A stretch of 64,000 nt of DNA from Limnochorda pilosa. Its GTDB lineage: Bacteria; Bacillota; Limnochordia; Limnochordales; Limnochordaceae. Shown here in pieces: positions 1 through 64,000 of this stretch. A model generated the notes under the pieces. It was not told the DNA's origin and searched no databases. It was given only the letters and a program-made list of their open reading frames with translations. Both the position numbers and the translations under genes were made by a program. How positions within the stretch are numbered: the stretch's first letter is position 1; each line of letters opens with the position of its first letter. The DNA lies in the NCBI RefSeq assembly GCF_001544015.1, contig NZ_AP014924.1:2666001-2730000 (forward strand). The letters are read 5' to 3'.

Positions 1-780
1 TGGAAGGGTGCCATCAGCTTCGGCTTGCTGCACATCCCCGTCAAGCTCTACCCCGCCACCCAGGAGCGCAGGCCCCACTTCCGTCTCCTCCACCGGGAGT
101 GCCACACGCCCGTCGAGTACCGGCGGACCTGTCCCGCGTGCGGGAAGGAGCTGGAAGGGGAGGAGATCGTCCGGGGCTACGAGCTCGCCCCAGGCTCCTT
201 CGTCACCGTGGAAGACCGGGACCTGGACGAACTTCCCGTTCCCTCGGCCCACACCATCCGGCTCTTGAGCTTCGTGCCCATGACCGAGATCGATCCCCTC
301 TACTACCAGAAGGGGTACTACGTCGAACCGTCGGAGGGCGGCGGGCGGGCGTACCGTCTCCTGAGCCAAGTGCTGGAGGAGTCCACCCGAGCGGGGCTGG
401 CCCGGGTGCTGCTCCGCTCCCGGGAGTGGCTGGCGGCGGTGGCCAGCCGCGCGGGGATCCTCAGGCTCCACACCCTCTACGAGGCGGCCGAGATCCGCTC
501 CCCGGAGGGGCTGGCCCTGGCGCCCGGCGAGGCGCCCGAGCCCCGCGAGAAGGAGCTGGCCCTCCACCTGGTGGACCAGATGACCCAGCCCTTCCGCCCC
601 GCCGACTTCCCCAATCGGTGGCAGGAGGCCTTCGACGAGTTGCTCCGGCGGAAGCTCCAGGGTGAGGAGGCGGTGCGGCCGGCCGCGCGAGAGGCGGAGC
701 CGGCCGTCTCGGACCTCCTTTCCGCCCTGGAGAAGAGCCTGCAGGAGCTGGAGCCGGAGCCGGCGGGAAGGGGAAACTGA
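1..780 (+). CDS. ku: Ku end-binding protein (5' end cut off by the window)
   Basis: Bacterial Ku homodimers ring double-strand DNA ends and recruit LigD for non-homologous end joining. The reading frame is open from base 1 and begins WKGAISFGLLHIPVKLYP, the conserved start of the Ku core, so only a few N-terminal residues are missing. A Cys pair (CPACGKEL) lies near residue 46, as in many bacterial Ku proteins. About 259 residues are visible, close to the usual 260-290. The C-terminal tail is acidic and Ala/Glu-rich, where other Ku proteins often have a basic tail. The stop overlaps the next start (TGATG), so Ku and the ligase are translationally coupled. Family call is firm; the true start lies outside the window. 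Confidence 0.95.
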   Translation, partial: WKGAISFGLLHIPVKLYPATQERRPHFRLLHRECHTPVEYRRTCPACGKELEGEEIVRGYELAPGSFVTVEDRDLDELPVPSAHTIRLLSFVPMTEIDPLYYQKGYYVEPSEGGGRAYRLLSQVLEESTRAGLARVLLRSREWLAAVASRAGILRLHTLYEAAEIRSPEGLALAPGEAPEPREKELALHLVDQMTQPFRPADFPNRWQEAFDELLRRKLQGEEAVRPAAREAEPAVSDLLSALEKSLQELEPEPAGRGN

Positions 781-1742
781 TGGGCGCGCTCCCGCTCCTG
801 CGGCCCATGCTGGCCAGCCCCGGCGAGCCTCTGTCGTCCCCCGACTACCTCTACGAGGTGAAGTGGGACGGCTTCCGCTGTCTGGCCTACCTGGAGGAGG
901 GAACGCGCCTCCTCAGCCGCCGGGGCCACCTGCTCAACGAGGCCTTCCCCGAGCTGGCCGGCCTGGACCGCTGGTTGCCCCAGGGCCAGCCGCTGATCCT
1001 GGACGGGGAGCTGGTGGTACTGGAGGGGGCACGCCCCGCCATCCACGCGCTGCAGGAGCGCCTCGCCCGGCATGGGCCCGTTCCCGGGGCGCCGCCTGCC
1101 AGCCTGGTGGTCTTCGACCTCCTCTACCTGAAGGGCCGGCCGCAGATGGATCGGCCGCTGGAGGAGCGGCGGCGCGCGCTGGAGGAGCTTCTCGCCCAGG
1201 TCGCGGCCAGGGCCCCGGTGCACCTGTCCGCGCCCCTGCCGGCCGCGGGCCGCCGGTTGCTGGAGGCGGCCTCCGCCCGGGGGTTGGAGGGCGTGATGGC
1301 CAAGCGCCTGGCCAGCCCCTACCGCCCCGGGCGTCGTTCGCCCGACTGGCTCAAGATCCGGCGCCGGCCCGGGCTGGAGGCCGCCGTGGTGGGATACACG
1401 CAGCAGGCGGGCGAGGTCCGTTCGCTCGCCATCGCCCGCCCGCAGGGGGATGGCTGGCGCTATGCGGGCCACGTGGCCAGCGGCCTCTCCCCCCGCCTGG
1501 GACGGCAGCTCCTGCCGCTCCTGGAGCGATGGCGCACCCCCCGGGCGCCCGTCCCCCTGCCGCTCCCCCGCGGGGCGCACTTCGGGCCGCCCCCCGAGGT
1601 CGGCACCCTCTGGGTGACGCCCCGGCTGGTGGTGGAGGTGGAGTACCTGGAGGTCACGTCGGCCGGGCTCCTCCGCCACCCGAGCCTCAAGGGCCTCCGG
1701 CCCGACAAGGCGCCCGAGGAGCTGAGGGATGACCGTGGCTGA
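780..1742 (+). CDS. ligD: ATP-dependent DNA ligase, LigD ligase domain
   Basis: Seals nicks during Ku-dependent end joining. The adenylation motif KWDG is at residues 28-31 (Lys28 is the expected AMP acceptor), DGEL follows near residue 78, and the nucleotidyltransferase lysines appear in the stretch MAKRLASPYRPGRRSPDWLK. An OB-fold domain follows. At 320 residues it is a stand-alone ligase domain; in Bacillus and Mycobacterium the same domain is fused to the polymerase domain. It starts inside the ku stop codon and overlaps the following polymerase gene by 14 bp. No phosphoesterase domain is present in the window. Confidence 0.95.
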   Translation: MGALPLLRPMLASPGEPLSSPDYLYEVKWDGFRCLAYLEEGTRLLSRRGHLLNEAFPELAGLDRWLPQGQPLILDGELVVLEGARPAIHALQERLARHGPVPGAPPASLVVFDLLYLKGRPQMDRPLEERRRALEELLAQVAARAPVHLSAPLPAAGRRLLEAASARGLEGVMAKRLASPYRPGRRSPDWLKIRRRPGLEAAVVGYTQQAGEVRSLAIARPQGDGWRYAGHVASGLSPRLGRQLLPLLERWRTPRAPVPLPLPRGAHFGPPPEVGTLWVTPRLVVEVEYLEVTSAGLLRHPSLKGLRPDKAPEELRDDRG

Positions 1743-2700
1743 GGCCGTCGAGCTGGAGGCGGGAGGGCGCCGGGTTCGCCTGACCCATCCCCGGAAGCTC
1801 CTCTGGCCGGACACCCACCCCGCGTCCCAGGGAGGCATCACCAAGCGCGAGTTCGCCCGCTACCTGCTCGAGGTGGCCCCGGCGCTGCTTCCCCACCTGG
1901 AGGGCCGCCCCCTCTCCCTGACCCGGTACCCGGACGGGATCGAGGGCAAGGCCTTCTACCAGAAGCGGACTCCCGAGACCGCGCCCGCCTGGCTCGAACG
2001 CTTCCCCGTGGCCGACGAGGAAGGCGGCCTCATCCCTTACCTGGTGGCCCGCTCGCCGTCGGACCTGGCCTGGCTCGCCCAGGTCGCGGCCCTGGAGATC
2101 CACCCCTGGCTCTCGCGCACCACCGCGCCCGATCACCCGGATCGCCTTGTCTTCGACCTGGATCCGGACCCGCCCTCGGGCCTGGAGGAGAGCCGCCGGG
2201 TGGCGCAGGTGGTCCGCCGAGGCCTGCAGGAGCTGGGCCTCCGGGGGTACCCCAAGTACTCGGGGGCCAGCGGCATCCACGTCTACCTGGCGCTGGTGCC
2301 GGGGCGCTACACCTACCGGACCACCCGCCGCTTCGTGGAGGAGCTGGGCCGGCTCGTGGCCCGGCTCGCCCCCGACCGGGTCACCCAGGAGCGCCTGGTG
2401 CGCCGGCGGGCCGGCAGGGTCTACGTGGACCACCTGCAGAACCTGAAGGGGAAGACCATCGTCGCCCCCTACGCGCCGCGCCCGCTCCCGGGCGCCCCGG
2501 TCTCCACGCCGGTCACCTGGGAGGAGCTGGCCCAGCCGGGCCACCGGCCCCTCTACCTGCGGGAGATGCCGGCCCGGCTCGCCGGCACGGGGGACCTCTT
2601 CGCCCCGCTCCTCTCAGAGCCCGCCTCCCTCGACGAGGCGCTGCGGCTGCTCGCGCCCGATGCTCTCCCCGAGCGGGAGGAGGCGCCCGCCCGGGTGTGA
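1729..2700 (+). CDS. ligD: LigD-type primase-polymerase (end-joining polymerase domain)
   Basis: Archaeo-eukaryotic primase-fold polymerase that fills gaps and adds (ribo)nucleotides at ends held by Ku. Catalytic aspartates are in FDLDPDPPS (Asp143 and Asp145), and the conserved SGASGIH stretch at 178-184 supplies the nucleotide-binding Ser/His. Length (323 aa) equals an isolated LigD polymerase domain. The start overlaps the ligase gene, so ku, ligase and polymerase form one tightly packed operon in the order DNA binding, ligation, synthesis. The protein is split from the ligase, unlike the common fused LigD. Confidence 0.94.
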   Translation: MTVAEAVELEAGGRRVRLTHPRKLLWPDTHPASQGGITKREFARYLLEVAPALLPHLEGRPLSLTRYPDGIEGKAFYQKRTPETAPAWLERFPVADEEGGLIPYLVARSPSDLAWLAQVAALEIHPWLSRTTAPDHPDRLVFDLDPDPPSGLEESRRVAQVVRRGLQELGLRGYPKYSGASGIHVYLALVPGRYTYRTTRRFVEELGRLVARLAPDRVTQERLVRRRAGRVYVDHLQNLKGKTIVAPYAPRPLPGAPVSTPVTWEELAQPGHRPLYLREMPARLAGTGDLFAPLLSEPASLDEALRLLAPDALPEREEAPARV

Positions 2701-2830
2701 GCGGGCGAACCGCGCCCTGATGCCTCGAGCCCCGAGCGGGCGGGCTGGGCAGGAAATGGATCCGCCTGCCATGAATCCCATGAGCCGTTCGAGCCCAACC
2801 CTCCCCTGGGAGCGCGAGGAGGCCTCACCC

Positions 2831-4834
2831 GTGTACTTCGTCGGCATGAACCCAGACAACCACGTGCCTCTGGGCAACGGCCGGGTGCTGGTCTGGCTGG
2901 ACCAGTACGAGAGCTACCGCCCCGTGGACCGGTTGAAGCAGGTCTTCTACCCCGACTTCGACCTCTCGTCCGCGAGCCTGGGGGACGAGGGCAACACGGT
3001 CCTGGTGAAGGACCGAGCAGAGAAGATCTGGTACGATCCCTTCGGAGTGGTGCGTGAGGCCTCGGGCCAGCTGGGCGAAGTGGTCTCCATCGACGAGACG
3101 GAGTTCGTGGAGGGGTTGGGCCTCTACCGGGTGCTCTCCCACAAGGGAAACACCGCGGTGGAGAGCCTCACCTGGGTTCCCCGGAGGGTCGACGCGGTGG
3201 TGCGGCGCTTCCAGGTGCGGACCGTCCGGGGGAACGGCTCGCAGGTGGTGATCCACCCGGTGATCCAGCTGAAGAACGCCTCGCGCCTGGGGGCCCACCT
3301 CTACCTCTCGCGCCTCTCGGAGACGGGATGGCTCGCGGTGACGTGCAAGGGGGCGGTGGATTCGGGCGCCGGGCTCATCGCGGACGTGGTGAACGACCGG
3401 CGGTTCACCAGCGGCCAGCACGGCTCCACCCCCACCCACGTCATCTTCCGCTGCGAGCAGGAGGTGCCCAGGCGCACCTTCTCCCGCCCCGTCTACCTGG
3501 TGCTGGCCTACGGGCGCAGCCGGGCCGAGGCCATCGCCGCCGTGAAGCAGGTCCTCGCCTCCCCCGACTGCCTCCTGGCCGAGACCCGGGACGAGTGGCA
3601 CGGTTGGCTCGCCTCCGGCACCCTGGTGGAGACGGGCACGCCATGGCTGGATCACCTCTGGCGGGTCTCCCTCAGCCTGCTGCGCACCAGCCTGCAGGAG
3701 GACGGTCTGCCTGTCCTGGTGGGCTTCCGGCCCTACCAGGGCAACGTGTGGGTGCGCGACAGCGTCTGGATCGCACGGGCCCTGGCCGCGACGGGCCACC
3801 TGGACGAGAGCCTCCGCATCCTGCGGGCGCTGCGCGCTCTGGTGCGGGAGCGGGGCGACGGCTACCTCTACTTCGCTTACAACGGCACCATGAAGCTCCC
3901 CACCGACCACACGGTGGAGAACGACTCGGCGGGGCTGCTCCTGGCCGCCCTGGCCACGCACTGGCGCCACAGCGGAGACAGGGCCTTCCTGGCGGAGTTC
4001 GCGCCGTGGATCCGGTACCTGGCCCGTTGGATCCTGGCCCACCGGGACGGGACAGGCATGATGGCCCCCTGTGCGGGGATCTCGGAGGTCTTCGGGCCGC
4101 ACCTGGGCCGCGCTTACGAGCACATGACCTGGAGCACGGGGATCTCCGCCTGGGGCTTGCTGGAGGCGGCCGGGATGCTGGAGGCGCTGCCGTCGGCGGC
4201 GGAGGCGACCGAGCTGCGCGCTGCGGCCGCCGCCCTCACCGACCGGCTGCTGCAGACTCGGCGCGACGGTGCCCTGGTCCGCTCCCTGGAAAGCCCCCGC
4301 CTGGACGCGTCCGCGCTCCTCTTCTTCCGGCACTTCCCGCTCTTGCCGGACCTGGAGGTGGCCCGGCCCACGGTAACGGCCGTGGAGGCCCGGCTCACCG
4401 ACCCCTTCCTGGGCGGTGTCTGGCGCCACGAGGAGCTGGTCACCGAGGAGGGGGACCTGAAACCGTGGGTCTTCTACACCTTCGCGCTGGCCGAGGCGCA
4501 CCTGCCGCTGGAGAACCTGGAGCGCTCCTGGCAGGTGGCCGCCCAGGCCCTCTCCTTCGCGAGCCACTGCGGCCTCCTGCCGGAGATGATGTACACCCAC
4601 GACCTGCCCCGGGGCCTGGCCATGCCCAGCCTCTCCCAGTCCAGCTACCTCCACTACCTCCTGGGCTTTGCGGACCTCGAAGGACGCACCCTCAAGCCTC
4701 GCCCGGCGTCGCTGGACTCGTTGACCTTCCGGAACCTGGTCCACCAGGGGGCGCGCTTCGACCTGCCCGCTCAGGCCGCCGCAGCCCTGTGGCTCGAGGG
4801 CGCCCCCCCGGATCAGGGGAGCGCCCAGGCTTAG
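2831..4834 (+). CDS. GH15-like alpha/alpha-barrel glycosidase
   Basis: Large enzyme of the six-hairpin glycosidase type, most like glucoamylase/GH15 proteins: a beta-rich N-terminal half (to about residue 250) and a helical barrel containing GNVWVRDSVWIARAL, NDSAGLLL and YEHMTWSTGISAWG. GH15 enzymes release glucose from alpha-glucans or trehalose; the substrate here is unknown. I place the start at GTG 2831 because GAGGAGG at 2816-2822 sits 8 nt upstream; ATGs at 2756, 2771 and 2780 have no comparable site. This gives 667 aa. It follows the NHEJ genes after 130 bp with no visible terminator, but a functional link is doubtful. No signal peptide is visible, so it is probably cytoplasmic. Confidence 0.8.
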   Translation: MYFVGMNPDNHVPLGNGRVLVWLDQYESYRPVDRLKQVFYPDFDLSSASLGDEGNTVLVKDRAEKIWYDPFGVVREASGQLGEVVSIDETEFVEGLGLYRVLSHKGNTAVESLTWVPRRVDAVVRRFQVRTVRGNGSQVVIHPVIQLKNASRLGAHLYLSRLSETGWLAVTCKGAVDSGAGLIADVVNDRRFTSGQHGSTPTHVIFRCEQEVPRRTFSRPVYLVLAYGRSRAEAIAAVKQVLASPDCLLAETRDEWHGWLASGTLVETGTPWLDHLWRVSLSLLRTSLQEDGLPVLVGFRPYQGNVWVRDSVWIARALAATGHLDESLRILRALRALVRERGDGYLYFAYNGTMKLPTDHTVENDSAGLLLAALATHWRHSGDRAFLAEFAPWIRYLARWILAHRDGTGMMAPCAGISEVFGPHLGRAYEHMTWSTGISAWGLLEAAGMLEALPSAAEATELRAAAAALTDRLLQTRRDGALVRSLESPRLDASALLFFRHFPLLPDLEVARPTVTAVEARLTDPFLGGVWRHEELVTEEGDLKPWVFYTFALAEAHLPLENLERSWQVAAQALSFASHCGLLPEMMYTHDLPRGLAMPSLSQSSYLHYLLGFADLEGRTLKPRPASLDSLTFRNLVHQGARFDLPAQAAAALWLEGAPPDQGSAQA

Positions 4835-4861
4835 GAGGGGATGCCCCGGGAGCCCCGAGGG

Positions 4862-5050
4862 TCAGGCGGACCGCCGGTACTCAAGCTGCACCCGGAACTG
4901 CAGGTCGACCAGCTCGAAGGTTCGCTCCTCCACGGTAACGAAGCGGTGCAGACGCCCCCGCTCCAGCCGGGCATGGTCCTGAGTCCGGAAACACCGGAGG
5001 GTTCCCGGCCCCAGGCGCACCTGCTCGTCGATGATCGGCACCGCGGCCAC
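4862..5050 (-). CDS. Small conserved-looking protein of unknown function
   Basis: A 62-residue frame starting at GTG with GGGAGG about 4 nt upstream on the minus strand. The product is mixed alpha/beta, with a C-terminal run of alternating hydrophobic residues (FVTVEERTFELVDLQF) suggesting a small beta-sheet or dimer interface. No Cys pair, signal peptide or known motif. It lies convergent to the glycosidase and divergent from the flavin reductase. I do not recognise it. The ribosome site and the protein-like composition argue for a real gene, but no family supports it. Confidence 0.5.
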   Translation of the reverse strand: MAAVPIIDEQVRLGPGTLRCFRTQDHARLERGRLHRFVTVEERTFELVDLQFRVQLEYRRSA

Positions 5051-5217
5051 CCGCCTCCCTCGCGACGGTCACGTCAGATTCTATTCCCCGGACCGGCGTG
5101 CCGGAACCCGCTGCCAAGACCAGGCCCTTACCGCCCGTCCGCCGGTACCCCTGGGCTCCTCGCGGTGATAGAATGAGGCAGGCAGGGGCGCGAAGCCACG
5201 AAAGGAGCCGACCCCCC

Positions 5218-5736
5218 TTGGATCCCCACACCTTCCGGCGTGCCCTCGGCCGCTTCGCCACGGGGGTGACCGTGGTCACCACCGGAACCCCCCAGGACTT
5301 TCACGGCATGACCGCCAACGCCTTCGCCTCGGTCTCGCTGGAACCGCCGCTGGTGCTGGTCTGCGTCGACCGCCGGGCCCGCACCTGCAGCCGTATTCCC
5401 CATTTCGGCGCCTTCGGCGTGAACATCCTCCAGGAGGACCAGGCCCCCCTGTCGGACCGGTTCGCCGGCCGCACCGGGACCCAGGACGGTCCCCCGCCGG
5501 CCTTCCACCTGGTGACCGCCGTCACCGGCACGCCCCTGCTGGAGGAGGCGGCGGTGCGGCTGGACTGCCGGCTCTACCAGAGCCACGCGGCCGGAGACCA
5601 CGTCATCTTCGTGGGCGAGGTGCTGGAGGCCCGCCAGACCGGCGACGCCCGGCCCCTCCTCTACTACGCCGGAGGCTACCACGCCCTGGGCGCCCTGGAC
5701 GAAGCCGGCCCGGGGGTCACTCCCCCTCGATGGTGA
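5218..5736 (+). CDS. Flavin reductase-like FMN-binding protein
   Basis: Member of the flavin_Reduct family (small split-barrel FMN proteins). These reduce free flavin with NAD(P)H, often for a partner monooxygenase, or bind FMN directly. The conserved pattern RFATGVTVVTT ... GMTANAFASVSLEPPLVLVCVD is at residues 9-51, and NIL followed by the FAG(R) motif comes later. The start is TTG 5218: AAAGGAG at 5201-5207 is 10 nt upstream and the family begins at this point. 172 aa, the usual size. No partner oxygenase is nearby. The 3' end overlaps the convergent hsp20 gene by 20 bp. Confidence 0.88.
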   Translation: MDPHTFRRALGRFATGVTVVTTGTPQDFHGMTANAFASVSLEPPLVLVCVDRRARTCSRIPHFGAFGVNILQEDQAPLSDRFAGRTGTQDGPPPAFHLVTAVTGTPLLEEAAVRLDCRLYQSHAAGDHVIFVGEVLEARQTGDARPLLYYAGGYHALGALDEAGPGVTPPRW

Positions 5737-6196
5737 CCTGCCGCCCCTGCTTCCCGGGCACCTTGGGGACCGTCACCTCCAGCACCCCGTTCCGCAGCAG
5801 CGCCCGCACGTTCTCGGCGTCCGCGTCGCCCGGCAGCGGCAGGATCCGGCGAAAGCGGCCGGCATACCGCTCGGAGCGGACGAACTGGTCCCGCTCCTCC
5901 CGGACCTCGCCCCGCCGCTCGCCCGAGATGATCACCCGATCCTCCTGGACCTCGACGTTCAGGTCCTCCCGGCGGATGCCGGGCAGGTCCAGCCGGATGA
6001 CGTAGGCGTCGTCCCGCTCGACCACGTCGGCGTCGGGTCGCCAGCCCCGGAAGAAGAGGTCGCTCCGCTCCTCCAGGGGCGCCATGAGGTTCTCCATCAC
6101 GTGCTCCAGCTCGTCGCGCCACCGCTCGATCTCGTTCCACGGGCGACCCCAGCGGCGGCCCCACCGCCGCCTGGGATCCCATGCGCTCAGCGACAT
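5717..6196 (-). CDS. hsp20: Small heat-shock protein (Hsp20/alpha-crystallin)
   Basis: ATP-independent holdase chaperone that binds unfolding proteins. The alpha-crystallin domain covers about residues 50-150: DVVERDDAYVIRLDLPGI, then VIISGERR and the GVLEVTVPK box (the A-x-x-x-n-GvL signature reads ALLRNGVLEVTV). Arg-rich N-terminus; 159 aa, normal length. ATG 6196 has GGGAGG about 10 nt upstream. No I-x-I tail is obvious; the protein ends in VTIEGE. It stands alone, convergent with the flavin reductase. No CIRCE element was seen upstream. Confidence 0.94.
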   Translation of the reverse strand: MSLSAWDPRRRWGRRWGRPWNEIERWRDELEHVMENLMAPLEERSDLFFRGWRPDADVVERDDAYVIRLDLPGIRREDLNVEVQEDRVIISGERRGEVREERDQFVRSERYAGRFRRILPLPGDADAENVRALLRNGVLEVTVPKVPGKQGRQVTIEGE

Positions 6197-6372
6197 CTTG
6201 CCTTCGCCTCCCGTCGATGTCGATCCTGGCCGCAGGGTGGATGCACCCGCTCCCATCCTGATCTTACGCCCCTGGGGCCCGGGGAGACAAGGTCTCCGGC
6301 CAGAAGGCTTCCCGGACCGCCCGCCTGCCACGCGGGCCCCGCTCGGGGCTGGCCCTCCCGCGGCCTGTAAGG

Positions 6373-6378
6373 TATAGT
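6373..6378 (+). promoter_or_regulatory. Possible sigma-A -10 box before the MFS gene
   Basis: TATAGT lies about 105 bp before the chosen start of the MFS gene. The hexamer 17 bp upstream is TGGCCC, a poor -35, so this rests mainly on the -10. Confidence 0.35.
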
Positions 6379-6482
6379 GTTCCCTGGTACCTCTTCCCGG
6401 CGAGGTCCCATGGGGCGCCTGTGCCCGCAGGGCCATGGGCGGGGCGCCCGGCCCCGGAACCGGCCGGCAGGGAGCGGAGAGC

Positions 6483-7784
6483 GTGGAAGCAGGCATCAGA
6501 GCCAGCGACGTCCCAAGGGCGCACGCGGCTGCGTGGATCCGGACCGCGTACCTCGGCTACTTCACCATCGGCATGCTGAGCACCGTCTTCGGGCCCCTGC
6601 TGGTGGGCGTGCGGGACCAGCTCGGTCTCACCCACGCCCAGGCCGGCCTCCTCATCACCGCGCAGTTCCTCGCGTCCATCGTGGGGCTGCTGGTGGGCGG
6701 CCCTGCGGCCGACCGGGCCGGCAAGCGACGGGTGCTGGCCTGGGCGGCCCTGCTCCTCCTGGCGGGAGCCGCGGGGGTCGGGGCGGCGGCCCGTTTCGGG
6801 CTCCTCCTCGCAGCCTTCGCGGTCCTGGGTGCGGGCTTCGGCGCGATGGACGGCACGGGCAACGCCCTGGTGAGCGACCTGGCGCCCTCCGGCCGGGCGG
6901 CGGCCCTGAACCGCCTGAACGTGATCTTCAGCACCGGAGCGCTGGCGGCCCCCTTCCTGGTGGCGCGACTCTTCTCCGCCGGTCTGGCCGGCCCCGCGGC
7001 GCGGGCGTCGGCGTATGGGGTCACGGCGCTGCTGAGCCTGCTCTTCCTCGCCCGCTCCCTGGTCCACGGCCCTCTTCCCGGCGAGCCGTCGCTGCGGCAT
7101 GGTCCCGGGGGCCGTCGCACGCCCCCGTCCCCAGGCCGGGGGCCGGCCGGATCCGACCCCGCCGCCGGGCACCCCGGGTGGGCCGGTGTGGCGGAGCTCC
7201 TGAGCGACCGGGCTCTCTGGCTGATGGGGACGATCCTGCTGGCTTACGTGGCCCTGGAGGCCAGCGTGGGGAACTGGTGGGCCGCCTACCTGCACGAGGC
7301 GGTGGGGGCCGACGCGGCCACGGCCGGCGACGTGCTCACAGGATTCTTCGTGGGGGTGGCCCTGGGACGCCTGGCCACCTCCCTGGTGGTGGAGCGCCTG
7401 GGCTACGTGCGAACCCTGCTTCTGGAGGCGGCGGGCGCCGCGGCCCTCCTGCCGGCGGCGCTCCTGGCGCGCACCCCCGCCGGCGCCGCCTCGGTGGCGC
7501 TGGCTGGCTTCTTCGCGGCCGGCCTGTGGGGCACCACCCTGGCCCTGGCGGCCGAGCGCCACCCGGGGCGATCGGGCACCATCTCAGGCCTGCTCATGGC
7601 CATGGCCGCCCTGGGCTCGAGCCTCTTCCCCCTCTGGATCGGCTTCCTGGGAGACCGGGTGGGCCTGCGAGCGGGCTTCCTCACCCTGGAAGGTGTCCTG
7701 CTGCTGATGGTGGCGCTGGTGGGCCTCCTGGCGCGCGAGCTCCATGGCCGGCCGGTGGGCGGCCGCCACCGGGAGCGTGCCTAG
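6483..7784 (+). CDS. Major facilitator superfamily transporter
   Basis: Twelve-helix secondary carrier of about 433 aa. The first helices read YLGYFTIGMLSTVFGPLLVGV, and the cytoplasmic loop 2-3 motif of MFS proteins is present as GGPAADRAGKRR. A long Pro/Gly-rich central loop separates the two six-helix halves. GTG 6483 is preceded by GGGAG at 8 nt; an upstream ATG at 6435 is possible. The substrate cannot be inferred. Its last 201 bp are shared, antisense, with the 3' end of mutY. Confidence 0.85.
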   Translation: MEAGIRASDVPRAHAAAWIRTAYLGYFTIGMLSTVFGPLLVGVRDQLGLTHAQAGLLITAQFLASIVGLLVGGPAADRAGKRRVLAWAALLLLAGAAGVGAAARFGLLLAAFAVLGAGFGAMDGTGNALVSDLAPSGRAAALNRLNVIFSTGALAAPFLVARLFSAGLAGPAARASAYGVTALLSLLFLARSLVHGPLPGEPSLRHGPGGRRTPPSPGRGPAGSDPAAGHPGWAGVAELLSDRALWLMGTILLAYVALEASVGNWWAAYLHEAVGADAATAGDVLTGFFVGVALGRLATSLVVERLGYVRTLLLEAAGAAALLPAALLARTPAGAASVALAGFFAAGLWGTTLALAAERHPGRSGTISGLLMAMAALGSSLFPLWIGFLGDRVGLRAGFLTLEGVLLLMVALVGLLARELHGRPVGGRHRERA

Positions 7785-8897
7785 CCGGGAGCCCTCCACC
7801 CATGCCAGGTCTTCCCCCGGGCCCTCGGCGCCGCGGCCGGCCGGCCCCTCGCCCACGAAGCCTTCCAAGAGGCGGACCCGCCAGAGACGGTGGGAGAAAC
7901 GGTGGACGTATGCGAGCCGCTCGGCCCCCACCCGGACCGGCTGGCCCAGGAGCCCCTCCAGGGCCCGGGCCAGCGCCTCCTGGGGCGGGCGGTCGCCGGG
8001 GTCCGCCTCGATCCCGGGCAGCTCCCAGAAGCCTGCCAGCAGGCCTTCCGCGGGCCGGCGCCGCACCAGCACCCGGCCGTCCCGGCAGATCAGCGCCAGG
8101 ACCAGCTCTACCTCGCGCACGGGGGCCCGCCGGCGGGGCGGCGGGATCCGGTGGACCAGGCCCGCCTCCCGCGCCCGGCAGAACCGCTCCACGGGACACG
8201 CGGAGCAGGCGGCGCTTCCGCCCGGAAGACAGACCCGGGCTCCCAGCTCCATGATCGCCTGGTTCCACTCTCCGGGCGCCTCCCCGGGGACCAGCCAGGC
8301 GGCGAGCGCGTCCACCGCCGCCCGGGCACCCGGCGCGCCGGGCGCCGCCTCCAGTGCGGCCCACCGGGAGAGCACCCGTACGGCGTTGCCGTCCACGGCC
8401 GGTAGGCGGTGGCCAAAAGCGATGCTCATGACGGCCCCGGCGGTGTAGGGGCCCACGCCGGGCAGGCGGCGGAACCGCTCCGGATCGTCCGGTACACCCC
8501 GTCCCTCGGCGGCCAGCTCTGCGGCGGCGCTCCGGAAGAGCCGGGCGCGCCGGTAGAAGCCGAGGCCCTCCCAGGCTTTCAGGACGTCCACCTCGCCGCT
8601 GGCGGCCAGGGAAGCCAGGTCCGGAAAGCGCTCGAGGAAGCGATGGTAGTAGGGGACGACCGTCTCCACCTGGGTCTGCTGGAGCATCACTTCCGAAAGC
8701 CAGACGCGGTAAGGATCCCGGGTGGACCGCCAGGGGAGGTCGCGCCGGCTTGCCCGGTACCACGCGAGCAGGTGGTCCCACAGGGCGGCCCGCCAACGGT
8801 CCGGGTCCTGGACGGCCGCGCGGGCCAGGGGCGGGGCTTGAGGCGAGGAAGCGCCTGAAGCCCCGGCCGGCCCCGCATCCGCCCGGGCACGCCTCAC
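7584..8897 (-). CDS. mutY: A/G-specific adenine glycosylase MutY
   Basis: Removes adenine mispaired with 8-oxoguanine. The sequence shows the N-terminal WYRASRRDLPWR motif, the helix-hairpin-helix LPGVGPYTAGAV, the catalytic Asp in VDGNAVRV, and an iron-sulphur cysteine set C-x7-C-x2-C-x5-C (one residue longer than the usual x6). A NUDIX-like C-terminal domain for 8-oxoG recognition ends at about residue 390. No ATG is available; GTG 8897 overlaps the stop of the permease gene (GTGA), giving 437 aa. About 48 extra residues at the C-terminus (rich in Gln, His, Glu) are encoded antisense to the convergent MFS gene and look like read-on into it. Confidence 0.93.
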   Translation of the reverse strand: MRRARADAGPAGASGASSPQAPPLARAAVQDPDRWRAALWDHLLAWYRASRRDLPWRSTRDPYRVWLSEVMLQQTQVETVVPYYHRFLERFPDLASLAASGEVDVLKAWEGLGFYRRARLFRSAAAELAAEGRGVPDDPERFRRLPGVGPYTAGAVMSIAFGHRLPAVDGNAVRVLSRWAALEAAPGAPGARAAVDALAAWLVPGEAPGEWNQAIMELGARVCLPGGSAACSACPVERFCRAREAGLVHRIPPPRRRAPVREVELVLALICRDGRVLVRRRPAEGLLAGFWELPGIEADPGDRPPQEALARALEGLLGQPVRVGAERLAYVHRFSHRLWRVRLLEGFVGEGPAGRGAEGPGEDLAWVEGSRLGTLPVAAAHRPAMELARQEAHQRHHQQQDTFQGEEARSQAHPVSQEADPEGEEARAQGGHGHEQA

Positions 8898-10000
8898 CCC
8901 GCCCCGCCCCCGGCGGGCGGAACCCCGGTCGGCGGTTCTCCGCCCTCGGCGCTCGCCGCCACCCGGCTGAACCACGGAATCAGCCCCGACTCCCAGGCCG
9001 CCTTGCCCAGCACGATCAGGAGCGGGGCCAGGAGGAAACCCGCCAGCCCGAAAAGGGTGGCCGAGAGGTAGAGCCCGGCCAGGGTGAGAAGGGGGTGGAC
9101 GCCCAGAGACTCCCCCACCACCCGGGCCTCCACCATCTGGCGCACCCCGCTGGCCACCAGGTAGAGGACCACGACGCCCGCGCCCAGACCCACCTCCCCG
9201 GTCAAGAGCGCGTAGAGACCCCAGGGCACGTAGAGAAGCCCCGGACCCAGGACCGGCAGGACGTCCAGCATGCCCCCCACCAGACCCAGAACCAGCCACT
9301 GGTTGACCCCGATCACCAGGAGCCCGGCCATGGAGACCCCCGTGGTGATCGCGATCAGGACGAGCTGGGCCCGCACGTAGCGGAGCGCATCCGCCCAGAG
9401 CCGGGCGGGGACCTCGCGCAGGAGCTGGCGATGCCGCCGGGGGATCAGGCGCAGGACGGCCGCCTTCACCAGGTCCCAGTCGCGGCTGACGAAGTAGGTG
9501 GCGATGAGGGCCACCGCCAGCACCCCCAGGATGACGGGGACGGCCGTCACCAGCCCCAAGAGCGCCTGGCCGGCGCTGAAGAACGCCGACTCCAGGGCAC
9601 CCAGGACGCTCTGGGTGTTCTCCCGGGCCAGCTCGATCACCGTGGGCGGCAGCAGGACGTACCAGTGGTTCACCCACGCCAGGAGCCGGTCCAGCTGCTG
9701 CTGCAGGATCTCCTGGTAAAGGGGGAAGCTTTGGAGGGCATCGTTCACCTGGGCCGCCACCAGCAGGGCCAGGCCGGCGGTGAGCCCGCCCATCACCAGG
9801 AGCACCAGGGTGAGGCTGAGCAGGACGGCCAGGGGCCGGGGAAGGCGCAGGCCCCCGCTCAGCCGGCGGACCAGGGGGTGGAGGACGGCGCTGGCCACCG
9901 CGGCCAGCACGAAGGGAGCCAGGGCCACGATCAGCCGGGCTCCGAAGACGTACCAGGCGCCCACCACCAGCGCGACGATCCAGATAGGCCGCACCGCCAT
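8894..10000 (-). CDS. AI-2E/PerM-family permease (YtvI-like)
   Basis: Polytopic membrane protein with the layout of the AI-2E transporter family (COG0628): helices at both ends and a large loop with an amphipathic segment in the middle, then the conserved GLVGGMLDVLPVLGPGL stretch and EARVVGESLGVHPLLTLAGLY. Members include the sporulation protein YtvI and exporters of unknown cargo. ATG 10000 has GGAGG a few bases upstream, giving 368 aa; a longer Arg-rich N-terminal version is less likely. Its stop overlaps the mutY start, so the two are probably cotranscribed. Confidence 0.87.
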   Translation of the reverse strand: MAVRPIWIVALVVGAWYVFGARLIVALAPFVLAAVASAVLHPLVRRLSGGLRLPRPLAVLLSLTLVLLVMGGLTAGLALLVAAQVNDALQSFPLYQEILQQQLDRLLAWVNHWYVLLPPTVIELARENTQSVLGALESAFFSAGQALLGLVTAVPVILGVLAVALIATYFVSRDWDLVKAAVLRLIPRRHRQLLREVPARLWADALRYVRAQLVLIAITTGVSMAGLLVIGVNQWLVLGLVGGMLDVLPVLGPGLLYVPWGLYALLTGEVGLGAGVVVLYLVASGVRQMVEARVVGESLGVHPLLTLAGLYLSATLFGLAGFLLAPLLIVLGKAAWESGLIPWFSRVAASAEGGEPPTGVPPAGGGAG

Positions 10001-10137
10001 CCCCCTCCGGCCGGGTCGCTCCCGGACGAGGGACAGGGTTCGCCCCCGGCGCGCGCGACACCTTCCAGCGGGGAAACGAAGGAGATCGTGAGGACGTCGA
10101 GAACAGTACCACGACCTCAAGCGGGGTGGGTGAAACC

Positions 10138-11223
10138 ATGTCGAGACTGGCGATCCTCAGCGCGGGCGGCGACTGCCCGGGCATCAACGCCGTGATCCGG
10201 GCCGTGGCCAAGACGGCCGACCAGCGGGGCTGGGAAGTGGTCGGCTTCCGCAACGGTTACCGGGGGGCGGTGGAGAACGACTTCCTCATGCTGGGCCCCG
10301 AGGAGACGGCGGGGCTCCTTCCCCGGGGCGGAACCGTCCTGGGGACCGACAACCGCTACGACCCATCGGACTTCCCCGTGGAGGAGGATGGGCGGGTCGT
10401 ACGCCGGGACCTCTCCCAGCAGGTGGCCGACAACCTGCAGCGGCTGGACGTTCAGGGCCTCATCGCGATCGGCGGCGACGGCACCATGGCCGTCACCCGC
10501 AAGCTCATCGAGAAGGTGGGGCTCAAGGCCATCTGCGTCCCCAAGACCATCGACAACGACCTGCCCTCCACCGACCAGACCTTCGGCTTCGATACGGCGG
10601 TGCGGACGGCCACCGATGCCCTGGACAAGCTGCACACCACGGCCGAGTCGCACCACCGGGTGATGGTGCTCGAGCTGATGGGACGCTACGCGGGGTGGAT
10701 CGCCCTCTACACCGGCCTTTCCGGCGGGGCCGACGTCATCCTCATCCCGGAGATCCGCTGGGATCCGGACGTGGTCGCGCGCAAGATCCTGGAGCGCCGG
10801 GCCCGGGGGCGTCTCTTCAGCGTGGTGGTGGTGGCCGAGGGTACCCTCACCCCCGAGGGCGAGCGCGTCGTTCAGCGCCGGGTGCCGGACAGCCACGAGC
10901 AGATCCGCCTGGGCGGCATCGGCCAGCTGGTGGGTGAGCTCATCGAGGAGAAGACGGGCATCGAGACCCGGGTGACCATCCTGGGTCACATCCAGCGCGG
11001 GGGCAGCCCTTCCCCCTACGACCGCATGCTGGCCACCCGGCTGGGCGTGGCTGCGGGGGAGTTGGCCCTGGAAGGCCGCTATGGCAACCTGGTGGCCCTG
11101 CGACAGGGAACCATCCAGGCGGTCCCGCTGGACCAGGTGGAGACAGGCATCCGTACCGTCCGTCCCGACGGCCCGGAGGTGGAGGCGGCCCGGGCCATCG
11201 GCATCTGCTTCGGCGACCGCTAG
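10138..11223 (+). CDS. pfkA: 6-phosphofructokinase, mixed-substrate (group III) type
   Basis: Phosphorylates fructose 6-phosphate in glycolysis. ATG 10138 gives 361 aa. Motifs: GGDCPGIN at 10-17, the phosphoryl-donor motif GGDGT at 112-116, catalytic PKTIDND at 135-141, and MGRYAGWIA. Gly115 predicts ATP as donor, since PPi enzymes have Asp there. Lys136 in PKTIDND is typical of PPi-dependent and group III enzymes, whereas classical ATP enzymes such as E. coli PfkA have Gly. The combination fits the ATP-using group III enzymes known in actinobacteria. It is followed by a strong hairpin and stands alone. Confidence 0.95.
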   Translation: MSRLAILSAGGDCPGINAVIRAVAKTADQRGWEVVGFRNGYRGAVENDFLMLGPEETAGLLPRGGTVLGTDNRYDPSDFPVEEDGRVVRRDLSQQVADNLQRLDVQGLIAIGGDGTMAVTRKLIEKVGLKAICVPKTIDNDLPSTDQTFGFDTAVRTATDALDKLHTTAESHHRVMVLELMGRYAGWIALYTGLSGGADVILIPEIRWDPDVVARKILERRARGRLFSVVVVAEGTLTPEGERVVQRRVPDSHEQIRLGGIGQLVGELIEEKTGIETRVTILGHIQRGGSPSPYDRMLATRLGVAAGELALEGRYGNLVALRQGTIQAVPLDQVETGIRTVRPDGPEVEAARAIGICFGDR

Positions 11224-11234
11224 GCGGCATCCCT

Positions 11235-11274
11235 CCCGCCGGGCCCGGGCCCCCTTCGGCCCGGGCCCGGCGGG
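11235..11274. terminator. 17-bp GC hairpin after pfkA
   Basis: Perfect 17-bp inverted repeat (11235-11251 with 11258-11274) around a 6-nt loop, 12 nt after the pfkA stop. No T-tract follows, so it may work by structure alone or need a factor. Confidence 0.7.
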
Positions 11275-11286
11275 GAACCCATGGTT

Positions 11287-11325
11287 GGGTGCTCTAGCCC
11301 ACGGGTGGGTGCTCTGGTGTATACT
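11287..11325 (+). promoter_or_regulatory. Promoter-like region before the PCMT gene with a 9-bp direct repeat
   Basis: TATACT at 11320-11325 is a near-consensus -10 with TG directly in front. GGGTGCTCT occurs twice, 20 bp apart (11287 and 11307), just upstream, about two helix turns, so it could be a regulator site. No good -35 hexamer is present at 17 bp. Confidence 0.45.
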
Positions 11326-11371
11326 TGGAGCAGGGGCTCTATTGTCCGGGGATCCGGCAGGGGTCGTGGCC

Positions 11372-12466
11372 TTGCGCCGGAGGCTGGCCGCCTGGCTTCG
11401 CTCGGAAGGATACACCTCCGATCCGCGGATCGTGGCCGCCTTCGCGGCGGTGCCCCGGCATTGGTTCCTCCGCAGCTTCTACCTCCCAGGCGATCCTTCT
11501 TTCGCGCCCGTCCGGTTCGATCCCGCCGACCCGGACCCTGACCTCCTCCGGGCCGTCTACACCAACCAGGCCCTGGTGACCCGCCTGGAGAAAGGGGTTC
11601 CGGTCTCCTCGTCGTCGGAGCCCGCGGTGATGGCGGTGATGCTGGAAGCCCTCGCGGCCGCGCCCGGGGAGCGGGTGCTGGAGGTGGGCACCGGCACCGG
11701 CTACAACGCGGCCCTCCTCGCCTTCCTGGTGGGCGTTGAGGGCCGGGTGGTCTCCCTGGACATCTCCGAGGCTGTCGCGAGCGAGGCCGCTGGCGCCCTC
11801 CAGGAGGGCGGGTTCCACCAGGTGGAGGTGCACGCGGCCGACGGCCGCGCGGGCTGGCCTGGCCAGGCTCCCTACGATCGGATCATCGTCACGGCCGCGA
11901 GCCGCCTGCACCGCGCATGGGTCGGGCAGCTCAGGGACGGCGGTACCCTGGTCCTGCCCTTCGCGGTGGAACCAGGCTCCGCGCCGATCCTGGGGCTTCG
12001 CCGGGAAGGAGTTCGCCTCCACGGCCGCTTCGGCCTCTACGCCCACTTCATGCCGCTGCGCGGGGACCCGGTCTGCTGCCGGCGCGGGGCCGCCCTCCCG
12101 CTGACGCCCGCGTCGCAGCCGGGCCTCGACGGCACCGACCTTGCGGACCTGTGGGACATCGGGCTCTTCCTGGCTTTGGAGCTTCCCCGCTCGTTCGCCT
12201 GGGTGCTGGCGCCGGACGGCCTGCGCGTGCCGGCCATCCGGACCGAGGGGGGCACGGCGGCCTGGGCCCCCGGCGCCCTCCTCACCGCGGGGCGGCGTCC
12301 CCCGGTGCAGACCCTCGCGTGGCTCCTGGAACGGTGGACGCGCCTGGGGCGTCCCAGGCTGGGCGATTACGTCGCCGAGGCCTGGGTAGGGCGTCCACCC
12401 CCCGCCCCGCCCGCCCGCATGTGGCTTCTTCCCGGTGATCCGGCCATCTCGCTCCACCTCGCCTGA
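11372..12466 (+). CDS. Protein-L-isoaspartate O-methyltransferase-like protein
   Basis: PCMT-family SAM-dependent methyltransferase. It carries the SAM-binding motif RVLEVGTGTGYNAALL (about residues 101-116) after SEPAVMAVMLEAL, and the conserved YDRIIVTAA. PCMT repairs isoaspartyl residues in aged proteins; some homologues modify peptides. At 364 aa it is much longer than PCMT (about 210): the C-terminal 150 residues form an extra domain I do not recognise. TTG 11372 has AGGGG at 8 nt; GTG 11366 is the alternative but has no usable spacing. It is followed by a LysM hydrolase gene. Confidence 0.75.
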   Translation: MRRRLAAWLRSEGYTSDPRIVAAFAAVPRHWFLRSFYLPGDPSFAPVRFDPADPDPDLLRAVYTNQALVTRLEKGVPVSSSSEPAVMAVMLEALAAAPGERVLEVGTGTGYNAALLAFLVGVEGRVVSLDISEAVASEAAGALQEGGFHQVEVHAADGRAGWPGQAPYDRIIVTAASRLHRAWVGQLRDGGTLVLPFAVEPGSAPILGLRREGVRLHGRFGLYAHFMPLRGDPVCCRRGAALPLTPASQPGLDGTDLADLWDIGLFLALELPRSFAWVLAPDGLRVPAIRTEGGTAAWAPGALLTAGRRPPVQTLAWLLERWTRLGRPRLGDYVAEAWVGRPPPAPPARMWLLPGDPAISLHLA

Positions 12467-12576
12467 ACCAGCATTCCCCTTAGTTTCCAGAAGGTGCAAG
12501 GGCCTCCGCGTCAAAGTTTTCCTCCGCTCCCAGCGGGTTCCACGCCCGTTTCACCCAGCATCGAAGGAGGATCCAT

Positions 12577-13365
12577 GTGAGACCACGCGTTTCCCTCGCT
12601 GCAGCCTTCCTGGCCCTGGCCTTGACATGGCCCGCTGCTCCGGTCGGAGCGCAGGGCTACCGCATCCAACCCGGCGACAGCCTCTACCTGATCGCACAGC
12701 GCTTCGGCACCACGGTGGACAGGCTCCGCCAGGCCAACAACCTCTGGACCACCAGCGAGATCCGGGCCGGAGGGTGGCTCGCCCTCCCCGGCGGGCTCAA
12801 CCGCGCGTACACGGTACAGCCCGGCGACTCGCTCTTCATCGTCGCCCAGAAGACGGGCACCACGGTGGAGGAGTTGCGTCGTCTCAACAACCTCTGGGGA
12901 ACCGACGAGATCTGGGCGGGCCAGGTGCTGGCCGTCCCCACCGCTCCCTCCCCGCCTCCTGCCCCCGAGCCTCCGGCACCCCGGGTGCGGCTGAGCCCTG
13001 AGGAGCTGGACCTGCTCAGCCGGCTGGTCACGGCCGAGGCCGAAGGCGAGGCGTACGCGGGGCAGGTGGCCGTAGCCGCCACGGTCCTCAACCGGGTGCT
13101 CGACCCCCGCTACCCCAACACCGTCTGGGACGTGGTCTACCAGTACTGGCAGGGGATCCCCCAGTTCAGCCCGGTGGCCGACGGCCGCATCAACCTCCCC
13201 GCCAGCCCCGTGGCCCGCCAGGCGGTCGCGGAGGCCCTCACCGGCAAGGATCCGGCCAGCGGCGCGCTGGGCTTCTACAATCCCCTGAAGACCTCGAACG
13301 CGTGGGTGCGGTCGCAGCCCGTGACGGCCGCGATCGGCAACCACCTCTTCTTCACCGTGCCCTGA
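12577..13365 (+). CDS. Exported cell-wall hydrolase: two LysM domains plus SleB-type catalytic domain
   Basis: Signal peptide (residues 1-25, ending VGAQ), LysM repeats at about 27-70 (YRIQPGDSLYLIAQ) and 77-121 (YTVQPGDSLFIVAQ), a Pro-rich linker, then a Hydrolase_2/SleB domain (about 138-262) with TAEAEGEAYAGQVAVAATVLNRV and GALGFYNP. SleB-type enzymes are lytic transglycosylases acting on spore cortex or cell-wall muramic-lactam or muramyl bonds. The start is GTG 12577 with AAGGAGG at 6 nt; an ATG two bases earlier is immediately closed by TGA. 262 aa. This is one of three SleB-type proteins in the window. Confidence 0.92.
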   Translation: MRPRVSLAAAFLALALTWPAAPVGAQGYRIQPGDSLYLIAQRFGTTVDRLRQANNLWTTSEIRAGGWLALPGGLNRAYTVQPGDSLFIVAQKTGTTVEELRRLNNLWGTDEIWAGQVLAVPTAPSPPPAPEPPAPRVRLSPEELDLLSRLVTAEAEGEAYAGQVAVAATVLNRVLDPRYPNTVWDVVYQYWQGIPQFSPVADGRINLPASPVARQAVAEALTGKDPASGALGFYNPLKTSNAWVRSQPVTAAIGNHLFFTVP

Positions 13366-13420
13366 TGGGCCGGGGCGGGAGGATGGCCGGGCCCCGGGCC
13401 TCCCGGGACAGGCGGTGCGA

Positions 13421-13448
13421 GCGGCGGGCCGGGATCCCCGCCCGCCGC
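13421..13448. terminator. GC hairpin between convergent genes
   Basis: 9-bp perfect stem (13421-13429 with 13440-13448) in the 102-bp gap between the LysM hydrolase and fbp. Could serve both strands; no T-run. Confidence 0.5.
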
Positions 13449-13467
13449 CCGCGTGCTGCAGGCCGGG

Positions 13468-14610
13468 CTACCGCCCGGTGGCGGCGGTGCCCTCCTGCCT
13501 CTCCTCCAGAGGAGCCTCCTCCACGGGCACGAAGCGGTCCCGCACCCGGGCCATGATCTCGGGCATGGTGGTGTACTCCATCTCGTCCAGGGGCAGCCGG
13601 TGCGGCTCGAAGGGTCCCATGCTCCGCATCATCTCCGCCATCTCCCCCGCCTGCCTCCGGGCCGGGTCGAAGGCCACGTCCGCGAAGAGGTCCCTGGGCC
13701 CCACCAGCCTCCCCCGGTTGAGCTGGAAGCCGTAGCAGGCCACCCGCGGCGGCCCGTCGAAGCGGCTCGCCACCGCATCCCGGAAGCCCACGGGCATGAT
13801 GGGCCCCACGTGGCTCCCCCGCATCCAGCCCCCCACCAGGTGCGGCCGGGCGAAGGCCTCCAGGATCTCCCCCACCGCCGGGAAGCCGCTCTGGGCCCGC
13901 ACGATCATCACCGGGTCGTCCTTGCCCACGTAGCGCCCCGCCATCAGCGAGAGCTTCTGGGTGGAGGTGGCCGCCACCACCTCCTCGTCCTGGGCCCGCA
14001 GCACCCTGCGCACCACGTAATGGCTCGGCGCCCCGATGAACATCAAAAGGTCGTAGCTCTCCTCCGGGGTCTTGAAGCGGGCCGCCTGGTCCGCCTTCAG
14101 GTCCAGGATCTCGAAGACGAAGCCGTCGTGCATCTTGGGGTCGATCACGAGCCCCGGGGTGTTGAAGGGGTCGGCGAAGATGCGGTAGAGGGGGAGGTTC
14201 CAGGCGCCGGGCTCGGTCTTGTCGGCCAGGAAGACCAAAACCGGCTCGCTGGGCCGCTCGTCGATCTCCATCTCGGCGATGCCCGGGCCCAGGCCCTTCA
14301 GGTTGCCCGAGAAGGCATCGGAGAGCAAGTCCTGCCCGGCGCCGTAGAGCTTCAGCCGCTTGGCCACGTCGGTGGTCTGCTGGAAGACCTCCCAGGCCAC
14401 GCGGTGGATCGCCTCGCTCTCCGCCCCCCGGGTGTGGCTCAGGATGAGGGCCACATCGTCCCCCACCTGCCCCACGCAGAAGTCCAGGAGGGTTCCGTCC
14501 TCCTTCTTCCCCTTCAAGAGCGTTTCGGCCGCCTCCACCAGGTCCGGGTGCGTGGCCGAGTGGCCCACGTACCCGCCCGTGTCGGCCTTGAGGACGCTCA
14601 GGGTCGCCAA
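13468..14610 (-). CDS. fbp: Bifunctional fructose-1,6-bisphosphate aldolase/phosphatase
   Basis: Class V (archaeal-type) FBP aldolase/phosphatase, the gluconeogenic enzyme that joins triose phosphates and then removes the 1-phosphate. The sequence keeps the two key residues of the family: Tyr227 and Lys230 in RYVGKDDP, matching Tyr229/Lys232 of the characterised Thermoproteus enzyme (the Schiff-base Lys). The Asp/metal-binding N-terminus (LSVLKADTGGYVGHS) and KMHDGF are also present. 380 aa, normal. TTG 14610 has GAGGAGG at 8 nt. It complements pfkA 2.2 kb away as the opposite flux step. A TTGCAC-17-TATACT promoter lies upstream. Confidence 0.94.
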   Translation of the reverse strand: MATLSVLKADTGGYVGHSATHPDLVEAAETLLKGKKEDGTLLDFCVGQVGDDVALILSHTRGAESEAIHRVAWEVFQQTTDVAKRLKLYGAGQDLLSDAFSGNLKGLGPGIAEMEIDERPSEPVLVFLADKTEPGAWNLPLYRIFADPFNTPGLVIDPKMHDGFVFEILDLKADQAARFKTPEESYDLLMFIGAPSHYVVRRVLRAQDEEVVAATSTQKLSLMAGRYVGKDDPVMIVRAQSGFPAVGEILEAFARPHLVGGWMRGSHVGPIMPVGFRDAVASRFDGPPRVACYGFQLNRGRLVGPRDLFADVAFDPARRQAGEMAEMMRSMGPFEPHRLPLDEMEYTTMPEIMARVRDRFVPVEEAPLEERQEGTAATGR

Positions 14611-14680
14611 CGGTCCGACCTCCTCGTGAGATCTCTGCCGCGGCCCGCAGGATCGCAAACAAAACCTGCAGGCAATACCA

Positions 14681-14737
14681 TGCAACACATGCCAAGTATA
14701 CCGGATGCGCGCTGGGTGTGCAAATGCTGTGCAACAC
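14681..14737. repeat. Pair of TGCAACAC repeats flanking the fbp promoter
   Basis: TGCAACAC at 14681-14688 and 14730-14737, with the related TGTGCAAA between them, bracket the promoter hexamers. The layout suggests a regulator bound on both sides of RNA polymerase; the protein is unknown. Confidence 0.45.
14695..14723 (-). promoter_or_regulatory. Sigma-A promoter of fbp
   Basis: On the minus strand TTGCAC (14723-14718), 17 nt, TATACT (14700-14695). Start codon of fbp is 85 bp downstream. Good match at both hexamers with ideal spacing. Confidence 0.7.
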
Positions 14738-14922
14738 CGCTGCACGCGCTCGGGTCCCCCAGGCGGGCCGGGATCGCGCCACGCTCGGCGGTCCGGCCGG
14801 AAGCGGGTTTCCGCCCAACCCACCCGATGGTCCTGCCCCATTGCTCCCGCGAACTGAGGACGTTCCTCTCCAGGTGCGCGCTTCCCGCGGAATGAATCCT
14901 AACGACGAGCGACTCAAAACAA

Positions 14923-14944
14923 GGAGGGCCTCCCGGGGCCCTCC
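14923..14944 (+). other. Leader hairpin before the cytochrome genes
   Basis: 8-bp stem GGAGGGCC / GGCCCTCC with a 6-nt loop, 39 nt before the start codon of the oxidase gene and just before its ribosome site. Role unknown; the rest of the 372-bp divergent gap (14611-14982) holds the fbp promoter and no gene that I can see. Confidence 0.4.
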
Positions 14945-14982
14945 GGGGTCGCGTCGTATTGCGTCGGAAAGGAGGCTGGCGT

Positions 14983-16329
14983 GTGAACTATCCCTTCTGG
15001 GAGGTCTCCACCCTGGGCGGGGGTCTCCTCATCGCCATCGTCGCCATCTTCCACACCTACGTCGCCCAGTTCGCGGTGGGCGGCGGCTTCTTCCTGGTCC
15101 TCGCCGAACGCAAGGCCCGCCGGGAGAACGATCCCGTCCTCCTGGACTACGTCCGCCGGCACACGCGCTTCTTCGTCCTCGTCACCCTGGTGCTGGGCGC
15201 GGTGACCGGGGTCGGCATCTGGTTCACCATCGCCCTGGTCAACCCTCAGGCCACCTCCATCCTGATCCGTTCCTTCGTGTGGGGCTGGGCCATCGAGTGG
15301 GTCTTCTTCATCCTCGAGATCACCGCGGCCCTCACCTACGCGGCCACGTGGGACCGGGTCAAGCCCGAGACCCACCAGCTGGTGGGCTGGCTCTACGGGG
15401 CCGGCGCCTGGTTGAGCCTCGCCGTCATCACCGGCATCACCAGCTTCATGCTCACCACGGGCCGCTGGGTGGAGACCCAGAACTTCTGGCACGGCGTCCT
15501 CAACCCCAGCTACCTGCCGTCGGTGCTGATGCGCACCGGGGTCTCCTTCGCCCTGGCGGGCCTCTACGGGCTGATCACCGCCTACACGGTCCAGCCACGG
15601 GAGAGCCGCGACCGGCTGGTACGCTACTGCGCCGCCTGGCTCTTCCCGGCCGCGGGGCTCTTGGTGGTGGGCGGCGCCTGGTACCTCACCACCATCCCCG
15701 AGGCGAGCCGGGCCATGCTGACGGGCGGGGCCATCGCCATGACCCTCGCCTTCGCGGCCAGCCTCATCGCGTCCGTGGTCCTCTTCGGGGTGGGCTACTT
15801 CGGCCTCTACCGGAGCCCCCGGAGCTACTCGGTGACCCTGGCGGCCCTGCTGCTGATCGTGGGCCTGACGGCCACGGGCGCGAGCGAGTTCGCCCGGGAG
15901 GGGGCCCGCAAGCCCTACGTGCTCTACGGGTACCTCTACTCCAACAACGTCTACGCGGGCCAGGAAGAGGCCATCCGCCAGGACGGCTTCCTCACCACGG
16001 CCCGGTGGGCGCGGCTCAGCACCGAAGACGTGACCCCGGGCAACCTGCTGGAGGCGGGCCACGAAGTGTACCGGTTCCAGTGCGCGAGCTGCCACACCCT
16101 GGGCGGCTACAACGACGTGACCCCTCTGGTGAAGGGTTGGACGGCCAGCTTCGCGGACTTCCAGCTCCAGCACCTGGACACGCTCAAGGGCTTCATGCCG
16201 CCCTTCGTGGGAACCCCGCTGGAGCGGCGGGCCCTGGCCGAGTACCTGGCCTCCCTCAACCCCTGGCCCTCCCGGGGAACCATCGAATCTCCCGTCCCCG
16301 TCGCCCAGGCGCCCCAGGCTTCCCGATAG
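14983..16329 (+). CDS. Cytochrome bd-superfamily oxidase subunit I with C-terminal c-type haem
   Basis: Membrane subunit of about 9 helices with a CydA-like core: FHTYVAQFAVGGGFFLVLAERKA (conserved His24), GWAIEWVFFILEI (Glu105, Glu112), HQLVGWLYGAGAWLSL (His131). After the last helix comes a soluble cytochrome c domain with CASCH at 367-371 and Met405 as candidate axial ligand. Classical CydA lacks any haem c and has a quinol-binding Q-loop, which is not evident here. The layout matches the OR-C-type branch of the bd superfamily, expected to take electrons from a haem-c route; substrate and proton coupling are unproven. GTG 14983 has AAAGGAGG at 7 nt. 448 aa. Paired with the next gene. Confidence 0.82.
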   Translation: MNYPFWEVSTLGGGLLIAIVAIFHTYVAQFAVGGGFFLVLAERKARRENDPVLLDYVRRHTRFFVLVTLVLGAVTGVGIWFTIALVNPQATSILIRSFVWGWAIEWVFFILEITAALTYAATWDRVKPETHQLVGWLYGAGAWLSLAVITGITSFMLTTGRWVETQNFWHGVLNPSYLPSVLMRTGVSFALAGLYGLITAYTVQPRESRDRLVRYCAAWLFPAAGLLVVGGAWYLTTIPEASRAMLTGGAIAMTLAFAASLIASVVLFGVGYFGLYRSPRSYSVTLAALLLIVGLTATGASEFAREGARKPYVLYGYLYSNNVYAGQEEAIRQDGFLTTARWARLSTEDVTPGNLLEAGHEVYRFQCASCHTLGGYNDVTPLVKGWTASFADFQLQHLDTLKGFMPPFVGTPLERRALAEYLASLNPWPSRGTIESPVPVAQAPQASR

Positions 16330-16341
16330 GAGGTGGATCAC

Positions 16342-17478
16342 ATGCCCGAGCGCTTGATCATCCCGTCACCCGAACCGCTGCCGCTGCCGGCCGATCCCAT
16401 CCTGCTCCAGGGCCTGCTGCTGCTCACCTTCGTGCTGCACATCCTCTTCATGAGCCAGGTGCTGGGAGGCAGCCTCCTCTACCTGGGTGCGACGGTGGCC
16501 GGCGGCCGGAAGAGCGGGCACCCGCTCCAGCGCCTGGCCCACACCCTGGCCGGGCTCTTTCCCTGGACCGTGGCCTTCACCATCACCACGGGCGTGGCGC
16601 CGCTGCTCTTCGTGCAGCTCCTCTACGGCTCCTTCTTCTACAGCTCGTCGGTGCTCATGGCCTGGCCGTGGTTTGCGGTGGTCCCCATGCTCATCGTGGG
16701 CTACTACGCCCTCTACTGGGTCAGCCTGAAGGGGAAGGACCGGCCCGCGTGGGCCCGCCTCACGGTGGGCGGGCTGGCCGCGGTGGTCTTCCTGGCCATC
16801 GGTTTCCTCTACAGCACGAACCTGAGCCTCATGCAGCGGCCCGAGGTGTGGGCGGGCGTCTATGCCGCCAACCCCTACGGAACCTCGCTGGTCACCGAGG
16901 CGGCCCTCGCGCCCCGCTTCCTCCACGCCGTGTTGGGTGCCGTGGCCCTGGCCAGCGTGCTGGTGCTGGTCCACGGCGCCGCGTCCGCCGGCTCCGACGC
17001 GGCCTACGGCCGGGCGGTGACCCGCTTCGGCCTGGCCAGCTTCGTGCCGGCGGCGCTCCTGCAGGCGGTGGTGGCGCCATGGTACGCAAGCCACCTGGTG
17101 CCGGCCGTGCGCGACCACCTCTTCGACCTGGGCAGCCTGCTGGGACAGCTCACCGTGGCCGCCCTGGTGGTGAGCGCGCTCGCCTTCGTGCTGCTGGTGG
17201 CCGCCCGGGGGAGGCTGCGCTACACCGGCGCGGGTGCCGCGCTGGTGGTGGCTGGGCAGGCCCTGCTCCTCATCGTCCGCCACATGGCGAGGAACCAGGC
17301 CCTGGCCGGCTACATGCCCGAGGGCCTCTGGCGGGTGGTGCCCCAGACGGCGCTGGTGGTGCTCTTCTTGGCGCTGCTGGTCGTCGGCCTGGCCACCGTG
17401 GGGTACATGGCGCTCCGGGTACGCCGGGACCGTGTGGCCCTGGCGGAGGTGGCCGCAGAGCGCCGGGTGGCAGGTTAG
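16342..17478 (+). CDS. Partner membrane subunit of the cytochrome bd-like oxidase
   Basis: Very hydrophobic protein (378 aa, roughly nine to ten helices) with FVLHILFMSQVLGGSLLYLGA near the start and a conserved-looking His in the first helix, paralleling the first helix of the haem subunit. It starts 12 bp after that gene, at ATG 16342 with TAGGAGG at 8 nt, so the two are translated together. It probably plays the part of CydB, but I see no clear CydB signature, and it may itself be a diverged CydA-like subunit. No CxxCH. A strong bidirectional hairpin follows. Confidence 0.68.
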   Translation: MPERLIIPSPEPLPLPADPILLQGLLLLTFVLHILFMSQVLGGSLLYLGATVAGGRKSGHPLQRLAHTLAGLFPWTVAFTITTGVAPLLFVQLLYGSFFYSSSVLMAWPWFAVVPMLIVGYYALYWVSLKGKDRPAWARLTVGGLAAVVFLAIGFLYSTNLSLMQRPEVWAGVYAANPYGTSLVTEAALAPRFLHAVLGAVALASVLVLVHGAASAGSDAAYGRAVTRFGLASFVPAALLQAVVAPWYASHLVPAVRDHLFDLGSLLGQLTVAALVVSALAFVLLVAARGRLRYTGAGAALVVAGQALLLIVRHMARNQALAGYMPEGLWRVVPQTALVVLFLALLVVGLATVGYMALRVRRDRVALAEVAAERRVAG

Positions 17479-17523
17479 TCCCGTCGTCGGCCCGGGGCCC
17501 TGGCAGGCTCCGGGCGAGACCCT

Positions 17524-17557
17524 ACCGGCCCGGGCGGGCGGACCCGCCCGGGCCGGT
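17524..17557. terminator. 15-bp hairpin between convergent genes
   Basis: Perfect 15-bp stem (17524-17538 with 17543-17557), 4-nt loop, between the oxidase operon and the methyltransferase gene. Suitable for both strands. Confidence 0.7.
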
Positions 17558-17593
17558 GCGTCTCTCCGGGCACGCAGGCCGCGCGGGCAAAGC

Positions 17594-19552
17594 TCAGCGG
17601 GAGACGGCCGGGGCCGGGGTGGCCCAGCCACCCCGCCGCCTCAGCTCCCGGACCAGACCGGCAACCTGCTCCACCCGGCCGAAGGAAGGCACGACGTAGC
17701 ATCCCTGGATGAACCCTCGGGCGTCCTCCAGCACCCGGGCGGCCAGCTCCATTCCCACGCGCGCCCCGTCCTCCCCCGCCCGGGCCATCTCCTCCCGCAC
17801 CCGCAGGGGGATGCGGATGCCGGGAACCTCGTTGTGGAGGTACTCCGCGTGCTTGTGGCTCTGGAGCGGCATCACCCCCAGCACCAGGGGCACGGGGCAG
17901 CCGCCCGCCCGCTCGAGCATGGCCACCAGGGGCTCGATCTCGTAGAGCGGCTGGGTCATGACGAAGTCAGCCCCCGCTTCCAGCTTCTCCCGAAAGCGGC
18001 GGGCCTCCAGGTCCGGATCCGCGGCGTTGGGGCTGAGGGCGACGGCCACCGTGAAGGCGGTGGGCTCGCCGATGGCGTTTCCGGCCAGGTCGCGGCCCCG
18101 GTTCAGGGTGTGGAGGATCCGCACCAGCCCGATGGAGTCCACGTCGTAGACGGCACTCGCGTGGGAGTAGTTGCCGACGCTGGGCGGGTCGCCGGTGAGG
18201 GCCAGCACGTGGCGGATCCCCAGGGCGTGGGCCCCTAGCAGGTCCGCCTGGATGCCCATCAGGTTCCGGTCGCGGGTGGTGAAGTGGATCAGCGGGGGCA
18301 GGCCCGTCGCCTCCAGGATCAGCCGTGCGGAGGCCAGAGAGGCCATCCGAACCCGGGCCATGGGGGAGTCGGCCACGTTGATGCAGGTGACGCCCGCCTC
18401 CTGCAGGATCCGGGCGTTCTGCAACACCTTCTCCACGTTGACCCCTCGGGGCGGGTCCAGCTCCACGCTGACCATCTCGCCGCGCCGCAGGGCCTCCAGG
18501 AGCGGGCTCGCCGCGGGGGCCGCCGGGACGGCCGCTTCGGTCTTGGGTGAGCGCACCTCCGCCGGCGCGACCCGTGCGGGGTGCGCGTGCTCGCCCTCAT
18601 CCGCAGGCCCGGCCGCCCTGGCAGGCTGCAAGGTGTCGAGCCGGGCCCGCATCGCGGCGATGTGCTCAGGCGTGGTTCCGCAGCAGCCGCCCACCAGCCG
18701 TACCCCTTGCCGGAGCATGGGCTCCACCAGCCCAGCCAGGTACTCGGGGGCCGCCCCGTAAAGGATGCGCCCGTCCACCCGGGTGGGAAGCCCTGCGTTG
18801 GGCAGGGCCGAGAGAGGGACCCCCAGGGCCCGCAACCCCGCGAGCTCCCCCAGCGCCTCCAGCACCGGACCCGGCCCGGAACCGCAGTTGATGCCGGCCA
18901 CGTCGGGCCCTGCCTCGCCCAGGCGCTCGACCATGCGGGTGAAGGCCTCACCCTGGAGGGGCGCCACGGGCTCGACGCCGCCGGAGAAGGTGATCTGGGC
19001 CACCACGGGTAGGCGGGCCAGGGAGCGGGCCGCTTCCACCGCGAGCTCCAACTCTTCCACGTCCAGCATGGTCTCGATCATGAAGAGGTCCACGCCGCCG
19101 GCCAGCAGCGCCTCCATCTGGCGCAGGAAGGCGTCGCGCACGTACGCGCGGGCGGCGCGTCCGAGGGTTTCCAGGGGCCGGCCCACGGGCCCGACCGACC
19201 CCGCCACGAAGACCGGGCGGCCGCTCACCTCCCGGGCGCCGCGGGCCAGCTTCGCGCCCTGGAGGTTGATCCGCCAGACGTCGTCCTCGAGACCGTACTC
19301 GGCCAGGCGGAAGGCGTTGGCCCCGAAGGTGTTGGTCTCGATCAGGTCGGCACCGGCGCGGATGTAGTCCAGGTGGACCTGTTCCACCACCCGCGGCTGG
19401 GTGAGGTTGAGGGCGTCCAGGTTGCCGCGGGGGCCGCCCACCCGCTGGTAGAGGAGGGTGCCCACCCCCCCGTCGGCCAGCAGCACCCGCTCGGCCAGGG
19501 CCTGGCGGAAGGCCGTTCCGAGCGTGTCCCGCCCCGGCTCCGGCCCTGTCAA
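17594..19552 (-). CDS. Homocysteine S-methyltransferase / methylene-THF reductase fusion
   Basis: Two enzymes in one chain (652 aa), as in Bacillus YitJ. Residues 15-310 are a BHMT/MetH-N type methyltransferase barrel with the zinc ligands Cys223 (GINCGSG) and Cys290-Cys291 (GGCCGTTPEH). After an Ala/Pro-rich linker, residues 350-640 are a MetF-like FAD barrel with VSVELDPPRG, VLALTGDPP and DFVMTQPLYE. Together they would make 5-methyl-THF and methylate homocysteine. TTG 19552 overlaps the RidA stop (TTGA). There is no sign of a cobalamin-binding domain. YitJ itself is known to have MetF activity; methyltransferase activity is inferred from the zinc cysteines. Confidence 0.92.
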   Translation of the reverse strand: MTGPEPGRDTLGTAFRQALAERVLLADGGVGTLLYQRVGGPRGNLDALNLTQPRVVEQVHLDYIRAGADLIETNTFGANAFRLAEYGLEDDVWRINLQGAKLARGAREVSGRPVFVAGSVGPVGRPLETLGRAARAYVRDAFLRQMEALLAGGVDLFMIETMLDVEELELAVEAARSLARLPVVAQITFSGGVEPVAPLQGEAFTRMVERLGEAGPDVAGINCGSGPGPVLEALGELAGLRALGVPLSALPNAGLPTRVDGRILYGAAPEYLAGLVEPMLRQGVRLVGGCCGTTPEHIAAMRARLDTLQPARAAGPADEGEHAHPARVAPAEVRSPKTEAAVPAAPAASPLLEALRRGEMVSVELDPPRGVNVEKVLQNARILQEAGVTCINVADSPMARVRMASLASARLILEATGLPPLIHFTTRDRNLMGIQADLLGAHALGIRHVLALTGDPPSVGNYSHASAVYDVDSIGLVRILHTLNRGRDLAGNAIGEPTAFTVAVALSPNAADPDLEARRFREKLEAGADFVMTQPLYEIEPLVAMLERAGGCPVPLVLGVMPLQSHKHAEYLHNEVPGIRIPLRVREEMARAGEDGARVGMELAARVLEDARGFIQGCYVVPSFGRVEQVAGLVRELRRRGGWATPAPAVSR

Positions 19553-19926
19553 AGGCGGGCCACCGCCTCGACCTCCACCGCCGCGCCCCGGGGAAGCGCC
19601 GCGACGCCCACGGCCGCCCGGGCGGGCTTGTGGGTGAAGAAGCGGGCGTAGACGCCGTTCACGGCCTCGAACTGCCCCAGGTCCGTGAGGAAGAGGGTCA
19701 CCTTCACCACGTTCTCCAGGCGCCCGCCGCCGGCCTCCACCACCGCCTGTAGGTTGCGCAAGGCCCGCTCCGCCTGGGCTTCCACGCCCCCCTCCACCAA
19801 GCGGCCCGTGGCCGGGTCCAGGGGGATCTGACCCGACACGAAGAGCCAGTCGCCCGTGCGGACCGCCTGCGAATAGGGTCCGATGGCCGCGGGCGCATGA
19901 GGGGTCTGAACCGGCTCGAGCTCCAC
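19549..19926 (-). CDS. ridA: RidA-family enamine/imine deaminase
   Basis: Trimeric protein that hydrolyses reactive 2-aminoacrylate and related enamines released by PLP enzymes. Signature stretches: APAAIGPYSQAVRTGDWLFVSGQIPLDP and VVKVTLFLTDL; the family Arg appears in KPARAAVGVAALPRGAAVEVEAVA. 125 aa, exactly the family length, starting at GTG 19926 with GGAGG at 9 nt. Coupled by 4-bp overlap to the downstream methionine gene, which fits protection of one-carbon or sulphur amino-acid metabolism. Confidence 0.94.
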   Translation of the reverse strand: MELEPVQTPHAPAAIGPYSQAVRTGDWLFVSGQIPLDPATGRLVEGGVEAQAERALRNLQAVVEAGGGRLENVVKVTLFLTDLGQFEAVNGVYARFFTHKPARAAVGVAALPRGAAVEVEAVARL

Positions 19927-20020
19927 TGGGCTTCGCCTCCGAGCAACCGTAGCCCCGGGTTCACCGTCTGGCGGGCCCCTCGGCTCACACCGGGGCCCGC
20001 CGTCCCCAAGGCTTTCGAGT

Positions 20021-20048
20021 AGGGTTCGTCCCCCGGAGGCGGAACCCT
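20021..20048 (-). terminator. Possible terminator between the GH31 gene and ridA
   Basis: AGGGTTC / GAACCCT, 7 bp, enclosing a GC-rich inner part, 40 bp after the GH31 stop in the 162-bp gap. Moderate structure, no T-run. Nothing else was recognised in the gap. Confidence 0.35.
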
Positions 20049-20088
20049 CCCGCGGCACGCGGTTCTCGAGGCGGCGGGATGGCCCGGA

Positions 20089-22473
20089 TTACCAGGCCAC
20101 CTCCAGCCGGTGGGCGCCCTCCTGCGGCACCTGCAGGCGCAGGCCGCGGCCGGTTTCGTAGGTGAAGCCAGACCCTTCCGCCAGCTGACGCCCGTCGAGA
20201 AGCACCTGCCGGGGCGGGCCGGGAAGGAAGGGCACCTCCACCCCCACCTCCCGCCGGGCGGGGGCGTAGGACCCTTCGGGGTCGGCCAGGTCCAAGGCCA
20301 GGTGCCGCTCCCGGACGGCCAGTGCCATGGCCCGCCGGCTGCTCACGCCCTGCTCGTGAGCGGGCGTGGCGCCGTCGTCCTCGTAGAGAACGGTCTTCCA
20401 GTGGCTGGGGGCCTCCCCCGGATAGAGCAGGAGGGTGAGCTCCTGCCACCCGGCCTCACCCGTGTGCTGCGTCACCGGTCCCATGGGGAGCATCGCCCCC
20501 GCCCGGACGAAGAGGGGGATGCGCTCCAGGGGTGCCTCGACCACCCGGTGGGCGGGACCCCGGCTCACCTCGCCCGTCCAGAAGTCCACCCACTCGCCCT
20601 CGGGCAGGTAGGCCATCCGCTCCCGGGCCTGGGGCTGGAGCACCGGCGCGACCAGGAGGTCCGGCCCCAACAGGAAGGCATCCTGGACACGGGCAGCGAC
20701 GGGATCGTCGGGGAAGTGGTAGACCAGCGGCCGCATGATGGGCGCGCCTGTCCGGTGCGCCTCCCAGAAGAGGGTGTAGAGGTAGGGGAGGATCCGGTAG
20801 CGGAGCTCGATGGCGCCGCGGGCGATGGCCTCCACCTCGGGTCCGAAGGTCCAGGGCTCCTGAGCGCGGGTGTCGTGGGCGCTGTGGGCCCGGAAGAAGG
20901 GCGTGAAGGCCCCCAGCTGCACCCAGCGCGCGTAGAGCTCGGGTTCGGCGTCGTCGCGGAAGCCGCCGACGTCCGCGCCCACGAAGGCCACCCCTGAGAG
21001 CCCCAGGTTGAGGAGCATGGGTATCGCCATGGCAAGGTGCTCCCACCAGCTCGAGTTGTCGCCCGTCCAGACGGCGGCGTACCGCTGGATCCCGGCGAAG
21101 CCCGAGCGGGTCAGGAGAAAGGGCCGCTCCTGGGGCCGCATCCGGCGCAGCGCCTCGGAGGTCGCCCGGCCCATCAAGAGAGCGTAGAGGTTGTGCACCT
21201 CCCGGTGCGGATGCACCTCACCCTCGTCGGTGCGGTGAAGGGTCCCCTCGGGCAAGGTGCGGTCCTCGTCGTGGACCCGGAAGTCGGCCGGCTCGTTCAT
21301 GTCGTTCCAGATCCCCGCGACGCCGGCGTCGAGAAGGGTCCGGTGCCAGTCGCCCCACCACCGCCGCACGCGCTCCTGGAGGAAGTCCGGGAAGTGCACC
21401 TCTCCCGGCCAGACCCGCCCCATGTAGGGCTTGCCCGCAGGATCCTCCACGTAATGGCCGGCCTCCAGCCCCTCGCGGAAGACGGGGTAGCTCGAGTCCA
21501 CCTTGACGCCCGGGTCGACGATGGTCACCACCCGGAAGCCCTGCTCCTTCAGGCCGCGGCAGAGGCCGGATGGATCCGGAAAGCGCTTGGGATCCCAGGT
21601 GAACACCCGGTAGCCGTCCATGTAGTCGATGTCCAGATAGATCACGTCGCACGGGATCCGCCGCTCCCTGAAGGTGCGTGCGAGCTCCTCCACCCGCTGC
21701 TGCGGCACGTACCCCCACCGGCTCTGCTGGAAGCCCAGGCTCCAGCGGGGGGGCAGGGGCATCCGCCCCGTGAGCCGGGTGTAGCGCTCGAGCACCTGGG
21801 CGAAGGTGGGCCCGGCGAAGAGGTAGTAGACCAACCGGCCGCCCTCGGACCATACGTGGTACCGCCCGGTGCCCTCCCGGTCCATGTCGAAGTGGGTGCG
21901 GTGGGTGTTCTCGAAGAAGAGCCCGTGTGCCCGGCCGGCGTTCCAGATCACGTAGAAGGGGATCGCCTGGTAGAGGGGGTCGGTGGTGGGCAGGTGGGGC
22001 AGGACGTCGGTGGTCCACATGGTCATCCGCTGTCCCCGCTTGTCCAGCGGACCCGTCTTCTCGCCGAAACCGTAGGCCCGGTCACCCGGGCGGGCCTCGC
22101 GGAAGGAGTGGACGCTGCCGTACCGCCATCCCATGCCGGACTCCGGATCGTCCCGATCCAGAAGGCGGCCCTCCCCGTCGCGGAAGACCAGCCGGACCGG
22201 ATCCGACTGGATCTCCACGGCCATCGCGTCGCTCGCCAGCCAGAGCGAGGCGCCCCGCTCCTCGTGGGCCACACCCGGTCTCTCCCACTCGGCCTCGGTC
22301 CGAGCGAAGGGCAGCGGCTCCGGAACCTCTGGGGCCGGGGTCATCTCCACCCGCACCACGTCGGGTGCGAGGAAGCGGACGGCCAGGCGGGCCGGCGGTG
22401 CCTCCACCTCCACCCCGGCGGGGGTCCACCGGATGCCATCGGCTCGGCCGAGCGAACGGTACGCGGCGTCCAT
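20089..22473 (-). CDS. GH31 alpha-glucosidase
   Basis: Retaining exo-alpha-glycosidase of family GH31. The nucleophile Asp391 lies in GIWNDMNEP, the acid/base is most likely Asp472 in VWTGDNSSWW, and the N-terminal galactose-mutarotase-like and C-terminal beta domains are present. 794 aa, normal. Trp/Asp-rich subsite residues (YLDIDYMDGYRVFTW) suggest alpha-glucosidase rather than xylosidase specificity, but this is inference. No signal peptide, so it acts on imported oligosaccharides. ATG 22473 has AAGGAG at 7-8 nt. Upstream there is a TTGCCC-17-TAGAAT promoter with two palindromes downstream of the -10, a classic repressor layout. Confidence 0.93.
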   Translation of the reverse strand: MDAAYRSLGRADGIRWTPAGVEVEAPPARLAVRFLAPDVVRVEMTPAPEVPEPLPFARTEAEWERPGVAHEERGASLWLASDAMAVEIQSDPVRLVFRDGEGRLLDRDDPESGMGWRYGSVHSFREARPGDRAYGFGEKTGPLDKRGQRMTMWTTDVLPHLPTTDPLYQAIPFYVIWNAGRAHGLFFENTHRTHFDMDREGTGRYHVWSEGGRLVYYLFAGPTFAQVLERYTRLTGRMPLPPRWSLGFQQSRWGYVPQQRVEELARTFRERRIPCDVIYLDIDYMDGYRVFTWDPKRFPDPSGLCRGLKEQGFRVVTIVDPGVKVDSSYPVFREGLEAGHYVEDPAGKPYMGRVWPGEVHFPDFLQERVRRWWGDWHRTLLDAGVAGIWNDMNEPADFRVHDEDRTLPEGTLHRTDEGEVHPHREVHNLYALLMGRATSEALRRMRPQERPFLLTRSGFAGIQRYAAVWTGDNSSWWEHLAMAIPMLLNLGLSGVAFVGADVGGFRDDAEPELYARWVQLGAFTPFFRAHSAHDTRAQEPWTFGPEVEAIARGAIELRYRILPYLYTLFWEAHRTGAPIMRPLVYHFPDDPVAARVQDAFLLGPDLLVAPVLQPQARERMAYLPEGEWVDFWTGEVSRGPAHRVVEAPLERIPLFVRAGAMLPMGPVTQHTGEAGWQELTLLLYPGEAPSHWKTVLYEDDGATPAHEQGVSSRRAMALAVRERHLALDLADPEGSYAPARREVGVEVPFLPGPPRQVLLDGRQLAEGSGFTYETGRGLRLQVPQEGAHRLEVAW

Positions 22474-22496
22474 CGAAACGCTCCTTCCCCGTTGAC

Positions 22497-22519
22497 GCAA
22501 ACGTTTCCACACCGGTGTG
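22497..22519. promoter_or_regulatory. Two adjoining palindromic operators of the GH31 gene
   Basis: GCAAACGTTTCC (22497-22508; core AAACGTTT with a central CG, as in LacI/CcpA-family sites) directly abuts the perfect 12-bp palindrome CACACCGGTGTG (22508-22519). Both lie just after the -10 box, so a bound repressor would block initiation or early elongation. Confidence 0.55.
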
Positions 22520-22532
22520 CCAATCCTTGCCG

Positions 22533-22561
22533 ATTCTAGCACACGGGGTCCTTGCGGGCAA
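22533..22561 (-). promoter_or_regulatory. Sigma-A promoter of the GH31 gene
   Basis: Minus strand: TTGCCC (22561-22556), 17 nt, TAGAAT (22538-22533), 60 bp before the ATG. Confidence 0.65.
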
Positions 22562-22623
22562 CGCCCACGCCCGGAGGGTCCCGTGCGGGAACCCTGCTGA
22601 CAGGGAAAAGCTTCAGCGCACGC

Positions 22624-22657
22624 GCCGCGGGGGCGGAATGGGTTCCGCCCCCGCGGC
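22624..22657. terminator. 15-bp hairpin in the divergent gap
   Basis: Perfect 15-bp stem (22624-22638 with 22643-22657), loop TGGG. It sits between two divergent genes with no gene ending nearby. The remaining 22658-22956 is GC-rich and full of short inverted repeats, but I recognise no gene, riboswitch or RNA in it. Confidence 0.45.
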
Positions 22658-22956
22658 CGGGCCCGGATGGGCGAGCGGTTGTGGGCCGGCCAGATCCCTC
22701 TTGGGGGAGGCCGTTGCCTGTATCCGGGCCTGGGGCCCGCACCTGGGGCGCAGGCGTCCTGAGGGTTAGCCTCACCCAGCCTTCTCGGCCCTCAACCGGG
22801 GAAGTGGCGGTGGGAGGCGTAGCAATTGGATGCGCAGGGCCTGGCTCCATCACCGGCGAAGGTAGTGAGGAGGCCCGGATGCGGGGAAGCCGATCCGGGA
22901 TCCGTCATGCCCGGGCGGCGTGACCCAGGGTGTGGCGACCGGGGGGTTGGCGGCCC

Positions 22957-24234
22957 GTGGCCCGATCGCGCTACCTGGCCGTGCTGGGCACCTTCTCGCC
23001 CACGGCCAGGGCGTATCTTGCGTACACGCTCTTCAACAGCATCAGCTTCAACATGCTCAACCTGGTCTTCAACCTCTACCTCCACAGCCTGGGCCACCCG
23101 CGAGACTTCATCGGTCTGGTGAACGGCGTTCCCTCCATCGCGGTGCTCATCCTGGGGCTCCCCATCGGCATGGCCGCCGACCGGTACGGATACCGCCGCT
23201 TCCTGGTGGCCGGGGCCGTGCTGAACGTGGTCGCCCTGGGCGGGATGGTGGCCGGCGGGAACGGGGAGGCCCTGATGGGCTTCTCGGTGCTCCGGGGGCT
23301 CGCCTGGGCCCTCACGTGGGTTCTGGGGCCGCCTCTTCTCATGTCCGAGAGCACCGAGGAGAACCGGGTGCACCTCTTCTCGCTTCAGTTCGCGATCATG
23401 ATGGGATCAGGCTTTCTGGGGAGCCTTCTGGCCGGTTTCCTTCCCGAGGCCCTTGCCTCGGCCTGGAGTGTCGCGCCCGACGGGCCGGGCCCGCTCCGGG
23501 CCACCTTCGCTGTGGCGGTGGCCTTCATGGCCCTGGCCGTCGTTCCGGCCTTCCTGGTGCGGGAGGGTCCTCACCCCGAGCAAGGCTCGCCTCTGCCGCG
23601 CACCGCCCAGGAGGCGTTGCTCTTCGTCCACCTGTTGCTCCCCTCGGCGCTGGTCTCCTTCGGGGCGGGGGCGATGGTGGTCTTCTTCCAGCTTTTCTTC
23701 AGCCTTCGGTTCGGGATGGCCCCGGCGGAGATGGGGATCCTCTTCGCCCTGGCCGCGGTGGTGACGGCAGCGGCCACCCTGGCGACGCCCCAGCTGTCGA
23801 GCCGCCTGGGCAAGGTGCGCACGGTGGTGGTGACCGAGCTGGCCTCGATTCCCTTCCTGCTCGTGCTCTCGTACTCCTACAGCCTGCCGTGGGTGATCGC
23901 CGCCTACTACGTGCGGCAGGCGCTGATGAACATGGGGGCTCCCGCCCAGACCGCCTTCTTGATGGAGCAGGTGCGCCCAGATCAGCGCGCCACCCTCACC
24001 AGCCTGAACGCCATGCTGGGATCCTTGGGGCGCGGCGGGCTGGGGCCCGTGGTGAGCGGCTGGATGCAGGTGCGGTGGGACTTCACCGGCGCCTTCACCC
24101 TCACCACCGTGCTTTACGTGCTGGGGAGCATGCTCTTCTACCTCTTCTTCCGGAACGTGCGGGAAACGGCTGCCGGGGGGCTTACGCCTCCGGCCGTGCC
24201 AGGCGGCGCAGCCCTTCCTCGCGCTCGGCGATGA
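22957..24234 (+). CDS. Major facilitator superfamily transporter
   Basis: Twelve-helix MFS carrier (about 425 aa). Helix 1-2 region YLAYTLFNSISFNMLNLVFN, then the loop motif PIGMAADRYGYRR, a variant of the MFS G-x-x-x-D-R-x-G signature. The second half contains NMGAPAQTAFLMEQVRPDQRATLTSL, typical of the YfmO/YhjX-like drug or sugar subgroups, so cargo is unknown. GTG 22957 follows a G-rich run; GTG 22930 is an alternative. The 3' end overlaps the convergent small SASP gene by 53 bp. Confidence 0.82.
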   Translation: MARSRYLAVLGTFSPTARAYLAYTLFNSISFNMLNLVFNLYLHSLGHPRDFIGLVNGVPSIAVLILGLPIGMAADRYGYRRFLVAGAVLNVVALGGMVAGGNGEALMGFSVLRGLAWALTWVLGPPLLMSESTEENRVHLFSLQFAIMMGSGFLGSLLAGFLPEALASAWSVAPDGPGPLRATFAVAVAFMALAVVPAFLVREGPHPEQGSPLPRTAQEALLFVHLLLPSALVSFGAGAMVVFFQLFFSLRFGMAPAEMGILFALAAVVTAAATLATPQLSSRLGKVRTVVVTELASIPFLLVLSYSYSLPWVIAAYYVRQALMNMGAPAQTAFLMEQVRPDQRATLTSLNAMLGSLGRGGLGPVVSGWMQVRWDFTGAFTLTTVLYVLGSMLFYLFFRNVRETAAGGLTPPAVPGGAALPRARR

Positions 24235-24388
24235 GACGTCGCGCCGCCGGCCCGCCGAGGCTTCCGGCGAGCCGGGAAGGACCTCTCCGTTCGGGTTCGT
24301 CCAGCACCTGCACGTTGAGCTCGGACGCCACCTCATGTTGGAATCGACGGAGAGCCTCCCGAACCTTCCGGGCCTCGTCGCGGGCCAA
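24182..24388 (-). CDS. Small, divergent alpha/beta-type SASP
   Basis: 68-residue protein aligned in pattern with the SASP just upstream: FQHEVASELNV corresponds to FKYEVATELGI (germination protease site), and GSLGGPAARRLIAEREEGL to the second conserved block (GAVGGHMVRRMIAAAEQSL). SASPs coat spore DNA and are degraded at germination. The Gly after the protease cut region is Asn here, and the DNA-binding middle is shortened, so binding may be weak. TTG 24388 has GGGAGG at 8 nt. It follows the larger SASP by 28 bp and is probably in the same transcript. Confidence 0.72.
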   Translation of the reverse strand: MARDEARKVREALRRFQHEVASELNVQVLDEPERRGPSRLAGSLGGPAARRLIAEREEGLRRLARPEA

Positions 24389-24416
24389 GCGGTCTCCCTC
24401 CCTGGAGGGCAGGGCG

Positions 24417-24731
24417 CTACTGGTTCAGGTTCGCACCCTGCTGCGTCGCCGGAGCGGTCACGTTGGAGAGCGGCTGCGAGAACGCCTGCTGGAAGCCAGA
24501 GCGAACGTTCGTGGCAGCCTGATCCACCAGGGACTGCTCCGCGGCGGCGATCATGCGCCGCACCATATGTCCACCGACCGCGCCGCACTCACGAGCGGGG
24601 ATGTTGCCCCAGTACCCGGTCTTGTACTCCTGGTTGATCCCCAGCTCGGTCGCGACCTCGTACTTGAACTGATCGAGGCTGTTCGAGGCCTGCGGCACGA
24701 GTCGGTTGTTCCTCCGCTGACCTTGGGCCAC
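24417..24731 (-). CDS. sspA: Alpha/beta-type small acid-soluble spore protein
   Basis: DNA-binding spore protein that holds DNA in an A-like form and protects it from UV and heat. Has the germination-protease site EVATELGI (cut after Glu), then NIPARECGAVGGHMVRRMIAAAEQSL, the second helix of the fold. 104 aa, longer than the typical 60-72 because of a Gln/Asn-rich tail (residues about 78-104). An internal Cys is unusual for SASPs. GTG 24731 with AAAGGAGG at 7 nt. A sigma-G-like promoter lies upstream. The exact paralogue name cannot be assigned. Confidence 0.92.
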   Translation of the reverse strand: MAQGQRRNNRLVPQASNSLDQFKYEVATELGINQEYKTGYWGNIPARECGAVGGHMVRRMIAAAEQSLVDQAATNVRSGFQQAFSQPLSNVTAPATQQGANLNQ

Positions 24732-24759
24732 CTTCGTCCCTCCTTTGCTCGCCTGCTCG

Positions 24760-24790
24760 TAGTATGGCGGGCGCCGCAGAAGGGCCATGC
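24760..24790 (-). promoter_or_regulatory. Sigma-G-like promoter of the SASP genes
   Basis: Minus strand: GCATG (24790-24786), 19 nt, CATACTA (24766-24760). The consensus known from Bacillus is GHATR - 18 - CATNHTA; spacing is one longer. Forespore expression fits SASPs. Confidence 0.62.
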
Positions 24791-24829
24791 TAGAGGCTTT
24801 TCCCTCCCCTGACGGGAATTCGGCAGCCC

Positions 24830-25162
24830 TCAACCCAAGTGAGCCTCGACCTGCTCCCTCAGCCCCTGCACCCGAGAGCCCACGTGGCGGTGTACCTCCT
24901 GCCCGCCCCGGAAGAGGAGCAGGGTGGGAATGCTCATGACGCCGTAGCGGGCCGCGATCTCGGGGTTCGCGTCCACGTCCAGCTTGGCCACCCGCAGGCG
25001 CCCAGCATACTCCTGGGCCATCCGTTCCACCACCGGCGCGATCGCCCGGCACGGCATGCACCAGTCCGCCCAGAAGTCCACCAGCACCGGCAGGTCCGAG
25101 CGGAGGACCTGCTCCTCGAAGTCACCGTCGCTCACATGCAGCAAGAGCCCGTCTTGGGCCAT
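24830..25162 (-). CDS. trxA: Thioredoxin with a WCMPC active site
   Basis: Cytosolic thiol-disulphide reductant. Active site WCMPC at 34-38 replaces the usual WCGPC; the cis-Pro is in SIPTLLLFRGGQ. 110 aa, full length. Met at the first dipeptide position should alter the redox potential. ATG 25162 with GGAGG/GGGAG 5-9 nt upstream. A TATAAT lies 73 bp upstream. The matching reductase, trxB, is 2.5 kb away. Confidence 0.95.
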   Translation of the reverse strand: MAQDGLLLHVSDGDFEEQVLRSDLPVLVDFWADWCMPCRAIAPVVERMAQEYAGRLRVAKLDVDANPEIAARYGVMSIPTLLLFRGGQEVHRHVGSRVQGLREQVEAHLG

Positions 25163-25234
25163 GCTCTCCCTCCTCCAGCTTGGTCGCCCCGGCCTGCGGC
25201 CACCATCGGGTCCCGGACCGCGCGCCGCCTTCCC

Positions 25235-25240
25235 ATTATA
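25235..25240 (-). promoter_or_regulatory. Consensus -10 box upstream of the thioredoxin gene
   Basis: TATAAT on the minus strand, 73 bp before the ATG. No convincing -35 at 16-18 bp. Confidence 0.45.
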
Positions 25241-25304
25241 GCAGCCGGGGCAAGCTGTCGCCCAGAACGCCCCCAGGGTCCCATGCGCCAGGTGTCTCCC
25301 CACT

Positions 25305-25313
25305 CATAGGGTG
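25305..25313 (+). promoter_or_regulatory. CATAnnnTG element before cotJBC
   Basis: CATAGGGTG lies 80 bp before cotJB and resembles the -10 of mother-cell sigma-E/sigma-K promoters. The AC 17 bp upstream expected for sigma-K is missing. In Bacillus the cotJ operon is sigma-E-dependent. Confidence 0.45.
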
Positions 25314-25393
25314 GGGTAGCCCGCGAGGGAACCGGGGCCCCGGCTCGCGGCACCTTCATTGGCGTGCAACGACCGGCGAGAGGAGGGAGACCT

Positions 25394-25636
25394 ATGAGCC
25401 GCCAGGTGCCCTTTCAGCCCGGCGAGGAGGAGCTGATGCTGGAACTCCAGACCGAGGAGTTCCAGGCCGTCGACTGGATGCTCTTCGCCGACACCCACGA
25501 GGAGGGCATGGAGGAGTACCGCCGGCACGCCGCCCGCACCCGGGAGCTGATGGAGACCTACGTCTCCCGCTACGGGCCGCTCATCTGGATGGATCCCGAG
25601 TGGGCCGGCCCCGACCGGGGCGTCCCCTGGGCCTGA
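25394..25636 (+). CDS. cotJB: Spore coat protein CotJB
   Basis: 80-aa protein of the CotJB family. The sequence has the family's ELQTEEFQAVDWMLFADTHEE helix and a C-terminal YGPLIWMDPEW motif close to the Bacillus form. CotJB goes into the inner coat layers together with CotJC. ATG 25394 with AGGAGGGAG just upstream. The next gene, cotJC, starts 27 bp after. No cotJA is found upstream, where the operon normally begins. Confidence 0.9.
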   Translation: MSRQVPFQPGEEELMLELQTEEFQAVDWMLFADTHEEGMEEYRRHAARTRELMETYVSRYGPLIWMDPEWAGPDRGVPWA

Positions 25637-25662
25637 CCCCCTACGAAAGGAGGACGAGTCTG

Positions 25663-26451
25663 GTGTGGTACTACACCAAGAAGCTGGAGCATCCCGTCCG
25701 GGTCGAGCGGTCCGACCCGCGCATGGCCAAGCTGATCCTCTCCCAGTATGGGGGGCCCCAGGGGGAGCTGGCCGCGGCCACCCGGTACCTCACCCACCGC
25801 TTCACCATGCCCGAGCCCCGCGCCCGGGCCACCCTCATCGACATCGGCACCGAGGAGTTCGCCCACCTGGAGGTGCTGGGCGAGCTCTTCGAGCAGCTCA
25901 TCGACGGCGTCCCTCTCTCGGAGTTGAGGCGGGCCGGTCTGGACACCTACTACGTGGAGCACGGGCGCCAGCCCTTTTACGTCAACTCGGACGGGGTCCC
26001 CTTCACCGAGGCGTACGTGAACGCCACGGGCGACCCCATCGCCAACATGCATGAGGACATCGCCGCCGAGGAACGGGCCCGGGCCGTCTACGAGCACCTC
26101 ATCGCCATGACCGACGACGTCCACGTGAAGGAGGCCCTCCGCTTCCTGTGGAGCCGGGAGGTGGTCCACGCGGACCGCTTTCGCGAGTCGCTCCAGCGGG
26201 TGACGGACTACCTGAACGAACGGCGCGTCATCCGGGTCGGCGAGTACTACGAGCGTTCTAACCGCCTGGGACGGCTGACCTGGAGGGTGGACGAGATCCG
26301 GCAGCCCAGGCCCACCGGGGGTCAGGAACTCCGCTCCCAGCAGGCCCCCGAGGCCGAGCCGGGCCGCGGCGGCCCGCCCGGCGAGATCGGTCCGGCGGAA
26401 GGTGAAGCGATGCCCGAATCCCAGGAACCAGAGGCCGGCACAGCCCTGTGA
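25663..26451 (+). CDS. cotJC: Spore coat protein CotJC (manganese catalase family)
   Basis: Ferritin-like di-manganese protein. The ligand helices are visible: Glu35 in GPQGELAAATRYL, Glu65/His68 in IGTEEFAHLEV, the AAEERARAVYEHL helix, and REVVHADRF. These are the catalase-type Glu/His ligands, so peroxide removal in the coat is plausible. 262 aa: the family core ends near residue 190 and about 70 extra Pro/Glu-rich residues follow. GTG 25663 with AAAGGAGG at 9 nt. Confidence 0.93.
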   Translation: MWYYTKKLEHPVRVERSDPRMAKLILSQYGGPQGELAAATRYLTHRFTMPEPRARATLIDIGTEEFAHLEVLGELFEQLIDGVPLSELRRAGLDTYYVEHGRQPFYVNSDGVPFTEAYVNATGDPIANMHEDIAAEERARAVYEHLIAMTDDVHVKEALRFLWSREVVHADRFRESLQRVTDYLNERRVIRVGEYYERSNRLGRLTWRVDEIRQPRPTGGQELRSQQAPEAEPGRGGPPGEIGPAEGEAMPESQEPEAGTAL

Positions 26452-26618
26452 CCCCTCCTTCCCGGGCCCGGCGAGCGCGGGAGCGGGCGGGTTCGCCTCG
26501 CTCCTTGCGCCTCGCCGCGCCCGCCCGGGCGTGCTAGAATGTTAGGGCAGTCCCAACCCCCTTTTCGTCCTGGAGGTGGCCCCCTACGTCCGACGCGGTC
26601 CCAGCGGGGGACGCCCTG

Positions 26619-27590
26619 GTGGAGCAGGCCCGCCGTGAGGGCTTCAGGGTTCCCCCGCCGTCCAAGGTTTCCGTCCCCCTGATCGACGTGCACACCCACG
26701 CCTTCCCCGACCGGCCTTCCCACGAGCTCGCGGAGGCCGCCCGCCTCTACGGGGTGGAGCGGGTCGTGGCCCTGGCCTCGCTGGAGCAGAGCGTGGGCGT
26801 ACGGGATGGCTTTCCTGATCTCTTCCTTCCTGGCCCCATGCTGGACTACAGCCACTGGCAGGATCCGGAGCGCTTCGCCGCGACCAACGTGGAGGTGGTC
26901 CGCCGAGCCGCCCGGGAGGGCGCCCCGCTGATCAAGCTCTGGTTCGCCCCGCGCTTTCGCGACCGGGTGGCCATGGCCCTGGACGACCCGCGCCTGGACC
27001 CGATCTTCGACGAGATCGGCCGCCAGGGGCTCGCGGTCCTGGTGCACGTCTCGGACCCCGACCTCTGGTTCCAGAAGTACTACGCCGACGCCGCCCGCTA
27101 CGGCACCAAGGCCGACCAGTACCCACCTTTGGAGCGGCGTCTGGAGTCCCACCCGGGCATCGTCTTCATCAGCGCCCACATGGGCGGCGACCCCGAGCAC
27201 CTGGACCACCTGGCGGACCTGATGGAGCGGTACCCCAACTACAACGTGGACACCAGCGCCACCAAGTGGGTCGTGCGCGAGCTGGGACGCAAGCCCGCGG
27301 AAGCCCGGGACTTCTTCCAGGCCCACGCGGACCGGGTTCTCTTCGGCACCGACCAGGTCGTCTACCGGGCCGAGGACGCCGAACCCGACCGGTACCGGGT
27401 GCGCTACTGGGTTCATCGGGTCTTCTGGGAGACAGGGATCCGCGCCCACTCCCCCATCCCGGACGCGGACGCGGAGGGCGAGCCCGAGCTGAACGGCCTG
27501 GACCTGCCGCCCCATGTGCTGGAGAAGGTCTACCAGGGGAACGCCCGGCGCCTCCTGGCCCTGACGCCCCCCGTGCATCGAGTGTGGTGA
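26619..27590 (+). CDS. Amidohydrolase-family (TIM-barrel) metal hydrolase
   Basis: Amidohydrolase_2-type enzyme. It opens with the metal-binding HxH strand (DVHTHAFPD), and has the later His in FISAHMGG and the catalytic Asp in DRVLFGTDQ. Relatives include decarboxylases and hydrolases of lactones or cyclic amides; the substrate is unknown. About 323 aa, typical. GTG 26619 follows GGGGGA by 8 nt; an earlier start is not excluded. Stands alone in a 167-bp gap upstream, convergent with trxB. Confidence 0.8.
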   Translation: MEQARREGFRVPPPSKVSVPLIDVHTHAFPDRPSHELAEAARLYGVERVVALASLEQSVGVRDGFPDLFLPGPMLDYSHWQDPERFAATNVEVVRRAAREGAPLIKLWFAPRFRDRVAMALDDPRLDPIFDEIGRQGLAVLVHVSDPDLWFQKYYADAARYGTKADQYPPLERRLESHPGIVFISAHMGGDPEHLDHLADLMERYPNYNVDTSATKWVVRELGRKPAEARDFFQAHADRVLFGTDQVVYRAEDAEPDRYRVRYWVHRVFWETGIRAHSPIPDADAEGEPELNGLDLPPHVLEKVYQGNARRLLALTPPVHRVW

Positions 27591-27594
27591 CGCC

Positions 27595-27650
27595 GTCCGC
27601 GAGCCCTACCTGTCGCCCCGGTCGAACATCGCCCGGGGCGTTCCGCGGAC
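27595..27650. terminator. Nested hairpin between convergent genes
   Basis: Outer stem GTCCGCG (27595-27601) with CGCGGAC (27644-27650) and inner stem CGCCCCGG (27614-27621) with CCGGGGCG (27633-27640). It spans nearly the whole gap and could serve both strands. Confidence 0.6.
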
Positions 27651-27651
27651 G

Positions 27652-28611
27652 TCAGGCCTGCCGAAGCACCTCGGCGGTGGTCCAATCCTGGAAGGCCGTG
27701 CCCTCCAGGAACCGCTCCACGTCCAGGGCAGCCTGGCAGCCGGAGCCGGCCGCGGTGACCGCCTGCCGGTAGACCGGGTCCGCCACGTCGCCTGCTGCAA
27801 AGACCCCGCGCCTGCTGGTGGCCGTGCCCCGGAAGGTCCGGATGTAGCCTCGCTCGTCCATCTCCACCTGGCCCCGGAAGAGCTCGGTGTTGGGCTTGTG
27901 GCCGATGGCGATGAAGACCCCGTCCGCCGCGCGCTCCTCCACCCGGCCGGTGACCACGTCCCGCAGGCGCACGCCGGTGACGCGGCCCGTGCCGCCGTCC
28001 AAGATCTCTTCGACCACCCGGTTGAAGAGGACGTCCACCTTGGGGTTCTCCGCGGCCCGCTGCTGCATGATCTTGGAGGCCCGGAAACGATCGCGCCGGT
28101 GGACCACGTGAACGATGCGGGCGTACCGGGTAAGGAAGAGGGTCTCCTCCAGGGCCGAGTCGCCGCCGCCCACCACGAAGAGCTCCTTCTCGGGGAAGAA
28201 GGCGCCGTCGCAGGTGGCGCAGGTGGAGACGCCCCGCCCGATGAGGCGCCGCTCGGACTCCAGGCCCAGGAGCCTCGCGGAGGCGCCCGTGGCCACGATG
28301 ACCGCACGGGCCTCGTGGACCTGGCCCTCAGCCTCCACCTTCAGCGGATACGAGGTGAAGTCGACCCGATCCACCCGGGCGAAGCGGATCTCGGCACCGA
28401 ACCGGCTTGCCTGGCGCTCCATGGCCTCCATCAGCTCGGGTCCCAGGATGCCCTCGGGGAAACCCGGGTAGTTCTCCACCTCGGTGGTGGTGGTGAGCTG
28501 CCCGCCCGGCTCGTCGCCCTGGAAGACGAGCGGGTGCATCTGGGCGCGCGCCGTGTAGAGCGCCGCGGTATACCCGGCCGGCCCCGAACCGATCACGATG
28601 CAATCGCGCAC
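27652..28611 (-). CDS. trxB: Thioredoxin reductase
   Basis: NADPH-dependent FAD flavoenzyme that reduces thioredoxin. [12 protein letters not shown] (FAD) near the start, redox pair CATC at 131-134, the NADPH motif [10 protein letters not shown], and [24 protein letters not shown] at the FAD end. 319 aa, like E. coli TrxB. I choose GTG 28611 because AGGAGG lies 8 nt upstream and the protein then starts at the usual place; ATG 28641 would add ten residues. A consensus TATAAT lies about 60 bp upstream. Confidence 0.96.
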
Positions 28612-28671
28612 GAAGATCCCTCCTGGGTCGCGTTGAGCCATGGACCTTCCTTGGTCGAGGGTCCGGCTTCT

Positions 28672-28677
28672 ATTATA
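28672..28677 (-). promoter_or_regulatory. Consensus -10 box of trxB
   Basis: TATAAT on the minus strand, 61 bp before GTG 28611. The -35 is weak. Confidence 0.5.
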
Positions 28678-28750
28678 ACCTGCGCCGGCCAGGGGCGGCC
28701 AGCGACGGAGGCGCGAGCCTTGGGACCGCCGGGCGGCTCCCAGGCCTCTC

Positions 28751-29386
28751 TTACCCCCTCCCGTACCGGCGGAAGGCGCGGTCGTCCTCCTCCTCGTCCC
28801 CTTCGGTTCCACCCCGCTGAAGCGCTGAGATGGGGAAGGATTGGGTCTCCCGCTCCTCCTCCTCGCCTCCCGCCGGGTGGTTCCCGGCTGGGCCGTCCTC
28901 GGGGGTCGGAACCGGCGGACCGCTTGCACTCCCGCCGGCCGGGGCAGGCGCGCCCTGGAGGTACTCGTCGGTGAGGCGGCGCAGCTGGCGCAGGAGCCGG
29001 TCCGCTTCCTCCCGCAACTCCCGCAGCCGTGTCCGCTCCAGGCCCGCCTGCTGGCGGGCCTCTTCCTCGATGCGGGCCGCCCGCTGCCGGGCCTGGTCCA
29101 GGATGAGGCGTGCCTCCCACTGCGCGTTGGAGCGCAACTCCTCCGCGGCCTGGCGCGCCAGCTCCACCGCCTCCCGCACCTCGGGCTCCCCGCCGCCCCG
29201 GCGGGGCTCGGCTGGTTCGGCCTCGGCCGCCCCCGCCCGAGCGCGTGCCGCCTCGGGCGACCGCTCCTTGAAGCTCTTCTCGTACTCCTCGATGAGCCGT
29301 GTCAGGAACTCGTCCACTTCCTGCGGGTCGTATCCCCTGAAGACCCTGCGGAACTCGATCTGGCGAAGCTCACGCGGCGTCAGCAC
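28751..29386 (-). CDS. divIVA: DivIVA-domain cell-division/polarity protein
   Basis: Coiled-coil protein that binds curved membrane at poles and septa. N-terminal domain [27 protein letters not shown] matches DivIVA (the membrane-binding F and R are kept), followed by long coiled coils around 60-140 and a Gly/Pro-rich, acidic tail. 211 aa. GTG 29386. It ends the yggS-sepF-yggT cluster as in Bacillus, though ylmH is missing. Confidence 0.92.
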
Positions 29387-29460
29387 AGACTCCGCCCCCT
29401 TTTCCGATCCCCCGGGCAGAAAGGCCGAATCCTCGCGCCTCGGGTACCGGGGCGCGCCCA

Positions 29461-29724
29461 CTACACCAGCACGGTCAGGAGGAACCGCACCACCAGCTGG
29501 CGGGCCACCTCGATGGCCAGGAAGACCAACACCGGAGAGAAGTCGATCATACCCAGGGGAGGGAGAAGCCCGCGGAAGGGACGCATCACCGGCTCGGTGA
29601 GCCGGTAGAGCCACCGCACCACGGGGTTGTACGGATCGGCGTTCACCCACGAGGTGAAGATGCGCGCGATCAGGATCAACTCGTAGAGCTGGACGACACC
29701 GTTGACCAGCCGGATCAGTCCCAC
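29461..29724 (-). CDS. yggT: YggT-family membrane protein (YlmG-like)
   Basis: 87-residue protein with two hydrophobic helices around DPYNPVVRWLYRLTEPVMRPFRGLLPPLG, the hallmark linker of the YggT family. Implicated in septum or division-related membrane organisation; mechanism unknown. GTG 29724 with GGGGGAG upstream. It lies 12 bp after proC and is cotranscribed with it. Confidence 0.93.
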   Translation of the reverse strand: MGLIRLVNGVVQLYELILIARIFTSWVNADPYNPVVRWLYRLTEPVMRPFRGLLPPLGMIDFSPVLVFLAIEVARQLVVRFLLTVLV

Positions 29725-29736
29725 ACCGTCTCCCCC

Positions 29737-30585
29737 TCAGCTCAACCGGCCGTTGGCGGGCTCTTCCTCGCTACCGCCCGCCGAGAGCTCCTGCGACCGG
29801 CGGGTGGCCGCCCGCACGGCCCCAGCCAGTGCCGCCCGCAGGGCTCGTTCCTCCAGCACCTGGAGGCCTGCAGCCGACGTTCCGCCCGGCGAGGTGACCA
29901 TGTCCCTGAGGACGGCGGGGTGGATGCCCGCCTCCAGCACCAGCCGGGCCGCGCCCAGGCAGGTCTGCGCGGCCAGCTTCACCGCCACGTCCCGAGGCAA
30001 CCCGCAGGCCACGCCCCCGTCGGCCAGGGCGTCGATGACCAGCCCCAGGAAGGCCGGGCCCGAGCCCGAGAGCCCCGTCACCGCATCGAGCAGCGGCTCG
30101 GGCAGCAGGAAGACCTGCCCCACCGCCCCCAGGATGCGGCGGGCCCGCTCCGCCTCGGGATCACCCGCCCACCGGCCGAGGCTGAAACCCGAGGCGGCCT
30201 CCCCCACCAGGCAGGCGACGTTGGGCATCACCCGCACCACGGGGACCCCCTCGGGCAGGTGGCTCTCCAGGAAACGGAGCCGTACGCCGGCGGCGATGGA
30301 GATGACCAGGTGGCCGGTGGTGAGGTCCGGGCCGATCTGGCGGAGCACCCCCTCGATCTGCTGGGGCTTCACCGCCAGGATCAGCACCTGCCCGAAGCGG
30401 GCGGCCTCGCGGTTGTCGGCCGTGACCCCGATGCCGAACCGTTGCCGGATCTCGTCCAGCTTGGACCGGCGTACGTCCGCGGCCATGAGGGTCTCGGCCG
30501 AGACCAGGTCGCGGCCCAACAGGCTTCGGATCAGCGCCTCGCCCATGGCCCCGGCGCCGATGACGCTCACCCTCTGCTCCAGCAC
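29737..30585 (-). CDS. proC: Pyrroline-5-carboxylate reductase
   Basis: Last step of proline synthesis: reduces P5C to proline with NAD(P)H. GAGAMGEALIRSLL (Rossmann) at 10-23, VRVMPNVACLVGEAASGF, and the C-terminal helix bundle with TGLSGSGPAFL and TSPGGTSAAGLQVLE. 282 aa, normal. GTG 30585, with GGAGG about 9 nt upstream. It lies between sepF and yggT, where Bacillus has no gene. Confidence 0.95.
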   Translation of the reverse strand: MLEQRVSVIGAGAMGEALIRSLLGRDLVSAETLMAADVRRSKLDEIRQRFGIGVTADNREAARFGQVLILAVKPQQIEGVLRQIGPDLTTGHLVISIAAGVRLRFLESHLPEGVPVVRVMPNVACLVGEAASGFSLGRWAGDPEAERARRILGAVGQVFLLPEPLLDAVTGLSGSGPAFLGLVIDALADGGVACGLPRDVAVKLAAQTCLGAARLVLEAGIHPAVLRDMVTSPGGTSAAGLQVLEERALRAALAGAVRAATRRSQELSAGGSEEEPANGRLS

Positions 30586-30618
30586 CCTTGCGTCCTCCCC
30601 CGCGGGGCGGGCCGGCGC

Positions 30619-31035
30619 CTAGAAGAGGGACCGGTCTTCCAGCTCCCGCTGCACCAGGTCGATGGTGACGTTGCTGGGGGCGAAGAGGAAGATCCAATCG
30701 CCCACCTTCTGCATCCGGCCGTCGAGCGCGTAGGTGGCGCCGCTCAAGAAGTCGATGATCCGCCGCGCCACCTCTCCCTGGGTGCGTTCCAGGGTGATGA
30801 GCACCGGATGCCGCTGCTTGAGCTGCTCGGCCAGGGATTCCACCTCGTCGAAGCTGGTGGGCTCCGCCACCACCACGTTCATCTGCTGGGAACCCGGGCC
30901 CGGAAGGCTGATCAACCGCCCCCGCCGCCGGTAAGGAACCTCTTCCGGAACGGCACGGGCGGGCTCCGCGCTGGCCGCTTCCTCCTGCTCGATGCCCATG
31001 AACTTCAGCACCCGGTCGAAGAACCCTCGCTCCAC
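30619..31035 (-). CDS. sepF: SepF, FtsZ-interacting membrane anchor
   Basis: Cell-division protein: an amphipathic N-terminal helix (FFDRVLKFMG) that inserts in the membrane, a linker, then the SepF domain (about 60-135) with VVVAEPTSFDEVESLAEQL, ITLERTQGEVARRIIDFLSG and VGDWIFLFAPSNV. 138 aa, family size. GTG 31035 preceded by GGAGG; it begins 4 bp after the yggS stop, so the two are coupled. Confidence 0.95.
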   Translation of the reverse strand: MERGFFDRVLKFMGIEQEEAASAEPARAVPEEVPYRRRGRLISLPGPGSQQMNVVVAEPTSFDEVESLAEQLKQRHPVLITLERTQGEVARRIIDFLSGATYALDGRMQKVGDWIFLFAPSNVTIDLVQRELEDRSLF

Positions 31036-31039
31036 CGGC

Positions 31040-31738
31040 TCACCTCCCCGGGGTTGCGGGGCGGGGGCCCAGCAGGGCCGTGCCCAGGCGCACCATGTTG
31101 GCGCCCTCCTCCACCGCCACCTCGAAATCGTGGCTCATCCCCATGGAGAGCCACGGAAGCGCCAACCCCCATCGATCCCGCAGCCGTTCCCGGAGCTCGC
31201 GCATGCGCCGGAAGACGGGGCGGGCCGCCTCGGGGTCCTCGCCCAGGGGAGCCACGGTCATCAACCCCTGCACCCTCAGCCCCGGCAGATCACCGAGCCG
31301 GCTGAAGAACGCGTCCACCGCCTCAGGCGCCAGGCCGTGCTTCTGAACCTCTCCGCCGGCGTTCACCTCGATCAGGACGGGCACCGTCTTCCCCGCCTGC
31401 GCGCCCCTGCGGCTCACGTCGGCGGCCACCTCCCACCGGTCGATGGCGTCGAGCCAGTCGAAGAGCTCCAGGGCCCACCGAACCTTGTTCCGCTGCAGGG
31501 GACCGATGAGGCGCCAGGTGGCGGGCCGCCGCACCTGCGGCTGCTTGGCCCGGGCCTCCTGCACGCGGTTCTCCCCGATCTGGTCCAGCCCGGCCTCCAG
31601 GACCTCGTCCACCCGGGCGGGCGGATGTCCCTTGGTCACCGCCACCACGACCACCTGCGACGGATCACGGCCCGCCCGGGCCGCGGCCACCTCGATCCGC
31701 GCCCGGACCTGCTGGAGTCTGCTCCCCACGTCCGACAC
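31040..31738 (-). CDS. yggS: PLP-homeostasis protein YggS/PROSC
   Basis: Single-barrel PLP-binding protein controlling pyridoxal phosphate and amino/keto-acid balance. PLP lysine is Lys36 in VVAVTKGHP; IGENRVQEA, HLIGPLQ-like RLIGPLQRNK, and LSMGMSHDFEVAVEEGANMVRLGTALLG complete the fold. 232 aa. GTG 31738 with GGGAGG at 9 nt. Sits upstream of sepF as in the Bacillus ylmE-ylmF order. Confidence 0.95.
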   Translation of the reverse strand: MSDVGSRLQQVRARIEVAAARAGRDPSQVVVVAVTKGHPPARVDEVLEAGLDQIGENRVQEARAKQPQVRRPATWRLIGPLQRNKVRWALELFDWLDAIDRWEVAADVSRRGAQAGKTVPVLIEVNAGGEVQKHGLAPEAVDAFFSRLGDLPGLRVQGLMTVAPLGEDPEAARPVFRRMRELRERLRDRWGLALPWLSMGMSHDFEVAVEEGANMVRLGTALLGPRPATPGR

Positions 31739-31777
31739 GGGCGGAGCCTCCCCACCGGCTAAGGGTTCCGTCCCACC

Positions 31778-33025
31778 TCAGCGTTCTCCTGCCGGCGCCG
31801 CACCGGCCGCCTCTTCCCCCAGGAGCCCTGGGTTGACCACCACCCGGCTGCCCTCCGCCACCCCCGAGACCGCCGCCCACGCCGCGTCGTGCCCCTTCAC
31901 CTGCACCCCGGTGAAGAGGCGCCCGCCTTCGGCCTCCACCAGCACGCCCGTCGCCTCGCCCCGACGGATGAGGGCGCTGGTGGGAACCACGACCCCCTCG
32001 TGCCGGTCCAGGATCAGCGCTCCCCGGGTGCGACGGCGGTCCAGCAGCGCGTCGGGCACCGCGTCCAGCTCCAGGAGGACGCCGCTCTCGTCCCCGAAGA
32101 AGCGCACCTCCCGCACCGCCGCGGCGACCCGCTCGGCCCCCTCGGCCTGGAAGAGGAGCTTGCGGCCCACCTGGAGCCCGTGCCCGCTGGGGAGGAAGAC
32201 GTAGACGTGCACCCGCTGGGGGTCCACCAGGCGGGCCACGGGCTGCCCGGCCACCACCCGGTCGCCTGTCGCCGCGGATCGCTCCTGCACCCGAAGGCCC
32301 CGCAGGTAGCCCGGGGCGAGATCCAGCACCTGCTCCGGGGTGAGGATCTCCTCGAGCCCGTCCACCCGGAGCTCGAACCGCCCCGCCTCAGGGGCGCGGA
32401 TGACGTCGGTGGCCGAGGCGAGCCGGGCCTCAACCTGGGCCCGCCGCTCCAGGAGGCGCTCCCGGTCGGCCTCTGCCTGGGCGCGACGCGCCTCCAGCTC
32501 GGCCCGTCGCTCACCCTGCTCGGCCCGGATCTGCTCCCGCAGGTCCAGCAGGGCCTTCAACTCCTCCTCCCGATCAAAGCTGAGCGCGAAGGCGATCTGG
32601 TTGCCCAGGGACTCCTCCTGCTGCTGGATCTCGGCCGAGAGCGCGGCCTCCTCCCGGCCCAGGGATTCCAGGTCCCGCCGCGCCCGGTCGATCCCCGCCC
32701 GGATCTGCTCCAGCTCCTGGCCGAGGCCCGCCCGCTCGATACGGTCCACCACCTCGGCCAGGACCGTGGAGCGGGGAACGTGCTCGCCCGGCCGCGCCAG
32801 CGGCACCAAGTAGCCGCTGGCCGGCGACCGGAGCACCCACTCCCGCCGCAGGACCCACGCGTCCACCCCCACCCGCTGCTCGACCGCGCCCTTCTCGGCG
32901 GGGACGCTCCGCACCAGCGCCTCCCGCGCCCAGCGCACGCCGGCGCGGCCCGTCCACACCAGGAAGGCCAGCAAGAGCGCCGCGGCCCCCAGGACGACCG
33001 CAAGGCGCGCCCAGCTGCGCCTCAT
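31778..33025 (-). CDS. HlyD-like membrane-fusion/adaptor protein
   Basis: One N-terminal transmembrane helix (LAVVLGAAALLLAFLVW) and a periplasm-facing body of HlyD layout: lipoyl-like strands (SPASGYLVPLARPGEHVPRSTVLAEV), a coiled coil of about 100 residues (roughly 85-185, Glu/Arg/Ala-rich), then the returning strand (VIRAPEAGRFELRVDG) and a beta-barrel domain. 415 aa. Adaptors of this kind link an inner-membrane pump to an outer-membrane or cell-surface partner, but no pump lies beside it. Starts in ATGA overlap with uppP. Confidence 0.78.
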   Translation of the reverse strand: MRRSWARLAVVLGAAALLLAFLVWTGRAGVRWAREALVRSVPAEKGAVEQRVGVDAWVLRREWVLRSPASGYLVPLARPGEHVPRSTVLAEVVDRIERAGLGQELEQIRAGIDRARRDLESLGREEAALSAEIQQQEESLGNQIAFALSFDREEELKALLDLREQIRAEQGERRAELEARRAQAEADRERLLERRAQVEARLASATDVIRAPEAGRFELRVDGLEEILTPEQVLDLAPGYLRGLRVQERSAATGDRVVAGQPVARLVDPQRVHVYVFLPSGHGLQVGRKLLFQAEGAERVAAAVREVRFFGDESGVLLELDAVPDALLDRRRTRGALILDRHEGVVVPTSALIRRGEATGVLVEAEGGRLFTGVQVKGHDAAWAAVSGVAEGSRVVVNPGLLGEEAAGAAPAGER

Positions 33026-33846
33026 CTCAGGAGCACCCAGGCGCCCACCGCCCACGTGTAGAGGGTGAAGAGCCAGAGCCGGCCCTGCCGCACCACCTGA
33101 AGGAGCAGGTGGATGGCTGCATACCCCGAGAGGGCCGCGGCCGCGGCGCCCACCAGGAGCGAACCCTCCAGGGGCGCCCCTGTGCGGGCCAGGTCGGCCA
33201 GGGTGAGGAGGAAGGCGCCGCCGATGGCGGGGATGGCCATGATGAAGGCGAAGTTGGCCGCATCCACCCGGCCCACGCCGCTCAGCAGGCCGGCGCTCAG
33301 GGTGGTGCCCGAGCGGGAGAGCCCCGGTACGATGGCCAGCGCCTGCCCCACCCCCATGGCCAGCGAGCGGGCGGGGGTGACGCCGCCCGAGCGGTCGCCG
33401 CCGGCACGCTCGGGGGCGCGCCCGAGCCGCTCGGCCACGAGCAGCACGGCCCCCGTGGCCAGGAGCATCCAGCCCACCAGGCGCACCGAGCCGAAGAGCC
33501 CCTCGATCCGAGGCTCGAGCCAGAGGCCCGCCACGCCCGCCGGCACCGTGGCCAGCGCCACCAGGCCCAGAAGGCGGAGGTCCTCACGGGCCGTCGTGCC
33601 GTTGAGCCGGCCTGCGGCCCACGCGGGAAGGGCCCCCGCGCCCCGCAGCAGTCGCACCACTTCCCGGCGGTAGACCACCAGCAGGGCCAGCAGGGTGCCG
33701 AAGTGGGCGAAGACCTCGAAGGTGATCCCCTGGTCGTGCACGCCCAGCAGAGCCTGGGCCAGCACCAGGTGGCCCGAGCTCGAAACGGGCAGGAACTCGG
33801 TGAGGCCCTGGACCACACCGAGGAGTGCCGCGTCCAGCGGCGTCAT
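33022..33846 (-). CDS. uppP: Undecaprenyl-diphosphatase (UppP/BacA)
   Basis: Recycles the lipid carrier for peptidoglycan and teichoic acid synthesis. GLTEFLPVSSSGHLVLAQ near the start and PGLSRSGTTLSAGLL in the second half are the catalytic BacA motifs (Glu/His and Ser-Arg-Ser). About eight helices, 274 aa. ATG 33846 has GGAGG about 10 nt upstream. Adjoins the HlyD-like gene. Confidence 0.96.
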   Translation of the reverse strand: MTPLDAALLGVVQGLTEFLPVSSSGHLVLAQALLGVHDQGITFEVFAHFGTLLALLVVYRREVVRLLRGAGALPAWAAGRLNGTTAREDLRLLGLVALATVPAGVAGLWLEPRIEGLFGSVRLVGWMLLATGAVLLVAERLGRAPERAGGDRSGGVTPARSLAMGVGQALAIVPGLSRSGTTLSAGLLSGVGRVDAANFAFIMAIPAIGGAFLLTLADLARTGAPLEGSLLVGAAAAALSGYAAIHLLLQVVRQGRLWLFTLYTWAVGAWVLLR

Positions 33847-33940
33847 GAAGCCATCGCCTCCGGGAAGGGGTGTCGCTGCACGAATTCCCCCCGGAGGGCC
33901 TTATCCCTGCCACAAGGCCGGGAGCCGGCGGCGCCCCGCG
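33847..33940 (-). terminator. Inverted repeat between ypeB and uppP
   Basis: CTCCGGG near 33857 and CCCGGAG near 33891 can pair around a 27-nt loop in the 94-bp gap. Weak, long-loop structure; no other feature seen here. Confidence 0.25.
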
Positions 33941-35305
33941 CTACCGGGTGACCTCCCCCTCCGAGGAAGGCACCACCTGCAGGATCTCCTCGGTGTCTCC
34001 TGAGTCGGCGTTGAGGAAGAGGATGAACCTCTGGCTTCCCACCCGGCCGCGGTACTCGTAGGTGAGCACCTCGCGCAGGCTGTCGGTGGGGATCAGGGCC
34101 AGGCGGCCGGGGCCATCGGGTTCGAAGTCGGGCGGCAGGCGCCGCCGCGCCTCCTGCTCCGAGAGCTCAGGCTTCCCCAAACGCCGATCGGTGTGGTTCA
34201 TGAGGTAGCTCTGGGCATCGTAGTGGAGGATCTCGCCGTTGTCGGCAGCCACGGTCACCTTCACCATGTCGGGGTAGATGAGGACGTCGTCCACCCGCGG
34301 GATGAGGGAGAAGGTCGTCCGGCCCTGCGCGGCCACGGAATCCACGGCTTCCAGGGGGACGCCGGGCATCCGCTCGCGTGCGAAGGTCTCGGCCCGGCGG
34401 CGCATCTCGTCCCGGTCCATCTCACCGCTGCCGACCTGGCGGGAGGAGCTCATCCAGACGACCGCCCCACCCTGGCGTGCCACGTCCAGGGTGTAGGTGG
34501 CGCCGCCCCCCTTGGGTGGGCGCACCGCCACGTGGTAGGCGGGCATGGGACCTTGCACCCGGTCGGTGACGGCCACCTGGTAGCGGTCCCGTTCGGGCGA
34601 GGGCACGAAGGCCCGGGCGACCCGCTCGGCCTCGCCCGGGCCGATCTCCTCTCCCTGGAGGCCCCGGGGCTTCCGCTCCGTCATGTGGTCCGAGAAGGGA
34701 CCGTCGTAGGTGAGGGTCGGCACCTCCTCCAGCTGGACCTCCACCTGCTGCAACCCATCGCCCACCACGTTGGTCCGGGGGGGCGTGAGGCCCCGGGCGG
34801 CGGCCCGCTGGATCTCGATCCAGCCCGTGGGCCCAGCCTGGGCCTTGTCGAAGATGCCGTGGAGCTCCGCGGCGAGCTGGCTCGCCTCACGGTTGAGGGC
34901 AGCCAGCCGCTCCCTGGCCCGGTCGTCGGGCATGACGCCCCGGGCCGCCTGGCGTACCAGGCTGTACGCGTAGTCGCCCGCCTGGGCCAGGAAGGTGCTG
35001 GTGCGCATCATGCGCCCGACGGGCAGCGGGATCTGACCCACACCCGCCTGGGCCAGGCCTGCGTCGCGCCAGATCTCCGTCAGGAGGGGGATCTGGTCCG
35101 AGGGCGCTCCGGCCAGCGACACCTTGGCCAGGTTGGCCTCCATCCGATCCACGCCGTCCACCAGCTCCTGGAAGGCCTGCTGGTAGCGGGTGCCCATCAT
35201 CAGGGCGATCTGATCGCGCTGGGACCGCATGGACAAGGCCCAGGCGGTGACCCCCAGCAGCGCGAAGATGAGCAGGGCCGAGAGCCCTCGAAGCCGCTTC
35301 TCCAC
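33941..35305 (-). CDS. ypeB: Germination protein YpeB
   Basis: Required to localise and stabilise SleB in the spore. Single N-terminal helix (LSALLIFALLGVTAWAL), a helical N-terminal region, then PepSY-like repeats with TYTLDVARQGGAVVWM and VTVAADNGEILHYDAQSYLMNH, the latter a recognisable YpeB stretch. 454 aa, normal. GTG 35305, 78 bp after the sleB stop, forming the usual sleB-ypeB operon. Confidence 0.94.
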   Translation of the reverse strand: MEKRLRGLSALLIFALLGVTAWALSMRSQRDQIALMMGTRYQQAFQELVDGVDRMEANLAKVSLAGAPSDQIPLLTEIWRDAGLAQAGVGQIPLPVGRMMRTSTFLAQAGDYAYSLVRQAARGVMPDDRARERLAALNREASQLAAELHGIFDKAQAGPTGWIEIQRAAARGLTPPRTNVVGDGLQQVEVQLEEVPTLTYDGPFSDHMTERKPRGLQGEEIGPGEAERVARAFVPSPERDRYQVAVTDRVQGPMPAYHVAVRPPKGGGATYTLDVARQGGAVVWMSSSRQVGSGEMDRDEMRRRAETFARERMPGVPLEAVDSVAAQGRTTFSLIPRVDDVLIYPDMVKVTVAADNGEILHYDAQSYLMNHTDRRLGKPELSEQEARRRLPPDFEPDGPGRLALIPTDSLREVLTYEYRGRVGSQRFILFLNADSGDTEEILQVVPSSEGEVTR

Positions 35306-35383
35306 CGTCGTACCCCTTCCGTGCCAGGGTGTGCTGCCTGAACTCGCCGCCCGGCGCGCCCGAGAACCGCCTTGGCAGGCCCG

Positions 35384-36100
35384 CTACAGGGCGAAGACGT
35401 GGGCCCCCACCTGGCGGACGACGGGGCGCGACCAGATCCACCCGCTGACGGGCTTCGCCGGGTTCCAGAAGAAGAGCGACCCGTAGGTGGGGTCCCACCC
35501 GTTGAGGGCGGCCCGGGCGGCCTGCCAGGCCAGGGCTGAGGGCGAGCGGCGCCAGATGAGGCCGTTGGTCACCGACTCGAACGCGTGGGGCTGGAAGACG
35601 ACCCCCGCGACGCTGTTGGGGAACTTGGGGCTCCGCACCCGGTTCAGCACCACCGCCGCCACGGACACCATGCCCTCGAAGGGTTCCCCCTCCGCTTCGG
35701 CGGAGACCAGCCGGGCCAAGAGGGTGAGGTCGTCGCTCCGCCCTCCCGCGGCCACGGGCGTGGCGGCGGCCCGCACCGGTGCCCTCCAGCCCAGACCCAG
35801 GGCGGACCAGGTGGTCGGGCCCACCACGCCGTCCACCCGCAAGCCGTTACGCGCCTGGAAACGCCGCACCGCCTGGGCGGTGGCGTTGCCGAACGAGCCG
35901 TCGATGGGCCCCCGGTAGTACCCCCACTGCTGGAGCCGCCACTGCAGCACCCTCACCTGGTAGCCCGAGGTGCCCCAGTAGAGGGTGGGGCGCTGGGCAT
36001 GGACCGCGGGAGAGCCTGCCAGCAGCACCACCAGGAGCAGTCCACCGAGCCACGCGGCCCTGACCGGCGTCTTCCGAATGCGAGCCTGCTCACTGCTCAC
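35384..36100 (-). CDS. sleB: Spore cortex-lytic enzyme SleB
   Basis: Germination-specific lytic transglycosylase. Export helix (about 15-37), a peptidoglycan-binding domain (YQVRVLQWRLQQWGYYRGPIDG) and the Hydrolase_2 catalytic domain (about 130-238) with SAEAEGEPFEGMVSVAAVVLNRV; Glu in SAEAEGE is the catalytic residue in the family. 238 aa from GTG 36100, which has GGAGG at 9 nt; ATG 36109 abuts the ribosome site and is unlikely. ypeB follows. Confidence 0.94.
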   Translation of the reverse strand: MSSEQARIRKTPVRAAWLGGLLLVVLLAGSPAVHAQRPTLYWGTSGYQVRVLQWRLQQWGYYRGPIDGSFGNATAQAVRRFQARNGLRVDGVVGPTTWSALGLGWRAPVRAAATPVAAGGRSDDLTLLARLVSAEAEGEPFEGMVSVAAVVLNRVRSPKFPNSVAGVVFQPHAFESVTNGLIWRRSPSALAWQAARAALNGWDPTYGSLFFWNPAKPVSGWIWSRPVVRQVGAHVFAL

Positions 36101-36238
36101 CGGACCCATCCTCCCCTTCCGGGCGTAGCCTCCCCTGCGCCCAGCACCCTTATGCCGGCCCGGGCGAGGGCGACCTGAGAGCCCCCGGACTCCCCTACCC
36201 GGGGCCCGGTACCGGGGACCTGTTCCGCGTCCCCATGC

Positions 36239-36266
36239 ACCACCCCTGGGACCCATCAATAGGATG
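36239..36266 (+). promoter_or_regulatory. Sigma-K-like promoter of the 36331 gene
   Basis: AC (36239-36240), 17 nt, AATAGGATG (36258-36266): the Bacillus sigma-K form AC-N16/17-CATANNNTA with A in place of the first C. Start codon 64 bp downstream. Confidence 0.55.
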
Positions 36267-36330
36267 TAGTGGCCAAGCGGAGGCTCCTGCAGGAGCTTCA
36301 GCCGATGGAGCGAGAGGGGGGAAAACGAGG

Positions 36331-36981
36331 ATGCCTCAGCGTGCCAAGGCGACGCTCTCCTACTGGCAGCGCCAGGTGGAGAAGGCCGTCGCCCCTGTCG
36401 CACCCATGGCGGGTGGAGAGGAGCCCTTCAAGCCCGAGTGCATCATGGTCGAGAAGGTGTACGACGAGTGCACCGTGAGCGAGTGCCCGACCGTGACCTT
36501 CACCCGCCTGGTGGGGATTCCGACCAGCGTGGTGGACTGCCGGGTGATCTCCTCCGAGGTGGTCGACACCGACATCCCCAACGACGGGACCGTCGAGTTC
36601 ACCATCCGCTGGACGATGGAGGTCACGTACTCCGTCGACCAGCAGACCAGGACGGCCACCGAGACCTTCGCGCTGACCAAGCGCGTGCGCCTGCCAGGCG
36701 CCCGGGTGGGCATGATGGTGCGGACCTTCCACATCGTCCAGTGCCTCAACTGCCGGCCGGTCACCGTCAACGACACCGTCGTCATCGAGTGCGAGGTGGG
36801 GATCTTCGCGGTGGTGAAGGCGACCTTCATGGTTCAGCTCGAGGTGGAGCGGGCCCGCTTCTGCCCCCAGCCGCCCGAGTGCGTCCAGGTCTCTCCCATC
36901 GGGTGCCCCGAGTGGGCCGACCTGGTGGAGTCCGGCCAGCTCTGGCCACCCTTCCCGCCGCAGGTGGACCCCCACCGCTGA
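36331..36981 (+). CDS. SPOCS/DUF3794-like protein, probable spore-coat component
   Basis: 216-aa protein without signal peptide or helix. Alternating strands follow the SPOCS pattern: SVVDCRVISSEVVDTDI, then VEFTIRWTMEVTY, then FALTKRVRLPGARVG, then VVIECEVGIFAVVKATFMVQLEV. Eleven cysteines (CTVSECP, QCLNC, CVQ and others) suggest metal binding or disulphide crosslinks. SPOCS domains occur in SpoIVA/SpoVID-associated coat assembly proteins. ATG 36331, ribosome site GAGG. A sigma-K-like promoter upstream supports late mother-cell synthesis. The family call is by pattern only. Confidence 0.55.
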   Translation: MPQRAKATLSYWQRQVEKAVAPVAPMAGGEEPFKPECIMVEKVYDECTVSECPTVTFTRLVGIPTSVVDCRVISSEVVDTDIPNDGTVEFTIRWTMEVTYSVDQQTRTATETFALTKRVRLPGARVGMMVRTFHIVQCLNCRPVTVNDTVVIECEVGIFAVVKATFMVQLEVERARFCPQPPECVQVSPIGCPEWADLVESGQLWPPFPPQVDPHR

Positions 36982-37056
36982 GACCGGGGGGCGGACGAGG
37001 GGGCGCGCTCCTTCGCCGCTCCCTCGTCGTCTTCCGCATCCAGCAGGCTCTGCCTG

Positions 37057-37761
37057 CTACCTCTGCTGGATGAACTCCTCGGCCACGTAGACGCGCCCGC
37101 CCTGGCGCACGACGCCCGCGCCCATTTCGGTGTACCCGGCGCTGAGGATGTTGGCCCTGTGGCCGGGGCTCTCCATGAAGGCCTGGTGGATCTGCTCCAC
37201 GGAGCTTCCCCGCCCGATGTTCTCGCCCCACCACTTGGGGTTCAGCCCTGCGGCCAGCATCATGTCCCGGGGTGAGCCGTAGGTGGGAGAGATGTGGTCG
37301 AAGTAGCCGTTCACGGCCATGTCCCGGGCCTTGGTGCGGGCGATGCCGGTCAGGGTCCCGTTGACGGAGAGTGCCGCCCGGCCGGCCGCGGCCCGTTCGG
37401 CGTTGGTGGCATTCACCAGGTACCGCTCCGCCTGGGCGGTGTCCCCGCCCGACTGCGGCGGTTCGGGCGCAGGCGCCGGGGGCTGCGAGGGGCTCGTCGC
37501 CTCAACGGGCACGCTTGAAGCGGGCTTCCACCCGGACCACCACCAGGTACCGCTGGAGCTGCCTCCCCGCCAGGACGACCATCCCGACGACGGGCTCACG
37601 TACGACGGAGAGGAACCTGTGGCCGGCTGCCACGCGTTCCACCCGCCGCTCCAGCTCCCGTCCCACGACCAGCCCTGGGCGGCAGCGCCCTGCGCCCCAA
37701 CCAGGAGCACGAGCGCGGCCAGTACCGTCCACAGGCCCCAACCTATCCTCTTGTTCTTCAA
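37057..37761 (-). CDS. Exported CAP/SCP-domain protein (YkwD-like)
   Basis: Signal peptide, then an unusual Trp/Gly/Ser-rich segment of about 60 residues (GWSWDGSWSGGWNAWQP), Pro/Ser linker, and a C-terminal CAP domain with LVNATNAERAAAGRAAL, DHISPTYGSPRDMM, ENIGRG and SPGHRANIL. The metal-binding His pair and Glu of CAP proteins are present. YkwD-type proteins are secreted; some are germination- or coat-related (YlbC). 234 aa from TTG 37761, the codon with ideal AGGAGG spacing (7 nt); GTG 37767 is alternative. Confidence 0.88.
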   Translation of the reverse strand: MKNKRIGWGLWTVLAALVLLVGAQGAAAQGWSWDGSWSGGWNAWQPATGSSPSYVSPSSGWSSWRGGSSSGTWWWSGWKPASSVPVEATSPSQPPAPAPEPPQSGGDTAQAERYLVNATNAERAAAGRAALSVNGTLTGIARTKARDMAVNGYFDHISPTYGSPRDMMLAAGLNPKWWGENIGRGSSVEQIHQAFMESPGHRANILSAGYTEMGAGVVRQGGRVYVAEEFIQQR

Positions 37762-37894
37762 CAACACTCCTCCTCGTCGATGCGCGCATGCGCGAGGTAG
37801 CCCAGCGTCCAGGAGTTACACGGGCTGACACGCGCTTCCTGGCCTTCAGGGCCAGGGAAACGCCCCCAGGTGGTGGTATGTGAGGGAAAAGCCT

Positions 37895-37903
37895 CATACG
37901 TTT
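37895..37903 (+). promoter_or_regulatory. CATAnnnTT element before the 37932 gene
   Basis: CATACGTTT, 28 bp before the ATG, close to the sigma-E -10 (CATACANT). GGTATGT 13 bp upstream may act as -35. No sigma-K type AC at 17 bp. Confidence 0.4.
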
Positions 37904-37931
37904 GCGGTGAAGCGTACAGGGGGCGACCGCT

Positions 37932-38645
37932 ATGGAGGAACTCGGGCGCACTGAGGTGATCCTGGACGGCTCGGGGCGCGTGGAGGAGGCCCAGGAGCTG
38001 GTGGACGTCCGCCTGGAGGTGGTGGACCTCACCTGGGCGTGGGAGGGCCAGGGCCTCATGGCCGAAGGTGCCGTCCGCACGTACATCTACTTCCAGAAAG
38101 AGGACGGCACCGTGGAAGGTGAGGGCGTGGAGATCCCCTTCCACGCGGCGGTGGCTCCGCCCGGTTCCGGACCTGAAGAGGTCCGAGTGCGTCTCGACTC
38201 GGTCCAGGAGGAGCATCACTTCGATCCGGGCGATCACTCCTTCGCCCAGACCATCCGCCTGCACCTGGTGGCCGAGGCGGCTGCCGCGCCCGAGGCGGAG
38301 CCAGAGGCGGCGGAAATCCAACCCCTGGGCCGGCCGGAAGGGGTGGGGGTGGCCGGACAGGCTCCCGGCGTCGACGGCGTGGAAGGCGAGGCTTGGGGAG
38401 AGAGCTTGCGCCCCGCCCCACACCCCGCGCTGGAGCCTGCGCCCGAACCCGAGCCGGAGCCTGCGCTCGAACCCGAGCCGGCCCTATCCCTGGAAGACAG
38501 CTGCGGCCCGCACCCGGAACCCGAACCCGCGCCGCAGGCCCAGGCCGAACCCGACCTGCAGCCTGAACCGCGCGTGGAGCCCGAGCCGGTCCAGGCCCGG
38601 GCTGACAGCTCGGTCATCGTGTGGAAACCCTTCCCTGAGGAGTGA
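37932..38645 (+). CDS. SPOCS-like domain protein with long Pro-Glu repeat tail
   Basis: N-terminal 115 residues: beta-rich, with GLMAEGAVRTYIYFQKEDG and VEIPFHAAVAPPG, the layout of SPOCS/DUF3794 domains in SpoVID-like and coat proteins. From about residue 120 the chain becomes acidic and ends in a tandem (P/A)-x-PEPEPE run (about 160-225), closing with SSVIVWKPFPEE. This resembles the SpoVID plan (N-terminal domain plus acidic linker), but no LysM follows. 237 aa. It begins after a CATACGTTT element and may be a coat-assembly hub; function is inferred. Confidence 0.5.
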   Translation: MEELGRTEVILDGSGRVEEAQELVDVRLEVVDLTWAWEGQGLMAEGAVRTYIYFQKEDGTVEGEGVEIPFHAAVAPPGSGPEEVRVRLDSVQEEHHFDPGDHSFAQTIRLHLVAEAAAAPEAEPEAAEIQPLGRPEGVGVAGQAPGVDGVEGEAWGESLRPAPHPALEPAPEPEPEPALEPEPALSLEDSCGPHPEPEPAPQAQAEPDLQPEPRVEPEPVQARADSSVIVWKPFPEE

Positions 38646-38653
38646 GCCGGCCG

Positions 38654-39043
38654 CTAGAGCGGGATCCGCTGGGCCACTTCCCGCTGGATGAACGTGGGCG
38701 TGAAGACGCTGGAGAAGCGGATCTCCCCATCGATCATCACCACGGGCAGCTTGCCAAGGCCTCGGCGGAGGAAGGTCTCCACCTCCGGGTACCCCGCGTA
38801 CTCAGGGTCCCTCACGTCCACGTACCGGAAACGGACCTTCCGGCCGAAGCGGCGCGTCAACTGCCTTCCCAGCGACATGGCGACCTCAGCCTGAGATCGG
38901 CCCCTCTGTCAGCCGTAGCAGGCCTGCAGGGCGCCAGAGCCGAAGACGATCACGTCCGCGGGTCCACGGCCCCGCCGGGGCCGATGCGCGCCCGGTACGA
39001 ACGGGCTCCACCCCGGCGGGAGAACGGCCCCCGATCCGGACAT
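38654..39043 (-). CDS. Thioredoxin-fold selenoprotein (CxxU), UGA read as Sec
   Basis: A 129-codon frame with an in-frame TGA at codon 45 (38911-38909). Before it: ADVIVFGSGALQACYG; after it: QRGRSQAEVAMSLGRQL. Reading TGA as Sec gives C42-Y-G-U45, a CxxU redox motif at the end of the first strand. The rest is a thioredoxin fold: VRFRYVDVRDP strand and the cis-Pro loop KLPVVMIDGEI. The layout resembles YuzD/DUF1462 proteins, which have CxxC here. A bacterial SECIS hairpin follows 16 nt after TGA to the loop. ATG 39043 has GGAGG at 5-6 nt; a sigma-K-like promoter lies upstream. The alternative start, ATG 38878, gives a 74-aa fragment lacking the active site. Confidence 0.75.
38879..38902 (-). 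promoter_or_regulatory. Bacterial SECIS element
   Basis: Directly after the TGA codon the minus strand folds: GG, bulged C, CGATCTC, loop AGGCT, GAGGTCG, CC (9 pairs with one G-U). UGA-to-loop distance is 16 nt and the loop begins AGG, as in the E. coli fdhF SECIS (17 nt, loop AGGUCU). Confidence 0.7.
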
Positions 39044-39066
39044 GCGGCCTCCCCCTTTCGCCCTCC

Positions 39067-39094
39067 CATGCTATGAACGGGTGCAGGCGAGGGT
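39067..39094 (-). promoter_or_regulatory. Sigma-K-like promoter of the selenoprotein gene
   Basis: Minus strand AC (39094-39093), 17 nt, CATAGCATG (39075-39067); ATG 39043 is 23 bp on. It separates this gene from the upstream ylzJ. Confidence 0.6.
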
Positions 39095-39115
39095 CCCGGG
39101 AGCGGCCCAGGCGCC

Positions 39116-39325
39116 TCACACGCCCGGCGAGACCGCCGCCCCGGGCTGAAAGGCAGGATTCAGGTAGTCGGCCGGGTCGGTGGAGAGGAGCCGCTCCAGC
39201 GCCCACCCGCCATCCGGGCCCCGGGCAGCCAGGATCCTCCGCCCGCCCACGGCCATCTCCACCAGCACCCTCGCTGCTTCCGCCTCTTCCAGAACCATCT
39301 CGGGTGGGTAGATGGTGTAGAGCAC
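39116..39325 (-). CDS. ylzJ: YlzJ-like protein
   Basis: 69-aa protein recognised by VLYTIYPPEMV at the start and RLLSTDPADYLNPAFQPGA at the end, which match Bacillus YlzJ. Function unknown; in Bacilli it always follows tepA. GTG 39325 with GGAGG at 8 nt inside the end of tepA. Here spoIIIE does not follow, unlike in Bacillus. Confidence 0.88.
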   Translation of the reverse strand: MLYTIYPPEMVLEEAEAARVLVEMAVGGRRILAARGPDGGWALERLLSTDPADYLNPAFQPGAAVSPGV

Positions 39326-39329
39326 GCCG

Positions 39330-40136
39330 TCACCTCCCGGGCGCGCCATCCGGCGCGGTCCCTGCCCCGGGGGCGGGTAGACCCGCCCGCTCCCGCAGCA
39401 CTTCGAGCGCCCGCCCGATGCCTCCCACCTCGTCGATCAGGTTGACCTCCACCGCCTCCCGCCCCACCAGGACCGTGCCCACGTCCCGCACCAGCTCGCC
39501 CGTGCGGAACATGAGCTCGCGCAGCTTCCCCTCGGTGATGCGGGCGTTCTCGACGATGAAGCGGATCACCCGGTCTTGCATCTTGTCCAGGTACTCGTAG
39601 GTCTGGGGAACCCCGATGACCATCCCGTTCAGCCGGATGGGGTGAAGGGTGATGCTGGCGGTGCCGGCGATGAGCGAGTAGTCCGCGGCCACGGCGATGG
39701 GGGCTCCGATGGAGTGGCCGCCCCCCAGCACCAAGGAGACCGTAGGCTTGGACATGGATCGGATGATCTCCGCGAGGGCGAGACCCGCCTCGATGTCGCC
39801 CCCCACGGTGTTGAGCAGCACGAGCAGGCCCTTCACCTCGGGGTTCTGCTCGATGGCCACCAGCTGCGGGATGACATGCTCGTACTTGGTGGTCTTGTTC
39901 TTGGATGGCAGGATCAGGTGCCCCTCGATCTGGCCGATGATGGGCAGGACGTGGATGGGGCTCGTCCCCCGGGCCGGCCCGCTGGCCTGCCCCAGGCTCG
40001 CGAGGAGCGTGGCCGCGTCCGCGCCTGGCCCCGGTCTGCCTTCCCGGCCGTCGCCAGGAGTCTCCTCGGGCTTGCTCGGAGCATCGTCGCCGGTCAGGGC
40101 CCGCTCCCGGCCGCTGGGATCGCGCCATAGGCCCAC
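39330..40136 (-). CDS. tepA: Translocation-enhancing protein TepA (ClpP-like)
   Basis: ClpP/SppA-fold protein. GGGHSIGAP (Ser142 in the nucleophile position), [20 protein letters not shown] and [24 protein letters not shown]. About 60 Gly/Pro-rich residues precede the fold. TepA is linked to secretion and to degradation of SASPs in some spore formers. GTG 40136 with GGAGGGGG upstream gives 268 aa; a longer form from ATG 40163 lacks a ribosome site. Its stop is 4 bp from ylzJ. Confidence 0.9.
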
Positions 40137-40238
40137 GCTGGGCCACCCCCTCCCGCCTAGCATGCACGGGAAGGGGGGACCTTAGGCGCCCGGCGGCCAA
40201 GCAGGCCGGCGTGGGGCCTGGCCCGAACCCGGCCTGGA

Positions 40239-40823
40239 TCAGTCGTAGTCGATCTCGTCGGCCTTGACCCACTCCGCGGGCTCGGGAAGCCCGGGGGCCA
40301 CGGGCTTGCTCGGCTTCGAGGCGGCCCGGATGTAGGCGAAGACTCGACGGTCACCGACGATCTCGGCGCCCAGGTGCAGGCGAAGGGGCGCCCTCACGCA
40401 GAGGTCCCCGTCCAGCTTGACGAGGCTCCCCGGTCCGCACGAGGGCTCCTCCAGCAGGCGCGCCGAGGCTTCCTCGTTCCGGAAGTCCGCCTCCCCGGCG
40501 CCCGGGATGGCGATCTCGCGCACGAACGGAACCTGTCGGCTCACCACGAAGGTACCCTCGCGGCCCTTGCACCACGCGTGGAGGTCCACGTTCCCCGAGA
40601 CCCGCACCCGCTTCTGCCCGGCGGCATCAGTGACAATCGTACTGTCCAGCAGCCTGCCGTTGGTTGCGTGCGTGCCGAGGACCTTCTCGGGATAGCGGGA
40701 GGACTCGTTCAGCCTCACGTCGCAGGGAAGCTCGAAACGCTCGGACCCCCTCCCATAGACGGCCCGCACCACGGTCTCCACCAGGCGCACGTCCTCTGGC
40801 TCTCGGATCCTGGGATCGGCCAT
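40239..40823 (-). CDS. CotE-family outer spore coat protein (copy 1)
   Basis: 194 aa. Pattern of Bacillus CotE: N-terminal VETVVRAVYGRG (CotE: REIITKAVVAKG), then GTHATNG, the strand GNVDLHAWCKGREGTFVVSRQVPFVREI (CotE: [21 protein letters not shown]), a Cys-containing PSCGPG loop and an acidic tail (ADEIDYD). CotE organises the outer coat. ATG 40823. Its sigma-K-like promoter is 63 bp upstream. Second copy at 44643. Confidence 0.72.
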   Translation of the reverse strand: MADPRIREPEDVRLVETVVRAVYGRGSERFELPCDVRLNESSRYPEKVLGTHATNGRLLDSTIVTDAAGQKRVRVSGNVDLHAWCKGREGTFVVSRQVPFVREIAIPGAGEADFRNEEASARLLEEPSCGPGSLVKLDGDLCVRAPLRLHLGAEIVGDRRVFAYIRAASKPSKPVAPGLPEPAEWVKADEIDYD

Positions 40824-40885
40824 GCGCTCAACCCCACTCCTCCACCCCCGAAGGGGTTGATCTCGATCGTACGGCTCCACGAGAT

Positions 40886-40913
40886 CATCCTATGGATCAA
40901 GGTGGGGCGCAGT
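40886..40913 (-). promoter_or_regulatory. Sigma-K-like promoter of cotE copy 1
   Basis: Minus strand AC (40913-40912), 17 nt, CATAGGATG (40894-40886), 63 bp before the ATG. Confidence 0.6.
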
Positions 40914-40958
40914 GCCGCTCGAAACGGGAGGCGCGGGGTCGCCCCCGCGCCCGCCATC

Positions 40959-41168
40959 TCAGGAGCCGGTCGGCCATGTGACCTTGAAGGCGAGCTGCGC
41001 CTCACCCTCGTCCTCGTCGTACTTGAGGGTGTACTCCAGCTCCCCGTCCGGCAGGGTCGCCGGCTGGCCGTCGACGGACAAGGACCGGCTTCCGATCCTG
41101 GCAGCCAGACCGTTCAGGTAGCTGGCCACGTCCTGGCGTGTTCCCGTACCGTCCTCCTTCCACTTCAC
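40959..41168 (-). CDS. amphi-Trp domain protein
   Basis: 69-aa protein of amphi-Trp type: short N-terminal helix region (KWKEDGTGTRQDVASYLNGLAARI), then VDGQPATLPDGELEYTLKYDEDEGEAQLAFKVTWP, alternating hydrophobic/acidic strands ending in the conserved Trp. Function unknown; usually an isolated small gene. GTG 41168 with a GGAGGGGGGG run upstream. A CATAGGATG box lies 35 bp upstream on its strand, inside one arm of the inverted repeat. Confidence 0.75.
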   Translation of the reverse strand: MKWKEDGTGTRQDVASYLNGLAARIGSRSLSVDGQPATLPDGELEYTLKYDEDEGEAQLAFKVTWPTGS

Positions 41169-41196
41169 GTCCCGATTCCCCCCCTCCAAACGCTGT

Positions 41197-41285
41197 GATG
41201 GCGCATCCTATGCGGTCTGGATCCAAGGGACATAGGATCCGAACGGCATTTCCAACTGGATCGGAAGCGCATAGGATGCGCCATC
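41197..41285. repeat. 18-bp perfect inverted repeat with three CATAGGAT boxes
   Basis: GATGGCGCATCCTATGCG (41197-41214) and its reverse complement (41268-41285), 53 bp apart, extended imperfectly by GGATCC-like sequence. A third CATAGGATCCG lies at 41231-41241. Arms face divergent genes (amphi-Trp left, CotS right), so each supplies a CATAGGATG -10-like box, but AC at 17 bp is absent. No flanking duplication, so not clearly a mobile element. Confidence 0.65.
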
Positions 41286-41292
41286 ATCGGCA

Positions 41293-42363
41293 GTGGAGGG
41301 GATCCCCATACCTGACGCGCGTCGCCGGCCACCCGAACCCGTCCTGGAGGCCTACGGCTTCCAGGGCGCCACGGTGACCAACGAGAACGCCAAGGCCCGG
41401 AAGGCCGTCTGGTTCGTGGAGCGGCCGGGCCGGACCTGGGTGCTGAAGCAGTCGCCGCTGGACGAGGAGCGACTCCGTTTCGTCCTGGCCGCGTGGGACC
41501 ACCTTCGGGCGCGGGGCATCGGCCTGCCGGCGCGGGTGCCCGCGCGCGACGGGCGGCCGTACGTCCTGGTCCCGGAGGGACTCTTCTTCGTGATGGAGCT
41601 CGCCTGCGGGCACGCCCCCTCGTACGACGCGCCTGGCGACCGGACGCGCATCCTGCACGGGCTCGCCCGCTTCCACCGCGCCTCTGAAGGCTTCTCCCAC
41701 CAGGGCTGCGCGGGCGCGCGGGTGCAGCTGGGGGAGTGGCCCCGCCTGTACCGGAAGCGCCTGGACCGGCTGGCCCAGGCGGAGGGGGCCGGGCCCGTCT
41801 GGGAGGCGGCGCGGCCACACCTCCCCTTCTTCCTCGAGGCCGGCCGGCTCGCCCTCGAGGAGCTACAGCGCTCCGCCTACTCGGACTGGGTGGAGAGCGT
41901 GCGCCGCCGGGGCGGCCTCTGCCATCAGGACTTCGCCGCGGGCAACCTGGTGCTGGAACCGTCCGGAGGTCTCGTGGTTCTCGACCTGGACTCGGTCAGC
42001 GTGGAGATCCCGGCCCGGGACCTGCGCAAGCTCCTGGTGAAGGTCCTGAAGAAGCAGGGGGCGTGGGACGACGAGCAGGCCCGGCGCATGCTCTCCGACT
42101 ACCACCAGGTCAACCCCCTCCGGCCCGAGCAGTATGAGGTCCTCCGGGTGGACCTCCTCTTCCCTCACCTCTTCCACGGCCTGGTCGACAAGGCCCTGAC
42201 GGGCCGCGCCCCCGACTGGACCCAAGGGAAGTTCCTCTCGAAGCTGCGGGAAGTGGTGGCCTTCGAGCGGGCGAAAGCGGAGGCCCTGGCCGGCTCCGGG
42301 GCCCTTCTCCCCGACCCGCTCGGCTCGGCGCCGGTGCCGGACACGATCGGGGGCGATCGCTGA
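41293..42363 (+). CDS. CotS-family spore-coat kinase-like protein
   Basis: 356-aa aminoglycoside-phosphotransferase-fold protein. Lys in WVLKQSP (ATP), catalytic HQDFAAGN and metal-binding DLDSVSVE, all in register; CotS-specific features are WPRLYRKRLDRL and the LLFPHLFH block. CotS-type proteins are spore-coat components; phosphorylation of coat or glycan is inferred. GTG 41293 has no good ribosome site. Its stop overlaps the next start (TGATG). Confidence 0.88.
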   Translation: MEGIPIPDARRRPPEPVLEAYGFQGATVTNENAKARKAVWFVERPGRTWVLKQSPLDEERLRFVLAAWDHLRARGIGLPARVPARDGRPYVLVPEGLFFVMELACGHAPSYDAPGDRTRILHGLARFHRASEGFSHQGCAGARVQLGEWPRLYRKRLDRLAQAEGAGPVWEAARPHLPFFLEAGRLALEELQRSAYSDWVESVRRRGGLCHQDFAAGNLVLEPSGGLVVLDLDSVSVEIPARDLRKLLVKVLKKQGAWDDEQARRMLSDYHQVNPLRPEQYEVLRVDLLFPHLFHGLVDKALTGRAPDWTQGKFLSKLREVVAFERAKAEALAGSGALLPDPLGSAPVPDTIGGDR

Positions 42364-43373
42364 TGGAGGCACCGGCCCCGCTGGTCCAGAAGGTCATGGC
42401 CTCGTACCCCCAGGAGGTGGTCGCCGCCCGCACCATCCAAGCGGGGGGACCCAAGTGCGTGTGGAAGCTGGAAACGGGCCGGGGACCGCTCTGCCTCAAG
42501 CGCCTGCGGCAGCCCGCGGAGCCGGCGGCGTTCAGCGTCGGCGCCCAGGAGCACATCGCCCGCGCCGGGGGACCGGTCCCCCCCGTCCTGCGATCCCGCA
42601 GCGGCAGCCCGTGGGTGGAGGTGGATGGAGCGGTCTTCGTCCTCTACCCCTGGATCGACGGCCGCCGGGCCCGCTTCACCCCCGAGGCGGACCTGGGGCC
42701 CGCGGTTCGGGCCCTGGCCGCGTTCCACCGGACCTCGCGGGGCTTCCAGCCCCCGGAAGCCTGCCGGGTCTCCAGCAAGCTCGGGAGCTGGCCCCGTCAC
42801 TACCGGGAGATCCGGGAGAGGCTGGAACAGTGGAAGACCGCCGCGGTGGCCCGGCCCGACGAGCCCTTCCACGCTGCCTACCTCTCGGCCGTGGACCGGG
42901 AGCTGGAGCTGGCACGGGCCGCGGAGGCGGCGCTGGGTCGCTCCCCGTACGCCCGGATGGTGGAAGAGGCCTTGCCCGGCGACACCCTCTGCCACCAGGA
43001 CTACGGTGAAGGCAACGCCCTCGTCGCCCCCCGCGGCGTCTGGATCCTGGACCTGGACAACGTCACCTTCGACGTCCCGGCCCGCGACCTCCGCAAGCTC
43101 CTCACCAGCCTCATGCTCGACCACGGCGGGTGGAGCGACACCCTGGCTCAGGCGGTGCTCGAGGCCTACTCAGGCACCCACCCGCTCTCCGACGGAGACC
43201 TGGAGCTCCTGGTCATCGACCTGCTCTTTCCCCACGCCTTCCACGATGCCGCCAAGAACTGGTTCAAGAAGGGAAAGCCGGAGAAGCCTTCCCGCCTGCT
43301 CGACGTGCTGCCCTTCGAGCGGGCGAAGGAGGCCGCCCTTTCCCGGTGGGTACCGCGTGCGAGGTGGTCGTGA
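42363..43373 (+). CDS. Second CotS-family kinase-like protein
   Basis: 336 aa, same fold as its neighbour: ATP-Lys in LCLKRL, catalytic HQDYGEGN and DLDNVTFDVPARDL, ending with DLLFPHAFHD. ATG overlaps the previous stop, and its stop overlaps the glycosyltransferase start, so all three are one translationally coupled operon. Divergence from the first copy (different N-terminus and catalytic surroundings) suggests separate substrates. Confidence 0.9.
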   Translation: MEAPAPLVQKVMASYPQEVVAARTIQAGGPKCVWKLETGRGPLCLKRLRQPAEPAAFSVGAQEHIARAGGPVPPVLRSRSGSPWVEVDGAVFVLYPWIDGRRARFTPEADLGPAVRALAAFHRTSRGFQPPEACRVSSKLGSWPRHYREIRERLEQWKTAAVARPDEPFHAAYLSAVDRELELARAAEAALGRSPYARMVEEALPGDTLCHQDYGEGNALVAPRGVWILDLDNVTFDVPARDLRKLLTSLMLDHGGWSDTLAQAVLEAYSGTHPLSDGDLELLVIDLLFPHAFHDAAKNWFKKGKPEKPSRLLDVLPFERAKEAALSRWVPRARWS

Positions 43374-44515
43374 TGCGCGCGGCCCTGGTCGCCACGGAGA
43401 AGCTGCCGGTTCCGCCCATACGGGCTGGCGCCATCCAGACGTACATCGACGGGGTCCTCCCGTACCTCGCCGCCCACCACCGGGTGACGGTCTTCAGCAT
43501 CACCGACCCGGACCTGCCGCCCCGCGACAAGGGGAAGGGCTTCGAGGTGGTCCGCCTGCCCGCCGATCACTTCGCGGAGCAGGTCGCGCACGAGCTGGCG
43601 GCCGGAGCTTTCGACGTGATCCACCTCTTCAACCGTCCCGCGTGGGTGGAAACCATCCACCGGGCCGCGCCCCGCGCCCCGATCGTGCTGAGCGTCCACA
43701 ACGAGATGTTCGACCCCAACAAGCTCGCTCCCGGCGCAGCCGAGCGCTGCCTCGACCTCTGCGAGCGGGTTCTCACCGTCAGCCGGTTCATCGCCGAGGG
43801 CATCGCCGGCCGCTACCCCGCGGCCCGGCCGAAACTCCAGGTCGTCTATTCGGGTGCCGACCCGGAGGCCTACGTACCCTGCTGGCACCCGCGCGCCGCG
43901 GAGATCCGCAGACGGGTCGCAAGGCGGCTGGGCTTCCCGCCCGAGGACCCGGTCATCCTCTGCGTGAGCCGGCTCTCACCCAAGAAGGGGCAGCACGTGC
44001 TGATCCGGGCCATGGACGCGATCCTGCCCGGGCACCCCGCCGCCCGTCTGGTCCTGGTGGGCAGCAGGTGGTACGGCCGCACCGAGTGGGACGACTACGG
44101 CCGCTCGCTGCAGCGGCTGGCCGCCGGCTACGGGGGCCACGTGCTCCTCACCGGCTTCGTTCCCCTGGCGGAGATCCCACCCTACTACACCTCGAGCGAT
44201 GTCTTCGTCTGTGCCTCCCAGTGGAACGAGCCGCTGGCCCGGGTCCACTACGAGGCCATGGCGGCCGGGCTCCCCATCGTCACCACCCGGCGCGGGGGGA
44301 ATGCGGAGGTGGTGGACGGCATGGGCAACGGCTGGGTGGTGGACGACTACCGGGACCCACTGGCCATGGGGCACCACATCGCGCACCTGCTCGAGAACCG
44401 GGAGCTGGCCCTTTCCCTGGGACGCCAGGGGCGCGCGCTGGCCGAGCAACGGTTCAACTGGCGGCGCGTGGCCGGCGATCTGCTGGCGGTCTACGCGGGG
44501 CTCCGCGGCGCATGA
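43373..44515 (+). CDS. GT4-family glycosyltransferase (CotSA/YtxN-like)
   Basis: GT-B glycosyltransferase family 4: RLSPKKGQHVLIRAM (nucleotide-sugar domain), LTGFVPLAEIPPYYTSSDVFV, and the E-x7-E pair in NEPLARVHYEAMAAGLPIV. 380 aa. In Bacillus, CotSA is encoded next to cotS and sits in the coat. ATG 43373 with GAGG upstream. A GC hairpin follows. Probably glycosylates coat proteins or surface glycans; substrate unknown. Confidence 0.9.
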   Translation: MRAALVATEKLPVPPIRAGAIQTYIDGVLPYLAAHHRVTVFSITDPDLPPRDKGKGFEVVRLPADHFAEQVAHELAAGAFDVIHLFNRPAWVETIHRAAPRAPIVLSVHNEMFDPNKLAPGAAERCLDLCERVLTVSRFIAEGIAGRYPAARPKLQVVYSGADPEAYVPCWHPRAAEIRRRVARRLGFPPEDPVILCVSRLSPKKGQHVLIRAMDAILPGHPAARLVLVGSRWYGRTEWDDYGRSLQRLAAGYGGHVLLTGFVPLAEIPPYYTSSDVFVCASQWNEPLARVHYEAMAAGLPIVTTRRGGNAEVVDGMGNGWVVDDYRDPLAMGHHIAHLLENRELALSLGRQGRALAEQRFNWRRVAGDLLAVYAGLRGA

Positions 44516-44522
44516 CCTGCCG

Positions 44523-44544
44523 GGGGCCGGCAAAGGCCGGCCCC
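44523..44544 (+). terminator. Hairpin after the coat operon
   Basis: GGGGCCGGC (44523-44531), loop AAAG, GCCGGCCCC (44536-44544), 8 nt after the glycosyltransferase stop. The rest of the 127-bp gap to the convergent cotE-like gene shows nothing else. Confidence 0.6.
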
Positions 44545-44642
44545 GCTGCGAACCCTCGGCGGGGCTCGAAACGGAGCCGGCCCGGGTCGTGAACACCCGG
44601 CGCGGGTCTGACCCGAACGGCGTGCGAACGCCCGCCCGCCCC

Positions 44643-45158
44643 TCACGCCTGGGCCGACGGGCTCGCGTAGATGAAGACCCGCGCGTCGCCCGCCACCTCG
44701 GCCGAGAGCGACAGGCGAAGGGGCACCACCGCCACCACCCGGCCCTCCCGCAGGGAGACCTCGGCCCGCCCCGGCTCGGGAGGCGCCTTGAAGCCGGCGG
44801 AGGCCGTCTCGTTCTGGTAGGACATGCCCGCCAGGCCTTCCATGGGAATGTCCTCGGAGAAGGTGAGGGTGCTTTCCGCCACGTGGGTGTCCGAGGGTCC
44901 CTTGCACCAGAGCAGGAGATCGAGACTCCCCGTGGCCTTCACCTTCCTGCCTCCGTCCGCGGTGGGGATGATGGCCACGTCGCGGATCCCGTGGTTGGTC
45001 GCGTGGGTGCCCAGGACCGCGATCCCCTCCCGCCCGGCGGTGTCCAGAGGAATCTCGTAGGAACGTTCGACGGTGATCTCGCCGCGCCCGTAGACGGCCC
45101 TCAGGACCGTCTCCACCACCAGGGCCTCCGAGAGCACCGAGCTGACGCCATCAGCCAT
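44643..45158 (-). CDS. CotE-family outer spore coat protein (copy 2)
   Basis: 171 aa, paralogue of the protein at 40239: VVETVLRAVYGRG, LGTHATNHG, GSLDLLLWCKGPSDTHVAESTL and VPLRLSLSAEVAGDARVFIY align along the whole length. It lacks the acidic ADEIDYD tail. Sequence drift from copy 1 is large, so the duplication is old. ATG 45158; AAGGGG about 8 nt upstream. Sigma-K-like promoter 61 bp upstream. Confidence 0.72.
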   Translation of the reverse strand: MADGVSSVLSEALVVETVLRAVYGRGEITVERSYEIPLDTAGREGIAVLGTHATNHGIRDVAIIPTADGGRKVKATGSLDLLLWCKGPSDTHVAESTLTFSEDIPMEGLAGMSYQNETASAGFKAPPEPGRAEVSLREGRVVAVVPLRLSLSAEVAGDARVFIYASPSAQA

Positions 45159-45218
45159 CGGTCCGACCCCTTTTCCAAAGGCGTGCACCGGCCGCCACAC
45201 ACACCGGTCCGGCTGCAC

Positions 45219-45246
45219 CATGCTATGGCGGGAGATCGGAATGGGT
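45219..45246 (-). promoter_or_regulatory. Sigma-K-like promoter of cotE copy 2
   Basis: Minus strand AC (45246-45245), 17 nt, CATAGCATG (45227-45219), 61 bp before the ATG. Confidence 0.6.
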
Positions 45247-45281
45247 TCCTGGGCTCGGAAAGCCCCTTCGAGGCCTGGGCT

Positions 45282-46946
45282 TCAGACTTCCACCACGATG
45301 GGAAGCACCATGGGGCGGCGGCGGGTCCGCTCGAAGAGGTAGCGTGAAAGGATCTCCTTCACCTCGGACTTGATCGACTGCCAGTCCGAGAGCCCGTCGG
45401 GCACCCGGCGTTCCAGGGCCCGGCGCACCTGGAGGCGGGCGTCTTCCATGAGCGCCTCGGACTCACGCATGTAGACGAAGCCCCGGGAGACCACCTCGGG
45501 CCCCGCCACCAGCTGGCCCGTACGCTTGTCCACCGTGACCACCACCACCAGGATCCCGTCCTGGGAGAGGAGCCGCCGGTCGCGCAGGACCACGTGCCCC
45601 ACGTCGCCCACCCCGAGGCCGTCCACCAGCACCTGCCCTGAGGGGACCCGTTCGGTCTTGCGCAGCGAATCGGGGGTCAGCTCCAGGCGGTCGCCGATCT
45701 CGGCCAGCTCGACGTGTCCCTCGGGGATGCCCACCGCCAGCGCGAGCCGCTTGTGGGCCACCAGCATCCGGTACTCGCCGTGGATGGGCACGAAGAAGCG
45801 CGGCCGCACCAGGTTCAGCAGGAGCTTCAGCTCTTCCTGGGAGGCATGGCCCGAGGCGTGGATCCCCGAGAAGGGGCTGTGGATCACCTCGGCGCCCAGG
45901 TGGAGCAGGCGGTTGATCACCTTCCCCACCACCCGCTCGTTGCCCGGGATGGGGTTGGCCGAGATGATCACCGTGTCGCCCGGAAGGATCGCCACGTTCC
46001 GGTGCTCCTGGGCCGCCATGCGGCTCAGGGCCGACATGGGCTCGCCCTGGGAGCCGGTGCTGAGGATCACCAGCTCCTGGGGCTTGTAGCGGCCGATCTC
46101 CTCCACGGGCACCTGCATGCCGTCGGGCACCGACAGGTAGCCCAGCCGGGAGGCGATCCCCACCACGTTCACCATGCTGCGCCCCACCACCGCGAGCCTG
46201 CGGCCGTACCGGTCGGCCGCGTCCACCACCTGCTGGATCCGGTGGATGTTGGAGGCGAAGGTGGCCACCAGGATCCGCCCGGGCGCGCCGGCGAAGACCT
46301 CCATGAGCGTCTGGCCCACCACCCGTTCCGACAGGGTGTAGCCCGGCCGCTCGGCGTTGGTGCTGTCGGCCATGAGCAGGAGCACGCCCTTCCGCCCCAG
46401 CTCCGCGAGCTTCTGCAGGTCGGTGACCCGGCCGTCGATGGGCGTCTGGTCGAACTTGAAATCGGTCACGTAGAGGATGGTGCCCGCACCCGTGTGGATG
46501 GCCAGGGCTACGTCGTCGGCGATGGAGTGGTTCACGTGGATGAACTCCACCTCGAAGCGGCCGATGGTGCGCGACTCCCCGGCCTGCACCTCCCGCAGCC
46601 GGGTCTCGCCCAGGAGGTGGTGCTCCTCCAGCTTGGACTCCACCAGCCCCAGGGTGAGGCGCGTTCCGTAGACAGGCACGGGGAGCTGGCGCAACACGTA
46701 GGGCAGGGCGCCGATGTGGTCCTCGTGGCCGTGGGTGAGAACGATGGCCCGCACCCGGTCCTTCCGCTCCACCAGGTAGCTGATGTCGGGGATCACCAGG
46801 TCCACGCCCGGCATCTCGTCCTCGGGGAACATGACCCCGGCGTCGATCACCAGGATCTCGCCCTGGTTTTCGATCACCGTCATGTTCTTGCCGATCTCGC
46901 CCAGCCCACCCAGAGGGATGACGGAGACCTTCGGTGCCTGAGCCAA
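45282..46946 (-). CDS. rnj: Ribonuclease J
   Basis: Beta-CASP metallo-beta-lactamase nuclease, 5' exonuclease and endonuclease for mRNA turnover and rRNA maturation. HGHEDHIG at 72-79 (zinc ligands), PLGGLGEIGKN at the start, the beta-CASP ATFASN..HRIQ region, PFSGIHASGHASQEE, and the C-terminal domain. TTG 46946 with GGAGGAGG at 8 nt gives 554 aa, exactly the family length. Placed between dapA and the cotE-like gene, as rnjB lies after dapA in Bacillus. Confidence 0.95.
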   Translation of the reverse strand: MAQAPKVSVIPLGGLGEIGKNMTVIENQGEILVIDAGVMFPEDEMPGVDLVIPDISYLVERKDRVRAIVLTHGHEDHIGALPYVLRQLPVPVYGTRLTLGLVESKLEEHHLLGETRLREVQAGESRTIGRFEVEFIHVNHSIADDVALAIHTGAGTILYVTDFKFDQTPIDGRVTDLQKLAELGRKGVLLLMADSTNAERPGYTLSERVVGQTLMEVFAGAPGRILVATFASNIHRIQQVVDAADRYGRRLAVVGRSMVNVVGIASRLGYLSVPDGMQVPVEEIGRYKPQELVILSTGSQGEPMSALSRMAAQEHRNVAILPGDTVIISANPIPGNERVVGKVINRLLHLGAEVIHSPFSGIHASGHASQEELKLLLNLVRPRFFVPIHGEYRMLVAHKRLALAVGIPEGHVELAEIGDRLELTPDSLRKTERVPSGQVLVDGLGVGDVGHVVLRDRRLLSQDGILVVVVTVDKRTGQLVAGPEVVSRGFVYMRESEALMEDARLQVRRALERRVPDGLSDWQSIKSEVKEILSRYLFERTRRRPMVLPIVVEV

Positions 46947-47044
46947 GGGGAGTCCCTCCTCCACGTGCGTTGCGTCCAAGGACCGTACGGCGTCGATGAC
47001 GGCGGCAGGGGTCTCACGGCCCCGGGGCCCGGAAGAGCCAACCC

Positions 47045-47050
47045 ATTATA
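47045..47050 (-). promoter_or_regulatory. Consensus -10 box upstream of rnj
   Basis: TATAAT on the minus strand, about 100 bp before TTG 46946 and just after the dapA stop; -35 is poor. Confidence 0.45.
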
Positions 47051-47066
47051 GCCCAGGCTTCGGTGC

Positions 47067-47960
47067 TCAGTCGAGCAACCCCACCCGCTTCATGGCCACC
47101 CGAACCGCTTCCCGCTCGGCCTCGGTGGCCGGCGCCAGCGGCAGGCGGGGCGGGCCCGCGGGGATGCCGGCCAGCTCCAGGGCGGCCTTGACGGGGATCG
47201 GGTTGGTGGTGACGAAGAGCCCCCGGAAGAGGGGGAAGAGGTGGTGGTGCAGCTGGCTCGCTTCCTCCACCCGGCCCTCCAGGTAGGCCTGGATCATCGC
47301 CTGGATCTGGGAGCCCACCAGGTGCGACGCCACGCTCACCACGCCGTACGCGCCCACGGCCAGCATGGGCAGGGTGAGGCTGTCGTCGCCCGAGTAGACC
47401 CGCACCCGCTCGGGAAGCAGCTGGACCAGACGGGAGACCTGCTCCAGGTCTCCCGCGGCCTCCTTCACCGCGACCACGTTGGGCAGCTCGGCCAGGCGGG
47501 CCATCGTCTCCGGCTCCAGGTTCCTGGCCGTCCGGGCGGGGATGTTGTAGAGCATCACCGGCAAGGCGGTGGCCCGCGCGATGGCCTCGAAGTGCCGGTA
47601 GAGACCCTCCTGCGGGGGCTTGTTGTAGTAGGGCACCACCGCCAGGATTCCATCCGCGCCCAGCTTCTCGACCTCGCGCGTCAGCTCCACGCTCTCGGCC
47701 GTGTTGTACGAGCCCGTCCCTACCAGAACCGTCGCCTTCCCGCCCACCGCGTTCACCACGGCCCGGGTCAGGTCCAGCTTCTCCGCCCGCGACAGCGTGG
47801 GCGACTCACCCGTGGTTCCGCAGAGGACCAGCCCGTCGGATCCATTCTCGCTCAGCCGGTGAGCGAGGCTCACGGCCGCGTCCAAGTTCACGGCCCCGTC
47901 CTGCGTCATGGGCGTCACCAGCGCGGTGAGCACCCGGCCCAGATCCGCCGTCCTTCCCAT
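47067..47960 (-). CDS. dapA: 4-hydroxy-tetrahydrodipicolinate synthase
   Basis: Condenses aspartate semialdehyde with pyruvate; first step of DAP/lysine and of the dipicolinate route. Pyruvate Schiff-base Lys166 (VVAVKEAAGD), Tyr138 (MLYNIPART) and Thr49-Thr50 (CGTTGES) are all in place. 297 aa. ATG 47960 with GGGGGAGG at 8 nt. Ends the asd-dapG-dapA block, whose product goes on to SpoVFAB. Confidence 0.96.
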   Translation of the reverse strand: MGRTADLGRVLTALVTPMTQDGAVNLDAAVSLAHRLSENGSDGLVLCGTTGESPTLSRAEKLDLTRAVVNAVGGKATVLVGTGSYNTAESVELTREVEKLGADGILAVVPYYNKPPQEGLYRHFEAIARATALPVMLYNIPARTARNLEPETMARLAELPNVVAVKEAAGDLEQVSRLVQLLPERVRVYSGDDSLTLPMLAVGAYGVVSVASHLVGSQIQAMIQAYLEGRVEEASQLHHHLFPLFRGLFVTTNPIPVKAALELAGIPAGPPRLPLAPATEAEREAVRVAMKRVGLLD

Positions 47961-47981
47961 CGACCCAACCTCCCCCAAAGG

Positions 47982-49274
47982 TCAGCTTCCGCCGTCCTCC
48001 CCCTCGGCACGGTTCAGGGCAAACTCCCGGTAGAGCGCCCGTACCGCCTCGGCCACCTGCTCCCCCCGCACCAGGCACGAGATGTTGGCGTGGGAGTCCA
48101 CGGTGTGGTAGATGCCCACGCCGGCCCGGGCCAACGCGCCGGTGATGCGGGCCATCACCCCGGGCACCCCGTGCATGCCGGCCCCCACGCACGAGACCTT
48201 GGCGAAGCCCGCCGTCACCTCGAAGCGGGCCGGAAGCCGGGCCAGGGCCTCCCGCACCCGGCCGCCCAGCTCCTCCTCCACGATGAAGCTCACCCGATCC
48301 GGCGAGACGTAGATCATGTCCACGCTCACGCCCGCCCCGGCCACCGCCCGGAAGAGGCGGTGGATCTCCTCGCCCCCGAACTCACCCCGGGCCGGTACCG
48401 CCCACACCCGGCTGCGCTGGCCGACGTGTGCGATGGCCCGCACCAGCCGGTCCCCCGCCACCGGCTCCACGCGTCCCGGGTGCGCCGCCGGGGGCGCCCC
48501 AGGGGCCTCACCCCAGGCGGGCGCGTCGCTGACCAGCGTGCCGGGCGCGTCGGAGAGGGTCGAGCGGATCTGGACGGGCAACCGCCCTTCCATCGCGATC
48601 TCCACCGCCCGGGGGTGGATCACCCGGGCGCCCAGGTGGGCCATCTCCATGGCCTCCCGGTAGCTCACCCGGGCCAGGGTGGGCGCGTCGGGCAAGAGCC
48701 GGGGATCCGCGGTCTTCATGCCGTCCACGTCGGTGTAGATCTCCACCCGCTCCGCCTTCAGGGCCACGCCCAGGGCAGCGGCGGTGGTGTCGCTCCCGCC
48801 CCGGCCCAGGGTGGTGATCTCCCCGTCGGCGGTGATGCCCTGGTAGCCCGCCACCACCGGCACCACGCCCTCCTCCAGCAGGCCCAGGAGCCGGTCGGGG
48901 CGCACCTGCAGGATGCGGGCGTTGCCGAAGGCCCCGTCGGTGACCACGCCGGCCTGCGCGCCCGTCAGGGCCCGGGCGGGCACGCCCTCGGAGCGCAGGG
49001 TCTGGGCGAGGATGCTGCTCGCGATGACCTCGCCGCAGGAGAGGAGCAGGTCCAGCTCCCGGGCGGCGGCACCGTCGAGCCCTGTCCCCACCTGCCGGGC
49101 CAGACCCAGGAGCGTGTCGGTCGCGTAGGGGTCACCCGCCCGGCCCATGGCCGAGACGACCACCACGGGCCGGTGCTGCTCCTGCAGCGCACGCCGCACG
49201 TGGCCGATCACCCGCTCCCGTAGCTGGGGCGTGGCCACCGACGTGCCGCCGAACTTCTGCACCACGATGCCCAT
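47982..49274 (-). CDS. dapG: Aspartate kinase (DapG type)
   Basis: Phosphorylates aspartate to open the lysine/DAP branch. KFGGTSVA at the start, SCGEVIASS and GRGGSDTTAAAL in the kinase domain, and two C-terminal ACT domains for feedback (SVDMIYVSPDRVSFIVEE, and SCVGAGMHGVPGVMARITGAL). 430 aa. The DapG-type assignment (DAP-sensitive) rests on position in the spoVF-asd-dapG-dapA set. Starts directly after the asd stop. Confidence 0.94.
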   Translation of the reverse strand: MGIVVQKFGGTSVATPQLRERVIGHVRRALQEQHRPVVVVSAMGRAGDPYATDTLLGLARQVGTGLDGAAARELDLLLSCGEVIASSILAQTLRSEGVPARALTGAQAGVVTDGAFGNARILQVRPDRLLGLLEEGVVPVVAGYQGITADGEITTLGRGGSDTTAAALGVALKAERVEIYTDVDGMKTADPRLLPDAPTLARVSYREAMEMAHLGARVIHPRAVEIAMEGRLPVQIRSTLSDAPGTLVSDAPAWGEAPGAPPAAHPGRVEPVAGDRLVRAIAHVGQRSRVWAVPARGEFGGEEIHRLFRAVAGAGVSVDMIYVSPDRVSFIVEEELGGRVREALARLPARFEVTAGFAKVSCVGAGMHGVPGVMARITGALARAGVGIYHTVDSHANISCLVRGEQVAEAVRALYREFALNRAEGEDGGS

Positions 49275-50318
49275 TCACGCTCGCCATCCTCGGGGCGCGG
49301 CCAACCCTTCCGCGATCTGGACCGCGTTCAGCGCCGCGCCCTTGCGAATCTGATCGCCCACCACCCAAAGGTTGAGCCCGTGGCTTGCGAAGGGGTCCTT
49401 GCGGATCCGGCCCACGAAGACCGGATCCTTCCCGCTGGCCTCCATCGGCGTCGGGTACACCTGCGCCTCGGGATCGTCCAGCACCGCCACACCCGGCGCC
49501 TCGGCCAGCAGCCGGCGGGCCTCTTCCACCTCGAGCGGCCGCTCCGTCTCCAGGTAGACCGACTCGGAGTGGCTCCGCAGCACAGGGACGCGGACCGTCG
49601 TGGCCGTTACGGGCAGCTCGGCCTCTCCCAGGATCTTCCGGGTCTCGTGGACGAGCTTCCACTCCTCCTTGGTGTATCCCATCTCCTCGAAGCGGTCGCA
49701 CTGGGGCAGGAGGTTGAAGGCGATGGGCCGGTGCCGCGCCCCGTCGCGGTACGGCAGGATCGCCGCCTCCATGGGCCGGCCCGCGATCCACGCCCGAACC
49801 TGGTCCTCCAGCTCCTGCATCGCCCGGGCGCCGGCCCCCGAGACCGCCTGGTAGGTCGAGACGATCACCCGCCGCAGGCCCGCGGCCCGCCCGAGAGGCG
49901 CCAGGGCCATGACCAGGATGGCCGTGGAGCAGTTGGGGTTGGCGACGATCCGGGGACCGGTCTTCAGCAGGTGTCCGTTCACCTCGGGCACCACCAGGGG
50001 GATCTCCGGCTCCATGCGGAAGGCGCTGGAGTTGTCCACCACCGTCGCCCCGGCTTCCAGGGCGACGGGTGCGTACGCCCGGCTCACCGAGGCGCCGGCG
50101 CTGAAGAGGGCCAGGTCCACGCCCTGGAAGGCCTGGGGGCTCACGGCCTCCACCCGGACCTCCTCGCCCCGGAAGGGGAGAGTCCGCCCCGCGCTCCGGG
50201 CCGTCGCCAGCAGCCTCAGATCCCGCACGGGGAAGTCTCGCTCCTCCAGGACCCGGATCAGCTCCTGCCCCACGGCGCCCGTCGCGCCGAGGATGGCCAC
50301 CCGCACCCCGCCTGCCAT
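49275..50318 (-). CDS. asd: Aspartate-semialdehyde dehydrogenase
   Basis: NADPH-dependent reduction of aspartyl phosphate. Rossmann GATGAVGQELIRVL at 11-24; catalytic Cys130 in VANPNCSTA; the His region (LHETRKILG-like VHETRKILG). 347 aa from ATG 50318. In the order spoVFB - asd - dapG - dapA it links lysine synthesis to DPA. Confidence 0.96.
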   Translation of the reverse strand: MAGGVRVAILGATGAVGQELIRVLEERDFPVRDLRLLATARSAGRTLPFRGEEVRVEAVSPQAFQGVDLALFSAGASVSRAYAPVALEAGATVVDNSSAFRMEPEIPLVVPEVNGHLLKTGPRIVANPNCSTAILVMALAPLGRAAGLRRVIVSTYQAVSGAGARAMQELEDQVRAWIAGRPMEAAILPYRDGARHRPIAFNLLPQCDRFEEMGYTKEEWKLVHETRKILGEAELPVTATTVRVPVLRSHSESVYLETERPLEVEEARRLLAEAPGVAVLDDPEAQVYPTPMEASGKDPVFVGRIRKDPFASHGLNLWVVGDQIRKGAALNAVQIAEGLAAPRGWRA

Positions 50319-50362
50319 CGCTCTCGCCTCGCTTCCCGGCGGCACCGGCTCCGCCCAGGGGT

Positions 50363-50965
50363 TCACCGCACCGCCCGCCGTCCCCGCTCGATCAGGATCG
50401 GCTGCAGCTGGCGTCCCTCCAGGGAGGCCACCACCGTCTCGGTGATGAGGTCGAAGTCCGCCACACACGAGGTTGGCTTCGCCTCAGGATTGTCCTGCCC
50501 GAAGGGCACGAAGTAGATGTTCTTCGCGTTGAGGAGGATCCCTATGTTCCGGGCGTTGTTACCCAGGGCGTCGTTGGTGGAGATGGCGAGGACCACCGGC
50601 CGCAGGTTGCGCAGGGTCCCCTTCGCGGCCATGAGAACCGGCGTGTCGGTCAGCGCTCCGGCCAGTTTGGCCAGCGTGTTCCCGGTGCACGGTGCGATGA
50701 CGAAGGCGTCGAAGGTTCGTTTCTGCCCCAGGGGCTCCGCTTCCGGGATGGTCTCCACGGGAGCCCTCCCGGTCAGGGCGTGCAGTCTCTCCCGCCACGC
50801 GTCGGCGGTGCCGAACCGGGTGTCGGTGGAAGCCGCGGTGAACGAGCGCACCGCGATCACTTCGGCTCCCTCGGCCCGCAGTCGCTCGATGTGGGGAAAG
50901 ACCTCGTCGAAGCTGCAGTGGGACGCCGTGATGCCGAAACCGACGCACGTGCCCTCGAGCCTCAT
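50363..50965 (-). CDS. spoVFB: Dipicolinate synthase subunit B (SpoVFB)
   Basis: Flavoprotein-fold subunit of dipicolinate synthase: VGFGITASHCSFDEVFPHIERL at the start, DAFVIAPCTGNTLAKLA, and AAKGTLRNLRPVVLAISTNDAL. With SpoVFA it oxidises dihydrodipicolinate to DPA in the mother cell. 200 aa. ATG in overlap with the spoVFA stop (ATGA), GAGGGGGG upstream. Confidence 0.94.
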   Translation of the reverse strand: MRLEGTCVGFGITASHCSFDEVFPHIERLRAEGAEVIAVRSFTAASTDTRFGTADAWRERLHALTGRAPVETIPEAEPLGQKRTFDAFVIAPCTGNTLAKLAGALTDTPVLMAAKGTLRNLRPVVLAISTNDALGNNARNIGILLNAKNIYFVPFGQDNPEAKPTSCVADFDLITETVVASLEGRQLQPILIERGRRAVR

Positions 50966-51891
50966 CGTGCCGCCCCCCTCGTTTCCGGCTGTCCCAGCCG
51001 CTCCCGCAGGTGCTCGCGGATCAGCCGGGGAATCACCTGGCCCAGGATCAGGCCGGCGCTCTTGGGTGCCACCTTGCCGGGCAGGCCCAGGGCCAGGATG
51101 GCCTTCACGCCCAGCCGGCGGGCTGCCTCGAAGTCGGTGCCGCCTGGTTCGGAGGCGATGTCCACCACCAGGGCCTCGGGGGGGAGCTGCTCCAGCCGGT
51201 CCCGGTCCAGCACGGGGGCCGGGACCGTGTTGAAGACCACATCCGCGTCGGCCAGGGCCTCGCCCAGGCGGTCGGGCGGAAAGCACCGGCACCCCAGGGT
51301 GACGGCCCGGGCCTGGCGGTCCGGGAGCGGCTCCACCACCGCCACCCGGGCTCCCAGCGCCACCAGCTTCTGGGCCAGGGTGAGGCCGCAACGCCCTGCA
51401 CCGATCACCGCCGCCGCCGCCCCGTGGAGGGTGATGGGCAGCTCCTCCATGGCAAGCTGGACGGCCCCTTCGGCGGTGGGAACCGAGTTGAGCACGGCCA
51501 CCTCGTCCAGCCGGCCCAGCTCCACCACCTTCAGGCCCCGGCGCTCCAGCACGTCCCGCGGTTCCTCCCGCAGCTGCCCTGCCAGGAAGAGGGCCCCGGG
51601 GGTCATCTCGTGCACCAGCCGGGCGTCCAGGCGCAGCGGCGGCATCTCCGGCACCAGGAGCGTGGGAATCCGTCCTTCCCGGTCGAGGCCCCGCATGGGG
51701 GCGACGATCACGTCGGCTCCGGCCACGGCCGTGGGGCCGTCCGCCACGGTGCGCGCCTCGCTGAGCCCGGATGGGAGGGGGAGGCCCACCAGGATGAGGG
51801 AGGCGCCCAACCGGTGGAGAACCCGCACCATCTCCACCTCGCGACGGTCCCCGCCGAGGACGGTGACCCTCACACCTTCCAGCTCGGGCAT
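50962..51891 (-). CDS. spoVFA: Dipicolinate synthase subunit A (SpoVFA)
   Basis: NAD(P)-binding subunit of DPA synthase. GVRVTVLGGDRREVEMVRVL at the start, a second Rossmann motif VIGAGRCGLTLAQKL around residue 160, and the VFNTVPAPVLDRD stretch. 309 aa from ATG 51891 (GGGGAGG at about 9 nt). The upstream promoter is the best sigma-K match in the window, as expected, since spoVF is sigma-K-dependent in Bacillus. Confidence 0.94.
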   Translation of the reverse strand: MPELEGVRVTVLGGDRREVEMVRVLHRLGASLILVGLPLPSGLSEARTVADGPTAVAGADVIVAPMRGLDREGRIPTLLVPEMPPLRLDARLVHEMTPGALFLAGQLREEPRDVLERRGLKVVELGRLDEVAVLNSVPTAEGAVQLAMEELPITLHGAAAAVIGAGRCGLTLAQKLVALGARVAVVEPLPDRQARAVTLGCRCFPPDRLGEALADADVVFNTVPAPVLDRDRLEQLPPEALVVDIASEPGGTDFEAARRLGVKAILALGLPGKVAPKSAGLILGQVIPRLIREHLRERLGQPETRGAAR

Positions 51892-51944
51892 CGTCTCGTG
51901 CCTCCCCAAGAGGGCGCAACGGCTGTCTGGGCCAGGATCGCTGC

Positions 51945-51971
51945 AGTATATGTCTCCTGGGAAGGGGGGGT
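51945..51971 (-). promoter_or_regulatory. Sigma-K promoter of spoVFA
   Basis: Minus strand AC (51971-51970), 17 nt, CATATACT (51952-51945), 53 bp before the ATG. Confidence 0.72.
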
Positions 51972-52050
51972 CACCGCAAGGGGGCGCCGGAAGGGAACCG
52001 CCGCGAGCCGGCGGCAGGCCGGCGAAGGCGTTCGGCCGGATCCGGGAAGG

Positions 52051-52860
52051 TTATGCGAACAGGATGGGCTCGAGGCCGCGCACGGGGCCGTCCAGCTCCC
52101 GCACGCGCCGGATGGCCAGGAGAAGACCGGGCATGAAGGCCTCCCGGCCGGTGGCGTCGTGGCGGATCCGGAGGGTCTGGCCCTCCGTGCCGAAGATCAC
52201 CTCCTGGTGGGCCACCAGGCCCGGCAACCGCACGCTGTGGATGGGAACGCCCTCCACCCAAGCGCCGCGCGCCGGAGCGGCGGGGACCTCGGCGCCCCCG
52301 GCCGCGGCCGCCTCGGCGCGCGCGGCGTCCCTTCCGGCCTGGATGCGCCGGGCCGTCTCGAGCGCGGTCCCCGAGGGCGCGTCGAGCTTCCCCGCATGGT
52401 GGAGCTCGATGATCTCCACGTCGGGGAGGTAGCGGGCCGCCTCGGCGGCGAACCGCATCATGAGCACCGCCCCCAGCGCGAAGTTGGGGGCGACGACCAG
52501 GCCCAGCCGCCGCTCGCGGGCCATGGCTTCCAGCCGGGCCAGGACGTCCTCGGGAATCGCCGTGGTCCCCACCACCGCCGGGATCCCCCGGGTCAGGGCC
52601 GCCTCCACGTGCTCGGGTGCGGCTTCCGCCGTGGAGAGCTCCACCAGCACATCCGGGCGGGTGCGCTCCAGCTCGGGCGCCAGGCGCGCGGCCACCCGGA
52701 CGCCGATGGGGCCCACCCCGGCCGCGAGGCCCGCGTCTTCCCCCACCTGGTGCCGCGCGACCCCCGCCGCCACCTCCAGGTCGCCCGCGGCCCGGGCGGC
52801 TCGGACGAGAGCCTGTCCCATGCGACCTGTCACCCCGGCCACCGCCAGGCGGATCGGCAT
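52051..52860 (-). CDS. dapB: 4-hydroxy-tetrahydrodipicolinate reductase
   Basis: Reduces dihydrodipicolinate. GVTGRMGQALVRAA at the N-terminus; catalytic His-His-x3-K in ELHHAGKLDAPSGTALET; FGTEGQTLRIRHDATGREAF at the end. 269 aa from ATG 52860 with GGAGG at 8 nt. Sits just upstream of spoVFA and gives the alternative fate (lysine) for the DPA precursor; in Bacillus it is elsewhere. Confidence 0.95.
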   Translation of the reverse strand: MPIRLAVAGVTGRMGQALVRAARAAGDLEVAAGVARHQVGEDAGLAAGVGPIGVRVAARLAPELERTRPDVLVELSTAEAAPEHVEAALTRGIPAVVGTTAIPEDVLARLEAMARERRLGLVVAPNFALGAVLMMRFAAEAARYLPDVEIIELHHAGKLDAPSGTALETARRIQAGRDAARAEAAAAGGAEVPAAPARGAWVEGVPIHSVRLPGLVAHQEVIFGTEGQTLRIRHDATGREAFMPGLLLAIRRVRELDGPVRGLEPILFA

Positions 52861-52923
52861 ACCCCTCACCTCCGCGCCGGCCCGCCTACCGGGCCCGTCC
52901 ACCCTGCCTGCCCAAACGGAAAG

Positions 52924-52950
52924 GCGGCTGGCCCCAACACCGCCAGCCGC
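52924..52950 (-). terminator. Terminator-like hairpin after the YflT-like gene
   Basis: GCGGCTGGC / GCCAGCCGC, 9 bp with a 9-nt loop, followed on the minus strand by CTTTCCGTTTG. The gap 52861-53040 holds no gene. Confidence 0.6.
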
Positions 52951-53040
52951 TCGACCCCGCGAGGCTCCCCCGCGCAGGCGTCCGGCCTGGTAGCCTTACT
53001 TCGACGGCCACCCGGCCCATCCTGCCCGAGGGATCCGGTC

Positions 53041-53526
53041 CTAACGCGAGTGGCTCTCCACCTCGCGCGCGCCGTTGTCCCGCAGGATGCTCTCCGCCGT
53101 CTCCTCCTCGCCGTCGTCCACCTCAACAGCGCAAAGGATCCGCCCCTGCCGCACCTCGTCCTCATAAACGTTGCCCCGCTCTTCCGGTATGCCCATGTCC
53201 AGCAGCCCGCCCGCGATGCCGCCCGTGGCCGCGCCCGAGAGGGTCGCCGCGAGCGGGCCGGCCGCCACCAGCGGCCCCAGGCCGGGGATGGCCAGCGCGC
53301 CCACGCCGGCCAGCAGGCCGGCCACGCCGCCCAGGGCGCCACCCCAGGTGAGCCCCTCGGACATGTCGAGGCCGCCCCCCTGGTTCCCACCCCCCTGGTC
53401 GCCACCCTTCTCTCCCTTGGCGACCACCGAGATCTCCCGTTCGGTGTACCCTTCGTCCTTCAACTGGTGAACCGCCTGCTCGGCCTGCTCTTTCCGGTCG
53501 AAGACGCCTACGACGGTCTTGGCCAC
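53041..53526 (-). CDS. YflT-like stress protein with glycine-zipper domain
   Basis: 161 aa. N-terminal TVVGVFDRKEQAEQAVHQLKDEGYTEREISVVAKG is the YflT/general-stress (DUF1269-like) domain; then a Gly/Asp linker and a Gly/Ala-rich hydrophobic zipper (WGGALGGVAGLLAGVGALAIPGLGPLVAAG), probably membrane-associated, ending with an acidic loop. Stress-response role is inferred from family; sigma-B-type control not tested. GTG 53526. Confidence 0.82.
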   Translation of the reverse strand: MAKTVVGVFDRKEQAEQAVHQLKDEGYTEREISVVAKGEKGGDQGGGNQGGGLDMSEGLTWGGALGGVAGLLAGVGALAIPGLGPLVAAGPLAATLSGAATGGIAGGLLDMGIPEERGNVYEDEVRQGRILCAVEVDDGEEETAESILRDNGAREVESHSR

Positions 53527-53594
53527 CGTCTCTCCCCCTTCGTCGGTGCTTCGACCGTAGTCTCTCCCGGAGGGGGAGGCGTATTCAGCCGGGT

Positions 53595-53861
53595 TCAGCG
53601 GAGCAGCCACCGGCTCGGCGCGGAGGGTTCCTCGGCCGTGGCCAGGTCCACCACCATCAGGTCCACGCCGATCTTGCGGATGCCCCGCCAGGGAATCCGG
53701 AGCTCCTTGCGGCTCATGAAGCCCTGCTTGTAGGGGACCAGGATCGCCTCCACCCGCCCGGTCTCGGTGTCGATGACCACGTCCGACTCGTTGACCACCC
53801 CCAGGCGGATCCCCTGGTCGATGTCGATGATCTCCTTACCCGAAAGCTCGCTGTAGCGCAC
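53595..53861 (-). CDS. ymxH: YlmC/YmxH-family sporulation PRC-barrel protein
   Basis: 88 aa with a PRC-barrel fold: VRYSELSGKEIIDIDQGIRLGVVNESDVVID, VEAILVPYK and ELRIPWRGIRKIGVDLMVVD. Matches YmxH, which in Bacillus lies between mlpA and spoVFA; here dapB and the YflT-like gene lie between ymxH and spoVFA. GTG 53861 chosen because the family starts at this residue; GTG 53870 also open. Confidence 0.9.
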   Translation of the reverse strand: MRYSELSGKEIIDIDQGIRLGVVNESDVVIDTETGRVEAILVPYKQGFMSRKELRIPWRGIRKIGVDLMVVDLATAEEPSAPSRWLLR

Positions 53862-53906
53862 GGCGCTCACCCCCGGCCCGATGAAGCCTATGTCCTGCCA
53901 GGCCCT

Positions 53907-55388
53907 TCAGAACCGCCGCCCCAGGGCGACCTCCATCCGCTCGGGCCATCCCCAGACGGCGTCGTAGCGACCACGGTCCCACCGTCCGACCCGCACCCTC
54001 AGGAAGGAGCCGGCGGCCAGCGACGGCTCGGCCTCCAGGAAGAGGTGCCGGTCCGGCGCCCTCTCGGACCGGGCCTTCCACACCAGCCGCCACGAGGCCC
54101 CCGCCGCCACCCGCCGGAGCTCCAACCGGTAGGTCCCACCGTCCGACGCGTCGGCGCCGGCGCGGAGCTCCGCCCCGCCGGGCAGGCGAACCAAGACCGT
54201 CAACCGGGCCGGCCTGGCCCCGCCGCTCGCTTCCACCTCCCAGGCTCCCGCGCGCCTGATGGCCAAGCGGCCGCGCACCCAGGCCTCCTCCTCGCCCGCG
54301 GTCCTGCGGCTCAGGGCGTCGATCCCGGCCGTCCACGTGAGGCCCGCCAGGCCCGTGCGGCCCTCCACCTGGGCGCGGGCCTCCGCCCCGCCCTGGGCCG
54401 GCCGGGCGTGGCAGAGCTCCACGTCCAGCCGGCGCCGGCCTGGGAAGGTCAGGTGGGCCTCCGCCCAGCCCCCCGCGGCCCCGGCGGGAAAGGCCTCTTC
54501 CCGCGCGGCCAGGGAGCGGAAGCCCGGATCGGTCTGGAAGAGCCCCGCCTCCAGCCGGAGGGGAGCCGAAGGGCGCCAGGGCAGGGTGCGGAGGCGCAGG
54601 AGCCCTGCCCACGCCTCCTGGGGCTGGCCGGGCTCCGCCGTGGAGGCCCCTGCAGGCTGGGCGAGGGCCACCTCGGCCCCCACCTCCGCCTCCCCGGCAG
54701 GGAGGTAACCCTCCAGGGCGACGAGCTGCTGGAGCAGCGCGCCGCCACCGCCCGCGGCCTCCCTGTCGCCGTCGGGCCAGGGGAGCATGCCCTGCTGCAG
54801 GCGGAAGAAGGTGAGCGCCCCGTGAGCGGCGCCCCACCACCGCCGGACCCGCAGGGAGGCCATGTCCCCGTCGGGGCCGGGGTTGTCGATGCGCCGGACC
54901 ACCTGCGTGCTCAGGTCCCACCGGGTTCCCGCCGCCTCCACGGTGAGGCCGGGTTGGCCCTCGCCGCGCCGGGAGCCCGAGATGAGGGCCATGGGGTCGG
55001 CCGAGGAGAGGTGAGGCCGGTCCACCAGGAGCTGCAGCCTCAACGGCGGGCCGTCCAGAACCATCCGCCCCTCCTGCACCGCCGGCACGGGACGCCCCTC
55101 CCCCTCGCTTCCGGCCAGCTGGAGCACCGCGTCCGCATCCAACCGCCAGCCGTCCGAACCCGCCGGCCCGGCCGCGGCCAGCTCCAGGAGGCGGGTGGCC
55201 GTCCCTCCCACCTCCCACGCTTCCACCCACGCGACCGACCCCTCCCACGGGCCGGACGCCCGGAGAGGGTGGAGCCAGACACCCATGAGGGCCAGCCAAC
55301 CGAGCATCCCGGCGGCGAGTCGAAGCAGGTGCGCTCGGCCGCGGCTTTGGATCTTCCGTGGGCTCTCGCGGCGTGGGCTCTCGGGCAT
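53907..55388 (-). CDS. Exported, beta-rich protein, possible outer-membrane beta-barrel
   Basis: 493 aa with a basic N-terminus and hydrophobic segment (LLRLAAGMLGWLALMGVWL). The rest is a long series of short alternating strands with many Trp, Arg and Gly (for example AGVEVALAQPAG-like runs and RRWWGAAHGALTFFRLQQ), without Cys. It ends with a Phe after several barrel-like strands (VGRWDRGRYDAVWGW ... EVALGRRF), a common C-terminal sign of outer-membrane proteins. I recognise no family; barrel status is inference. ATG 55388 follows GGGGG. Sits between ymxH and dut. Confidence 0.6.
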   Translation of the reverse strand: MPESPRRESPRKIQSRGRAHLLRLAAGMLGWLALMGVWLHPLRASGPWEGSVAWVEAWEVGGTATRLLELAAAGPAGSDGWRLDADAVLQLAGSEGEGRPVPAVQEGRMVLDGPPLRLQLLVDRPHLSSADPMALISGSRRGEGQPGLTVEAAGTRWDLSTQVVRRIDNPGPDGDMASLRVRRWWGAAHGALTFFRLQQGMLPWPDGDREAAGGGGALLQQLVALEGYLPAGEAEVGAEVALAQPAGASTAEPGQPQEAWAGLLRLRTLPWRPSAPLRLEAGLFQTDPGFRSLAAREEAFPAGAAGGWAEAHLTFPGRRRLDVELCHARPAQGGAEARAQVEGRTGLAGLTWTAGIDALSRRTAGEEEAWVRGRLAIRRAGAWEVEASGGARPARLTVLVRLPGGAELRAGADASDGGTYRLELRRVAAGASWRLVWKARSERAPDRHLFLEAEPSLAAGSFLRVRVGRWDRGRYDAVWGWPERMEVALGRRF

Positions 55389-55511
55389 ACGGAATCGCCC
55401 CCGTGGATCCGGGCCTGAGCCCGGCGGGAGGCGGTTGGGCGGGGGCAGGTAGCCTCGAAGGTCATGGCAAGGGTGCCTGCCCTTCAACCATAAAGTGGAA
55501 ACCGCCCGGTG

Positions 55512-55874
55512 TCAACGGGCCGGAGCGTGGTATCCCGGCCGGTCGGACTCGCCCCGCTGGCGGCGGAAGTTCTCCTCGTTCTTGGCGCGGTAGGCCTCGA
55601 AGAGCTCGTCGGGGGTGATACCCAGCTTCAGGCAGGTGGAGAGGAAGAAGTGGAGGAGGTCCACCATCTCCTCGGTGAGCCTCCCGTGATCCAAGGGGCG
55701 GGGGTCCTTCCACCACTTGAAGCTGACCTCGTCCAGGATCTCGGCCAGCTCGCTCACCATGGCCAGGACCTCCTTCTGAACCCATGTGGCGGGGTCGAAG
55801 GAGAGGTTGCGCCGCCGGGCCACCTCCTCGTCGAAGGCGGCCTGCAGGCGGAAGAGCTCGTCCAGGCGGTCCAA
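55512..55874 (-). CDS. Dimeric dUTPase-family protein (dUTPase_2)
   Basis: 120 aa all-alpha pyrophosphatase of the MazG-like dUTPase_2 family: AMVSELAEILDEVSFKWWKDP and EEMVDLLHFFLSTCLKLG contain the Glu/Asp metal ligands; YRAKNEENFRRQ closes the fold. Removes dUTP or related. TTG 55874 with GAGGAGG at 6 nt. It sits between the barrel-like protein and mlpA. Confidence 0.92.
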   Translation of the reverse strand: MDRLDELFRLQAAFDEEVARRRNLSFDPATWVQKEVLAMVSELAEILDEVSFKWWKDPRPLDHGRLTEEMVDLLHFFLSTCLKLGITPDELFEAYRAKNEENFRRQRGESDRPGYHAPAR

Positions 55875-55935
55875 GCGATCCCTCCTCGGGGCGTAGGCCC
55901 GCCGGACTGGTTCCAGCGAGCGGCCGGGCGGCTAC

Positions 55936-57234
55936 CTACCGGCGCCGGGGCCTCCGGATCCGGGTCCGGGCGGGACCTCTTCCCTCCAGGCGGACGGCCC
56001 ACCCGCGCGGGGGGGCGCCCGCCACGGCCATGCCGACCCGCTCCGGCTGGAAGAGCTGTCGGGCCAGGCGGCGCACCTGCCGGAGGTTCACCCGGTTCAG
56101 CTCCTCCAGGTACTCTTCCTGCTCCACCACCCGGCCCAGGAGGAGCTCCCCCTGGCCCAGCTGGAACATGCGGTTCACGCTGCCCTCGGAGCCCAGCAGG
56201 TACGCGCCCCGAAGCTGCTCCCGGGCCCGCTCGACCTCGGCCCGGTCGACCTCGCCGTGGGAGAGGCGGTCCAGCTCGGCCCGCAGCATCTCGCTCACGG
56301 GTTCCAGGTTGGAGGGGCGGCACCCCGCGTAGAGGACGAAGACGCCGGTCTCCGCGAAGCCCGCGTGGTAGGCGTAGGTGGAGTAGACCAGACCCCGCTT
56401 CTCCCGCAGCTCCTGGAAGAGGTGGGAGCTTGTGCCGCCGCCCACCAGCGTCTCGAGGACAGCCAGGGCGTACTGGTCGTCGTGCTCCCGCGGCAGGCCC
56501 GGAACACCCAGGCAGAGGTGGACCTGTTCCGCCTCGCGCCGGCGGATCACCGTGCCCGGCTCAGGGTTCGCCCGGACAGAGGTGGGCAGGTCGTGCCGCT
56601 TGGCGGGCAGCGACGCAAAACGGTGCTCGACCTGCCGGCAGAGCCACTCGTGCTCCACCTGGCCGGCGGCCGCCACCACCAGGTTGTCAGCGGTGTAGCG
56701 CTCGGCCATGTAGCGCTCCACCTGGGGTCGTCCCAGGCGGCGCAGGGTGGAGGCCCGGCCAAGCACCCCCCGGCTGAGCCCGTTCAGCCCCAGGGTCGCC
56801 TCCAGGATCAGGTCCTGGACCAGCTCCTCCGAGTCGTCCTCGTACATGCTGATCTCGTCCAGCACCACCTGCTTCTCCATCTCGAGGTGCTCCGGATCCA
56901 GGAGGGGGGCCGTGAGCATCTGGCCCAGGAGATCCAGGGCCACCTCCAGGCGGTCGCTCGGTACCGTGGCGTGGTAGCAGGTCTCCTCCCGGGTGGTGAA
57001 CGCGTTGATCTCGCCGCCCGTGGCCTCGATGCGCTCGGAGATCTCCTGCGCGCTGAAGCGCTCGGTCCCCTTGAAGAGGAGGTGCTCCACCAGGTGCGAG
57101 ATGCCCGCCTCGGTGGGGCGCTCGTGGCGCGAGCCGGTCCCCACCCAGGCCCCGACCGCGGCCGAGCGGACGCCTGGCAGGCGCTCGCTCACCACGCGGA
57201 CGCCGGAAGGAAGGATGCTTCGTTGAACGCTCAT
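55936..57234 (-). CDS. mlpA: M16 zinc peptidase (MlpA/YmxG)
   Basis: Pitrilysin-type metallopeptidase: inverted zinc motif HLVEH at 47-51, downstream Glu in VVLDEISMYED, and the C-terminal half with SSHLFQELREKRGLVYSTYAYH. 432 aa, matching Bacillus MlpA (YmxG), which precedes ymxH. ATG 57234 with AAAGGGG upstream. A sigma-A promoter TTGAAG-17-TATAAT lies 32 bp upstream. Confidence 0.94.
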   Translation of the reverse strand: MSVQRSILPSGVRVVSERLPGVRSAAVGAWVGTGSRHERPTEAGISHLVEHLLFKGTERFSAQEISERIEATGGEINAFTTREETCYHATVPSDRLEVALDLLGQMLTAPLLDPEHLEMEKQVVLDEISMYEDDSEELVQDLILEATLGLNGLSRGVLGRASTLRRLGRPQVERYMAERYTADNLVVAAAGQVEHEWLCRQVEHRFASLPAKRHDLPTSVRANPEPGTVIRRREAEQVHLCLGVPGLPREHDDQYALAVLETLVGGGTSSHLFQELREKRGLVYSTYAYHAGFAETGVFVLYAGCRPSNLEPVSEMLRAELDRLSHGEVDRAEVERAREQLRGAYLLGSEGSVNRMFQLGQGELLLGRVVEQEEYLEELNRVNLRQVRRLARQLFQPERVGMAVAGAPPRGWAVRLEGRGPARTRIRRPRRR

Positions 57235-57265
57235 GGAAGGCCCCTTTCGCCGGGGATCGCCTTCC

Positions 57266-57294
57266 ATTATACGGGCTCGCGGGGGCGCCTTCAA
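57266..57294 (-). promoter_or_regulatory. Sigma-A promoter of mlpA
   Basis: Minus strand TTGAAG (57294-57289), 17 nt, TATAAT (57271-57266), 32 bp before the ATG. Best sigma-A match in the window. Confidence 0.75.
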
Positions 57295-57436
57295 CCGGTC
57301 GCGTTCCCTGGTGCATCCCCCCATCTCCGCCGCACCTTTCCAAGAGGCAGTCTGAGCCCCGCGCCGAAGTGTTGGTCAGACGCAGCCGCGGCGGCCCGAC
57401 CGCCCGTCCCGCCAACCACCGGACCAGGAGGCTCCC

Positions 57437-58738
57437 ATGTCGACCAACACCCTCTCTCTGGCCATCATCGGACTCCTCGCCCTGGGCGGGCTCCTGGGAG
57501 GCGGAAGAGCAGCGCCGCCAGCCGTGCCGCCCTCGTCCCCGCCCGTGGAGGCTCCTGCTGGCGAAGGAAACGTGGTGGAGGTGCGCTCCGACCAGGCATG
57601 GGTCCGCGAGGCCCCCGGAAGCACGGAGAAGCTCGCCGTGCTCAGCCGGGGCAGCCGGGTGACCCAGGTAGGGCAGGCGGGGCGCTGGGTCCAGGTCCAG
57701 CTCCCCGACGGCCGGGAAGGCTGGCTCTCGGGGATGATGGTGGGCGTTCCCTCCCTGAACGAGCGCGAGGGTCGCCGGGAGGTGTGGGGCTACTACGTCG
57801 AGGGGCCCTCCCTCTCCTCCTGGTCCTCCTTCGAGGTCAACGCGGACCGCCTCTCCGCCGTGGTTCCGTGGAGCTTCACCGTCGACGGGCAGGGGCGGCT
57901 GGCCGTGGCCGACGGCCTCAGCGAGGCCGAGCTGGCCCGCGTCCTCCAGCGGGCAGGCGCCACCGGCCTGGGGACCCACCTTCTGGTCCAGAACTACCGG
58001 AACGGGCGCTTCGACGACCAGATCGTCCACGACCTGCTGCGCGACCCGCAGGCCAGGGAGCGGGCGGCCGAGGCGATGGTGGCCCAGGCCAAGGCGTGGG
58101 GGGCGCAAGGGATCCACCTGGACCTGGAGAACGTGCCGCCGCTGGACCGTCCCTTCTTGACCGCCTTCGTGGCCGAGCTCTCCCAGAGCCTCCGCGGCCA
58201 GGGGTTGGAGCTCTCCATGGCCCTCCCCGCCAAGACCGAAGACCGCCCCAGCCACGCGTGGTCGGGCGCCTTCGACTACCCCGCCCTCGCCCCGAACCTG
58301 GACCGGGCCGTGCTGATGACCTACGATCAGCACCACCGCACGGGCTCGCCCGGGCCCATCGCCTCGGCCCCCTGGGTGGAGGAGGTGGTCCAGTACGCGC
58401 TCTCGGCCGGGTTCGCTCCCGACAAGGTCCTCCTGGGGCTGGCCGGGTACGGCTACGACTGGCCCCGCGCGGGCACGGCCCGAGTGCTCACCCACGCTCA
58501 GGTGCTCGCCCTCCTGGACGAGGAACGCCGCCGCTCCCCCGGCGTCTCCCTCCACTGGGATTCGAGTGCCAAGACGCCCTACTTCGCCTACGGCTCGGGC
58601 AACCAGGTCTGGTTCGAGGACCAGCAGAGCCTGGGCTACAAGCTGCGGATCGCGGACCGCTACGGTCTAGGCGGCGTGGCCCTCTGGCGCCTGGGGCAGG
58701 AGGATGCGGGAAGCTGGAGCCTCCTGACCGGGGGATGA
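57437..58738 (+). CDS. Exported GH18-family glycosidase with SH3-like domain
   Basis: Signal peptide, SH3-like domain (about 45-95: VVEVRSDQAWVREAPGSTEKLAVLSRGSRVTQV), then a GH18 barrel (about 105-430). Catalytic signature is GIHLDLENV with Glu as acid; the canonical DxxDxDxE is only partly kept. YYVEGPSLSSW, VLMTYDQHHRTG and LGLAGYGYDW match SleL/YdhD-like spore or wall N-acetylglucosaminidases. 433 aa. ATG 57437 with GGAGG. Plus-strand gene inside a minus-strand block. Confidence 0.84.
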   Translation: MSTNTLSLAIIGLLALGGLLGGGRAAPPAVPPSSPPVEAPAGEGNVVEVRSDQAWVREAPGSTEKLAVLSRGSRVTQVGQAGRWVQVQLPDGREGWLSGMMVGVPSLNEREGRREVWGYYVEGPSLSSWSSFEVNADRLSAVVPWSFTVDGQGRLAVADGLSEAELARVLQRAGATGLGTHLLVQNYRNGRFDDQIVHDLLRDPQARERAAEAMVAQAKAWGAQGIHLDLENVPPLDRPFLTAFVAELSQSLRGQGLELSMALPAKTEDRPSHAWSGAFDYPALAPNLDRAVLMTYDQHHRTGSPGPIASAPWVEEVVQYALSAGFAPDKVLLGLAGYGYDWPRAGTARVLTHAQVLALLDEERRRSPGVSLHWDSSAKTPYFAYGSGNQVWFEDQQSLGYKLRIADRYGLGGVALWRLGQEDAGSWSLLTGG

Positions 58739-58762
58739 GGCCGGGGGATCCGGGCCGGCCGC

Positions 58763-59569
58763 TCACGCCCGGGGCTCGACAGGTGCAGCCTCCTTCGGCT
58801 CCTTCAAGCTCCCCTGCTCGATGAGCTGTCCCACGGGGACCACTGCCAGGCCCTTCTCGCGGATGGCCGCCAGGATCTCAGGAAGCGCGGCCAGCGTCGG
58901 CTCGGTGGGGTGCATGAGCACGATGGCTCCCGCCGCCAGCCGGGGTACCACCCGCTGCACGATGCGGGCCGGCGCTGGCCGTTGCCAGTCGATGGTGTCG
59001 ATGGTCCACATGACCGTCCAGTATCCCAGGTCCGAGGCGACCCGGGCCACCCGGTCGTCCACCTCGCCGTAGGGTGGGGCGAAGAGGCGGGGCTGCTCCC
59101 CCGCAAGGGAGGCGATCAGCTCCTCGTTCTGCCGGATCAGGCGGGCCAGGTCGCCGTCGGCCAAGGCCCGGGGGTGGTCGTGGGTGAACCCGTGGTTGCC
59201 CACCTCGTGCCCGTCGGCCGCCATCCGGCGCACCAGCCCGGGGGAGTGCGAGGCCCACCGGCCCGTGGGGAAGAAGGTGACCCGAACCCCTTCCCGCTTG
59301 AAGAGGTCGAGCATCTGCGGGAGCACCTCGTCGCCCCAGTCCACGTTCACCGCCAGCGCGACCCACGGCTCCCGGGTGGGCACCCGGTAGACGGCCCGGT
59401 CCGGGCGGAGCGGCTCCAGCGGTGCGAGCACCCCCAGGCTCCCCCACCCCGGCTCCAGCGTGGCTCCGTACCACGCCGCGACCACCACCAGGGCCGCTGC
59501 GACCAGGAGCGACCCGTCCACGAGACGATCGAGACGAACGGCCCAGAAGCGGACCCGGCGCCGCCTCAT
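58763..59569 (-). CDS. ylxY: YlxY-like polysaccharide deacetylase
   Basis: NodB-fold protein: one N-terminal helix, then VALAVNVDWGDEV (motif 1; YlxY-type, lacking the classical TFDD), NHGFTHDHP (motif 2; His metal ligands), FAPPYGEVDDRVARVA and IVLMHPTEPTLAALPEIL. In Bacillus ylxY is next to mlpA. 268 aa. The missing TFDD aspartate means catalysis is uncertain. ATG overlaps the stop of the next gene (ATGA). Confidence 0.88.
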   Translation of the reverse strand: MRRRRVRFWAVRLDRLVDGSLLVAAALVVVAAWYGATLEPGWGSLGVLAPLEPLRPDRAVYRVPTREPWVALAVNVDWGDEVLPQMLDLFKREGVRVTFFPTGRWASHSPGLVRRMAADGHEVGNHGFTHDHPRALADGDLARLIRQNEELIASLAGEQPRLFAPPYGEVDDRVARVASDLGYWTVMWTIDTIDWQRPAPARIVQRVVPRLAAGAIVLMHPTEPTLAALPEILAAIREKGLAVVPVGQLIEQGSLKEPKEAAPVEPRA

Positions 59570-60411
59570 CGGGATCCTCCTTCCCCCGGAGGCTTGGAGG
59601 TGCGAGGAGCACCCGGTGCCGGCTCGGGCCGCGGCGGGGGTTCGGGCAGGGCCCTCTGCACCCCCGAGTGCCCTTCGATGGTGTAGTTCCGGCGGTAGAT
59701 CAGCTCCGAGACGGGCACGATCCGGTATCCCCGCTTCTGGATCTCGGGGATCAGCCGTTCGATCGCCTCGGGGGTGTGGCGGCCCGCGTTGTGGAAGAGG
59801 ATGATGTCTCCCGGCCCCAGCCGACTCAGCGCCCGCTGGATCATGGCGTCGGCTGAAAGGTCCTTCCAATCCAGGGAGTCGATGGACCACTGGACGGGGT
59901 AGAGCCCCATCTCCTGCGAGACCCGGACCAGCTGGTCGTCGTACTCGCCGAAGGGCGGCCGGAAGAGCACGGGCTTCTGCCCCGTCAGCCGCTCGATCAT
60001 CGCTCCGTTGCGCTCCAGGTCCTCGCGGACCTCGTACTCGCTCATGGAGGCCATGTGGCCGTGCGCGTAGCTGTGGTTGCCGATCTCGTGGCCCGCCTCG
60101 GCGATCTTCCGGACGTACTCGGGGTACTCTTCGACCCAGTTGCCTGCCAGGAAGAAGGTGGTCCTCACCCCGTAGCGGCTCAGGATCTCCAGGAGGCGGT
60201 CGGTGTTCTCGGTCCCCCAGGTGGCGTCGAAGGAGAGAGCCACCCAGGGCTCCTTGCGGTCCACCTTGTAGATGGGCACCAGCCGTGCGAAGAGGAGCCG
60301 GCTGGTGGCGGTCCAGACCGGCTCCGCCCCGAAGTGGACGAGGCTGGATCCTGCCAGCACCAGCCCCAGGAGCGCGAGGAGGGCCCACCTCCGCCGCAGC
60401 ACGACGACCAT
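59566..60411 (-). CDS. PdaB-like polysaccharide deacetylase
   Basis: NodB-fold, membrane-anchored (helix 8-24). Motif 1 is SFDATWG (second Asp of TFDD replaced), motif 2 NHSYAHGHM, then RPPFGEYDDQLV and IILFHNAGRHTPEAIERLIPEI. Closest by these to PdaB, a sporulation peptidoglycan deacetylase-like protein. 281 aa. A Pro-rich tail follows residue 250. Coupled to the YlxY-like gene. Confidence 0.88.
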   Translation of the reverse strand: MVVVLRRRWALLALLGLVLAGSSLVHFGAEPVWTATSRLLFARLVPIYKVDRKEPWVALSFDATWGTENTDRLLEILSRYGVRTTFFLAGNWVEEYPEYVRKIAEAGHEIGNHSYAHGHMASMSEYEVREDLERNGAMIERLTGQKPVLFRPPFGEYDDQLVRVSQEMGLYPVQWSIDSLDWKDLSADAMIQRALSRLGPGDIILFHNAGRHTPEAIERLIPEIQKRGYRIVPVSELIYRRNYTIEGHSGVQRALPEPPPRPEPAPGAPRTSKPPGEGGSR

Positions 60412-60507
60412 GCTCGCTCCCCCCGTCCGGCTCTCGGGTGGAGCCTATTCGGGGGAAAGCGGCGCTAGAAGGTCCTGGGGAGCGGGGACGGGCCCGGGGA
60501 GGCGGTC

Positions 60508-60999
60508 CTACCGGGTGAAGACGTGGTTGCCGATCTTCCGCACGACGGGGCGTCCGGCCCAGAAAGATGGGTTCCGGGTGAGGCGGGGGTTGTAGAAGAA
60601 GAGCGCCCCCATGCTGGGATCGCTGCCGCCCAGGGCCAGGTCGACGGCCTGGTAGATGTTCGGCGGGATCTGCGCCGAGGCGCTGTACCGGTGGGTGTCC
60701 AGGGGTTGGAACTGGCCTGGCTGGAAGACCACGCCTCGGATGCTGTCGGGGAAGTCGGGGTGGCGGACCCGGTTGAGGACCACCGCGGCCACGGCCACCT
60801 GCCCCTCGAAGGGCTCGCCCCGGGCCTCCCAGTAGACCAGCCAGGCCAGCAGGTGGCGATCGGCCGCGGTCGCGTGGACGGGCGCCGTGGGGCGCGCCCG
60901 CTCCAGGCCTGGGCCACGCGCCTGGCCGTCGCCGCCGCCTGCGACGGTCTGGATGAGGATGAGGGCCAGCAAGGCCCACCAGAGGTGCTCAGGTTTCAT
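60508..60999 (-). CDS. Exported SleB-type cell-wall hydrolase
   Basis: Signal anchor (WWALLALILIQTVAGG) and a bare Hydrolase_2 domain: YWEARGEPFEGQVAVAAVVLNRV, VFQPGQFQPLD, GALFFYNPRL. It keeps the catalytic Glu (YWEARGE) but lacks the peptidoglycan-binding or LysM part of the other two SleB-type proteins here. 163 aa. ATG 60999 with GGAG upstream; a longer GTG start is less well placed. Confidence 0.9.
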   Translation of the reverse strand: MKPEHLWWALLALILIQTVAGGGDGQARGPGLERARPTAPVHATAADRHLLAWLVYWEARGEPFEGQVAVAAVVLNRVRHPDFPDSIRGVVFQPGQFQPLDTHRYSASAQIPPNIYQAVDLALGGSDPSMGALFFYNPRLTRNPSFWAGRPVVRKIGNHVFTR

Positions 61000-61029
61000 C
61001 GCGCCCACGCTCCACGTCCAGGCTCAGCA

Positions 61030-63168
61030 TCAGCCGGCCACCTCACGAGGGCCTTCAGCCAGCCAGCGCCGCACCGCCTCGGAGATCGCCTGCCGGCCGC
61101 CCCGCACGAGGCTCGCCGGGGGCAGCGACGCGAGGACCGTCTGGCCGTACCGGCGCCGGGTGACGCGCCCGTCCAGCACCACCACCGCCCCCCGGTCGGT
61201 TCGGTGGCGGATGAGGCGGCCAAAGCCCTGCTTCAGCCGGAGGACCATCTCGGGAAGCTGGTAGGCCGCGAAGGCGTCCCGTCCCAGGCGCCGGAGCCGC
61301 TCGATGCGCGCCGCCACCACCGGCTCGGTGGGTACCGCGAAGGGAAGACGGGCGATCACCACCAGCTCCAGGGCCTGCCCCGGCAGGTCCACGCCTTCCC
61401 AGAAGCTCGCGGTGGCCAGGCAGACGGCACCCGGTTCGGAGCGCAACCGGTCCAGGAGCTGGCTGCGGGGCAGGTCGCCCTGGCGCATGAGGCCGCGGTC
61501 GGCCGGCAGCCGCCCCTCCAGCGCCCGCCCGGCCTCCTCGAGCATCTGGTAGGAGGTGAAGAGCACCAGGGTGCCCCCCGACACCGCCGGCACCAGGAGC
61601 TCCAGTGTCTCCGCCACGGCGTCGGCGAAACCTGGCACGCCCGGCTCGGGCAGGTCCTCGGCCACGGCCAGGAGCGCCTGGGCGGCGTAATCGAAGGGCG
61701 ACTCGATCACCTCCTCAAGCAGGCGCCCATCCTGGCGGCACTCCTCCAGCCCCAGGCGCTCCACCAGGTAGTCGAAGCGCCCGTCCACGGTGAGGGTGGC
61801 CGAGGTGGCCACCACCCCCGCAAGCTGGTCGAAGAGGGCCCTTTGCAGGAGCGGGCCCACCTCCACGGGAGCGGAGCGGAGCTTCACCCCGGCCCGGCCG
61901 CCCTCCAGCCAGTGCACCTCGTCGGGACCCTCCGCCTGAAGGATCGCCTCCAGGTCCTCCGCCTGCCGGCGGAGGGCCAGGTCCACCCCTTCCAGCTCGG
62001 CCAGCACCGCCCGGCCTCGCTCCTCCCGGGCCGGGGCGAATCCCTTCAGGTCCGCCCGGAACCGGTCCAGGAGGCCGGCCAGGGCAGTCCAGTCCCCCGC
62101 CGCCTCCCGGGCCAGCCGCTCGAGCCGCTCGGGAAGCTCTCCCGGGCGGATCACCCGCAGGCCGTCGGCCCGGGCAGCCCAGGCGGCCAGGCCGTCGAAG
62201 AGGGCCTCGGCCTGCTCGCCCGCCCGGCGGGTAGCGGGCAGGATCTGCCAGTCCAGCAGCTCCAGGAGCTCCTTGGCCTCACGGTCTGCCGCCTCGCCGG
62301 CCAGCAGCCGTGCGGTGGCCAGGAGGCCGCCCCGGTTGCCCCGGCTCCGGTGCAGCCGGTGCAGGAGGCGCTCCACCCCGCGCCGGGTGAGCTGGCGCCC
62401 CAGGTGGGCGCTGGCCGTCTCCTCCAGGTGGTGGGCCTCGTCCAGGATCACACAGCCGTAGACGGGCAGCACCGCCCGATCGGACTCCCACCCCACCGCC
62501 TGCCTCACCACCGCATCGGCCAGGAGCAGGTGGTGGTTGACCACCAGGAGCTGCGCGCCTTCCATCTTCCGCCGGGCCTGGAAGAAGTGGCATCGCTGGA
62601 AGAGGGGGCAGTCGGCCCGCAGGCAGGCGTCGGGGTCGGCCGAGACCTCCTCCCAGAGCTCCGCGGTGGGCTCGAAGGGGAGCTCCGAACGGCTCCCCTC
62701 ATCGACCTCATCGGCCCACGCGGCCAGGGCCTGAAGCTCGTCCTCGGTCTCCTCGTCCTGCTCCTCGGGGCGGCTGCGGATCCGCTCGAGCCTGAGCAGG
62801 CAAAGGTAGTTGGCCCACCCCTTCACCAGGGCGTGGGTGAACGAGAAGGGCAGGACCTCTTGCAGCGACGGGAGGTCCTTGGAGACCAGCTGCTCCTGCA
62901 GGGGGATGGTCTGGGTGGAGACCACCACCCGCTCGCCGGTGGCGTGAGCGTAGAAGAGGGCGGGAACCAGGTAGGCCAACGACTTCCCCGTTCCGGTCCC
63001 CGCCTCGATGAGGGCCACCGCAGCCGGCGGGCCGGCGCTGCCCTCGAGCACCAGGGCCACCTGGCGGGCCATGCGGGCCTGCTGGGGTCGCCACTCGTAC
63101 TGCGGGAGCGCACGGGCGAGCGGACCGTCGGCCCGGAAGAAGTCTTCCGCCTCCCGCACCCATCCCAC
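61030..63168 (-). CDS. DinG-like iron-sulphur helicase
   Basis: XPD/DinG superfamily 2 helicase. Walker A AGTGTGKS at 56-63, DEAH at 243-246, four cysteines that would hold a 4Fe-4S cluster (Cys123, 182, 187, 193), and motif VI QGFGRLIRHRTDRG. 712 aa. Unwinds damaged or R-loop DNA. GTG 63168 with AGGAGG at 7 nt. No exonuclease domain is present as in Bacillus DinG. Confidence 0.92.
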   Translation of the reverse strand: MGWVREAEDFFRADGPLARALPQYEWRPQQARMARQVALVLEGSAGPPAAVALIEAGTGTGKSLAYLVPALFYAHATGERVVVSTQTIPLQEQLVSKDLPSLQEVLPFSFTHALVKGWANYLCLLRLERIRSRPEEQDEETEDELQALAAWADEVDEGSRSELPFEPTAELWEEVSADPDACLRADCPLFQRCHFFQARRKMEGAQLLVVNHHLLLADAVVRQAVGWESDRAVLPVYGCVILDEAHHLEETASAHLGRQLTRRGVERLLHRLHRSRGNRGGLLATARLLAGEAADREAKELLELLDWQILPATRRAGEQAEALFDGLAAWAARADGLRVIRPGELPERLERLAREAAGDWTALAGLLDRFRADLKGFAPAREERGRAVLAELEGVDLALRRQAEDLEAILQAEGPDEVHWLEGGRAGVKLRSAPVEVGPLLQRALFDQLAGVVATSATLTVDGRFDYLVERLGLEECRQDGRLLEEVIESPFDYAAQALLAVAEDLPEPGVPGFADAVAETLELLVPAVSGGTLVLFTSYQMLEEAGRALEGRLPADRGLMRQGDLPRSQLLDRLRSEPGAVCLATASFWEGVDLPGQALELVVIARLPFAVPTEPVVAARIERLRRLGRDAFAAYQLPEMVLRLKQGFGRLIRHRTDRGAVVVLDGRVTRRRYGQTVLASLPPASLVRGGRQAISEAVRRWLAEGPREVAG

Positions 63169-63198
63169 CGGCCGGCCTCCTCCACCTTCGATGCTGGA

Positions 63199-64000
63199 TC
63201 ACTTCGACGCCCCCCCTCCCTCCCCTTCCGGGCCCGTCTCCAACCGCCCCAGCCGGTCCAGCCACCGCAGCAGGGGGGAGCCTTCGATCCGCTCCGAGAG
63301 CGAGGCCCGCTCGGTGTAGAGGTGAAGGCCGACCAGCGCCGCCAGCAGCAGCACCCACGCCCCCGGGGGCAGGGCGCGCCAGGCCACCCAGCCCGCCAGG
63401 GCGCCGAGGGCATTGGCCCCCGCGTCCCCCAGGACCCCCTCTTCCCGCAGGTCCCACCCCAAGATCCCCAGCGCGGCTGCCGCGCCCGGCAGGGTGGGCA
63501 ACGCCGAACGCGGGTCGGCAACGAAGGCCACGGCCAGGAGCAGGAGCGCGACCTTGAGGGCCCGGCCCGGCCGCACGTCCAGCAGGTTGACGGCGTTCGC
63601 CGTCAGGGCCAGGAGAACGGCTCCGGCAAGCAGCGCGAACGCCCCCGGCGCAGCGCCCGTCCAGGAACCGGATGCCGCGGCCAGCAACGCACCGGCACCC
63701 AGCAGGAAGACCTTCAGGGCACCCGTGGTGAGCCGCCCCTCCGCGAGGGCCCGGCCGTGCCCCCGCAGGCCCCGGCTGCTCCCGTCGCCCAGGAGGTCGT
63801 CGATCCAGCCCACCAGGGCCGCCCACAGGATCCAGGCGGCCAGGGCCACCCCGGTGCCCGTGGCCGCCGCGGCCCGGCCCGGAAGGGCTCCCGCCCCAGG
63901 AGAGCTCCAGGGCAGCGCCACGAGCGCCCCCACCGCCCAGAGGGCCGCCGCGGCCGCGAGCGCCCAGGCGACGCCCAGCCCCAAGGGCACCCAGCGGCCG
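63199..64000 (-). CDS. MraY/WecA-like polyprenyl-phosphate glycosyl-1-phosphate transferase (N-terminus cut by window)
   Basis: Polytopic protein with the cytosolic-loop motifs of the MraY/WecA family: GWIDDLLGD (metal-binding Asp pair), ALTANAVNLLDVRPGRALK and GDAGANALGALAG. It would transfer a sugar-phosphate to a lipid carrier to start wall or surface polymer synthesis. The frame is open to the last base; 5' end, start and upstream gene lie beyond the window. Conserved Asp are kept, but the histidine-rich late loop is not obvious. Confidence 0.82.
   Translation of the reverse strand, partial: GRWVPLGLGVAWALAAAAALWAVGALVALPWSSPGAGALPGRAAAATGTGVALAAWILWAALVGWIDDLLGDGSSRGLRGHGRALAEGRLTTGALKVFLLGAGALLAAASGSWTGAAPGAFALLAGAVLLALTANAVNLLDVRPGRALKVALLLLAVAFVADPRSALPTLPGAAAALGILGWDLREEGVLGDAGANALGALAGWVAWRALPPGAWVLLLAALVGLHLYTERASLSERIEGSPLLRWLDRLGRLETGPEGEGGGASK

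Follow-up and report, generated by a model that had tools for sequence, protein, structure and literature searches.

A predicted thioredoxin-fold selenoprotein with a CxxU motif in a sporulation gene neighborhood of Limnochorda pilosa

Gene content of the locus

The window analyzed here is a stretch of 64,000 nucleotides of the L. pilosa genome (NZ_AP014924.1, positions 2,666,001 to 2,730,000). The gene of interest lies on its minus strand, and the features discussed below are as follows, with positions counted from the start of the window.

33941..36100, minus strand: spore cortex-lytic enzyme SleB and YpeB (TIGR02869 and TIGR02889, both over their cut-offs)
36235..36981, plus strand: cysteine-rich coat-like protein with nearly invariant Cys 79, 84, 102, 170, 186, 216, and 224
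37057..37767, minus strand: YkwD-type CAP-domain protein (PF00188) with a signal-peptide-like N-terminus, the next gene on the same strand
37932..38645, plus strand: syntenically conserved convergent protein with a Pro/Glu-rich tail; no family match
38654..39043, minus strand: predicted selenoprotein gene, thioredoxin fold, CYGU motif, Sec45, 129 aa, stop TAG at 38654-38656
38879..38902, minus strand: bSECIS-type hairpin, arms 38899-38893 and 38887-38881, loop AGGCU at 38892-38888, two more G-C pairs past a bulged C
38909..38911, minus strand: in-frame TGA, predicted Sec codon 45; shared at this codon by 25 genomes of the class, the other homologues having Cys
39046..39058, minus strand: probable ribosome-binding site AAAGGGGGAGGCC, directly 5′ of ATG 39043, judged from the sequence
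39067..39075, minus strand: sigma-E/K-type -10 box CATAGCATG, with a possible -35 AC at 39094-39093 and a 17-nt spacer
39116..39349, minus strand: YlzJ (PF14035, E 4.5e-17)
39330..40163, minus strand: TepA-like Clp-type protease (PF00574, E 6.7e-20)
41293..43373, plus strand: two kinase-like spore coat proteins of the CotS family (TIGR02906, 215.7 and 248.8 bits; cut-off 172.7)

The YkwD-type protein matched TIGR02909 (spore_YkwD) with an E-value of 1.1e-37, below the curated cut-off, and the cysteine-rich protein gave a weak SipL/SPOCS match (E 0.088). Two similar-looking proteins encoded on the minus strand (40239-40880 and 44643-45221) flank the CotS genes. Pfam and NCBIfam gave no convincing match for this pair; by eye only, they look CotE-like and are possibly coat morphogenetic proteins.

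The in-frame TGA and the downstream hairpin

Read-through translation of the minus strand from 39043 to 38654 confirmed an earlier claim, made in a preliminary description of this DNA, that the TGA at codon 45 lies inside one frame and yields CYGU. With TGA read as U, the product is MSGSGAVLPPGWSPFVPGAHRPRRGRGPADVIVFGSGALQACYGU45QRGRSQAEVAMSLG...IPL (129 aa). A genome search found the gene as a single copy. Its start (MS...PPGWSPFV) is shared with the homologue of a same-genus relative.

The frames of the homologues align through this position, with sequence conserved on both sides and either TGA or a Cys codon at the site. Its recurrence as TGA in 25 genomes rules out a sequencing error, and a pseudogene was rejected on the same count. 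A mechanical ORF of 74 aa does run from ATG 38878, as the preliminary description had stated; the homologues do not begin there and even the same-genus homologue lacks this ATG, so a 74-aa gene was likewise rejected. A true stop, be it in a pseudogene, a misread sequence, or the 74-aa gene, would be compatible with the existence of this ORF and with the unexceptional hairpin of the window taken alone, but is already contradicted by the conserved flanks in the 25 genomes, the use of Cys codons as the only replacement, the loss of the hairpin from the Cys forms, and the unconserved ATG, and we give it next to no credence. On these comparisons, the internal TGA almost certainly encodes selenocysteine.

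The hairpin had been described as nine pairs with loop AGGCT at a spacing of 16 nt, which is a fair reading: the loop AGGCU starts exactly 16 nt after the UGA, and the minimum-energy fold (-15.0 kcal/mol), in which the upper stem closes on GGC and the lower part is bulged, is compatible with it. The published criteria for a bSECIS (loop of 3-9 nt with G in the first two positions, stem of 4-16 bp, 16-37 nt after the UGA, MFE <= -7.5 kcal/mol; PMC13188914) accommodate it with its AGGCU loop, 16-nt spacing, and -15.0 kcal/mol. By itself, the window hairpin is weak evidence and not beyond chance in DNA so rich in GC: dinucleotide shuffles give z = -0.38, and among synonymous recodings about 2% equal it. 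It was therefore assessed by comparison of homologues.

Such a hairpin was found in all 25 TGA homologues, with a 48-nt MFE of -9.3 kcal/mol or lower, and in none of the five Cys homologues, which removes the doubt left by the single hairpin. For the bare stem, the best free energies ranged from -5.0 to -11.0 kcal/mol in the TGA forms, while no Cys form fell below -3.4 kcal/mol. The TGA forms carry G in the first two loop positions, 16 nt past the UGA (19 nt in family f8). Moreover, 5/8 pairs have changed on both sides, and no control slid by 1 to 3 columns equaled the structure in percentage paired, double-sided pairs, or covariation score.

Selenocysteine machinery and distribution in the class

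What selenocysteine insertion requires (SelA, SelB, SelD, and tRNA-Sec), and what the preliminary description presupposed, was found by family searches in the closed 3.82 Mb source genome: one selA and two selB, all over cut-off, two selD genes, both of which carry an in-frame TGA in the N-terminal motif AG-U-ASK, and two tRNA-SeC genes with anticodon UCA. A second cassette (G000:C1:368797-377829, L127) holds selD2, tRNA-Sec2, and selB2 along with three selenoprotein frames with a UGSC motif. The two tRNA-Sec differ strongly, with 66/98 aligned columns equal; the cassette suggests two parallel Sec-decoding sets within one genome.

Homologues of the window gene were found in 29 of the 73 genomes of the class, one of which has two copies. 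A scan of the contigs with peptide seeds had recovered the same-genus relative alone because the seeds were too specific. The codon is TGA in 25/29 genomes and Cys in 4/29 (five genes, in G067, G018 twice, G024, and G055), and the motif of the same-genus relative is CYGC. A selB over cut-off accompanies the gene in 21/25 TGA genomes versus 0/4 Cys genomes (Fisher p = 0.003). Because many of the homologous sites have a shared ancestry, counts across homologues, here and below, are not independent. The four TGA genomes without such a selB comprise one with a clear selB fragment (G012), two that are incomplete (G044 and G051), and one that is unexplained (G049).

Fold, family assignment, and phylogeny

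The thioredoxin fold proposed in the preliminary description was borne out by structure prediction and PDB comparison. The AlphaFold2 model (pLDDT 87.6, pTM 0.80) has 1XG8 of S. aureus, a DUF1462/YuzD protein (PF07315), as its closest fold match in the PDB (TM 0.67-0.70), and this is also the closest solved relative by sequence (E 5e-8). As predicted by the model, the fold is thioredoxin-like and nearest to DUF1462/YuzD, then to ArsD. The CxxC of DUF1462/YuzD, at the end of strand 1, aligns with the CxxU, and a conserved Pro and Gly are found in the second half. An earlier study had assigned DUF1462 to the thioredoxin-like clan (PMC3091736).

Searches of Pfam and NCBIfam with the single protein gave only sub-threshold matches; profiles and a wider member set were needed for family matches. 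The window protein scored 14.9 bits against PF07315 (gathering cut-off 25) and 13.5 bits against ArsD (PF06953, cut-off 27), and a PF07315 search of the source genome gave no match. Among 34 wider members, 25 match DUF1462/YuzD (best E 5.5e-9), 12 match ArsD weakly, and 3 match NF047660 weakly (best E 0.0014). As its score lies below the Pfam cut-off, the window protein is, judging by sequence, a distant DUF1462/YuzD relative and not a filed member. It further differs from DUF1462/YuzD by having Sec for Cys, a coat-gene context, and a sigma-E/K-type promoter. The arsenic metallochaperone ArsD has a related thioredoxin-like fold, and some relatives of the family sit in arsenic operons, but the sequence match is weak and the window locus has no ars genes. 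With the known thioredoxin-like selenoproteins (SelW-like, Sec.1/Sec.2, and the CC/Se motif family NF041239) it shares a small redox protein layout with Sec in a CxxU-type motif and a bSECIS after the UGA; however, our scans gave no curated NCBIfam selenoprotein model at cut-off.

The family profile found members in 74 of 398 genomes sampled from across the phylum, many with a TGA and a SECIS-like hairpin. The tree needs eight Sec/Cys changes, at least five of which are forced by supported branches. Row L061 of alignment A4 is out of frame and is to be disregarded there; its correct frame went into the tree. It separates the CYGU group, which includes the window protein, from the CGGU group of family f13; their shared neighbors suggest a common origin of the two groups, strict orthology being unproved. 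That all Sec-carrying relatives in other Bacillota classes are the same protein was not accepted, several of them being found in other contexts, including arsenic operons.

Promoter and conserved neighborhood

The preliminary description had proposed a sigma-K-like promoter. The box upstream of the window gene, CATAGCATG, is weak on its own and ends in G, not A. A mother-cell-type -10 box (CATAnnnTA-type, searched as CATAnnnTR) was found upstream of 23/29 homologues, in six families of the class, versus 7.8% of background windows; family f8 and one f14 member have no box within the upstream window tested. The proposed box is thus conserved across families; the restriction to sigma-K was dropped, sigma-E being indistinguishable from it.

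An intact or split sigK is present in every genome that bears the gene. The four genomes without sigK all lack the gene, and three of them have selB. The association (p = 0.15) is statistically weak, sigK being present in most genomes of the class, and the co-occurrence of the gene with sigK is suggestive only. In many f13 genomes, of which G036:C65:145874-150535 is an example, sigK is interrupted near codon 115 and its two halves lie about 4 kb apart, an arrangement that resembles a skin-type element.

Families f1, f5, and f7 share the gene order dapG-dapA-rnjA-tepA-ylzJ-gene-YkwD-Cys-rich-sleB-ypeB. The YkwD-type gene adjoins the selenoprotein gene in most relatives, and in family f13 both the YkwD-type and the Cys-rich genes stay close to it. 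Similarly, in G238, which belongs to another class, the surroundings of a CYGU gene include genes for an amidase, a YkwD-type protein, and a product similar to the morphogenetic spore coat family BMQ_0737 (match below cut-off); GerAC is encoded in this stretch as well.

Possible functions

Taken jointly, these observations are probably best explained by a real selenoprotein that is expressed in the mother cell during sporulation and acts on the disulfides of coat proteins. Mother-cell expression during sporulation is, on the promoter and gene context, itself a likely proposition, a shade firmer than the joint explanation, and a redox role on coat proteins is possible at somewhat short of even chances. 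SelB and a tRNA-Sec(UCA) would decode UGA45 as Sec in vivo, with the immediately following hairpin as the guide, and the product would be a thioredoxin-fold protein whose CYGU motif is a CxxU redox pair. Its family, a distant relative of DUF1462/YuzD, alternates between Sec and Cys forms. Transcription would most likely start from the gene's own sigma-E/K-type promoter in the sporulating mother cell. The selenol-thiol pair may then act on disulfides by reducing, forming, or reshuffling them, the most plausible targets being the Cys-rich coat proteins encoded nearby; the Cys-rich neighbor, with about seven nearly invariant cysteines, is the candidate substrate. Coat crosslinking or redox protection, the examples given in the preliminary description, would be possible roles.

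Two other functions for a true selenoprotein were weighed, and we regard each as unlikely. The main one, because some relatives sit in arsenic operons, is that the CxxU forms a soft-metal site in an ArsD-like chaperone or scavenger of arsenite or heavy metals and not in a disulfide enzyme. ArsD is among the top fold matches and, as noted, matches about a third of the members weakly. Moreover, a CHGU relative on the window protein's side of the tree (G209; L107, 8420-12792) adjoins an SBF-family (ACR3-like) transporter, an ArsP_1 permease, and a methyltransferase, and relatives in G140 and G122 also lie beside SBF transporters. Nevertheless, neither the window gene nor its syntenic relatives have an arsenic gene beside them, the promoter and neighborhood point to sporulation, and DUF1462/YuzD gives more and better matches among the members than ArsD does. 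Separately, at L116 and L124 (G122 and G076), an SGGU relative was observed beside an SBF transporter, a methyltransferase, and a Sulf_transp (YeeE/YedE) gene.

The second, which seems to us equally improbable, is a general antioxidant or thioredoxin-type role with an incidental spore neighborhood. Many selenoproteins are general redox proteins of the thioredoxin fold (PMC13188914), and sporulation genes are so frequent in such genomes that proximity says little. Against this role, the mother-cell-type -10 box is conserved in separate families, the linkage to the YkwD-type and Cys-rich genes recurs across classes, and the gene is missing from all four genomes without sigK.

The reading with a mother-cell selenoprotein acting on coat disulfides can be taken one step further, and more tentatively: the protein may represent an unlisted selenoprotein family devoted to building the spore. 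Its members would act in the mother cell as selenol-disulfide catalysts that introduce disulfide crosslinks into Cys-rich coat proteins, and the family would be retained throughout the class, its Sec or Cys form tracking the Sec decoding of the genome. Since some relatives sit in arsenic operons, the coat role may be neither ancestral nor general.

Significance

A 2026 review lists 119 prokaryotic selenoprotein families or subfamilies, none of them of the DUF1462 type (PMC13188914), and an earlier survey worked from known families (PMC5029168). Our searches for Limnochorda or DUF1462 selenoproteins returned nothing relevant, and those for YuzD returned unrelated papers alone; papers joining selenocysteine, endospore, and mother cell were, by their titles, genome descriptions. 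No description of selenium use in spore building was found in the freely accessible literature searched here.

Our analysis suggests that bacteria may use selenium while building spores. If true, selenium would be directly involved in the building of the bacterial spore, and late in sporulation the mother cell would have to be capable of Sec decoding. A family that gene callers cut to a fragment without an active site would also be accounted for, and the selenoprotein inventory would gain a thioredoxin-fold family found across Bacillota. Finally, the exchange of Sec and Cys on at least five branches of the tree provides a natural test of the advantage of Sec over Cys.
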